Translations under genes and position numbers: made by a program
Shown: in pieces, positions 1 through 64,000 of the stretch
How positions within the stretch are numbered: position 1 is the first letter of the stretch
Layout: every line of letters begins with the position of its first letter
Origin: Cloeon dipterum
Lineage: Eukaryota > Arthropoda > Insecta > Ephemeroptera > Baetidae
DNA: 64,000 bases
Reading direction: 5' to 3'
Assembly: GCF_949628265.1 (NCBI RefSeq)
Contig: NC_088786.1
Coordinates: 30,029,681 to 30,093,680 of the forward strand
Notes under the pieces: model-generated
Database searches by the model: none
Told to the model about the DNA's origin: nothing
Seen by the model: only the letters and a program-made list of their open reading frames with translations

Positions 1-1215
1 ACGACACTTGATGTAGAGCCCGTAGAGCAAACACCAACCAAAACAACGCTTTTTTTTATCCAAAATCAGAAGGACGACCAGACTATAAAATTTTTATAAC
101 TGGATCGCTATTTGGTGACCTTAACTTCGTGTTCATTTATTATAGGGATATATTAATTTAGGATGGGGTTTATCAAACTTTAAATTAGTGCATTAGTGCC
201 ACCATAAAGACTGAGAGCCGAACAGAGCCAAATAAAGAAGAATTCTAGTGTCTTGAAAGAGGATTGCGATACGTTTTGATTTTCTATTTCCATGATACGT
301 TTCCTAGACAGAAAAACAAAGTCTTTAGATGTGGTGGCCCGATTTTTGTAGATTCTCTGCGTCTTAACAATGAGCAGCGTTTTTTTCGTCGACTGGCTAA
401 ATCTCTGAAGGCTTCTCCGCCACTGCTTGATTCGTGTGTCATTCATGGGTATTTTTTTTTTGTAAAAGTACGACTCCGTTCTGATTTTAAAACATGTTGA
501 TAAGAACATCAAAAAACATATTCCCTGAAAGTGTCAGCCAGATAGCTCATTTAGTTCTGCTGAAAACCGGTATAACCTGAAGAAAACTCATGTTTTGGAT
601 TTTTTATTCTCTCCTCTGTTATTCCAAATTGCAATATAAAGGTGATTTCTTCACTATCTGACCTAATTTGTGATGGGGAACAACTTTCCTTTGCAACAAA
701 TTTTTGTTCAGTTCATTAACTTTAGAATTAAAAATTAAATTAAATTTTTATCAAATTGGAACAAATTTTTCTGAAGTATATATCTATTAATATTTTATCA
801 GTGCAAATGAAACACGAATCGATTCCACTTTTCTTAACACCTACATATTTATTGCATTATACAGCAGTATGAAGAAAATTCTCCAGATCAATATTTCTTC
901 AGTATATTGTTTATACACTTAAAACGCCTATGTAAAGTTTATTCGAAGCAAAAACTAAAGTTTATCTATTGACACATTAAGTGGCAATTTGTTTTTCTTT
1001 ATTTATTTACAAATGAGACTAGATGAATTCTCATCCATTACTTTCGATCTATACACTAGACCACTTGTAAAGCTAAAACAACACGTGAATGTTGATATTC
1101 ACTTAATGATTTACACCGTTTATGATAATGCTTAAACGTATTTTGTTGAATATTCCGGATCAGAAAATGTTTAAAATAAAATAAAATTAAACCAATCATT
1201 AGCTGATTCATGAAA
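1..1215. other. AT-rich downstream flank of HLH3B, no convincing gene
   Basis: This stretch lies downstream of the minus-strand bHLH gene and is very AT-rich. It contains TTTATT motifs, which read AATAAA on the minus strand, around 848 and 1003-1015; these could serve as poly(A) signals for HLH3B. A minus-strand open frame of 110 codons at 180-512 has a basic, tryptophan-containing stretch faintly like the N-terminal helix-turn-helix of mariner-type transposases. It has no continuing frame, so I do not call it a gene. Confidence 0.5.
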
Positions 1216-4200
1216 TTAGTGTTTTTCTATTTTGAATCGTTTTGCAGCTGGCCCATTTTCAGCGCTGCTTCTTTCCTCCGCGGGCTCCTGCTTGATTCTG
1301 CCAGTCGAGCTGATGGAATTTTGCAAATTGCCGTTTCTGTCATAGCTGCCAAGATTTTCTTGCGAATCCTGCCACTTCAGAACGTCGTCTGTGGAAATTG
1401 ATGCAAGAAAGTGAAACTTATTCGCTTCAAAAAGACAATTCGTTACCCAAAAGGCGGATGTATTTGATGGCCATCCTCAAAATTTCGTTTTTACTCAGCT
1501 TCTTGTCAGGAGGGTGGGTGGGCACGAGCTTCCTCAGCTCAGCGTATGCGCTAGTCACGTTCTGCTGACGCCACCTCTCCCTGCTATTAGTGAAAATTTT
1601 GCGCACAAGCCTCGGTGGTCCTGTTCCTAATGGAATGGGCAAGCCGGAAGCTGCGTTAAAAAGATAATTTTTCATCAGTGGCCATGATCATTAAATATAA
1701 TATTAATGCAGGCTTTTAATGAAAATTTATCTAACGCAGCTTTGAAATCCGTGACGGAAAATACTCATAATGTTTAAAATTCTCTTTGATTTAAATTTTT
1801 TCAGAGAAATTTTTAGCACATATCATATATTGATCTTGTGATCCTGCGTTGAGCTCTGCATGTTGTCGACCAATGCAGTAGTGCATTGCGCGGGTACAAA
1901 TTTTCAACCCAAACCCGCACCGAACCCGCTTATTTCGTAACGCACCCAAACCACACCCATGTCTTTTTTCAAAATTTGAACCCGCACCAAACCGCACTAC
2001 GCCAACCTAGCGCCAACCCGCACCCGCAATCCGCCATATTGGATTTGCAAAATCAGGACCCGTACCCGCGGGTTTGGTGCGGGTTTTGCGGGTCAGTTTA
2101 TCTTTAAAATGTGTAGTAATGAAATCAAGACCACGGAAAATTAAATTTCAGATTTTGCCAAATTTTACGTTAAATTAAACACGGCTTGAAGGCAAGTAGA
2201 GGGGTCACTTTGGTGCAGGCAGAGGGGTCACTTTTTGGTGTATAGGGGTCACTTTTTGGAGTATAGGGGTCATTTTTTGGTGCAGTGGGGTCATTTTTTA
2301 GTGCAGAGAAGTCATTTTTTTGGTGCATAGGGGTCACTTTTTGGTGCAGAGGGGTCACTTTTTTCAGCATAGGGGTCACTTTTTTCAGCAAAATGACCCC
2401 TCCCTATGGAAAAAATGACCCTTCCCTATGGAAAAAAAGACCCCTCCCTATGGAAAAAATTGACCCCTCCCTATGGAAAAAATGACCCCTCCCTATGGAA
2501 AAAATGACCCCTCCCTATGGAAAAATTGACCCCTCCCTAGGGAAAAAAATGACCCCTCCCTAGGGAACAAAATGACCCCTCCCTAGGGAAAAAATTGACC
2601 CCTCCCTATGGAAAAAAATGACCCCTCCCTAGGGAAAAAAATGACCCCTACCTAGGGAAAAAATGACCCCTACCTACGGAAAAAATGACCCCTCCCTAGG
2701 GAAAAAATTGACCCCTCCCTATGGAAAAAAAATGACCCCTCCCTAGGGAAAAAATTGACCCCTCCCTAGGGAAAAAAATGACCCCTCCCTAGGGAAAAAA
2801 TGACCCCTCCCTATGGAAAAAAATGACCTCTACCTATGGAAAAAAATGACCCCTACCTAGGGAAAAAATGACCCCTACCTAGGGAAAAAATGACCCCTCC
2901 CTTTGGAAAAAATTGACCCCTCCCTATGGAAAAAAATGACCCCTCCCTAGGGAAAAAATTGACCCCTCCCTAGGGAAAAAATGACCCCTCCCTAGGGAAA
3001 AAATGACCCCTCCCTATGGAAAAAAATGACCCCTCCCTATGGAAAAAACTGACCCCTCCCTTTGGAAAAAACTGACCCCTCCCTATGGAAAAAACTGACC
3101 CCTCCCTTTGGAAAAAATTGACCCCTCCCTAGGGAAAAAAATGACCCCTCCCTAGGGTAAAAAATGACCCCTCCCTATGGAAAAAAATGACCCCTACCTA
3201 TGGAAAAAAATGACCCCTCCCTATGGAAAAAACTGACCCCTCCCTTTGGAAAAAATTGACCCCTCCCTAGGGAAAAAAATGACCCCTCCCTATGGAAAAA
3301 AATGACCCCTACCTATGGAAAAAAATGACCCCTACCTAGGGAAAAAATGACCCCTACCTAGGGAAAAAATGACCCCTCCCTAGGGAAAAAATGACCCCTC
3401 CCTAGGGAAAAAAATGACCCCTCCCTATGGAAAAAAATGACCCCTCCCTAGGGAAAAAAATGACCCCTCCCTAGGGAAAAAATGACCCCTCCCTATGGAA
3501 AAAAATGACCCCTCCCTAGGGAAAAAAATGTCATTTTTTGGTGCAGAGGGGTCATTTTTTTGTGTATAGGGGTCACTTTTTGGTGTATTGGGGTGGGGTC
3601 ATTTTTCGATGCAGAGGGGTCATTTTTCGATGCAGAGGGGTCATTTTTGGTTTATAGGGGTCATTTTTTGGTGCAGAGGGGTCATTTTTTGGTGTATAGG
3701 GGTCATTTTTTGGTACTAGCAGGAGGGGCCGTTTTTTTCTGTTTTTGGTGCTGGCAGGAGGGTCTGTTGTTGGTGCTATTAGAATTACAAAAAAGTTGCG
3801 GGTTTGCTGAGTCAACCCGCACTACGCCAACCCGCACCCGCAATCCGCCATATTGGATTTGCAAAATCTGGACCCGCACCCGCGGGTTTGGTGCGGGTTT
3901 TGCGGGTTCAACCTTCAAACCCGCGACCCGCGCAAAGCACTACAATGCAGAGCTTGGAAAATATCTTGTGTCACAAATCCCAACAGTCTAATAAATATTC
4001 GTCAAAATTAATCAAAGTTTGTCAAAGGAATAATCTGAATTGAAGTTAATTTTTGGTCGAAAAACAGTCTCAAATTCATAAACCTATATGGTTATAACTT
4101 TAAACTTTTAGTTCAAAGTGAAATAAGGGGTGACCCATTTCAATAGAGGTTAAACGGTAGAAAAATGGAAGTGCATAGCCTTTTTTGTGGTATGCGGATA

Positions 4201-4807
4201 TTATGAGTAAAGCGTTCCGAAGTATATCTTATATTGACATGGGGTGTTGTTTTAGTTACAACAGGAAGCCACACTTTCTAAAAAAAAATTGGAACGCCAA
4301 CTATAGTAAATTTAAAACTGGCTAAATTTTGTGCCCGCTAAATAATATTACATTTAAAAAGGCATTTATTAGACAAACACGAGGAAACAAAAGTCAAACT
4401 GACTCTAGTTTATTAATTTAAAAGAATAATGCAGGTTTGACTTATCACTAAAACTCAATAGAAAAAATTCTTGTTGTGCGTCTAAAAAAATAAGCAAACC
4501 AACCTCTGACGTTGGAGCCCGCCGCCGAGTTGGCACCGGGCGGGGTGTTGGAGGCGCGGGGGCTGCGTTTGCCGGACCGCCTCGAGCCGAGGCTGACGAG
4601 GTCGTCGTCCTCGTCACCCTCCTCTTCGAGGTCTTCATCCAGGTCTGAGAGGTCGCTGGACGAGCCGCCGATGGAGGAGGAGATGCCCGGCGACCAGCCG
4701 TTGAGTCCGGCGCGGCTGCAGCCGTTGGGCGATTGTTGCGGCTGCAGGCTTTGCTGAGGACAGTCGTCGGCCAGGGGCCTGCTGCTGCCCACCCTGTCCA
4801 ACACCAT
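1216..4807 (-). CDS. HLH3B: bHLH transcription factor of the TAL1/SCL/LYL1 (HLH3B) family
   Basis: This is a class II basic helix-loop-helix transcription factor that should act in the nucleus as a heterodimer with an E-protein (Daughterless) on E-boxes. Coding exons on the minus strand are 4504-4807, 1447-1650 and 1216-1388, giving 226 residues. The bHLH spans roughly residues 117-169, and [16 protein letters not shown] followed by [15 protein letters not shown] is the diagnostic TAL/LYL signature. After the bHLH a 58-nt intron leads to a tail beginning LDDVLKWQ, as in family members; reading through the donor would stop after a few residues. The N-terminal exon is GC-rich, serine-rich and acidic (an aspartate/glutamate run near residues 60-75). 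The start at 4807 is conservative: an in-frame, phase-compatible upstream exon exists at 5326-5391. Intron 1 (2.85 kb) contains a hAT-like element. Family assignment is firm; the orthologue name is inferred. Confidence 0.9.
1994..2093 (+). repeat. Left subterminal repeat of the hAT-like element
   Basis: A GC-rich block that includes CCGCCATATTGGATTTGCA and a self-complementary CCCGCGGG core. It recurs almost unchanged at 3820-3907 in the same orientation; the left copy has about 12 extra bases near its start. Multiple short CCCGCACC/GCGGGT motifs surround it. In hAT elements such subterminal motifs typically bind transposase; that role is inferred here. Confidence 0.8.
2196..2392 (+). repeat. 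Left arm of the minisatellite (GGGGTCA-T-rich units)
   Basis: About nine units of roughly 21-22 bp, each built around GGGGTCACTTTTTGGTG followed by CAGA, TATA or similar. Its consensus is the reverse complement of the core array's AAAAATGACCCC motif, so the array changes strand at about 2393. Apparent open frames across it are repeat translations, not genes. Confidence 0.9.
2393..3531 (+). repeat. Core minisatellite array, about 22-bp units
   Basis: Roughly 50 tandem copies of a unit of about 21-23 bp, consensus AAAAATGACCCCTCCCTAKGG with a variable A-tract. Units fall into variants ending CTATGG, CTAGGG or CTTTGG, with occasional CTACC units, and these variants are interspersed in runs that look like higher-order duplications (for example around 2800-2900 and 3300-3400). 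The A-tract length varies by one or two bases. It lies entirely inside the hAT-like element. Confidence 0.93.
3532..3717 (+). repeat. Right arm of the minisatellite (GGGGTCATTTTT units)
   Basis: About eight units of roughly 21-22 bp carrying GGGGTCATTTTTTGGTG and GGGGTCATTTTTCGATG, the same orientation as the left arm and opposite to the core. The whole array is therefore arm, inverted core, arm, allowing long intramolecular pairing between arms and core. Confidence 0.9.
3820..3907 (+). repeat. Right subterminal repeat of the hAT-like element
   Basis: Near-identical partner of the block at 1994-2093 in direct orientation, beginning CACTACGCCAACCC and ending GGTGCGGGTTTTGCGGGT. It lies just inside the right terminal inverted repeat. 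Confidence 0.8.
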
Positions 4808-5325
4808 TCTGACTGAGCGCCGAGAGCTGCTGATAAAGAGTCGCGTTAAAACTGAGCTTATCAAAACCGCTTTTCCTTGCTCACTTTCCTGTCGATCGGC
4901 GACAGGAAACACACGCGTTTACATTTTGTTTGCGCGCCGCCCCGATCTACACACACTCAAAGCACTAATAATGCTTGCTGCTTCTCCACAGCATTGTTTT
5001 TCGCCTTGGCTGATTGGCAGCCCGCTTATTTCACTTAAGCTGATTTGGGTTGAGGTTGAACACTTGCGCTACCGTTATGGTGATATTTTCCTGATAAGTC
5101 GTACGCTGTACTGCGCATAAAATTAAATTTCCTGCATGTGTGCTACAGGTTTCAAAAAATAAAATTCTTTTGTGTTTTAGAAAATGTTCCCACCGATTCG
5201 AATTATTCCTATTAGAATTCTAGCACCAATTCAACTGGAAATTTCGTAACAATCATTTGAAGAGCAAAATGAGAAGCCACGCAGAATTTGTAGTTTTTAA
5301 AAATTAATAATATTTAATTACTTAC

Positions 5326-5391
5326 CAAGAGAAGATTTAGAGTGCGTGTTTGGTTGATTCCCTCTTGAATTTCAGCACCAAAGTGACACAT
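5326..5391 (-). other. HLH3B: Possible upstream exon of HLH3B (5' UTR or alternative N-terminus)
   Basis: On the minus strand a consensus donor (CTCTTG|GTAAGT) ends an exon at 5326. From an ATG at 5391 there are 22 stop-free codons to this donor, ending in phase 0. An acceptor at 4889-4890 (GATCGACAG) would join it, again in phase 0, to 27 more stop-free codons leading into the MVLDRV start at 4807. If used, the protein gains 49 residues. The alternative is that this exon is 5' UTR and translation starts at 4807. The segment upstream to about 5520 could also be transcribed. Confidence 0.45.
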
Positions 5392-8300
5392 TATAGATCC
5401 GCAGGGATGCTGGGTAGTGGAGAGATGCAGCAGCACCCCTTGGGGCGTGCTGCTCTCGACCAATTGGAAGCGCGACTAACAGAGGACCACCCTATTCCTG
5501 GTTCGAAGTGATTCTGACACCTAACCTTTTCCCTCTATTTGATAGATCTTTCTAATTTAATTTTCATTTTGTTGAATTTTTTATAAACAAATGATCATAC
5601 CCACAAATCTTCAGATTGTTTAGTGTGCAGTTTACTTAAAGAAACTGCGCGTTGAATGAAATAGATTATTGGACAGAGCTAAATATTTAGCTATGCTATA
5701 AACAGAAGAAAAATATACGCATGTTGCATATCTCAATTGCTTGACAAAATGATTTGAATATAAAATTATCCCCAACTTACAGCATTGATGTTATTTAGTG
5801 GTTTTTCTTCTCTGAGTCAATTCCTTTTGTTGAGCTATAATTAAGACCTTGAAAATTCGAGGGTGACGATATTTAAATATTTTGCACTGTTCTGAAAATT
5901 AGAGGGAAAAACTACCAATTTGATTTTTTTAACATCTAACCTTAATTACAGGCCTTAAAACCCCCGAAATTGTAGACTTGATTAGTTAAAAACAAATAAT
6001 AATTTGTGAAGCTTTTATTAAACTAATTGAATACATACAAAATCTCATATTTCAAAATGCTATTTAAAATTTTGGACCAAAAAGGTTCCGCAGTCTCCTG
6101 GTCTGTGGCTATAAATACTGTGTGAAAGTCAAAACACAATTTGTCTCATGTCAAGATAAATAAAGGATTATGAATTTATGAATATGAGGACGGGGGCGCG
6201 GACAGGCAGAAGAGTCGGGAATTAATTCCACCACTCAATCGGGGATGAGTCGCACAATGGGGCAGTTTTGTGGGAGCGACACCCGTCGCATTGGCACGGC
6301 ACGTGTGCACTAGATGAGACTCGTGTCTCGGCACACTACACTGAATTACTTATCTATATTTATTTCCAAGCTAGCTTTGAATAAATTAGCTTTTACTCCC
6401 TGATTGAGATCAAATATTATTGTTAGATTAATCACACGCCAGTTCTCTAAAGGTATATACTAAAATTTTTATTACGATTTATTTATTCCTCTAACACCAT
6501 ATTATACATAAAAAAGACGTAAAAGGCACTTGAAAAAGCGATCAGTATTTTCTTTTTTAGGACACAAAAAAGACCACAATTGAATTGCAAAAAAATTATT
6601 AATTTCAATATACTTATTGTTAACTCAAGTTATAATTTTGCAAATTTTTTCTTCGTTTATTGTCTATAACATTCTATTACTATTCAAATCAAATAATTAA
6701 ACAGAACATAATATATATTGTAGAATAGTTTTCGTTTGTTCCCTTCTTTTGCGCGCGATCAAATTTTCAGTTCATTTCACATTTTACCAATATAGTTGGT
6801 CATTTCACTTAGTTCTATTTCCGCAAGTTATTTATGGGTGGGCACGATTTTTCGTATTTTCTCACGCGTGCTGCACAGAAAAGCAACCCGCAAAGGGGGC
6901 AGCTTAGCTTTTTTATTGTCCACGCGTGTGTTGCGTCCTCGCGGTGTAGCAGCAAGTGACACCCGCCTCGCAAGCCCTCCCCCACCAACTCTCTCTATTT
7001 TAATGAATCTAAATGATATTTTAATAAGCCCTTTACAACAAAAGAGTCGCAAAAAATGTTTGCGTGAGAAACTTTGAAAGATGCAGCTTTTTATCTGGGG
7101 AGCTTATATCTTTTAGAATAATAACTAAAAAATCAATCTCATTTTGTAATTTGAATTAATTGATGTCTCTTTGTAACAAAAATTATTAATAATTTTATTT
7201 ATTTGATGTTATTTTTTCTACTCTTCTACCTCATTTTAAAGTAAAACGTTAAATGATTTCCAAAGTTCTCGAGCTGGTTTTTGCTTTACTGTTTATTTTA
7301 GATGTAATCGAGCTGAGAGACACAGACGCAAGGATTCATTCCTCGGCGCCACGTCTGTGGCTGTGTGCGTCCGCTGCCGCATTTTTAAAAACCGTCAGTG
7401 CCTGCACATCATGCCAATAAAAAATGTCAATACACCTTCTATTTCAACAACAGAGACCTTTTCTTTTAGCTAGTTTGTTAAGCTAGCTGTGATGCTCATG
7501 CTATTTGTAAATATGCTTTGTTTTTCTTTGACGGACTGACCATAACACGTGTCTGCACTCTGGCGCCAAAAACAGTGATTCCACCCCCTTGAGAATTTAG
7601 GGTCTAAGGAAAGAGTAACAACCTCCACAGTTTTTAATACCCTCGACTGGTTAAGACAGCGAATCTGCTCAACATTTAGAGATTTCTCGCCAGCGCTTCT
7701 TATATTTTAATCCACCAAACTGATTTTGAAAAATACGTGGAAAGAAAAAAATTAGCACCAAAAGAACGCTCTGCTCAACTTCCATCCCCCTGGCGCTTAT
7801 GGCTGGTGCGATAAGGGTTGGCAAATTGTTTCCGCAGCGTGCCTGTTGACGCCTGATAAGGGGATTATTATGGGCGACGGAGCACTGACTGCGCAAGCCG
7901 CGCGGGATCGGCCCTCCCCCATATAGCTGCAAACTTATATCATACCTAATTGTATTCTGCTCGAAAATAAATCAAACCAACCCCTAACAACGACTCCGTT
8001 GCCACAGAGTAGAAATAAAAAAATCAATTTTTATTTGGAAAAATAAATTAAACTAATTCGTTTGGAGCATCATAAAATTATTGAATAGCTCCTCGCTAGT
8101 TTAATACCACCCCCTCTCATTCTATTTGATAAATACGAACTTTTGAATAAAATATTTCCAATTATTAGCAATAAACTCAAGGTCCACGAGAGAGGACACT
8201 GCATTTCAATCGGTATTAGCGCTTGCATTAAATTCGCAAATTGATTGAAATTGCATCTATTCAGCGTGAATTCAATTCCTCGTCATACAGCGTTAAGAAT

Positions 8301-9020
8301 CCTGGAGGCTTGAAATTTTCAAATCACTGCATCCTTTAATAAGTAACGCAAGCCTGAAAAAATTGTCAACAAATCGTTCTAAACATATTTTGGATGTTTA
8401 AATTGCAAACAAAAATAGTTTATTTTAAATAAATACTTCTTTATTTTAATCTCACAGCTGCAGAGCTTTGTAATACAATGTTCCAGAATAAGTGATGCAG
8501 TATGTGTGAATGGGGAAATGGTTTTACCTGGCCAAAACGATTTTTTAAAGACTCAAAAAATAAAATAAACTTGGGGTGGAGGAACGTTGAATTCCCAAAA
8601 TATTGTACATCCACCAGAATAACTATGCCACTGCAAGATTCCTTTTTAATTTGTTTTGTGTGGAACGTAAAACTGGACCACTTATTCTAGCTGAAAGGAA
8701 AGTGCAGTCCAACTGACCAACCATCCTCAGTATCAACAAAACCATGTAAACAATACAACCGGGACATATTAAAGTAAAGCTTTACAGGGAATTTGTGAAA
8801 AACCCTTTTTACAGATACTAAAATTAGTAACTTAAATCAAGGAAAAGCAAAAATTTCCCAGGTTGCCGTTTACTTTTTAACTTTAGAGAATATTCTCAAA
8901 AATTATATCGTCACCATTGTAACATATTCTTAATGTTTGCCTGTAAAGCTTTACTTAATACAAAAACAGAAATGTTTCAAATAAAATAAATTTAACAAGT
9001 GCGCCAGCGCAGTAGATAAA
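5392..9020. other. Spacer between HLH3B and ABCB8
   Basis: About 3.6 kb without a recognisable coding exon. GC-richer islands occur around 6185-6330, 6840-6990, 7300-7400 and 7770-7925, separated by very AT-rich DNA. Their position upstream of a developmental bHLH gene makes enhancer or promoter function a reasonable inference, but no specific site can be named. Open frames here (for example minus strand 7669-7932) show no protein-like features. Confidence 0.4.
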
Positions 9021-12000
9021 TCAACCTGATTGAGGGGGTCTGTTAGAAGTAGCATCTTCAAGTTCCTGTCTTTCTTGTTGCTGCACCAAGGTCCAGTAAA
9101 GTCCCCTCTTTCTTCGCAGAGAAATGTCATCTCCCAACTGATAATCGATTTATTGCAATGCTTGATTGATCACATAATATTAAAATTACCTCCACAACAT
9201 GTCCATTAGCAACCACAGCAATAATATCAGCGTTTCGAATCGTACTCAGACGGTGGGCAATCACAATAGTTGTGCGACCGTGAACAACTTGATCAAGCGC
9301 TTCTTGCACAATCCTTTCTGACTCTGTGTCGAGGGCGCTAGAAAAATAATCTTAAGTTCAGATTCACAACGGGTCAAAATTGTACTACCTTGTCGCTTCG
9401 TCAAGGATAAGGATGGAAGGATTTTTTAGCAAAGCTCTAGCGATTGCAATCCTCTGCTTCTGACCACCAGAAATCGTTGCTCCTCTTTCCCCGACAACTG
9501 TGTTATAGCCTAGAGGGAAAGAGTTGATAAACCCATCAGCATTCGCCAAGCGAGCTGCTGCAATAACCTGCAACATTTTTCCAGAGGTTAATCCGTGGGA
9601 TTTTATAGCTATGTCTTTAAAATATGTAAAATAGCTTGAAATTTTAAGCAATTCAGAACAATATAATGTCAAAAGGAATTAATTGAAAAACAAATTATTT
9701 TAAATCAATTGAATAATTATCTGAAAATAAATACAAATATATTTCCTTTTCATAAAAGTACCAGAAATTTAAGGATTTTTTGTTTTCAAATATTTTGCTG
9801 TCTGAATGCATTTAAATCAATTAAAGTCTACTGGTATAAAAGTGCGTTATTTTACTAAAAATTACCTCAAGATCAGTTGCGTTAGGCCTTCCGTAACGAA
9901 TATTTTCCATGATTGAAGTAGCAAAAAGAACTGGCTCCTGATTAATGAAACCAATAGCCCTTCCCCTGAGCCAGGAAGGATCTAATTTCCTGATATCAAA
10001 GTCGTCCAGAGTGATGCGGCCTTCATCAACTTCATAAAATCTGGTGGTTATATTTGTAAAATCAGCAATGATGCTTATAATTTAAAATAACTGTCCACTT
10101 GCCTCTCAAGCAAAGACGCTATGGTTGATTTTCCGCCACCAGAGGAGCCAACAATGGCTACAACCTTTCCAGCAGGAACTTTCAAAGAAAAATCTTTGAG
10201 CACTGGTTGGCCTTCTCTGGTTGGATAGGCGAAAGTCACATTCTCAAACGAAACATCTCCAAACAGAGAGTGATATGGGATTTTCTTTCCGCCTGTGAGC
10301 GGAACGTTAGGCTCCAATTTGATGTACTGTGAGACCACAGTTTAAATAACTCAGTTGATGTGTTCTAAAGAGCCAACATACCTCAAAAACTCTGGCGCCA
10401 GCGCCAAGGCCTCTAACAAGGTGTCCAAAGAGCAGGGACAGCTGAGCCACTGACCTCTGAATGGTCTGCGAAGCCACTAAAAAGGCCATCAGGTCTCCAG
10501 CCTCAATCTGATTGGAGGCGATCAGCTTTCCTCCAACCCAAAGAGTGCCGAGCACAAGACCATTGAGGAAAAAGTTGGTGCCTCCTTGAAACAGGCCGAT
10601 GCCCACACCAAGCCGCTCGTTCAGTTTGCAAGCCAGATCCGTTTCTCTGGCAAACAATTCTTGTTCTTGGCTCTCCATGGCAAAAGCCCTGACAGTCCTC
10701 ATGTTGCTGATTGCTTCTTCACACACACAGGTCGACTGGGCGATCTGTTTGAGACAATTGCTTGCTTAACTCACAATCAACATGAATGAATTCAAATCAA
10801 AAGATGTACCTGAATTTGTGCCTCTCGTGAAAATTTTCTGAGCACGGATCCAAATATTGTTCCGACAACCACAATGGATGGCATCACTAAAAGCATGCCG
10901 ACAGTCATTTGGGGCGAAATAAACATAATTGATGCGGCGCATCCAACAATCTGTAATTTATTAATTAATATTTAGATACTCTTTGATAGATTGTGCAACT
11001 TGCCTGAGTGAAGCTACGCAACCCCTGAGAAATACACAATTTAAAGGAACTTTTGAAGTCTTGGATGTCTGTGGTAAGTCTAGAAATTATTTTATTTAAG
11101 AAATATAAATCAGAGACTTAATTTATGCTCCCACCTGTTGACAATTTCTCCAGTTCTGTGCTTGTCAAAAAAGCTTATGTCTTGTCGAAGGATCGAAGCG
11201 AAAAGTTCTTTTTTAAGTTGGGCGGCAACCCTTTCTCCAACACTGGACAGCATGTAAATGTATGCAAAAGTGAACACAGACTGCAATGTTTAATTTTTAA
11301 TAAATACTAAGAAAGTTCCACTGAGGATATTTGTTTACCTGAGCAAGGTACAGTTTCACCAATTTCATTGCTGGAGCCTGGATTGCCAAAGCAAAATTCT
11401 CCACTATTTTTCCTGACATAACAGCAGTCATCACATTTACAACACTGCCCAGAACTTGTGGGATTTGGATATTGAGAGCAGCAACCACAAATGAAGCCTG
11501 CAAAAATATTATTGCAGTTAATTAACACGAACAAACTGAATGTGTGCTATATTACAGCAATGGCAGCGAGCAGGTGCCATATGTGTGGACCAAGGAGGGA
11601 AAACAATTTCTTCCAATCAAATGGAGGATCTTTCCCGTCAGAATTTTCATCTTTGGTGCCAACTAATCGAGTAGAGGCTTTGTTCTTGTCAGCGCAAAAC
11701 ACAATCACATTGGAGGACCTAAAATTATTTATCTGATTTTAGTTTAAGAAGTCATTATTTAGCTATATGTATGTGTGCTTCTTATTTGTAGCAATGTTAC
11801 ACAATGAAGTTTATATTTAGATTTAGAGTGCGTACAAATGAAATCAATGATTGCAAAATCACCTAATCAACGTTTGGGCAGATATTCCACTGACAAGTCC
11901 AATCCCTATTGTCCATTTAGCAGGAAGTCCATTTTTTGTGAATACTTCTCTTTTGGATGCTTTGCTTATTTGTTTGAAGTATTTCGCAGAGAAAAAGTTT

Positions 12001-12166
12001 TGGCAGGGCTTCCTTCCATATCTAAAAAAATAATTTTGACCTCAATCAATTAGTTTGTAGTTGAAAATTTCAAAAATTAAATTTACCGGTCCAAGGAAAT
12101 CAGTCGATGAGCAAGCTGTCTGGAATTTCCAATGTTGTTGCATGCTCTGGATGCCAAAATTATCAT
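9021..12166 (-). CDS. ABCB8: ABCB8-type mitochondrial half ABC transporter
   Basis: An inner-mitochondrial-membrane half transporter (one transmembrane domain, one ATPase domain) that acts as a dimer; the family is linked to mitochondrial K-ATP activity and iron export. There are thirteen exons: 12087-12166, 11863-12021, 11556-11718, 11339-11497, 11135-11280, 11004-11079, 10810-10950, 10382-10744, 10103-10326, 9866-10040, 9389-9567, 9190-9337 and 9021-9137, encoding 709 residues. The N-terminus [20 protein letters not shown] resembles a mitochondrial presequence. Walker A is GSSGGGKS (about 489-496), the Q-loop is NQEP, the signature is ISGGQKQR (about 594), Walker B is ILILDEAT (split by an intron before SALD), and the H-loop is [24 protein letters not shown] and [12 protein letters not shown] match ABCB8 rather than ABCB7 or ABCB10. 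Introns 6 and 9 use GC donors (GCAAGT). Divergent with NUDT9. Confidence 0.95.
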
Positions 12167-12542
12167 AATTCAATTCGGCTGGGGCCAGTGTGTCGAAATT
12201 TTAATTTGTTTTGGACTTGGAGCTTCTGGCAGTCCTCTGCATCCTAGCACATATGAAATAATATGAAATCGGAAATCGGGGCGTGGCAATGTTGATTAGC
12301 GTTTGAATTGGAGTAGCGCGATCGACTTTACCCATCCCCATCCCCTTCCCCTGTCGTAGCCAGTGTCAACACACAGAGAAAATTGTATCTCCAGAATTCA
12401 GAAAAATATTCTGTTTTAAAAGGTACAGTACCGCGAATCTGATTTTGAATGTGTTAATATTATAATTTGAAAAAGAAATTATTGAAAAGAAAATTTCATT
12501 CGGTTCCTCGGATAGCTATTTTCGCTGTCACTTTTGGGTTGC
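12167..12542. promoter_or_regulatory. Shared ABCB8/NUDT9 divergent promoter region
   Basis: The start codons of ABCB8 (minus) and NUDT9 (plus) are 376 bp apart and point away from each other, so both promoters and 5' UTRs must lie here unless upstream exons exist. Visible features are a C-rich tract (CCCATCCCCATCCCCTTCCCC, about 12332-12352) and GCGATCGAC at about 12318. No clear TATA box stands out, which fits housekeeping promoters. Bidirectionality is inferred from geometry. Confidence 0.5.
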
Positions 12543-13664
12543 ATGCAGTTCAGACCACTCATCGCTCAGATTCCTCATTCTATCGGCCGAAAAGTCCAAG
12601 TAAGTGTCTTTAATATTATCAAGAGGACTATTATTTAATTGCACATTTGAATGTGTCATATCGTTGCACAGGCTCCTGCAAGAACAGCAGCAGCAGTACG
12701 AATGCTGGCAAGCACATCTGGGATGTCTCACACCAAGTGCAGGAGCGAATTTTATGCCAGGACAAACAACACAGTCAGACGCTTCCCTGTCCCTTTAGGC
12801 AAAGTAAATTGGGAAGTTCCGTACCCTGAGTACAAACCTACCCACTACACTTCGGAACATGTTTTGAAAAGTCCTCCTTGGGCTGACAAGGTTAAAAATT
12901 TTCTTTAATTAAGTTTTTAATTTAATTGAGTTGCCCTTATTCAGGAGGATTTAGCGTCTGCCAGTTACAAATGGAATGATTTGGACAATGGTGTGAACAG
13001 GAGGAGTTACCTGGGACAGTACAAGTTGGATGACAAAGGGCGTCCGCTGAACCCAATTGGCCGCACTGGTGTCCAAGGCAGAGGGTGCCTTGGTCGATGG
13101 GGTCCCAACCATGCTGCAGATCCTATTGTTACAAAGTGGAAAAGGGATTCGCAAGGCCACCAAGTCCTTGGGCCTGATGATTTACCGATTCTGCAGTGCG
13201 TGTTGATTCTGAGAGGAGACTGCAATGAATGGGCCTTGCCAGGAGGAATGGTGAACACAAAATGTCACTTGAATATTTGACCAGTCTAATTTTGCTCTGC
13301 TCAGGTTGACCCAGGAGAACATGTCTCAAAGACGTTGCAACGCGAATTTTTGGAGGAAGCCATGGACTCGTGCAGTGAGGAGGAAATAAGCAAAATCAAA
13401 AGCTTCTTCGAGTCGGAAGGATCAGAGATTTACAAGGGGTATGTGGACGACCCTCGGAATACTGACAACAGCTGGATGGAGACATACGCAATGAATTTCC
13501 ATGACCACGATGGATCAGTTTTTGAAAAAATCCAACTGCAGTTTGGAGATGACGCAGTTGGTGTCAAGTGGAGGGATTTGACCAAAGACTTGAAGCTCTA
13601 TGCATCCCATTCAGAGTTCATAGATATATTACTCGATTTGCATATTAATTCCAAATATTTGTAA
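12543..13664 (+). CDS. NUDT9: NUDT9-type ADP-ribose pyrophosphatase (Nudix hydrolase)
   Basis: Hydrolyses ADP-ribose to AMP and ribose 5-phosphate; vertebrate NUDT9 is largely mitochondrial and is homologous to the TRPM2 C-terminal domain. Exons 12543-12599, 12672-12890, 12945-13250 and 13305-13664 encode 313 residues (human about 350). Landmarks are VNWEVPYPEYKPTHYT, the GRTGVQGRGCLGRWGPNHAADP block, WALPGGMVDPGE leading into the Nudix box with REFLEEA (G-x5-E-x7-REUxEE is intact across the last intron), YKGYVDDPRNTDNSWMET, and LKLYASHSEF. The N-terminal residues are basic and hydroxyl-rich, consistent with mitochondrial targeting. The start ATG at 12543 is the first in a short exon with a perfect GTAAGT donor. 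A poly(A) signal overlaps the region just after the stop. Confidence 0.95.
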
Positions 13665-13666
13665 CT

Positions 13667-13672
13667 AATAAA
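13667..13672 (+). terminator. NUDT9: NUDT9 polyadenylation signal (AATAAA)
   Basis: A canonical AATAAA begins two bases after the NUDT9 stop codon, followed by a TGTTTGTGTT stretch suited to downstream cleavage. It implies a 3' UTR of only a few tens of bases. Confidence 0.7.
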
Positions 13673-13731
13673 TGTTTGTGTTAAAGGATACAGCATCGCA
13701 TTTTTTCACAGTAGACAATAGTTGAAGCCAT

Positions 13732-13737
13732 TTTATT
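13732..13737 (-). terminator. RpL29: RpL29 polyadenylation signal (AATAAA on minus strand)
   Basis: TTTATT on the plus strand reads AATAAA on the minus strand, 30 bases past the RpL29 stop. It is about 60 bp from the converging NUDT9 signal, so the two 3' UTRs may meet or overlap. Confidence 0.65.
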
Positions 13738-13767
13738 TTAAGACATTGGAAAAAAGAATTAACATGC

Positions 13768-14392
13768 TTATTTCGTCTGAACAGCCTTTTCTGCTCTAGC
13801 GGCGGCTCTTTCGGCTGCGCGCTTGAGCTGCTGTGCTGGCTTCAAGTTGTGTTTTCTGGAGAATTTGAGGTTCTTCAGGAACTTGGAGTCAACCTGTTCA
13901 ATAAATTCTGGTTTAAAATCGTTTCTTGGGCGTTCAAATGGCAACTTACGCCTCGGGTGTGCTCGTTCCTGTACCTCTTGGGTTTCTTGATTCCATTTCT
14001 ATGGTTCTTCTTGTCTAAAAACGATGGGAAAAATCGATAAATATAAAATTAGCACAAGTTAACTGCAGGTCCAATTGTAAGTGAGGAATTGCTCAAGTTT
14101 CGACCAGGATTTATTAAAATGTCAGCTAAGTTGTCTTTGAATTACATATTACATTATGGAAAAGACACAGTTTTCGTCGCCGAGTTACAGTTTTCGCTAC
14201 CCCTACTTTAACATGGGATTCTCATAAGAACTGGCGAGATGTGTAACCCGGCAGAAACTAACTTTACCATAAATATATTATCTTGATTATCTTAAATAAG
14301 TTTTAACTAAAACTAAGTAAAATATCATAGCAGGGTTAAAATGTGATCTACTTACGTTGATTATGTGCCGTATGGTTCTTCGACTTTGCCAT
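13768..14392 (-). CDS. RpL29: 60S ribosomal protein L29 (eL29)
   Basis: A small, very basic protein of the large cytosolic ribosomal subunit. Exons 14356-14392, 13950-14014 and 13768-13893 encode 75 residues. The start MAKSKNHTAHNQ and the following KKNHRNGIKKPKRYR are the near-invariant eL29 N-terminus. The middle VDSKFLKNLKFSRKHN matches the family, and the tail is lysine/alanine-rich. The length is typical of insect L29. A possible 5' UTR splice acceptor (AAAATTTTCAG) lies 16 bases before the start codon. Convergent with NUDT9 and divergent with condensin subunit H2. Intron 1 contains a small dispersed inverted-repeat element at 14184-14264. Confidence 0.95.
14184..14264 (-). mobile_element. 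Small dispersed inverted-repeat element, copy 1 (MITE-like)
   Basis: About 80 bp in intron 1 of RpL29, beginning GTTACAGTTTTCGC. It matches, in opposite orientation, the copy at 50199-50279; the shared core includes CTCATAAGAACTGGCGAGAT followed by GTGTAAC. The right end here is degraded (AACTAAC instead of AACTGTAAC). A partial duplicate of the left end (ACAGTTTTCGTCGCC) lies immediately upstream. No target duplication can be seen. Confidence 0.75.
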
Positions 14393-15034
14393 GATTTACT
14401 CTGATTCTGAAAATTTTAACGTTTTTTAATCCAAGCATGGTACGTAAACAAAGTCACATTGGCATTTTCAATTCGGCTTGCCAGACGTAAATACATCGAT
14501 TCAATGACTAAATGAAGGATATACATATTATATTGGGCAAAATTATTAGAAAGAACTGCGTTATTAGATTCTCCTTATCACTATCCATACTTCGGATTCA
14601 AATTAAAATGGATGATTCCACGGATAAATAGGAAAATAGAAAACAGCTTACATGAACACCACGACAGTGAATCGTACAACAGAAACAATGGCCGGGTATG
14701 AATAGTTCTATATATCACCGCTGGATGGCGATTGTGACCTTTCCTTGCTATCGCGATCCTGTCCAATCCAATCGCGACACTCGCGCCATCATAGCTTTTG
14801 CTGGGGCGATTGTTGTTATTGTGTGCTGTCGTACTCTGCCCACAACTCCGTTCTTAATTTGTATGATAAAATAATGCTTCGTGGAAACTACAGCAGCACG
14901 TAAGTCGTCTACGTTGTTTGGTTTTCGTTTATTTTGTGAATGAAATCAACATCAATAGGTCGAAAGTATCTCAAATAAAATTTAAATTTACGTTTCCGCA
15001 ATTTTGTTTGCAGTTTTATCGCGATGAGAGAAAT
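14393..15034. promoter_or_regulatory. RpL29/condensin-H2 divergent promoter region and H2 5' UTR intron
   Basis: The two start codons are 642 bp apart on diverging strands. On the plus side a probable 5' UTR exon ends at 14899 (CAGCAGCAC|GTAAGT) and is joined to an acceptor at 15012-15013 (TTGTTTGCAG). The intervening 114 nt are intronic. An ATG at 14874 in the leader opens a short upstream frame. Confidence 0.5.
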
Positions 15035-18000
15035 ATGATGGAAGTGGATCCTACTACATCTTCAGATCCAGGTGCTTTATATCGGGCACTTCCTCAGCCT
15101 GTTGTTCAGATTTCGCGGTTGGACTTGAATAAGTTGCCGTCTAACAACAACAATGTCCACAAGGTCTCCAACCAAGGGCAATCATCTCACGCGAGGCCTC
15201 AAAAATTACCCGCCAAAATGTCTTCGGGACAAAACTCGAGCTCTGGTAGCCGTTCGGCTCAAAGTGCAGGTCCGTGATTGTTCAATGCTATACAAATATG
15301 ACCGCATTTTTAATATTTAATTTCTAATCAGCACGCTCAGCACCTGTTGCTGTTGAGGAAAGTGACTGCGACGAAGAGGACCTCTACCTCGTTAGCAGAG
15401 CCTCGGTGCACATTGCTAAATTGATGGAACAGTTCAATTGCCTCATGAAAATTTACCATGATAAAAACGCCAACTTTCAAGTTGAGCTGAGCAAGGTACG
15501 TTTCTTTTAAAAAACAGTCAACCCTTCTGGAAATTGTCAGTATTATTTTATCTATCAATACTTTGATTTGATATTTTCATCACTCACCATCCATGTTAAG
15601 AGAAACTATACACACATATTGAGTGGTTAACCCCTATGTGCTAATTCCAGTCTACTAAAAATATTTGTTTTAATGAGGCCTTTCGAGGATCAAGTTTGCT
15701 GTACCAATGAAAGTACACACGAAATATTCCACGTACTTTTCAAAAATATTTTTAACCCTTTAATACATAAATATCTGATTGAACTATAATTGATTTTTCA
15801 TCACAATATGCGAGACACTTCTGATAATGCTTATTCGATTTTTAATTGTGAATTGTACCCAAAAACAGTTCTAAATATATTTCAACTTAACAACAACATT
15901 TGGCAATGATCTAACTGTCTCAAAAATCAAAATTAGCATTTTTGATCAAAACTTAAGCGTTTTAACAAATTAAATTAATTTTTTAACACTGACCTTTATA
16001 CTGGATAATTTGCCTAACCGTAGTAGTTAGTTAATATCTTAATATCACGTATATCTAGAAAACCATGCAATATTTATGCAAAGGAATCCAGAAAGTTAAA
16101 TTTATGCATAGAAATCTTCTTAAATCCACCTAAGACTTGCCCAGATGTTTTTGCTTAGTGATTTTATTTTTTATGTCACGCACGCTGATCAATTCAGATA
16201 AAACATAGGCTTCTAAACTCAATTTTAGCTATTGGCGGCATGTGTGTTGTAGCCATGTTAATGATTAAACCATGCCTAAAAGCTTAAACTAATAGAACAA
16301 TTTTACTGTACATTATTTTAACCTATTGAGACTAACTATGTGACTATCATTAATTTTTTTACCATTAAAACACTTTTAGCTCCTTCACGAGTTGATGGTA
16401 AAAGTGGTCGCACCGTCGGATGTTGCCGATCCTTCCAGGGGCCTAAACTTTGGTCGCTTGGCACTGATTCTTCAAGGATCAACTACAATTTACTCTAAGA
16501 AAGTGGAATTCTTAGCAGACCTACTGACACAATTCATACTCCGCCTCTCCAGTGAAGTGTAAGTAAATTAGTCGTTTTGTCATTTGACTGCTGCACTTTT
16601 TTACCCTAATTTGATCATGCAGTGGCAAAGCAGCTGTTGGGCCGATCGGAGGTGATGATGATGCAGAGGAAGCCGCTATTGATGATGAGTTGCAAATTGA
16701 GAAAGCAGCGCAAGGGAAGCAGCAAGGACGCAGAAAGAAAGTGCAAAACACAAGTGCCACTCCGTTTGTTTTGTTGGATCTCAAAATTAAAAGTGCGCTA
16801 TTGCTTGATTTGAGTTGCTGTCTAAATAAACAACTTGGTGAATTGCAGAGTGTGCTACAAGAATGTCATCAATTAGGAAAATTCAACTGAGGCCAAAGAT
16901 TTTCACTGTTCTCTTCTACAACGACCAGTGTGATAAAGATAAACAGCGAGTCACCACTCTCAATCCAGAATTGGCTGGAGAAACCACGTGCTACAGGTTT
17001 GATCTAAGAGAAGTCCCAAATAGGTTGAAAATAAAAATATATACAATTTTCCAGAATGTGGGCTCCTCTGAATGAATCAAGGGGCTTGCTCAATCCTGAC
17101 TGCAAGGATGATGTTTACATGAGGTTTGCTAGTTGTAAGTAGTGTCCAAGTATTTGTTTAAACTGTACGTTTAGCTTAACTCTATCATATATTCAGCAAA
17201 TTTTGAGACTGAAGTTGAAGAACCACTGATTGTTGGAGAAGAAAATCCGGAAATGACTGAACCACCCGAAATGCCAGTAGAAAATTATTCGGACACAGAA
17301 GAATCTATGGCCAATGATGATTCACAGAAGTGAGTAATTTCATTAATATGCAATCCTCTTTTCAACTGCATCCCTGACTATTCTATCTAACTTCAGAATT
17401 TTGATTTACATTTTCATAAAATTCTGCCAGGTCTGAGATCGCACCAGATGAAACGGACCCTGTTAATACAGAAGATAGTTTTGAAGAAAAAGAATTAATG
17501 TTCAATGACTCAACTGATGATCCATGGAAAACACTTTCTCCTGGTGATACAATAGAAGACTTAAGACTGCAACCTCAACCTCCCATACCAAAATTCAAGT
17601 CTAGAGTTGTGAGTTGAGTGATGATTTCTTTAACATCAATCACGATCTTGCTTTTGCAGGAATTAGAAATAGATGAAGCGTACTTCAGAACGTGGTACAA
17701 AGAGGCTAAAAAGACTCGTGGTTGTTTTGGTAATTTGATCCAATAAATTTATTTTAATTTATTATTTTATGCTCACACATCATTTCAGGCGATGAAAACA
17801 TTCATGAAGGTTTAGCATTAGAAAAAGAGGGAAAACTGTTAGATCATGCAGATGCTAAATTCAAAAGAAAGCGAATCGATATTGGTATGTCTTAGTAAAT
17901 CTCTTATAGAACCACAATAATATCTCAATTTAAATTCTCATTTGCTATTTGCAGATTCGGACAGGTCCTGTAAGAAATTTGCCAGTACAATAGAAGACCT

Positions 18001-18770
18001 CTTCGAGCATCACGACAGTGATGGTAAACAAAAATATATTTAAAAATTATTTTTGCATCTTTGTGATTCTAGATGAAGATTTGTTGGGCTTCAGTGATAA
18101 CAAACCAATTTATCAAATCACTACCTCCAATCTGCCAATACCAAATATGAGTGAAATGGAAGACTGGTGCTCAGAACCAGATTTGAACAATGATGGACCT
18201 GAAGGATTGCTGTTTGATCCTCCACCCTCTGACGATGAAAAAAGTGATGCCGAGTCAACCATAGACTTTGTAAGTATAAAGTATATGCAAAGTGAGAAGT
18301 ATCCCACTCATGAAACGTTTTTTTTTATCAAAATTGAAGCAACCAACTGAAGACCCCAAAGAGTCAGCTGCTCGCGTTGATGCGTTCATGAAATTCATGA
18401 AGCAACGTTTTGCTGAAGATGAGCAGAAGCCAAAGTTTTCTTTTAAGTCATACTGTGACACCATTATAGACACCTTTCCCCCTGGAGATGAGAAGAAAGA
18501 GGAAATCAAAGTTAATTTCAAAGAGCTGTTGAGTGACACGTCTGCTGGACAAGACTGTGCTCGCCAGCTCTTAGCGACTCTTATGTTGGCAAGTTCATTG
18601 GTTTTTAAACTCAATTCATTCCTAACTGAGTTATTTTGCAGGCTAATCTTAAAAATGTTGAAGTTGAAGGATGTGAAGAAGGTACTTTAGCTGGTGAATC
18701 ATTTGATGTCAGACTGCTCAACCGCACAAGACATATGACAACATTTGAAGAAGACGAGCAGTTTAGCTAG
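15035..18770 (+). CDS. Cap-H2: Condensin-2 complex subunit H2 (kleisin-beta)
   Basis: The kleisin of condensin II bridges the SMC2/SMC4 heads and acts in nuclear chromosome compaction. Fourteen exons: 15035-15269, 15332-15495, 16380-16558, 16623-16792, 16849-16996, 17055-17134, 17197-17329, 17431-17608, 17660-17729, 17789-17884, 17955-18023, 18073-18269, 18340-18588 and 18642-18770, encoding 698 residues. The conserved N-domain shows NFQVELSKLLHEL and LILQGSTTIYSKKVEFL. Next come a mid-region YRMWAPLNESRGLL and DDPWKTLSP, and a C-terminal domain ending FDVRLLNRTRHMTTFEED, all collinear with vertebrate NCAPH2. The 56-nt intron 4 (donor A|GTGCGC) is inferred from a frame change and is the least certain junction. 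Intron 13 has a GC donor. About 120 N-terminal residues, serine- and asparagine-rich, precede the usual start of the family. The first AATAAA downstream is at 19482. Confidence 0.88.
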
Positions 18771-20151
18771 ATTGTGTTTGGGGCTTTTGTGTTCACTTTC
18801 AGGGCTGATGTTATTTTAATGCTTAGCTTTTTGTGATTTTTGTTCTAATTTAGTAGGGAATTCACCAAAATTTTCAGATAGGTTGCATAATCTACTTTTT
18901 ATTAATGCAGTGACTTCCTGGAGGTACAAGACTGACATTTTGGTTTCTTTACTTCTATAGTTAGAATAGAAATGCCAAGCACATACTAGAACATTAAATT
19001 ATTACACCATCATTTTTGTGTTTGGCTGTTGACGATTTTCATTGATCTAGTTCAGCAAGTTTGCGGCTATTGGCGTTTAAGTTTTGTATTCAGGAAGGTG
19101 CTGCAACTAATTTAATATTCAGATCAAAAATCTAGCACATTTCAAGGGAGAATCCTGTTGCAATGTCACTTTCCCTGGGTCATCGTCAGCATTTTTCTTA
19201 ATTCTGTGGTTTTCTTATGGTTAGCACAAGGTTGTTACTATCTAATTACCTGTTGGAAATTGTGTGTGCTTGCTAGTCGGGAAATAACCAGAAGGAGAGC
19301 AATAAGAAATATTAATGTCTGGATAATTTTCTTAATATCTCCATAATTAATTTAGAAGCAATGATTTTAGCTACTGACATTCCTAAACTATTTTTGCATC
19401 AAGTTAATGAATGACTTGTTATGTTGAATTCCTCACTGTCCTAATAATATATCTGGGGTTCTTTGTCCACATGATTACAACAATAAATGAGTACAAATCA
19501 ATTTTACTAGAAATTGTTTATCTTTAATCGCTCCAATGTTACAACCTTAAAATTTTGCATTAAGACTTAAAACATGCATGTGTTTTAAAATGTAAATATA
19601 AACTAATAAAAATGCAAAATTGGACGCTTTGGCAATATTTATAAAAGCTAAACAGATATTGCAGACATCGACTCATTTTGATCCAAACAAGTATAAATAT
19701 TTTAAAGAAAAACCAATATTATGGATAATATAATAAGAAATATCAGCGCATCTCCCATTTTTTATGTATTTCCAATTATGTAATTGACGATTTTTTTGTT
19801 TTTGTGATATTTTGAAATGCTTTCAAATATTCGGATTGCAAAAGAGATAATTACAATAATGGTTTAACATATAGGCAAATAAAATACAATTCCGATTAAA
19901 TAAAGCCTTTATTTTTAATCGATGTGTTCTGAGCGCATTCCTGAAAGTGATCGGATCCCGTAAAAATCCGCGCTTTATTTCAAGTTTACATGCACTGTTA
20001 TGCGCATGCCTCATTTGGTCGTATTCTTCTACAGAGCCAGATGGAAAGTTTTGATTTGTTTACCATTCCAACTGCGCTGCATGACTGCAACAACTCCCAG
20101 TCCTCCTTATGGTGATGGACAATGTGGGATGTCTACGTTTTCAAGAATGAC
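18771..20151 (+). other. Cap-H2 3' region and FICD upstream region
   Basis: No convincing coding exon. An AATAAA at 19482-19487 would give Cap-H2 a 3' UTR of about 700 nt. The plus open frame at 19158-19346 is hydrophobic but lies in that presumptive UTR and has no supporting features. Around 20040-20151 the sequence becomes less AT-rich and ends in a donor (AATGAC|GTGAGT at 20152) that could close a 5' UTR exon of FICD, paired with an acceptor at 20462-20463 (GTGGCGCAG). Confidence 0.45.
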
Positions 20152-20471
20152 GTGAGTGATTTTTATGTCATTGTATTCTGCACAATTTTTGCATTTTGTA
20201 TGACTCGTTAATTTTTTTTTTTTTTGAAATGTCTAAACTATGCAATGTTGTACTTTCAGCTCTACAAAACCATAAAATGACCTGATTAGTGATGGGTGCA
20301 GTTTAAAGATCATCATCTCAAAACCAATGCCAAAAATGATTGAAATGAGCCTACTCTGCAAGTGTCAAGAAATGTTGTGTGGAGAATAATTATGTTTTCG
20401 TCGCAAAAGACAATCGTACCTAGAACTGAATAACGTTTCGCCTACTTAGTCTTGAGTGGCGCAGTTTAAAA

Positions 20472-22608
20472 ATGAATCGAGTGACGTTTTTTGTGATCTT
20501 TTTATCAGGGGCTGTATTTGCACTCTTAGTTTCCCATTTGTCTAATCTTCTGAAAGCGCCTCAGCACAAAACCAGTGTGCAAGTCTTCAGAGCAGAGATT
20601 CTCAATCAGTACAAGGACACATTCTTTCCATTGCCATCAGCAGGAACTATCGATGTTGAAGAAGAGAGTACCTTAGGCGTTGTGATAAAGAATCTGCAAA
20701 AAGCACAAAAATCTTCCAAGCCACCAAAGCCCATCGGTATTAATATAATTGAATTGTTGTTAATTAGTTATTTTTTATATCTTAATATAATTGTGTATTT
20801 ATTAACATTATTTTTCTTGTGCAGAGAGAAAAGCAAATAATCAAGAGGCACTTGCCTCTCTTCACGCTGCTTTGGAAAAGAGACTTCAGGGACATCATGA
20901 CAAGGCTTTAAAACTTTTCCAGCATGCAGTAGCGCTTGCTCCAACCCATCCAGATGTGTTAAACCATTATGGAGAATTTTTGGAGCACACCCAAAAAGTA
21001 AGGTGTATTTTGTTCCTCACGAGCGATTAATAACATAAATGCATGTGTGCACTCTAAGGATGTTGTCGAGGCAGACAGACTGTACATGAGGGCATTGTCC
21101 CTTTCGCCGAGCCACAATAGGGCCATGACCAACAGACAACGCACGTCTCCTGTTGTGGATGCTCTTGACAAGGAAAATTTAAAGCGGATTGATGATAAAA
21201 GAAACACCTTGGGGCGGATTCCCTCAGCGGATTCATCACTGAGACGTGCAAAACGCGAGGCCTACTTTCAGCACGTTTACCACTCGGTTGGCATTGAGGG
21301 CAACACCATGAGCCTTTCTCAGACCAGAGTGATTTTGGAGACCGGAATGGCTGTTGGAGGAAAAAGCTTAATTGAGCATGGAGAAATCCTGGGTCTTGAT
21401 GCTGCTCTCAAATACTTGAACAGTAAGTTGTCCTGTAACCTTTTTTCACGCAATGATATAAAATGGTGATTAGAAGATTTATTCTCAAGTTGTTTCACTA
21501 AAGCAAACAAAAAATTCGAAAAATGAGGTTTCAGTGAGCCTCGCTCTGCCAGCCAGCTAATTTTTAATGTAGCACCAGCCACTGGGACTTTGGGTGCTGG
21601 TAAAAAACAGTCAATATAATAGTAAAAGGTTGCGGAAGTAAATTAGTCTTCACAATGAGGCCCCTCGAGCTGTTAAGAGCGATCAAACAGAACATTAAAA
21701 AAATTCAGCCGCGCATGGTCTAAAATTCGGCTTCAACTGCTGAGTTAGCCACCACCAGCACGGCTGAGACCTCTTTACTGTAATTAACATTGCTTTTTAT
21801 TATATAATGAAGTTAAAAATATATGTTTCAATTTTTTTAATAGAGTATTAAGAGATGTATTGATTTTAACTCTTACAAAAGTGCTTCATTATGATTTAAT
21901 TCGTTAAATATTTTGCAGATACGCTTCTTCGAGGAAAACCCCCTGGACATCTCGAGATTGAGGACATATTGGCTCTACACAGGCGAGTCATGGGATATGT
22001 AGAGCCCTTCGAAGCTGGCACTTTCAGGCGTACCCAGGTTTTTGTGGGAGGTCACGTGCCGCCTCCCCCTTCTGAGGTCAGTCTCCAGGTCGCGCAGCTT
22101 GTTAATTGGTTGCGATCTGATGAGGCCCTACAACTTCATCCTATCAGGTAATTGCAAGGTTACTTTGTATATTTGGATCCCTATTCATCTGAAACTATAT
22201 GCGATTACAGATACGCTGCTCTTGCTCATTATAAACTTGTGTACATTCACCCCTTCACTGACGGGAACGGTCGCACAAGTAGGCTGCTAATGAATCTTAT
22301 TCTGATGCAGGCTGGATATGCCCCAGTCATTATTCCAAAACAAGAGAGACAGAGGTATTTTGATGCATTTCAAGGGGTGCATTAAGTCAAGAGCTGATTT
22401 CAGATATTACGAGTACCTGGAAGTAGCCAACAGTGGCGATGTGAGACCTTTTATTCGGTACATTGCCGAGTGCACAGAGCAAACCCTTGAATTGTACCTG
22501 TGGGCCACGAGAGAATATTCGGCCCAGATTCCTGCTTTAAGCGCAGATCTGAGTGCAGAACAAGACCACGAGAGAATCATCTTAGGCAACGATGATGATA
22601 TCGTATAG
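20472..22608 (+). CDS. Fic: FIC-domain protein adenylyltransferase (FICD/HYPE)
   Basis: A type II membrane enzyme of the endoplasmic reticulum that AMPylates and de-AMPylates the chaperone BiP. Exons 20472-20736, 20825-20997, 21059-21422, 21919-22147, 22211-22354 and 22404-22608 encode 459 residues (human 458). One N-terminal membrane segment ([20 protein letters not shown]) is followed by two TPR repeats (about 95-170) with [12 protein letters not shown] and [11 protein letters not shown]. The inhibitory helix has SVGIEGN with the regulatory Glu at about 226. The Fic motif HPFTDGNGR (about 358-366) is complete, so catalysis is expected. Intron 5 is only 49 nt; reading through it would stop at once, and splicing restores [20 protein letters not shown]. 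Poly(A) signal AATAAA at 22674. Convergent with the PHETA gene. Confidence 0.96.
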
Positions 22609-23165
22609 ATGAAAATGTTGTTTTCACGACAGTGCTGACCTGTGATTTCATTTCATTAAATTATTTCCTGTTCAATAAATGAAACAACTATTTATTTGCT
22701 ATAATTTCGTGTCTGTTTATTTATATAGCCTAGACTTGATCAGATATCAATGATTCTGCAATACAAGGGATTTGGACGTTAGAAAAATATAATTGAAGGT
22801 TAATTTTATGTCTAAAAGAGCTTTGGTTTCATATTTTAGAAATGGACTATGAAATGACTCAATTTCCACGCTCAGTTGATCTGAATAAATTAACCCATCA
22901 TTGATATATGTATATGTTATATTCTCACATTTTAAATTGCTATAAAAAGCTCAATATTCATTGGATATTTTGCCATAGATCACCTAGCATGCTAATAATA
23001 AGGTAAAAGGTACATTTAATAATACTTCAAAACCAGTATGGATACTGGTTCTTTGTTCTTCAGCAGGACAAAATTAATTTTCTGTTATAAAAATATGAGA
23101 GGGTCTCCACAGACTGAAGCGATCGCAATTTTAGCCAAAAATAGGTACTCGGTGCTATGGTTAGC
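22609..23165. other. Convergent 3' region between FICD and PHETA
   Basis: About 560 bp of AT-rich DNA. It holds the FICD poly(A) signal (22674-22679) and TTTATT motifs near 22691 and 22711 that could serve the minus-strand gene, implying overlapping 3' ends. A perfect 20-bp palindrome (9-bp arms, AACCAGTAT/ATACTGGTT) lies at 23031-23050. No coding sequence is seen. Confidence 0.5.
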
Positions 23166-24357
23166 TTAAAACTCGATGAGATCCTTTTCAGGCTGCTCAA
23201 CAGGTGGTGGCGGTGCCTTTCTGATCGGTGTCCTGGCAGGGCTGCCTGTAGAATTATTTCTCTGAGCATCTGTTGATCTTGAGGGTCTGACAGGCGCTGT
23301 AGGATTTCCTGACGGAGGAGCAAACAGTGATGAATCGCTATGTCTTGGTGGTGTTGTAGGTGAAGCGAATGGCGACACATGGCACTTAAACGAAGCACTT
23401 TTTGACGACTGGCCAGACTTCGCTGGACGGCTTGACTCTGGCTGGTTGTTTATTTCTCTTGGCCTATCCACGTAGGGATGCAACTGTAATTGGTCCTAGC
23501 AACAATCAGTAATCAGCTAACAAATATTTTGTGATGGTGAAAGATGTACCACGCCTGAGGCAACTTTGATTAAGTTCTGAAGAGTGTGGAGTTTGCTGCG
23601 CAGGTTCTCATAACTGCATTGGTTAATTGCATTAACCCAGGTATTAACTAGTTCTTCTGAGCGTGCGGAAAAATAATGCCTCTTCTCATAATCGTCCTGG
23701 AAGACGATGGAAAAGGCAAAAGGCGTCTCTCTGCTATCAACTTTTTGGACCGTGAAGTTTTCTAATACAAAAACGCCAACGGGCTGAAAGCAAATTTAAT
23801 TATAAACAAGCAAATAAAAATTGATAAGTTATTACCTCTTTGTAATCAATTGCACCAAGCTCGGTGATGCGAAAATAAAATAGAAAGTTGGACTTCAGCT
23901 TGAACCATCTCTCTTTGAAAACTGTTATAAAAGAATATAAATGTATAATTATTCGCACTCTAAGTTAGGTGCTCCTAAATTTGGTGTGAATGGGATTAAA
24001 AGCATGAAAAGAACCCTGCAGCACCTGAATTCACATATAATGTGATAAGGTTTTCTACAATTTTTTTTAACATTTATGGATTTAAATGAAATTTTCAAAA
24101 TTAAGTCTGGTGTGTTTGTCATTAACCTCGAGCCCATATTCGCACCTAAATTAGGTGCGAATACTGCGGATATTGCCACCACAAAATATTACAACGTGAA
24201 GTATCTCAATAAGGACAGCTAAAAAGAGAAAAAAGTTAATACCTGGCTGACCAAAATTTCCAGAAGGCGTTCTGTAGTTCAGCCTTCCTTCAAAATCAGT
24301 GGTCGTTGAACATCCAAAATGGGCTAATTCCCTATCGTTAAAGCGCATGATGCTCAT
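23166..24357 (-). CDS. Sesquipedalian/PHETA-type PH-domain protein
   Basis: A PH-domain endosomal adaptor of the PHETA1/2 (FAM109, Sesquipedalian) family, which in vertebrates links early and recycling endosomes to OCRL. Exons 24243-24357, 23836-23921, 23550-23783 and 23166-23495 encode 254 residues (vertebrate about 250). The start MRFNDRELAHFG and the PH-domain strands (FEGRLNYR, FKERWFKLKSNFLFYF, PVGVFVLENFTVQ, AFSIVF, RHYFSARSEEL) are followed by the closing helix WVNAINQCSYENLRSKL. The second half is proline/serine-rich with PIRKAPPPP and ends DLIEF. I do not see the C-terminal F&H motif (PF-x-x-LH) used by vertebrate PHETA to bind OCRL. An ATG 9 nt upstream of MRF makes the precise start (24357 or 24348) uncertain. 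Intron 1 holds a small inverted-repeat element. Confidence 0.9.
23951..24162. mobile_element. MITE-like inverted-repeat element in PHETA intron 1
   Basis: About 212 bp bounded by imperfect terminal inverted repeats of about 24 bp: ATTCGCACTCTAAGTTAGGT at the left, and on the opposite strand ATTCGCACCTAATTTAGGTG at the right. The right end itself is a near-perfect palindrome (12-bp arms, 1-nt centre, 24138-24162). The interior is AT-rich with no reading frame. No convincing target-site duplication is visible, so the superfamily is unknown. Confidence 0.65.
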
Positions 24358-25191
24358 TCAATTCCTTGCCTAAAGCTCAACCATTGACTCTGTTGAAAAC
24401 AAACCACAAAAACTAAAATATTGTCAAAAGAATGCGTCCTGTTGAAAAATTCCAGGAAATGAAATACAAAATAGTATCATATACATAGGTAAAATCCATA
24501 CACATTAGCCAGTGACACCCTATTTTAGAAACGAAAACAACAATCACATGTCTTACGAAAAGCGAAAGTGCCTAATAGGATTGAAATAGGCGCCTCTTTC
24601 AACTGTCAGCCTCACCTCTATTTTTCCAATAGCATCGTTTGCAACAATTCGCAACAATGGTCTAGATGAGTTCAATCTGGAGTCGCTTGCAGCCCCACAA
24701 ACTGATTATCATGTTCAGAGGGGCGTAACGGCTAACAACGCAGGCGCACAACACCGATTTGGAATTTCCGCCGAAATTGAACGGAATCCTAACATTTTAT
24801 TGCCGTCAGTGACTCAAATTTCCTAACCCTGTGCAAGGATAACCAGAAAATTTAAAAACCGCATTTGTTCGGCAACCTGTGAACCCGGGCCTATCCATCT
24901 ACGGCGAGACGACGACGCAGTGAAATCACCCGCCATTCGTAGCGCATATCGCCCGTATCGGGCCCGAAAGTTCAGTTCTTTGACGTTACGGGGAGACGGA
25001 GGTGGACGGAAAACGAGTGTAACGACACGAGAGGAGATTCGCGATCCGCAAAACACTCGTCTGATACGAAGCCGCTTCTGAAAATTCGACACAACCTCCC
25101 CGCTACGTGTCGGCCGAGCTCGTGATTCGGCCCGAATTCTCTCTTAAATGCGGCGGCAGTCGGCATAGCAGAGATCAGCAGCGAAAGGAAG
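24358..25191. promoter_or_regulatory. PHETA/kinesin-13 divergent promoter region
   Basis: The start codons diverge 834 bp apart. The half nearest kinesin-13 (about 24840-25190) is GC-rich and rich in CG dinucleotides relative to its surroundings, typical of a housekeeping promoter and 5' UTR. On the PHETA side a possible 5' UTR acceptor (TTTTCAACAG on the minus strand, about 24387-24396) suggests a further upstream exon. Exact start sites cannot be read. Confidence 0.45.
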
Positions 25192-34586
<9,395 letters not shown>

Positions 34587-35880
34587 GTTTTTCTCGACTC
34601 ACACACAAAATTCTCCCTTGCTCTAATTTATGATGTTCTCTCTCTCTCTCTCTCTCTCTAATTATAAAAAAGCACTTTCTTTGAAAGACAATATAAATTA
34701 ACATCATAGTGTACTGCATCGCTTGATTGATCTTATCGTCTCTGAATACAACAAAATACCTAATATTAACGTGTAAGTTGCCCTAACGTATTGCGAGGTG
34801 CTTCTGAAATTAATACCATACACACCATTTACTCAGTAATTCTTATTCAGAGTTATTTAAGTTATGCGTAACAAGTTCACTAAATGATGCGCGCAACAAT
34901 TTTAATTGTACTGAACACTTGTTGGTTTTTTCTGAGAGGCGCTCAAAGTATTGCAAAATTACCTGGATCGGGTTCTTATGGCCTGAACACAGTGTGAATA
35001 ACACAGGTTGATTGCCGAATAATTTGTCCTGCCTGTGGGCTTTGCTAATGTATTCGAGTAGTGATTGAAGACTGACGACAACTTCAGAATGAAACGTTGA
35101 AAGATAATTGGTGCATCTATGGAGTTTCCTAATTTCACACACAAAACCATCAAGGAGAACTTTTGGCTTGTAATTCTATTTTGTGTGCTTAATCTTCAAA
35201 AGTCGTTTTCTTAAGTACATATTTAACAAGTTCTTATTTGATTAGTCACCATTATTTTTGGAATGATTTAATTCAGTCTGTGTGACGATTTTGTTTCCCT
35301 GTTAAATTATTTTATCCCGATTTGTATTGATACGCCTGAAAATAGATTTATATCATTCCTAAATTTTTAATTTAAACCATGGAATTGTCAAAATAAACAG
35401 TATTCAAAGCAAATCTATTATATGGAAAGCTTTTTATTTTCATTGTCATGAAGGAATCTGTAAATGTTTAAGAAAAATGGTTGCTTAATATAATTGTTTT
35501 CCCTTGTAGACGGTGCTATTTCTCTCGACATTTAGCAGCAATGATTGCAAATAATCGAGAATTTGTCTACAAGGAAAATCATTTAAAAATTATCAAAACA
35601 AAAAGGACAGTGATGTTTAAATTTTAATTTATGTACTCTTCAAATTTCACGTGCATGTTGAAATCCAATATTATAATATCACATCGCGCAACCTCTAGGA
35701 AAAATTTTAAGCTTACAAGTAAGAATAATTGAGGGGGGATTAGGGAGGGGTTCTTTGATTCTGTTGGCAGCACTGACACAACAAAATGGCCTAGGAGAGC
35801 AAGATCAGGCCCCGTTCGTTCATTAAAAGAAGCAGTGACACGAAGCTCACTGCAGATAGTGCCAGCTGCTGCTTCGCATT
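34587..35880. other. Kinesin-13 3' region to Topors upstream
   Basis: Starts with the kinesin-13 3' UTR, including a (TC)n run at about 34637-34659. AATAAA occurs at about 35391. A 99-codon stop-free minus-strand frame (34843-35142) is more protein-like than its neighbours, but lacks an ATG and flanking exons, so it is not called as a gene. Confidence 0.4.
34637..34659 (+). repeat. (TC)n microsatellite
   Basis: A run of about eleven TC dinucleotides in the presumptive kinesin-13 3' UTR. Confidence 0.9.
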
Positions 35881-35990
35881 TTTATGTCGATTCGCACACA
35901 TCCCAGGTTCAATGGATCGTCGTTTGAACTCCATCCACAGAGCATTACGCTTTTGCAGACATTCTAACCTCTAAGCTGAAAATCAATCAG
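35881..35990 (+). other. Topors: Probable 5' UTR exon of Topors
   Basis: A strong donor (CAATCAG|GTAAGT) ends at 35990. The matching acceptor (TTTGAATTTCAG) is at 37222-37223, two bases before the Topors start codon, so this exon would be entirely untranslated. The 5' boundary is unknown; 35881 is arbitrary. The region upstream (about 35790-35950) is less AT-rich, as expected for a promoter. Confidence 0.5.
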
Positions 35991-37026
35991 GTAAGTTGCT
36001 TTCCCAGGGACGAAATGGTCGACGCACTATGATATTTACGTGTGTTTTACGCTATCGAAGAACTTCCGTGCGTAAAGGTGCAATTTCAGGCGGCCCTCTC
36101 TTCGCCTTTCGTCTATTGTAGCCAAACTGAACTCGTTCATTGTCTTACGTAATCAATTTTTGAATTTTTCGCATTTCTGGCTCACTGCTCAAGTAACTCG
36201 GTTATAGATTCTAGTATGTTGTTATATACATTGCTGATGCTGAAGCCAACATGGATGGCTCTTTGACTATATTGGTGGATGGGAGGGAATAATTATTTTT
36301 CAAGAGGCTCAATAGATTTATTTCGTGTTTTAGAGAGCCCAGTGGAATTAATTTCATGACACTTGATATATCTTATTTAAAAGAAGCAAAGAAAAGTCTT
36401 GGTTGGATGAGAAATCTCAACTCATCGCGTCAACTGTCAGAATAAAGCGGATATGAACATGAGGATATTATACAAAATGTTTATGTACGTTTCTTACGAT
36501 TAGCCCAACCAAATTTAAACATTCAGGAAAACTCGGCATGAAAACAACTAAAATTAATTTTTTATTAAAGACTAAAAGAGTAGTTAAAACGTGCAGAAAA
36601 CATTATTTATTTATCATTTCATCATGATTTTTTTAAATGCATTGCTTAAAACGAAAAAAGGTCGTCACGAAGTTTCATCAATCATTGCACAAGTATTGCG
36701 TTTCGTTTATTAGTGTTTTCCTTCGATTTAATCACCTATTTGATTCCCCTTCTCATAGCGGCAATATATTTTATACTTGCTGAAAGAGCATACAGGTTTA
36801 ATTATAATTTCCCCTACACTTTTTTGTTTTCTCAAATTTTTATCTAGGTTGACACTACATTCAAACCAAAATTAAACCTTTTCTAATTATTCCTAGTAAC
36901 TTCAAGGAAGTAGAAAAAAATTAGAAAGATCAATTCAATATGATACGATAGTGTTATTTGCAACAATAAAAGTGTTGAAAAATACTGTGCAAATATGAAT
37001 TGTTTCACACAAGTTAAAAGACGTGT

Positions 37027-37076
37027 ACGTTTGCCTAAGGAGAGTAAAGTAACCTTTACTCTCCTTACGTTTGCCT
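37027..37076. repeat. Palindrome bracketed by 10-bp direct repeats
   Basis: ACGTTTGCCT occurs at 37027-37036 and again at 37067-37076. Between them is exactly one 30-bp near-palindrome with 13-bp perfect arms (AAGGAGAGTAAAG and its complement) around TAAC. It lies in the 5' UTR intron of Topors. Confidence 0.9.
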
Positions 37077-37224
37077 TGCTTTTAAATATGTTCTTAAATC
37101 TCATTTTTGAGAAGCTGGATACAATTTTTTTAGTTGCTAGAGTGCTAATTCACACCAGATCAGTCTCATGTTGTATGTTACAAGGGAAAAGTGCTAATTG
37201 CAGTGCGATGCTTTGAATTTCAGA

Positions 37225-40200
37225 ATGGAGTACCCGCCCACACCTCCTCATCTTCCTGAGGGAGGGATTCCAAGCCCTGAGCCTACCAGGAAGTCTGTCA
37301 AATTGGAGGAGCCTGTGTTGCCTCGGAATTGCTCGCCAGAGCCAAACTGCACAATATGCCTAGGCCCGTTGACAAACCAATCAAACACCGACATATGTGC
37401 CCATAAATTCTGCTTCGACTGTATTCTCACTTGGTCAAAGGTAAGGCATCAACTCAACTCATTACACAGTATTGTTCAATGACTTAGTCGGTATTTTTTA
37501 AACAATGATTAGGATATTGTTAAAAGCCAAACTACGATTTTCTTCTCATTCTTATTTCGTGAGATAATACGATAGATTAATTTTTCTAGGTCAATATCAA
37601 ATTCTGTTTTAAGTAAGAGAAAGATAAATTTGCTAAATTTTTAGCTTTTGTCACGTTTTCTGTGCCGGAAACCCTCCATATATATAATATACTTGATGAA
37701 CCTCATGAACTTTATACCCTTTATAAGAAATTACATTGTCAGTGTGATAAGACTTTTAACTTTTAAGACTTTTCCTCCTTTTCTAACATGGTAAAAATTA
37801 CACGAAACGCAAACAGTTGTTTCGAAATATTATACCAACGCGTTTTTAAACTTCTCATGTTCATCCATTTGTCTTACTTAAACAGTTAAAATGTATTAAA
37901 AAATATCCAAATAATTTAAATATCATTCAAAATTTGACCATTTCAAACGGTTATTCAATACAACCAAGTTAAAACGGTCTAGGCTTCCTCAGTTTTTGTG
38001 GAAAATGGATAGATTTTAGTGTTTTTAACGCTGAAGTCGAGAAGCACTGAGTCAGAAATAAACTTGCTCAATTTTCAAAGTGAGCATTTTAGTGAGTTAA
38101 TAGGAATATGAAGATTGTAGGAGTAGGTGTGTTGGATGATTGAAAAACAACAGCAGTAGTCACTCCATTGAAAGAGGATGTCCAGAAGTCAAGGTCGAAA
38201 AATTCGATGATGATGTCGGGGCGTCGTCCGACAGATCGAATTTGGTAGTTGTGATTCGCCAAGTAGTTATAATCTGCAAGCGATGTCGGTGTCTGGTTGT
38301 AAGGTCGCTCAGAGAACAATCTTGCCTAACAGGTCATTAGACGTGAGACGTTCTCGAGAAATGGTCTAGGTTCACTCAGTCTGGGCGAGTTGGCGAGGTG
38401 ATGTAATGTTGCAGACAGGATGGGGCTGCGATGGAGCAGTAGGGTTCCTCAGGTCGAAGAAGTGGTGGCCAGTGGCGATGTTTGTTCCACGCGCGGCTGG
38501 GTGTCTCGGCGAGACAGTGAGGGGACAGAGCAGACGTCCTAAGAGAAAAGAATAAGAAGAGAAGTGGCATGTAAGGTGTCCATCAAGGATGGGCTTGCCA
38601 GCAACACCAGGTGCTAGTCAGTGGTCGGTCTGGAGCGACAGCTAGAGTTGCCGGTTGAGGTTGTCAAGGGCCAGTGCCCCCCACCCCCTTGGACCATCAC
38701 GTCGGGGTAACCAGTTGTAGGAGAAGGTGTCGGATGATTGAAACACCACAAAATATCCATGGTAAATTGAAATGACGGACATTTTCCTGTCTATATTGCT
38801 CTTGACTAGTTTTGGCTTCCACCCAAAGCCCTATTTCACGAACAGAAAAAACGAGGACCTCGTTAGGATTCTTCGCAATAAGTATAGTAAAATCATTCTT
38901 TCCAGTTAATATTTTGGTTAACGAAATCAGTAACGTTTTAATTGTTAATGTTAAAATCCCTTTTGCAAATCAATTTTTCCAAGTTGTTTAAAGTAATTGC
39001 TGCTAACCAGTTTAATCTGAATTATCTGTTCCCAGGTCAAGTCGGAATGTCCTCTGTGCAAACAGAAGTTCTCCATGATATACCATGAGTACAAAGAAGA
39101 TGGCAGCCACGAGGTATACACTGTTCCGAGGCCGGTGCCAGAACCAAGCATGGACGCGGCAGAGCTGCACGGCAACTACTTTATGGTGGTCAACATGCCA
39201 AATCTACCAGACATGCCGCCCATCATGCCGTTCATGCGGCGCAACCTCAACCGGCATCGGCTACCTCACCTGCCCCCGGCCTTCACTCGCTTCCGTAGAA
39301 GCACCATTCCGCGGCCGACCGCCCTGTCGGCGACCTCTGAGCACTCCCTGCCCCCAGCCAGAAACACCAGATCTCACTCTCGCCTCTTGGAGGCCTTCCA
39401 GTATCGGCCACCCATCACCACAGGTCCAGCCATTGGGATTGAGCGCCGCAGACAAATATATGCTCTCAACCAGTGGGCCCTACCGCTGCCAGACGTCACC
39501 CTGCGCTCCAGGGAACATTCTCTTGCATTTTATGTGTACGTTTTAAACTCAGTTCCCTCCTCAAATTGTTATTTGAACTCCTATCTCGCTTTTTCAGTGA
39601 AAACCCAGCTATGACTCATCGACTAACCTCCTGGATATTGCGGGACCTCTCAGTATTACTGTCGGAGCCAAGAATCGCAGAAGCGTCGCAGCGCATCACT
39701 GAACTGCTGCTGCTGCACGACCTGAAGAGTAGGGAGTTCTACAACGAGGTGCACCGCTTCCTTGGTGACCGTACGCGTCACTTCATGCACGAACTTACCT
39801 GCTTCGCCAGCTCGCCATACGACATGCTAGGCTACGACCGCCACGTGAGCTACGGCAACTGGGACACTCATTTCGACAACTTTCTTCGCCAGTCAAATGA
39901 GAATGGCGCATCTAGGCTGCTTGATGATGAGGTACAATTTGCGTTTATACCTAACCCGCTTATCACTACCCTGGCAATTTCCAATCAAAATGTAAGTTTT
40001 AATTCTTTTTCCATTGCCTTTTGATTCTATACAATTTTTTTATTCAGTTATATATTAGGAAGACTCAAATTCGGAAATTTGCTGATTTTTATATATAGAA
40101 GACAATCCAAATTATTGTCAACGGGTTTTCTGATTTAGGCTCTGCAAACAACTTAATGCAAAGTATAACTCATAGATCAAGGTGTTTATTTAAATCTCGA

Positions 40201-42688
40201 CCAGCAAAAAATTCAGACCAAACTAATTTAACCCTTTCAAAATCAACTACATTTTACAAGATATCATAGATAGTATACAAAAGTAATTTTTCTCCGCGCC
40301 ATCTATTTCTAAACAACAAACATACAAAATCAATCAAAATTCTAATTGCCAGTAGATATTACAGTGGAAAAATATTTAATTAATAGGCGAAAAAGTGATT
40401 CTTTTCAAGCAATGAATGTGCCAATTTAAGCCAACAATTTAATCCGCGTAACTTAAAAAGTTCTTCTGAAGTTGTTGAAAATCAAATCATCTTACCTAAT
40501 CTACGTTTTTATTTCCTCTTTGACAAGTTTTTGCGTCACTGTAGCACCCTACATCACATAAATTCTTACCTCATTTTCACTGAAAATTTCCATATTATGA
40601 AGGATTACTTAAATTGATGCTTCCAACTAAAAAAAAAAAATAGACAAGCAAACACCCGTTATTAGAATGCAAGTCTTACAAATAAGGCCGTTAAGAGTCC
40701 CAAGAAAGATATTTTCACCTCCCCCTATTGTCCTATTAAAAAATAATTTTGTCATTATCTATCTGAGTACTAAATAATACTTCTTTCCCATTCATAACAT
40801 AATTATAACTCTGGCTGTGTTTTTAGAGCGAAAGTTAGGAAAAAGTCGGTTGCATTGAAAATATTGAACCTTTTTAGTCGTTAATACATTAGGGACAAAA
40901 ATTCGAAGGAAAATAATAGTGAAAAATTACAGTTTTTCTTCTCAGTCTTCATATATTATTTTTCGGCTTTTATAGCCTTATTAACCAGCAAACAGTGTCA
41001 AGACGATTCAAGATATTTGAGTATTTATGGGAACTGCTACTGGCTGCCTACTGTCAGAGATGGAAAAAATACATACGGTAACTCAAGATAGTTAGAATAA
41101 TCTATTAGCTCATTGTCAGTGGGCTCGAAACGCACCGGCGCTGACTCGCCTTTTGTCGGATTGTAAACCTTTCCAATGGCCCTTAGAATTGAGTGTCTGG
41201 TGTTTTAATTTAAAAACCTCGATGCGGATAGGTGATAAAATGGCCACATTTGGCCCTAGCTCCACAGTGGCCACACAAGTGACCATGTTATCCGCTTGGC
41301 AGCGATGAGCAAGGATAAGAAATATGCAATTCTTTTTAAGGGTGGTAATTTCTTTCTTATAGAGGCAATGCTGTTATAATGTGAAATATCCAAAAATATC
41401 TGGTTTTCTTCATTCCATTATTTTTTGCCTGCATTATTAATTACTTGTATAAAAGGGTTAGTTAGTTTGGGCTGAAAACGTTATAATTAAGTTTGAATCC
41501 TGAACTTTTTTGTTTTCTCATTATTCATGAATAAGGTGTCAGTTGTCTTCAGAGCACTCAAAAAATATTTTATAGTTAATAAAAATGCTCAAGTAAATTC
41601 TCTCCCTCTCTTGTTACACCAACATGTTTGAGGAATCTGCGGATGTGGTACTTAAATATCGTGGATTGCAGGACATAATGGAAGTACCAGTGGACAACAA
41701 CCCTTCGCCTACTTCGCGTTTCGACTACAACATGCGAGAGCGGCTGAATTTCTATAGGCAGCGCGAATCAGATCGCTGGGGCCGCATTTACGCCCGTCTG
41801 CGCTCCATCCAGGACCACTCGGTGCGCGTCGGCGAACTGCTCAGCTTCCCCATGCCGTCCGAGTCGAGCGCGTTCACCGCCTTCACGGCCGCGCCCGCCC
41901 CAGCGCCCTCTGCGGGCGCGCTTAATCTGCAGGAGCCCGTCGTGCAGCCGGTGGCCGGGCCCTCGGGCATCGCCTCCACGGCGCCGAGCACCGTCGAGGC
42001 GCCTATAGTGCTCGACTCATCAGATGAGGAGACACCCCTGCCGCAAAAGCAGAGCCCGGACAGCCCTCAGCCGTCGGACGACGATGACGACGACGTTGAG
42101 GTGGTTGGCGAATTCCGGCCCCGGCGCCTTCAAACGCCGGAGGTCATAGAAATAAACTCTGACTTGGATGAATTGCTGCCCGAGTTTGTTAACGAGCTGC
42201 CGCCAATGTTGCTTCCTAACTCGCCCGACCGACTGCTTGGGGAGTGCGTTGACCTGGCCATTAACCACGTGATGCAAGAGGAGGAGGTGCCACCTCCGCG
42301 ACCCCCGTCGCCGCCACCTATGCCGCTGGGGGCGTCTGAGGAGAAGAAAAAACAGCGCCGCGCACATAAAAAGTGCAAGCGAGAGTCAACGTCGCCGTCG
42401 TGCTCAGTTTCCAGCAAGCGCAGTAAGCACAAGAAACACAAAAAGCAGAAGCACCATAGCCGAACCGGCGAATCAAGCAGCAGCAGCAACAACAACAACA
42501 AGCGGTACTGCAATGTCTATAGCGATGCCAGCAGTGAAGATGAAAGTCTAGCTCTCTTGTACAAACCTCCGAAGATGAAATTGAACCTGTACAGTTCAAG
42601 TGATGAAGATGAAGGACCCACGCCCCTCGTGCGGAGTGTAATAGTTGCCAATCCGAAGACAGGTGGCATGTCCACCTCGCGTTACTGA
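37225..42688 (+). CDS. Topors: Topors-type RING E3 ubiquitin/SUMO ligase
   Basis: A nuclear RING-finger ligase that binds topoisomerase I and p53 and works at chromatin insulators and lamina in flies. Exons 37225-37440, 39036-39535, 39598-39991 and 41627-42688 encode 723 residues. The C3HC4 RING (about 42-80: CTIC, CAHKFC, C, CPLC) is split by a 1.6 kb intron between WSK and VKSECPLC. A conserved domain follows (NPAMTHRLTSWILRDLSVLL, TRHFMHELTCFASSPYDMLGYD). The C-terminal half, one GC-rich exon, has acidic/serine patches including a putative SUMO-interacting stretch (EAPIVLDSSDEE), then lysine-rich nuclear signals (KKKQRRAHKKCKR, KHKKHKKQKHH). Exon 4 could instead end at 39931 (GTACAA) with no frame change; I chose the consensus GTAAGT at 39992. 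Poly(A) signal AATAAA at 42907. Confidence 0.92.
38116..38745 (-). mobile_element. LTR-retrotransposon remnant (LTR ends plus primer-binding-site-like sequence)
   Basis: On the minus strand two similar copies of about 30 bp ending in CTCCTACA occur at 38716-38745 and 38116-38147. Two bases after the first copy comes TGGTTACCCCGACGTGAT (38696-38713), which begins TGG and looks like a tRNA primer-binding site, in the position expected after a 5' LTR. The 550 bp between is C-rich on that strand and unlike the AT-rich intron around it, but has no gag or pol frame. I read it as a heavily deleted LTR element inserted antisense in Topors intron 2, perhaps BEL/Pao-like. The LTR starts are not identifiable, so the outer limits are minimal. 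Confidence 0.5.
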
Positions 42689-43313
42689 TTGTGAGCATTC
42701 TGTCTGTGTGAGTGAACTAGTTGAAGACCTGGAACTCTTATCAATTTATGTTGTAAAAATGCGAAGAAATGTTTCTCCAGATTAGAACGAAAGTCCCGTC
42801 ATTTTATTCCGATCGCTTTCCTTTTGTCTGTATTTCTATGTTTTCTTCTAAAAAAGAACTTATGATTTTTATTCATTGCTGTAAAGCGGATAAAGTTTTG
42901 TATGAAAATAAAGCAAAACTTAGCTTGGTATACACGAGGTGCTGGCATGTTTGAATGGACGGAATTAAATCACACTTCGCTCTTGAGGCTTAAAAAATTA
43001 TTTTTATTGCTAAAACATAACAATGCGTTTATGATTGCACCAGGCAAAGCGATAAGATTTTGATTACATATCTGCAGAGAACGTAAATTAATATTAGAAC
43101 TGCAAGCACAGCGTAGTTTAGATTCTCAATTATCAACAGCAAGAAAGTGCTTGAATGCTTCACCTTAAAATTTCACGCTCAACGCGCGTGACAGATAACC
43201 GGCGACAATTTTGGTTGGCAGCCGTGAACGAGCCCACCATCTGACCAAAGACGTCACAGAGCCTTCAAATAACTCGACTGCAGCCGAAAATTTCTCTTTC
43301 GTTGACCTCAACC
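42689..43313 (+). other. Topors 3' UTR and Got1 promoter region
   Basis: The Topors poly(A) signal (42907-42912) ends the upstream gene. The following 400 bp should contain the Got1 promoter and 5' UTR. The last 120 bp before the Got1 start are less AT-rich (GACAACTCGACTGCAG type sequence). No TATA box is obvious. Confidence 0.4.
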
Positions 43314-46796
<3,483 letters not shown>

Positions 46797-47008
46797 TTAG
46801 TCAGCTATTGCTTTTGGTTTCACCTCCAAATATTAATTGCAATAATAATGCTTTCTAGATTAAAACTTTGGTTGAGGCAGGTCCGCTCATTTCAAAAATT
46901 CCGATCAATGTTGACATTAGAAAAGGCTGATGATAAGATAATAAATAATACAAATTAATGTTCTGTTAAAAATAACGCGATTTATATTTATTGAACTTGA
47001 GCTACAGT

Positions 47009-47781
47009 TCATGGAATTGAAGTCAAGAAGTCCCTGAGGCTATTTTTTACATCTCTGTTCAGTTTTTGCTTTAGCAGATTTTTGTTTGATTTTTTCTCCG
47101 GCTTGCCTTTTTTATTTTTAGATTTCAAAGGCAATACTGAAGGACTCTTATTTTTAGAATTGTTTGGAGTAGAGGCGGGATGGAACTTGCCTTTGGGGGT
47201 GGAAGCAATCAGAATTTTTGGTGTTTTCACAGGTGTTGGAGAAGGACACGGTGACATAGTGAGTGGCGAAGAAGCAGCTGAGGAAAGTGGAGTTCTGCAT
47301 AGCAAGTCCGATCCAGTTCCTGAAATAGACATACTCAGGCCACACAGCTTGTCCTTCTTTTTCTTCTTCTTCTTTTTCTTGACCGACTCAGGCTCTTGCA
47401 CTACAGGCACTTTGGGAGCAGCCCTAGGCAGTTCAAATGAGGTGGTCTTATGACACACTGAGCAAGTCAAAACCTGGAGAAAAAATTGTAAATTATTTCC
47501 AATTTGACATGGGAAGCAGTAAGTCACGTACCATGTTGTTTGTTGTTTTCTGCAACTTCTTGACAAGGTTCTTCTCGATTGGCCTCAGCTGGTTTGGGTT
47601 TTCATTGTACCTCCTAAGAACTTTCAACGATGCCGTCGAATGTCTGTGCTTGGCCTTGATCCTGACTTTGTAGAGCTGCTCATTCCAGAAATTAAAGCAA
47701 TATTGACATCGGACTGTGGGTCTAGATGCGTTGCTCGGCAAGTTGAGGTTTCCATACTCATGCAGTCTTTTAATTTTCTCT
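47009..47781 (-). CDS. C18orf21-like (UPF0711) protein, 5' exon(s) not resolved
   Basis: The homologue of human C18orf21, recently reported (from memory) as an RNase MRP-associated protein. Two exons are clear: 47532-47781 and 47009-47473, joined in phase 0, giving at least 237 residues. The first carries a zinc-binding-like CQYCFNFW and a basic stretch (KVRIKAKHRH, IEKNLVKKLQKTTNNM); the second has the partner CSVCHK, so two CxxC pairs flank the intron. A low-complexity serine/proline/lysine tail follows, including KKKKKKKKK and nuclear-signal-like clusters, ending SLRDFLTSIP as in the family (DFRNFLSSL). The exon at 47781 starts in phase 2 and has no in-frame ATG, so an upstream exon is required; 47878-47924 is a phase-compatible candidate. 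A poly(A) signal (minus) is at 46987-46992. Confidence 0.8.
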
Positions 47782-48540
47782 CTGAAACAATCAAACGGTC
47801 TGCATTACTAACAATGGCAATCTTATCACGAAACGCACTCAATCACTTAAATCGTTTTACTTTAAACCCTGTTAAACCTGTCATGGATTTTGGTACAGTT
47901 TGCATTCAATGGCACAACGTGAGACTAATTAAAAAAACAATTACATTGAGCTTTCTGGTTCTAAGAGAAAACTGAGAATATTATAATTTAAAACAAATGG
48001 ATAAAACTTATTAATTTGAGGTGGAAAATTTTCCAATTTTCTTCTTGTACGGTCGGTCATTGGGCAGTGAAAATTTGTGCAAGGAGATCAATTATGCTGG
48101 TTAGCGCTGGTTTGAAATGAAATTTCAGCTATTCCTTATCTGGACTCGTTATTTCCCATGTTATTCCTTAGCGATGTTCTTGGGACACGGAGATTTCGAG
48201 AATTGTTTGCTATCAGGGGTTACCCATCCTTGAAGAGAACCAATCATACAAAATTAACCTTAAATTTAGTCTATTTTTGATCTCCTTTTTAGAATTTCCC
48301 GTTCCTAACCGTAGAAGCAATTTGGAAATTTTCTCCCTGGAATTAAGTGATTTTCTCGATTGTTTTAGCACTTGAGTGTTTTAAAATCATTATTATTAAG
48401 TCTAGGCCCCACTCCACAAATTTCCTCGCGAATGGATTAAATGGGAATATTAACTTCAATTTAAACTGACAATGAGTATATCACGAATATTATTTTCACG
48501 AAAGAAATGCCTTGGAAGCAGTATGGTAATCACTTTTCAC
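47782..48540 (-). other. Gap between C18orf21-like gene and RAD51D, likely holding a missing first exon
   Basis: AT-rich. The segment 47878-47924 has a very good minus-strand acceptor (TTTTTTTAATTAG), 15 stop-free codons, and a donor in phase 2 (GACAG|GTTTAA) that would splice in frame to 47781. A further upstream exon with the ATG is still needed and is not identified. Elsewhere a 39-codon frame starts at an ATG at 48060 but has no fitting donor. Confidence 0.35.
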
Positions 48541-49493
48541 TCAATATTTGACAACTGTGGTCTTCTTTGGCAAGTAAGCATCCTTGACCAAACTGACAGA
48601 ATAGCTGTCTTCTTCTTTGGCGAACAAGAGTCTAGTCTGGGGCACCGACTGCCAGGCAGTACCCATGGCGGCCCTTGGCTCAAGCTCATCCTCAGTGGCG
48701 TCCACTGCCGCCTCCGTGCGGTGATTCACCAGCAGAAGGGCGAATTGGCTGTCTGCAGCCGCCCTCTTCAGCCCGTTGGCAACGGTCTGCAGTTTGGCCA
48801 AGGTGACCATTTGAGCGCCGAGAAGGGGATGCACCAGGGCGGCCATTGAGTCGACAATCACAACTCGAGGGTTTGTCCTTATCAGGAGGTTTGGCAGGGC
48901 GACAAGCAGGTGCTCCATGCTACGGATGTGGGCCACTTGGATCTTTTTGGCTGCATCTTCCATGGCTGGACGGGGGAATCAAAATCAATGTTTTTAAAGA
49001 AACAAAGACCAGTTTTCCGACCTTGAGAGCTTGGTGGCACTGGTGCTGAGCCTCGCATGATTCTCAGAATGGCTTGCGCATCAAAGTCCCCTTTGGTATG
49101 CAGGTACAACACGGGTTTCCTCAGGTTCAACGAGACGTTCACTGAGAGACGGTGGCAAAATTCACTCTTCCCCGTTCCGCTGAATCCAAAGATCTCTAAA
49201 ATTTGTCCTGTGCTAAGCCCTCCAGATAAAATCAAGTCCACCTGAGGCACGCCGCTGGGAACAACAGCAGAGTTGGTCACGAATTCTTTGTACGTTTGCA
49301 GGCCACTTTGGGCAAACGGTGCACACGCCCTGGCTACCCTGAGTTTGAGAGCCTTCGCCTCCTGGTATGTGAGCGGAGCAAGTCTAGAAGGTTCGGCCAA
49401 AAGGAAATCCCTGGCAGTGATAATCTTCTTTTTTCCTAGGTGGCGAATCAAGTCATCCTGCTTGAAGATGTCGGTCAGATCGCGTAGGGCCAT
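48541..49493 (-). CDS. Rad51D: RAD51 paralogue, RAD51D type
   Basis: A RecA-fold ATPase of the RAD51 paralogue complexes in homologous recombination. Exons 49022-49493 and 48541-48965, separated by a 56-nt intron, encode 298 residues (human RAD51D 328). An N-terminal helical domain (residues 1-65) and a linker lead to the ATPase core: Walker A GFSGTGKS (about 103-110), PVLYLHTKGDF, then KKIQVAHIRSMEHLL and Walker B-like RVVIVDSMAALVHPLLG, which parallel RAD51D's IQVVHAFDIFQML and VVVVDSVTAVVSPLLGG. TAWQSVPQTRLLF matches the conserved late strand. The intron donor (AAG|GTCGGA) is weak but restores frame, and without it the frame stops shortly. RAD51D is preferred over XRCC2 or RAD51B/C from these motifs. 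Confidence 0.9.
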
Positions 49494-49553
49494 TTTATTT
49501 GGTCTGTGGTTCGCTACTCAACTCAAACCGAAGCCCTGCTGAAACGATGCTAA

Positions 49554-50030
49554 TTGCTAGAAAAAATTGCTGGAAAAGTGGCGGTTAATTTGGCAAACTT
49601 ACAGAAGGTGTGCGACCAGAATGCCGTGCCCGTTGCTACTGGGATTCAAGCTTTGTGCCTGCTGCCATGTGAACTCCACTTCGTGGTGCTTCATGTTGTT
49701 GTGCTCAAGTCGAAGGCCAGCGAAAGCGAAGCGAAACAGAAAATTTGTCAAAACATTCCAAATGAAACTTTTGCGACAGTTTTTCTGCCCTTTATGACAG
49801 ATTATCTCTCACAAACAAGAAAGAGCACAAGAGAAACGCTCTCCAGCGATCTACGCACGTGTGTTTTTGTTTTGAACTCAATGGGCGTGGCATTCTTGGC
49901 AGAAGATGCTATGGCACGGTGGCACCCTCTCCATTCGCCCTGCCCTGCATTCGATCACATAAAGCGAGGAGGCAGAGGCGCCAAAACGGATAATATTAAA
50001 TATTGTACATATATGGCAAAAAGGCCTTGA
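49554..50030 (+). other. Unrecognised 158-codon open frame upstream of RAD51D
   Basis: The longest unexplained open frame in the window, plus strand, just upstream of the divergent RAD51D start. It lacks an ATG at its beginning (the first codon is TTG); the first in-frame ATG leaves about 79 residues. An acceptor-like AACTTACAG precedes the codons for KVCDQNAVPVA, so an exon start at about 49608 is possible. No domain is recognised and composition is not strongly protein-like. It may be RAD51D promoter/5' flank by chance free of stops. The last 40 codons run into AT-rich DNA. Confidence 0.2.
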
Positions 50031-53000
50031 GATAATGAAAAAATATTAATTAAAATATTGGTACAATTACTTGTAATTTGAGCAATGGTGAAGCTGGCTA
50101 ACACGTTAATTCTGCAACAGTTAAAATTTCGAAATTAACTATTTAAATTTCTAAATAAATTAGACAGAACGTCAAAAACTGTTTGTTATTATTTTAAAGT
50201 TACAGTTACTGCCGAGTTACACATCTCGCCAGTTCTTATGAGGATTCCATGTAAAAGTAGAGGTGGCGAAAACTGTAACAGTTTGAGATTTACTAACAAT
50301 TTATATTGTTTATTTTAAATTATTGGTTGACCATTATTCTATTAACTTGCCATAGTGCTGATGAAACGACGTCGTATTTGTTTTTTCACTGCTCAATTTA
50401 TGCAATTTTTGGCTAACATTTTGCGGTAACTGAAAAAAAATTGGTTTTCTCAATATCTATGTATCATAATTTATGAAATTTCTTTACCCTTCGTTTTTGG
50501 AAATTTTACACAAATTCCATCGCTTTTGAGGTTGACTAGTGTTGCAATAAAATTATGCCATTTTTTATTCTTTCATACAATTTTAATACATTCTTGGTTA
50601 AGTCTCGGGAATTTAATGTTGCTTTTGATAAAGATAGAAGAGATTAGGATCCGACAATGGGCCAAAAATCCTATTATTTCTCCGTAAGAATTATATTTAA
50701 GGAAACAGGATTTTCGTGTCCTAATATGTACATCCTTATAGTTTATCACATTTCTTATAGAAGACTGATTTCTATTTCACTTTGACATGTTGACATATTT
50801 ATTTATTTTTGTTCTGGCTTAGTTGTAAAGACGGCAAGAGAGGCACTTCTCCTTGGTGACGGTGATACTCTCGGGTGATAATAAAAAGACGTCAACAGCA
50901 TTGGTGGCGAAAGTTATACACACTTTTCTCTCTTTCCCAAAAGTATGTATCGGGCGGCTGGGAAGTCCTGCGGGAAATATTTGAAGTGGCACTTGAGGAT
51001 ACCGTGTACTACATAGGAAAAGTACATGACGCGAAGAACACATTGTGCCGCGGAAAGGCAAAGGCAGGCCAGGCGCATTTTATGAGGTGGCGATGATAGA
51101 TACACTTTACACACACTTCTCATCCCCCAGAGAATTGCCCTGCAGCATATATACGCACGTTCGCACGTTCTATCAGCAATGAGAATGAGCGAGTCGAGAC
51201 CGAAAACTTTGCGCGGAGAGGACGCATAATAATAAAATTATTGCTTGTATTTTGTTATCTTACTTAATCTGGAAAATATTATTAATGTCTTCTTCTAGCG
51301 GGAGTTTCTAGATTAACCGAATTTGGCGGTGTAAAAACGCCCGCCGTTCTTAATGTGTTTATATATCGATTAAAAAAATTATTTGACTGGATATGGCAAT
51401 GTATGAAGCAGAGTTGCCCTGCTGGACCAAGATAAAGATTAACTTGAAACTAAAAAAATCAATCCTTTCCGCTCCTTTCTTGTAAATTTCACATTAGTCG
51501 AGTCTTTCAAAATCTCTTTTTGACCTTATAAAACACGCTGCAAGAGTGTATGTTTAAGCCATTGTTAAAGCTCAAGAACTACTTAGGGGAACCGATACGC
51601 ACTTCAAAATTGTTTAAAAACTAAGAAATTTAATTCAAATAAAAAAATGACTAAAAGAGAAGCTTTCAAACTCTGCAAAACGTGATTGGTTTAGTATTGT
51701 TCTGTTGTAGTGTTGTGTACGCCTAGTATTGCGTTTATTAAAAATTTTATATTTATATATCTATATTTTATTTATTTTAAATTAAACAGTAAAAAAGTCT
51801 AGCATATTTTTAACACTTTTTTTAAATTAATTTTTCTTTAACCAGTACAATAATGAACAAGCAAACAAACAATTTAGTTTATATTTATTTATTTATTTTT
51901 ATCAGTTTGCCATCATTTTTTGGAAAGAATAGGCGAATATTTTGAGTTATGGTGATGATATAGTGTGGCCTAGATTGCATCATTTGTGAAAAAAACAGAA
52001 GGACCAATCTCGGTGGCATTTCACCGATACAGCTTTTTCCGCACATATAATAGCACACGTCAAGTCCCAAGTCCCAGTGCCAGCACGATATGTGATACAT
52101 TTTTTGTCGAAAACATTTTTTGCTCTCGTCACATATCGTTCGGCGACGGAGGGAGATGAAGCAAAAACGCATTTATCATCACCGCCAGGGCCGACATTTG
52201 GGCGTCATCCACGTCATATATATATATATAATACTAATAACAAAAAAAAAATAAGCGCCACTGCAGACGTCAATTGCCAAATATCGCAGACTGATGTGTT
52301 GGCTTGTAATTGCGGTCCAGAGTTTACAACCCGAAAGGACCATAAAACGTGACGGGAACAAACAGTGCTGCGCAGTAATTCATCCGTGACGTTGTAAAAT
52401 TTTTACAATTTGGGGGACCGTTTTTCAAAAGGGAATAAAAATGACACTCAAATTGTTATACACGGAACAGATTTATTCGTAAAAGCCTCTCAGTTACTAT
52501 TAAATGTCCATTGTTTGTCACATAACAGATATTCCAGAATACATCTATGTTTTCAATAATTTATCGCTTCTTTGCCTTAAAATTAAGTACTTTAATTCTA
52601 TAATTAAGGGCCCTGGAATTCACATAGCAATTTTATTGTTAGTTGCATATTGAAACATTTTAATTTTGAAATTAAAACAAATCCAAAGCCCTGAGCGTGA
52701 GTTGTGTTATTAAAGTATCATATATATAGCTCTTGGCTCATGGTCAGTTTTAATACCGCTTAATATTCTATCATATATTTAGTACATTTCTAGATCCATA
52801 TATATATTTGTATAACCCCTGGAAAATAGAGACTTTGCCGTTTTATTCAAAAGTTATAATAATTATTTCTCATTTCAACACAAGTGCGGAAATGCAGCTG
52901 CTGTTAGAACTGATCGTAACAAGATATTGCGCCACATTTAAATATACACAAATACAACATGTTTCGAAGAATTATAGCTTGAATAGTCGCTAATCAACAT

Positions 53001-55123
53001 CACATCCAGTATCATAGACAGCAATAATAGTGATTAATAGACAATAACACAGCTAAAACGGCTAATCAAGTTTAACTGGTGACACTGAAGAGAATTAAAT
53101 AGCCGCGAGTAAAATTCAATCGATTTAAACTGTCTTCAGTCTTATTCGTTTGAGGATTGAGCTGACCCACCTGTTCTTTTTGCATTGCCAGCTCAAACTA
53201 TTTTAAAAAATTGCAGATTCTCATTTTACTCTGATGCTATTAGAATTATCAGTCTTGAAACAAAACTAAGTGTTGAGGAATTCTGTTTGAAAGAAAGTTG
53301 AGCTTGAAAAGCTTGCTTAAATTAAAAATCATTTGGCGAATGCTCTTAATTTAAGACGTATAATAAATTCAGCTTCTGCTTGTACCTCAGCACAAATATC
53401 CACGAAGTGGGGGCTGCAGGGAAATGAGCCAAAAATTGATTGCAATGCCGTGAAGCGGACAGACAAATTAGCAGCGACGACGAGTGCGTCTGCCGCCCTT
53501 TCCTTATGTATTCCAGGTCACAAACGCGGGACTTGCTCGGCAGCGCTGCCTCCAGCTCTCTCATTGTCTATGTATTGGAGTCACTTCTCTGTTTACATTG
53601 GCCGCATTCCAAACAGATAAAATTGTTCACTCGCGAACAAAACGTGTGTATATATGCATGGTACCGATTGCAATGATTGTGCGCCGAGAGAGTCGCGGTG
53701 CGCGCGTTCGCCTCAAGATAAAATTGTGCGAAACGAACGACCTGCAGTCGGAACGGCCCCCGATCTTTTGTTGCCGCCTCGGAAAATGCATAAATCATTT
53801 GCGAAGACAACAACAACAACAACTCAAAGGAGATCGACGGCCGCTTTACGGTTGCTGGAATTGAGAAGCCTTGGAACTGTTCTTATAATCAGCAGCGGAA
53901 CTGTGAGATGAAACGAGAGCCATTTTTGCTGTGTGTATCTCATTAGCATACGGACGAGCTAAGGACGTACTTAAAATGCATTGAATTGGAGAGCGTGCGG
54001 ATTGTTCGTCAGAGAGGGAAGTTGGAAAAATATTTACAAATACTGATTAAACAAGAAATTTTAAACAAATTCAAATTGCTATTAATATTCATTAAAAAAT
54101 TGGTATTATTAAGATTCTATAAGATTTTTTATTTGGTTTTTCAACAAAAAAGGAATGGTTTTGAGCTAAAATTTAAAGGATTTATAATTTCTTTGCACAT
54201 TTTACCCCACTGGTTTTCATGACAGTTATATCATTCTTTGGGGTTGAGTTGGGATGCAGTTATTTTAAAATGTGATTTTTCTTCTAAAATACACAAAAAA
54301 TTTCGAAATTGGCTCTTTTCTGTTATTTTCAATGAAAATAAATAAATCGATCGAAATAGTACTTTTTGATTGGTCCAAAACTATTACCCAAAGCTCTTAA
54401 AAAGTTATACTAGTTTAACTCAGCTAGACCATTCGTTTCCGATTACAAAACCATTAAAATTGAAAAAAGACTGGATTAAACAACAAGAAAATTGTGTTAT
54501 GAATCCCGCTTTTCGTGATTATCTTGCATTGAAAACTAGAAATTGCTAAAATGGTTGAACTTTTACTTGTAAAATTTACATTTTTTTATTTTCTCTTGAA
54601 TTTTCAGGTTCCGAAAAGTTTAAAATTTATTTAAAAAAAACGTGAAATATATAGCTTTTGTAGAAAACCCCTAAATGCGCCTAAAATGTAGATAATTTTG
54701 CGTGTTTTTAGGTGTTTGATAGGCTTCACAAGTGATTATATTATGTTTTTGGCAGTTTAAGATGGTTTAGGGCTCCAAATGCACCATTTTAGATGCGGCT
54801 TTAAACGTCTTAAAATACTTCCAAGAGTAAATTTGACGCATAACAATATCCGAAAATTTGAAATTTCCAACATCCAAATCTCATGGAAATCAGTGTTCAA
54901 TCTTCAGAAGTCACAGAAATCATAAAAAAATGACGTTAATAGAGTCCACTGCATAGCAAATCTTTGGAAAAAGCCTTTTCAATTCATATATAGCTCCATT
55001 TCTTCCTCAAAACCAAGCTCTCTCATCCCGCACAGACTCCGTCGAGTTGAACCGTGCACACAAAGCGATACAATAGAAAAGTACATTTTACGGTTACCAT
55101 GATTTACGCGGAAATGCTCTTAA
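50031..55123. other. Long spacer between RAD51D and the CCAP receptor
   Basis: About 5 kb, mostly very AT-rich, with no exon I can recognise. GC-richer islands occur near 50860-51230 and 53380-53910. The latter has stop-poor frames on several frames at once, which reflects composition rather than coding. (TA)n at about 52217-52230. One small dispersed inverted-repeat element is at 50199-50279. Confidence 0.4.
50199..50279 (+). mobile_element. Small dispersed inverted-repeat element, copy 2 (MITE-like)
   Basis: 81 bp with clear ends GTTACAGTT and AACTGTAAC. Read on the minus strand it matches the element in RpL29 intron 1 over its whole length, with about 85-90% identity by eye; the matching core is CTCATAAGAACTGGCGAGAT. 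No transposase and no obvious target duplication (left flank TTTTAAA, right flank AGTTTGAG). Confidence 0.8.
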
Positions 55124-56454
55124 TTACACGCTTAAAGTCTTGCAGCCGCTCCTCCGACCATCGCCGTTCCCTTCACAAGCACCTTGCCTGCCAGTGGCGC
55201 ATTTCCCCTCTGCAACACAAATTAATTCTTTATCTCGCGCTGCACCCGTCGCAGCTGCACTCACGCGAGATCGCAGCGTTTTGCCGACGCTGTTGGAGAA
55301 GAGGCAGTAAATAAAAGGGTTGGCCGCCGAGTTGAGCGGCGCCAGCGACTGGATGAACGTGGCCACCGCCAGGTTGGTCTGCGTCCGCGGCACGTGCCCA
55401 AACACCTGCAGCAGGTCGAACACGATGTACGGACTCCAGCAGGCGATGAAAACTGGTAACATTGAAAGGCAAACAAATTTAAGTCGAATCTAGGAATAAA
55501 ATAGTTTAATCGTGTTATGCATGAGGTGAATAATTAACAAAACGAATCAAATACTGAAAACTCGGCAATTTTAGTTGGTTAATTTTTTTCTAAACTTTGT
55601 AAATAATCTCTTATTAAGCAGCATGTTTTTTTAAATCGTTCAAAACCAATTTTGCTCGACCAAAACTGATTTTATCGCAAAATCACGATTGATATCTCTC
55701 CTAAGTAGTATTTTAATCTCCATATGAGCAAATAATTTTTAGCCTTACTCGTAAATTTAAATTGCGGCTCAGTGCGGCGTGAGATAACTTTTGCAGTTTT
55801 CTGCTAGCATTTGTTTACCCGTTAATACCATGTCTTAATTTGATGTATTTAAATTTTGTAACTTTGATAGTAGGAATAAACAAATATGTAAATATTTTAT
55901 AACCTTACTAAGCTAATTTATTTGACTTTTTAGGCTAAGTAATTTTTAGTTAGTTAATAAATTAAATGTTTGACATGAATTGCACGCGATCCAATCGTTA
56001 GCTGAAATTGTGCAGATATTTCATATTAATGACATTTTTATCTCCAAAATAAGTGTTTTTCCGCCTAAACCCCCACTATAGCCCAATATGAAACACACTA
56101 ACAGAACTTAAATCAAATTTATCTTAATGCGATAACTTAAAAAGGGCCAAAATAATCTGCACACGTGAAAAAACTGAATTTGTTGACCTCTTTTGAAAAT
56201 GACAGTTTGCATAAATTCACCAGTTGGTAAAGTAAATTTCCGGCCTTGAAAAAATCCACACAAGTAGTGCAGCAAAAGATTGTGCACAGTTCTATTCTAC
56301 TGTTTGATACCTAAAACTATGACGAACGTCATCTTGACGGTCTTTATCTTGGCGCGGGGGATGATGCCCCTGGAACTGGCCCTTCGGCTGTTGCGCTCCT
56401 CCTCCTCCTCGCTCTTGGCCCTCGACAGTTTGCCCTTGCGCTGACTCGATCCGC
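55124..56454 (-). CDS. CCAP-receptor-like GPCR, 3' part only (TM6-TM7 and tail)
   Basis: A rhodopsin-class neuropeptide receptor, most like the arthropod crustacean cardioactive peptide receptor. Two exons are present: 56311-56454 and 55124-55452. The first encodes the end of intracellular loop 3 ([28 protein letters not shown]) and the start of TM6. The second has the TM6 motif [20 protein letters not shown], then TM7 with [17 protein letters not shown] (NPxxY as NPFIY), and a cytoplasmic tail of about 45 residues containing several cysteines, ending KTLSV. The junction L|VFIACW is in phase 1. The first exon begins in phase 1 after a good acceptor (TTGCTGCAG), so TM1-TM5 exons lie further upstream. 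I find none before the window's end, implying an intron of at least 7.5 kb. Confidence 0.88.
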
Positions 56455-59400
56455 CTGCAGCAAACAAGATAGAAGTGTTTTTACATACGTACAAGCTAGC
56501 GAATGCGAGTAAAAATAAAAAAATACTCGCAGTCAGCCTCTTTTGCCTGCAAGAAATTACTTCCATAAAGCAATTTTCATGGCCGACCACAAAGTACGAA
56601 CACGCGACACTTTTCCCTCTCGAGAGGAGGAATCCATAATAAAAGTTCGCGCAACGATAAATCCTCTTTCTCACTGTGTCTCTATGCGGGAGAAGAAGAA
56701 ATTCGGGTTATTTGCGTCGAATTCGGTCGTAAATTTGACTGTGCAAAAGTGGCTCTCCGCATCATTTTGCCGTTTCAAAAGTTCTTATTGTTCCTGCGCA
56801 ATATTGTCCGCAATTTGCTGTGCTGAAGAAAAAACTTTGCATAACGCGCGATTATTCATCGGTGGTGAAAAGTGGGCCGATGTTGCACCACAAACTCGGC
56901 TTTTAGTTGCTGTTTCGCCCACTGATGGTGGAGACCAATAAATATTTCGGCAACCTGTCTTGTCAGTCTGCACTCGAAAAACAACGCGCATAAATATCCA
57001 CCCCGACTTAAACAATAACTGGCGAGAGAAGTACATTTTACTCTGATTCAATCTGATTTGGCTCTGCCAAGCACAGTTTTGATCTTCCACTCCACTTTTG
57101 GAGCTTCTGACTCGATAAGACTTGGAGTTTGCTCATCAGTAAAACTTGTTTTGACTTCTGTTGCCAACACATGTAGGAGTAAAAGTACATATTTTCAAGC
57201 CAATTGCCTTGAATGGCAACTCTGTCATCAAAGTAAAATATTTTTGCTTTGATTCTGTTCATTCACCAAGAGAGAGATTGCAGAAGTATATATCACATGT
57301 GTCCATTTGTGCGCAATGAAAATGCGTAGGCTATTTGCCGCGCACTAATAACAAGCCGGTTGCCGACTTGCTCGTTTGCAGGGGCTTACACCGGATTACA
57401 GCTTGGCGGTCTATAATTTATCGCCATTCGTTTACTGCTATTTGAATGGCCACTATAATGAACAAATCCTTTGCTTTGCTGCTCACTTCAAATGTAATAC
57501 TTTTGCAAAATGATATGATGAAAAATAAAATTTATTTTCCTGTTTTTTAGCCCTTTCAGAAAATTCAGAATCATCTCTCACGCCGGCCATGGGAGATGAT
57601 TGTTGGAAATAAAACCGGTCTTTAAAGCGAGACATATATTCTACTACTTTGCGGTTCACGGTTTTCACAACCAAATTTGTAAATCTAACTATTTCGGACC
57701 GACATCTGTGAATCGAGGCGAGTGGTTCATATGTGAATGTGCAAATTGTACAACGGAAAATGTTGACAGTGACATCTGCAAAACTGCCTGCAACAAATCT
57801 GTAAGATCGCACTAATATTTTGCAAACATATCAGACTAAACGCTCAACATCACCCGTTGGGCTCTACTTTGATTTTGATATTTTAATTACAAGTCTAAAA
57901 GTTGTATCTCATTAATGCAATAAAATAATATAATATTTAAATCACAATTTTATTTAAATAGTCTCTTTCTATTCAAGCAATATTAAACAACTGAAATATT
58001 TCAATATAAAAATTTTAAATGATGCAAATACTTGAATTATTTGTTATATTCCAATTTCTTGATGGAATTGCGACTGGGATACTGACAGAGAGTGTCGCGT
58101 GGAATAGTTAATATTAATCTGGAGATTACATAGTATGTGCAAGTATAGCAATGTTTGTTAAACAATAGTGTTGAAAAAAAAACACCTCCAACATTTAAGT
58201 TTTAGGGCAGCTTTAAGAGCAAGTTTATAATGCTACATCGCAGCGTGGAAATTGGCCGAAAAATAAACGCAGCCTTCATTGCTCGAGCCGTGAGAAAACG
58301 GGGCTGCCATAAGGCTGATAGCAGCCGGGTTTGGCAAGAGCACCTCTTACAAAACACCCACTTTCCCCACCCTCTGTTATTTGCAAACAGCCGGCCGCTT
58401 TAGTCCGGTTTTTGGGGCGCACGCAGCGGTGGTCGGCGGTTTGTCGTTGTACGATTATTGCTGTCACAAAATAAATGCGGCCTAAATCAATGATTTAGCG
58501 GCGACAAGACGACGTTCGGCGTCACTCTCGTTGCGCCAGCAAAAACGGACGAAAACGGCCGCGAGCGTCGGAGTGGTGCACCCCGAGGGGCCAATCTCCC
58601 ACCAGTCGCCGCCAACGCCACCGCCGACGCCGCCACCACCGCTTTACCAAGCGGAATGTGTGTCAAAAGCTGGGGGTGCACTCGCAGATCTATCTTTTCT
58701 GCGGGAAACCCACACAAAGGAAAATCTTTATTATTATATCCGCTGGTAAACAAAGCCATTAAAATGGCCTCGTAAATTACTTTCCTCCTCAACTTTTGCT
58801 ACACGTTGGCCACGGTAAAAGAAGGAAGATAGGCTCTTTGATATTCGCGGAAATCACTTTGGCCGTGACTCGTTATGCCTTTTAATAACAGCTCCTTTAT
58901 AATTACTTTCAAGTGAGCTATTTTATGCCTTTATAATTACTCGTAAACGCCTGCCAACAACGCAGTTTGAAATTTATGATTTTTTTATCTCTCGTAAACA
59001 CTGATTTGATTGCAATTGAAGCTATCAAGTAAATGAATTTATGGATGTTGATTGTTTACACGGTTAGCACATTTTAACAGCTGGAATCAGATCAAAATAT
59101 TTTTCCAGCTAAGAAGAAAATCGATATTCAACAATAATCAGTTTTTTTTGGCGGCTGGAAACGCATTTTAAACGAACCGAGCACATTAACGCCGACGTGA
59201 CAGCCATTCCAACACCTAACACGAGAATGTCTGCGGTGAACGAACATGATGACAACAGCGACGTCACAGTGATGCCATTGAAAAATCCGCTCAATCGGTT
59301 TCGGCCGTCTGCACTTGATGGGCCGAATGTATGGACGCATTTGGGCGTTTGCCGGCCATTGCCAACTTGCTGACACGCCGCGTATTTAAATTCTCGTTGC

Positions 59401-61557
59401 CTGGCCAGACGAACGGAGCGACAAACACGTGTACATGTGCGCGCAAAGCTCAATGACTCGCGAAAAACGGCCGACAAGCCATAATTCGCGGCTGAGATCA
59501 GCTCTTCGGCAGACTCATCGGACTCGTCGGGGGCGGCAGCGGTCAATTGCACGCGCAGCTCTCGCAACAATAAAGGGTTGAATCAGAGGAGCTATCGAGC
59601 AGAGCAACAGAAGGGGAAGTGTTGAGTAGTTTTTAGGTTGGTTCGAATTTCGGTCGAGTCTCGCCTCTTAATTCCTTGAACCGGCGTTTGATTTTCTCAA
59701 TTATACAGGGTTGGGAGCTCTAGACACTCGACTGCTATTTTGCTGTGTGTCTGATTCACATTTGTAAACCAAAAGAGCAGAAATAGCGCAATATTAAGAC
59801 TTTTGAGCCGCTCTTTTAATCGTCTTAAACAATCCTTGGAACCAAAATACAGTCTAAGTTGAAAACAATGTTTTTAATTAACAAAAAGGCCAAACAGTTG
59901 TTATAAAAATATCAAAGAATTAATTTAATAAAAAACGGTTACGTTATTTTAATTGCATTTGAACAAGGCAACACAATTTAACACCGGAAATTAAAATTAA
60001 ATTTTGTATCATGTAAAATATCGGCTGAACCTATTATAAATATTTTTTTTAATTAACGGCCAAACGATGTCATATTGAATAATTCTGTGAGTCCAACGAG
60101 CTGTCACAAAGCTCGCTTGGAACATTTTTCACGTCCCTGGTCGACTGAAGCATCGGGCAATGGGCCAATTTCCCATTTCAGGCTTTCGCTCGTTGCGGCT
60201 CTCGGTCACTCAATTCGGCCGCCACTTATTATATTTCGCGTCGGCACCTGCCCGCTGCGGTGCAGTGGCTCGGCAAAAAGTGGTGTGCGTGGTCTGCTCC
60301 CTTATATATGACCCAAGGTTTCCTCCACGAAATTGAATTTGGCACTAAAATTGCAGCGCCCTCCTGGCTGCCGCTTTCGCTTGCAAATCGAGCAATAACT
60401 CGTGCGACGAGCTCTGAATTCCGAACGCTCTGCATTAATTTCGCCAGCGCAATTTGGCCTTTATGGCTGATAAGGGTGCAAAATTCCCGCTCGCGACACT
60501 GCCTGCTTGCTGGCCGAGGAGCCTTTTCCGCCGTCCCGGTTGATAATTAAACTTGTATAAACGATTTGTGAATTTTCCCATGGCTGGTGGGCGTGTCAGG
60601 CAGAGAAAATTAAGAACTTGAGAAATCCTGCATCGATTTATTTATACCCTCTGCATGCCGAGTGAAATTAGAAAATTAGCAAAGACTATTTTTTGTGCAA
60701 TCTTTTTTTTAGTATATTGACGAACTAAAGGAGAGGAGGACAAACTTAAACACGTATTATCCCAGTGAATTCATGAATAGCACCAGATTGTTACTGACTC
60801 ATGGACGAAAAATTAAGTTAATTTTTTTTATTAAACACCGACGTTATCATGTGAAATTAACTATTGAGAATTGAGACTTATATTCCATATTTAAAAGAAG
60901 CAACCTTGGTGAGACATATTATGTTTTTTTTTAAATTTTGGTTTTGTATTTAACTACAAACCGGTTTAGAAATTACATGATTTTCTCGTAGTCCAACACA
61001 AAAGGAAAAATTTGCAGAAAACCAGCATCATTTTATGCTGTTCTAGTTGACATCTGAATATTTGACTCCGCTTGTAACGGTTGATCAAAACAGGAAACCG
61101 AATTTTTCCTAAACTGTCACTTTTCACGTGACAAAAACAAATTTATCGTAACTTTAAATAAACTTTCCAGAAACCAGAATAATTCTATTTTCCTAATAAA
61201 GCAGAATAGTATATATCGTATATATGATCATTTTTCAAAAACTGTAAATTTAATCCACGCTCCTCATTATGTATAGCAAATAGTTTAAATTAGAAGAAAA
61301 ATCCCTCAAAAATCAAATTTGTTTATATTTTAATCTTTGAATTTTTGGCTGCAAACAATCATCTTTCTATAAAAAACTCGACTTCTTGCACTTCTTAGTC
61401 TGCTAATCCTTTTGGATTCATGGTAAATTTCTCCACGGCCCGAGCAAAATCACGCACTGTGGATATGAACGGAAAAAAAATCCGGATCATGGCAGATCGA
61501 AGAAGCCCGTTTATATCTCCCTTTGGTGAAATTAGCTAGAATAGCTAATGCCTTCCC

Positions 61558-61632
<75 letters not shown>

Positions 61633-64000
61633 TGTTTGGGTTGGGTGGTAGGCGGATCATATAATGAGCCGCGATTTCCCATCAGAAAGCAATCCATCAT
61701 GTGCGCACTCTATTAATTACATCAGCAAATTATCCTGCGATATCTGCGATCGAGAGGGGGCGGCCCTCGAAAGTGGGGGCGGCCTCACAATCAGTCAGTT
61801 CAGGGCAAAATACGCACGGTGGAAGAAGCCAAAAACGGGCGCGTGGCCAAGATTGCTGGCTGTCGTGATTTTTTATCGCGGTTGTTGCAGATGATATATC
61901 GCTGCTTGCCCATTATGTGTGCGCGACGGCCGCAAAAAACGGCAACACACAATCTTTTGTCGGTGCGACGCGAATTTTTGCTCCATTTCCGCCTTTCCCC
62001 AGGCCCTTACGAATTCACGGCACACACGCGCGGCCAGCGTTCCGACTATTGCCGACTTATTCACACGATTGCTTTGTTCTTTATAAGAAATGCTGATGGA
62101 ATATTGATGATGACACCAACCCCTTTATGCCCGCTCTTTCGGGGGACCTTTACAGCGGAATTGTTCTCTTCCTTTCTGAATACCAATATTCTCGCAGCCG
62201 TTTTAAATTGCCAAATTCCAATGGCAACTTGTTGTCTGTACTAAATATCATGCCCTTTTGTGCTGGCAGTCAGGAAAATCGGCAACAGAGATGTAAATTT
62301 TATTTATAGATGGCTCATGGAGCCTCAAATTTTTAAATAAACACTTCAAGTTGAATATATGGATGATATTTAGATGATAAAAAATCCCAATTTGTTAAAT
62401 AAACCCAATATTGCGTTTTAAAAATCTGCAATTTTTCCTTAGAATACAATTGTTTTTATTTTGCTAAACTTACTATAAGAGTAGTAGCTTCAAAACTGTA
62501 CAAAACTTTAAACTATAATAATTTAGTGTTATGCGCCTAAAGTGCGTTTAGTAAATTTTTATATTCAATTGTGATTAACTGATTTAAAGTGCACGCTTTT
62601 AAACAAATTTTCGCATTTTTCATTAATGCACTAATAGTGAGCAATAAAATGATAGATGACAAAAAATAAACTTTGCAAAACCACTATTTCAGTAACTGGT
62701 TTCACAAAATCTTTTTTATAACATATTAATGATTGGAAATCTTCATTTTTCCATCTTTTATTTCGTAGAAAATCTTATTTTATTTACGATAAACGCAAGT
62801 AAAAGGGAATATTCCCAAAATGAATCATTTCCTCTTCTTTCTTTGATTAAAAAAACAGTAGTATATTTTTCCACATTTGCACAGGGAAATTTCGCAGCCC
62901 AGAACGAAAAATGTGTGGATATACATGTGCTCTAAAATTTCACCATCACCAAATGCTTCTAATTTTAAAAAAAAAATACACAAATGAATTTGGGCCATTA
63001 GGTTTGAAATTTTTATGAATGTTTGCGCTGAAAAGGTCTTAATTTATTGTGACAAAATTAAGCAATGTTTTTTTTAAGATTTTGTTTACGCGATGCTTTT
63101 TCGCTTCACCGATTCAAATAACAAAAGAGTAATTTTCCCATCAGATGCGTCCAGGAGGAACAACAGCCGTAGAATTTAGAAATAGATCACCGTATGAGCG
63201 ATTTGCACTGCAAATTCGTTATTCTTTACTACTTGACCATCACATTCACAAAGAGGGTGTATGATACATAATTTCTCGCTGCTGGCATTTGAAATGCAAA
63301 CGGGAACGTGCACTTTGCCCTGCACTTTTCCCCTTCCTACGTGGCAGCAAAGCTTACAACAGCAGCAGCTTTTGCAAGTTAACGCGATCGTGCTGGTTGC
63401 CGGGATTTTCTGCCCTTTTGACGCAATTTTTCAAGCTGGCTGGCGAGAAGCTTTTAAAGTGGCTTCTGCTACTGGCGTGTGTGTGTTGTGTTGTTGTCAC
63501 AGTCGCTAATGAAATCTTAATTAGTCCACTCACTCACGAAGTGCGTATTCTCTCGAGGGCCCATGAGTGCAGGGCAACTTCCAGACTGTTTGGGAGACGC
63601 TGCTGCCTAGATAATTTGTCACTCTCAACTTTTTGCTCCCGTTTTACGCAGCTCTTCCCTCTCGGGGTTTAATTAAATTTTTGTTTATGCGCCGTCATAC
63701 GCTAGACAAATCGCCGTCTAGAAGTTTCTCGAGATAAGAGGCAATTTAAGTGGTAAAATGGCTAGACCCAACTATCAGAAATTCACAAATCATGTAGCGT
63801 GTTTTAAAACGGGAAAGCTAATCCATGCGGCACATTAGAAATTAAAATTTGATTGGTGGTGCAGCTCATTAGCATATTGGATCAACGAAATTATTTTACT
63901 TTCATGCTGTGGGCTTGTGTTGCGCAGGGAGGGAGAATGAATTACGTACAATTCAGCACTGTTTTTTTTTACTTACAGGGAAACCCTTGCGATGAAAAAT
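56455..64000 (-). other. Presumed long intron of the CCAP-receptor-like gene
   Basis: No further receptor exon is recognisable on the minus strand here, so this is probably intron unless another gene intervenes. GC-richer islands with CG dinucleotides occur at about 56540-56900, 58270-58640, 59160-59560, 60070-60560, 61740-62060 and 63290-63660, separated by AT-rich DNA; this spacing is reminiscent of clustered regulatory modules. A (GA)34 microsatellite is at 61561-61628. A plus-strand cysteine-rich frame at 57600-57815 is noted under findings but not called. Confidence 0.4.
61561..61628 (+). repeat. (GA)34 microsatellite
   Basis: 68 bp of uninterrupted GA dinucleotides, readable as GAGA-factor-type sequence. 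It lies in the presumed receptor intron. Confidence 0.97.

What the first reader, a model, noticed from the sequence alone, without database searches (positions are those of the whole stretch)
2196..3717. Strand-switching minisatellite: arm, inverted core, arm
The tandem units read GGGGTCA(C/T)TTTTT in the two flanking arms but AAAAATGACCCC in the core of about 50 units, so the same 12-base motif switches strand at about 2393 and about 3531. Arms and core can pair over long distances. Arms also carry a spacer (GGTGCAGA type) distinct from the core spacer (TCCCTAGGG/TCCCTATGG), so they are diverged families, not a simple inversion. Satellite expansion inside a non-autonomous transposon suggests a route by which transposons seed minisatellites.
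Basis: seen in the sequence. Interest (0 to 1): 0.7.

Follow-up and report, generated by a model that had tools for sequence, protein, structure and literature searches.

The report
Jumping DNA with strand-flipped minisatellite core
A small, gene-less jumping DNA element carries a run of short repeats whose middle block reads in the opposite direction; the flip is shared by sister copies elsewhere in the genome, while the order of repeats in the middle block differs from copy to copy.

Summary
Window 1879-3942 is a non-autonomous hAT-type transposon (ends TAGTGCATTGCG...CGCAAAGCACTA, 8-bp target duplication CAATGCAG) filled with a minisatellite: nine 21-bp units, then 50 inverted 22-23-bp units, then nine 21-bp units; switches at 2389/2390 and 3530/3531. 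It is very unlikely to be a local assembly error: the left switch recurs in 8 element copies on five contigs (6 exact, 2 with 1-2 mismatches), seven of them with both ends and different target duplications. So one flip was apparently spread by transposition. The core unit exists un-flipped elsewhere (64:0 in L093, 10:0 in L096), so the flipped block probably came from such an array, by inverted insertion or by inversion in place; I cannot separate the two. Further small switches arose independently (L075; a 111-bp inverted insert in L069). The most striking result was not in the finding: copies with 0-5 substitutions per flank share almost no core unit order, although left-arm order is largely conserved. 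Minisatellites inside MITEs are known; this is a new variant with an inherited strand flip and a hypervariable core.

The parts
1871..1878 (.). left target-site duplication CAATGCAG
1879..3942 (+). whole non-autonomous hAT-type element, 2064 bp; the only stop-to-stop frame of 90 aa or more listed inside it is a 160-aa frame that runs through the right arm (3509-3991)
1879..2200 (+). left end and subterminal region (322 bp), 0-4 substitutions per pair among the seven flipped copies that have it
2201..2389 (+). left arm, 9 units of about 21 bp, GGGGTCAYTTTTTGGTGCAKA sense
2389..2390 (.). left strand switch GGGGTCACTTTTTTCAGC|AAAATGACCCC, shared by 8 element copies (6 exact, 2 with 1-2 mismatches)
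2390..3530 (-). core, 50 units of mostly 22-23 bp, TGACCCCTCCCTAKGGAAAAAA sense (reverse of the arms)
3530..3531 (.). right strand switch, type A, AAAAAATG|TCATTTTTT
3531..3719 (+). right arm, 9 units of about 21 bp
3720..3790 (+). degenerate older units by eye (GGAGGGGCCG..., GGAGGGTCTG...)
   Evidence: the right flank scores 35 with the 25-bp unit (0 of 300 shuffles as high) and 28 with the 26-bp unit (0 of 300, but one of 188 other window pieces scores 30)
3791..3942 (+). right subterminal region and right end CCCGCGCAAAGCACTA
3943..3950 (.). right target-site duplication CAATGCAG

Best explanation
A hAT-type MITE picked up or grew a minisatellite of 21-bp units. Once, before the present copies spread, a block of related 23-bp units became fixed in its middle in the reverse sense. 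The element then moved with the flipped array and now sits with it at seven target sites, this one included, plus an eighth copy (L078) that has lost its left end. Since then the ends and outer arm units have changed little while the core has been rewritten by many block duplications and deletions (unequal exchange, slippage, or repair of breaks or excision gaps), and a few further local strand switches arose, most simply by fold-back or template switching during DNA synthesis. Shown: element anatomy, shared left switch, separate insertions, core/arm contrast in conservation, extra switches in L075 and L069. Inferred: the donor of the core and whether it was inserted or turned in place, the order of events, and the repair pathway.
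For: Left switch in 8 copies, 6 exact and 2 with 1-2 mismatches; different 8-bp duplications in the seven copies with both ends, 6 perfect and L074 7 of 8; left flanks 0-4 substitutions of about 321 and right flanks 0-5 of 209-231 between copies; core length 30-74 units and longest shared run of identical successive units 1-5 among the eight; core order z between -1.9 and 3.0 against 40 shuffles, at or above 2 in 5 of 28 pairs, whereas left-arm order is at or above 2 in 15 of 21 pairs (range 1.4-4.9) with 7 of 7 units shared by the window, L071, L072 and L073; simulation: such loss of order needs roughly 20-40 or more block events per lineage. Same-sense core relatives: L093 64:0 and L096 10:0, against 0-1: 25-55 in the flipped copies. 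Extra switches: L075 20-bp stem with 4-nt loop; L069 insert entered by a 21-bp stem with 7-nt loop.
Against: The right switch differs between copies (type A in the window, L070, L071, L072; type B in L069, L074, L078; arm lost in L073), so a single event for the right side is only inferred, by eye, from the alignable outer right arms. Six of 21 left-arm pairs, all between the window-like copies and L069 or L074, have z below 2, and arms and cores differ in length and in number of unit variants, so the z values are not strictly comparable. Cores could instead have been mixed between copies by conversion, or flanks homogenised. All copies come from one assembly whose reads I cannot see. The palindromes at the switches are weak evidence: random arm-core joins give stems of 7 or more in 238 of 483 cases.
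Confidence: 0.75

Rival explanations
1. In-place inversion (a sub-model left open by the best explanation): the ancestor had arm-core-arm all in one sense, as L093 has, and the core was turned round by two breaks.
For: L093, an element with matching ends, has arm, core and arm in one sense. Turning the core of a type B copy back would leave near-regular unit spacing at both joins (by eye, about 27 and 18 bases against 21-26).
Against: The cores of L093 and L096 lie beside 26-bp units; no 26-bp unit occurs in the array of any of the 8 flipped copies (up to 1 mismatch). The spacing test is weak, since chance joins would pass it fairly often.
Confidence: 0.35
2. Inverted triplication: replication copied the arm forward, backward and forward again, and the backward copy later drifted into the core unit.
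For: The forward/reverse/forward layout is that of small inverted triplications (PMC13334657, abstract read); L069 contains a small inverted duplication.
Against: The same core unit with the same spacer variants exists in the arm sense elsewhere (L093, L096) and shares TCCC with the 26-bp unit, not with the arm unit; so the core probably did not arise by drift inside this element.
Confidence: 0.1
3. Assembly artefact.
For: Tandem inverted arrays are hard to assemble; the reads are not available to me.
Against: Nine occurrences of the 29-base left junction, control 0, on five contigs, in copies with different target sites and different core lengths.
Confidence: 0.03
4. Functional array: the unit is kept because it binds a host or transposase protein, or because arm-core hairpin transcripts feed small-RNA silencing.
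For: GGGGTCA resembles a nuclear-receptor half-site (recalled, not tested); arm-core pairing potential is large.
Against: The unit shows no clear likeness to the element's left subterminal region (best case 8 of 300 shuffles as high, for the 21-bp unit on one strand, out of eight left-flank comparisons); a 245-bp and 1.7-1.9-kb relatives have perfect target duplications without any such array in 7 of 9 fetched regions.
Confidence: 0.1

Closest known systems
BrickBuilt, a MITE with a 23-nt minisatellite, Porphyromonas gingivalis (PMC4596501; abstract and outline seen)
   Same: minisatellite of 23-nt units inside a MITE, several copies in a genome
   Different: bacterial; its abstract mentions no reversal inside the array; sequences not compared
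Tetris foldback transposon of Drosophila virilis (PMC4079207; passages seen)
   Same: DNA transposon without conserved ORFs, internal tandem repeats, 8-9-bp target duplications in complete copies, repeats also found as longer satellite-like arrays
   Different: its 220-bp repeats lie inside the two TIRs and so face each other by construction; here 21-23-bp units form arm-core-arm between short TIRs
[quoted passage not shown] only its title seen, in the reference list of PMC6947457, and cited there for minisatellites embedded in mobile elements)
   Same: transposons spread minisatellites
   Different: paper not read; details not compared
Small inverted triplications, FEN1/rad27 (PMC13334657; abstract and outline seen)
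   Same: duplicate/inverted/duplicate layout, on average 148/160/148 bp
   Different: there the inverted block belongs to the triplicated sequence; here it is a different unit family
Inversions inside satellite arrays of primates (PMC11062924, passages seen; PMC4022460, passages seen: 1,738 HSat2,3 reads matching both strands set aside as possible inversion breakpoints)
   Same: strand reversal inside a tandem array
   Different: large centromeric or heterochromatic arrays, not carried by a MITE

Membership tests
hAT superfamily, non-autonomous (MITE) | 8-bp target-site duplication | tested here: met
   perfect in 9 of 11 array-bearing elements with both ends (window, L069-L073, L075-L077); L074 7 of 8; L093 not clean
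hAT superfamily, non-autonomous (MITE) | short TIRs beginning C/T-A-A/G-N-G (recalled consensus) | tested here: met
   TAGTGCATTGCGCGGG at the left and TAGTGCTTTGCGCGGG (read inward) at the right; 66 left-end and 59 right-end pattern matches in the genome, backwards controls 0 and 1
hAT superfamily, non-autonomous (MITE) | mobilised by a hAT transposase with the same ends | tested here: inconclusive
hAT superfamily, Ac-like branch | target consensus nTnnnnAn (recalled) | tested here: inconclusive
   T at position 2 / A at 7 in 17 of 32 after symmetrising 16 duplications; no formal test against local composition
Minisatellite | tandem units of roughly 7-100 bp, variable copy number | tested here: met
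   21-23-bp units; core 30-74 units between copies
Foldback transposon | long TIRs made of tandem repeats facing each other | tested here: not met
   both arms face the same way; only the core is reversed
Small inverted triplication | reversed block is a copy of the flanking blocks | tested here: not met
   core spacer TCCCTAKGG against arm spacer GGTGCAKA; core relatives exist in the arm sense. The 111-bp insert in L069 is an inverted copy of a left-junction region, but not next to its source

The most novel reading that the evidence does not exclude
Transposition itself rewrites the core: each time the element leaves, the gap is refilled by copying inward from both flanks, so ends and outer arms are copied faithfully while the two new strands meet out of register in the repeat core, scrambling its order and, when a strand anneals to the wrong sense, flipping blocks. 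The core would then be a record of transposition history, and strand-switched minisatellites its signature.
Probability: 0.2. Interest if true: 0.65.

Novelty: new variant of a known kind. Interest (0 to 1): 0.45.

Why it matters
Transposon-borne minisatellites are known, but here one genome offers eight copies with nearly identical flanks, one inherited strand flip, unflipped relatives and rewritten cores. That gives a clock (flank substitutions) next to a fast recorder (unit order), so one can ask how quickly a tandem array turns over, whether transposition drives it, and how arrays change strand. The arm-core inverted layout also predicts hairpin DNA and hairpin transcripts, both testable.

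Tried and rejected
Origin of the unit from the element's own left subterminal region: by eye TTTGGTGC...GGGTCA looked alike, but the local alignment of the 26-bp unit scores 16, reached by 61 of 300 two-base-block shuffles of the flank. All eight left-flank comparisons (four units, two strands) are reached by 8 to 199 of 300 shuffles; the lowest, 8 of 300, is the 21-bp unit on the minus strand. Not supported.

Palindromes at the switches as a signature of fold-back: rejected as general evidence, because joining an arm array to a reversed core array at any phase gives a stem of 7 or more in 238 of 483 joins, and of 7 or more with a loop of 7 or less in 101. Only L075 and the entry into the L069 insert (20- and 21-bp stems) go clearly beyond the motif; the exit from the L069 insert has no such stem (3 bp).

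Drift of the core from arm units after an inverted triplication: disfavoured, see rivals.

Autonomous partner: 13 PF05699 places, none at the ends compared. Of the eight 1.7-1.9-kb relatives fetched (L079-L081, L083-L087) I translated four (L079, L080, L084, L085); the longest stop-to-stop stretch is 114 aa. L080 is a long imperfect palindrome by eye.

A count of mine that was too loose: the motif GGGAGGGGTCA, which I first used for same-sense core units (77:0 in L093, 16:0 in L096, 6:0 in L076), also matches 26-bp units and even L095 (28:0). The stricter core pattern gives 64:0 in L093, 10:0 in L096 and 0:0 in L076 and L095; the report uses these.

Organism: I guessed a mayfly from five large contigs and 190 Mb and searched for it and for the contig lengths; both returned nothing.

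Chance singletons: four lone AAAAATGACCCC places (L005-L008) have no array around them.

Literature: ten paper searches used. No listed title or abstract start describes a strand-switched minisatellite in a MITE; some searches were the most direct (13, 11 and 0 papers). I did not read the listed papers in full, and most subscription journals are not held.

Full report
WHAT IS THERE. Window 1879-3942 is a 2064-bp DNA element with terminal inverted repeats (TAGTGCATTGCGCGGG at the left, CCCGCGCAAAGCACTA at the right) between two copies of CAATGCAG. Its filler is a minisatellite: left arm 2201-2389 (9 units of about 21 bp), core 2390-3530 (50 units of mostly 22-23 bp in the opposite sense), right arm 3531-3719 (9 units). 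The two strand switches are at 2389/2390 and 3530/3531. The element lies between an exon with a helix-loop-helix domain (PF00010, E 3e-19, minus strand, 1451-1654) and a plausible upstream exon near 4505-4810 on the same strand (by eye), so it probably sits in an intron.

IT IS A FAMILY. Searching the window's own 190-Mb genome with the left and right ends gave 42 and 40 matches; the tool scored only 40 of 273 and 40 of 116 candidates. The left-end pattern occurs 66 times and the right-end one 59 times at up to 2 and 1 mismatches. I fetched 20 regions in one call and four more later. Eight copies, the window's included, have arm and reversed core: window, L069, L070, L071, L072, L073, L074, L078. 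L073 has lost all but one right-arm unit and L078 has lost its left end. The 29-base left junction occurs at 9 places: 7 exact (6 copies plus an extra inverted copy inside L069), one with 1 mismatch (L074) and one with 2 (L078); the backwards control gives 0. The right junction comes as type A (window, L070, L071, L072), type B (L069, L074, L078) and type C (L073, arm deleted). The outer right-arm units can be lined up between A and B by eye, so A can be read as B with the inner half of the arm removed; this is inference.

SEPARATE INSERTIONS. The seven flipped copies with both ends have different flanking 8-mers, perfect in six and 7 of 8 in L074. L075, L076 and L077, small relatives with 7, 9 and 3 arm-sense units (L075 has one more in the other sense), are perfect too; L093 is not clean. 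So 9 of 11 array-bearing elements with both ends have a perfect 8-bp duplication. Hence the flipped array was moved as part of the element.

UNFLIPPED RELATIVES. L093 (C1:34250400-34253400) has matching ends, and its arms (26-bp units such as GGGGTCATTTTTTTGGTGCAACGGGA) and core (23-bp units) all run in one sense: 64 strict core matches in the arm sense and 0 in the other, 11 strict 26-bp matches and 0. L096 gives 10 and 0 core matches and holds two 26-bp variants in the same sense. L076 has 26-bp units only (5 and 0). The eight flipped copies have 25-55 strict core matches in the reversed sense and none in the arm sense, except one inside the L069 insert, and no 26-bp spacer in either sense at up to 1 mismatch. 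The core unit shares TCCC with the 26-bp unit but not with the 21-bp arm unit, so core and arms look like two lines of one minisatellite family. I favour the joining of a core-type array in reverse into a 21-bp array (about 0.5) over inversion in place (about 0.35).

FURTHER SWITCHES. L075 ends its forward array in GGGGTCACTTTTTAGTGACCCC..., a 20-bp perfect stem with a 4-nt loop. L069 carries, inside its core, 111 bp that are an inverted copy of a left-junction region: 106 of 110 aligned bases match its own and 107 of 108 match L070's, each with 2 gaps, so the source may have been another copy or an earlier state of its own. The insert is entered through a 21-bp stem with a 7-nt loop; its exit shows no such stem. 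Both events look like template switching or fold-back and are not shared with the other copies I read. The shorter stems at the shared junctions (4, 8 and 7 bp) are not diagnostic: 238 of 483 random joins give 7 or more.

FAST CORE, SLOW ENDS. Between the copies the left flank (about 321 bp, seven copies; L078 lacks it) differs by 0-4 substitutions and the right flank (209-231 bp, eight copies) by 0-5; window and L071 differ by 0 of 553. Yet cores have 30-74 units (L069 counted with its insert), each copy has 2-11 private unit variants, and no pair of the eight shares more than 5 identical successive units. Common-subsequence scores are close to those for shuffled unit order: z from -1.9 to 3.0 in 28 pairs, at or above 2 in 5. 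As a contrast, left-arm order is better kept: z 1.4-4.9 in 21 pairs, at or above 2 in 15; the window, L071, L072 and L073 share 7 of 7 units; the six lower pairs join L071, L072 and L073 with L069 and L074, whose left arms are longer (one double unit of L074 was not split). Arms and cores differ in length and variety, so I calibrated the core test by simulation: block duplications and deletions of 1-10 units reach such low order only after about 20-40 or more events per lineage (median z 4.7 and 5.9 at 20 events, 2.4 and 0.9 at 40, for two starting cores, 12 runs each). Repeated lags (13, 29 and 16 units in L072, 19 in L071) suggest that blocks are duplicated. A conservative edge and a mobile centre is what ordinary unequal exchange in arrays would give; repair of excision gaps from both flanks inward would give the same, and is my bold reading.

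PAIRING. Folded as one strand with DNA parameters, the window's arms plus core give -301.6 kcal/mol; with the core reversed in the script -142.2; the core alone gives -109.4, or -134.2 reversed; the first 1520 bases of the unflipped L093 array give -247.1. So the flip allows much arm-core pairing, but an unflipped array of another unit mix also folds well. I have no evidence that pairing has a function.

WHAT IT IS NOT. It is not a foldback element, since both arms face the same way. It is not a plain small inverted triplication, since core and arms are different units. I found no hAT transposase at these ends. Relatives with the same ends carry no such array: a 245-bp form (L082) and eight 1.7-1.9-kb forms, one of which (L080) is a long imperfect palindrome by eye.

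KNOWN KIND. Minisatellites inside MITEs (PMC4596501, abstract and outline), transposon repeats as satellite seeds (PMC4079207, passages; review PMC6947457, passages), inversions inside satellite arrays (PMC11062924 and PMC4022460, passages) and inverted triplications from replication errors (PMC13334657, abstract and outline) are in print. I did not see the combination in the listings of my ten searches (named in Tried and rejected). Verdict: new variant of a known kind.

LIMITS.

Noticed in passing
L079-L081 and L083-L087 (for example L080:597-2396): Eight relatives with the same ends carry a 1.7-1.9-kb filler instead of the array; L080's filler is a long imperfect palindrome by eye. So the same ends go with at least three kinds of filler (none, palindrome, minisatellite).
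   Followed up: partly
L082:558-802: 245-bp version of the element with no filler and a perfect 8-bp duplication ACGGTGAA.
   Followed up: partly
L094:about 1240-1600 and L095:about 1-1290 (reverse complement, as printed), L096:1-440, L088:541-680 (as printed): Arrays of arm-type, 26-bp-type or core-type units with no element end in the DNA read; L095 mixes GGTGCATA with TGTGGGGA-type spacers and runs off the fetched piece.
   Followed up: partly
window 2201-3719: A/T tracts recur every 21 bp (two helical turns) in the arms and 22-23 bp in the core, which might curve the DNA; GGGGTCA resembles a nuclear-receptor half-site (recalled).
   Followed up: no
window 1451-1654 (minus): Exon with a helix-loop-helix domain (PF00010); looks TAL1-like by eye.
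   Followed up: partly
window 9385-49517: ORF pieces that by eye resemble an ABC transporter, NUDT9, FICD, a kinesin-13 and a RecA-like XRCC3; names not tested.
   Followed up: no
window 61561-61628: Pure GA dinucleotide run, 34 copies.
   Followed up: no
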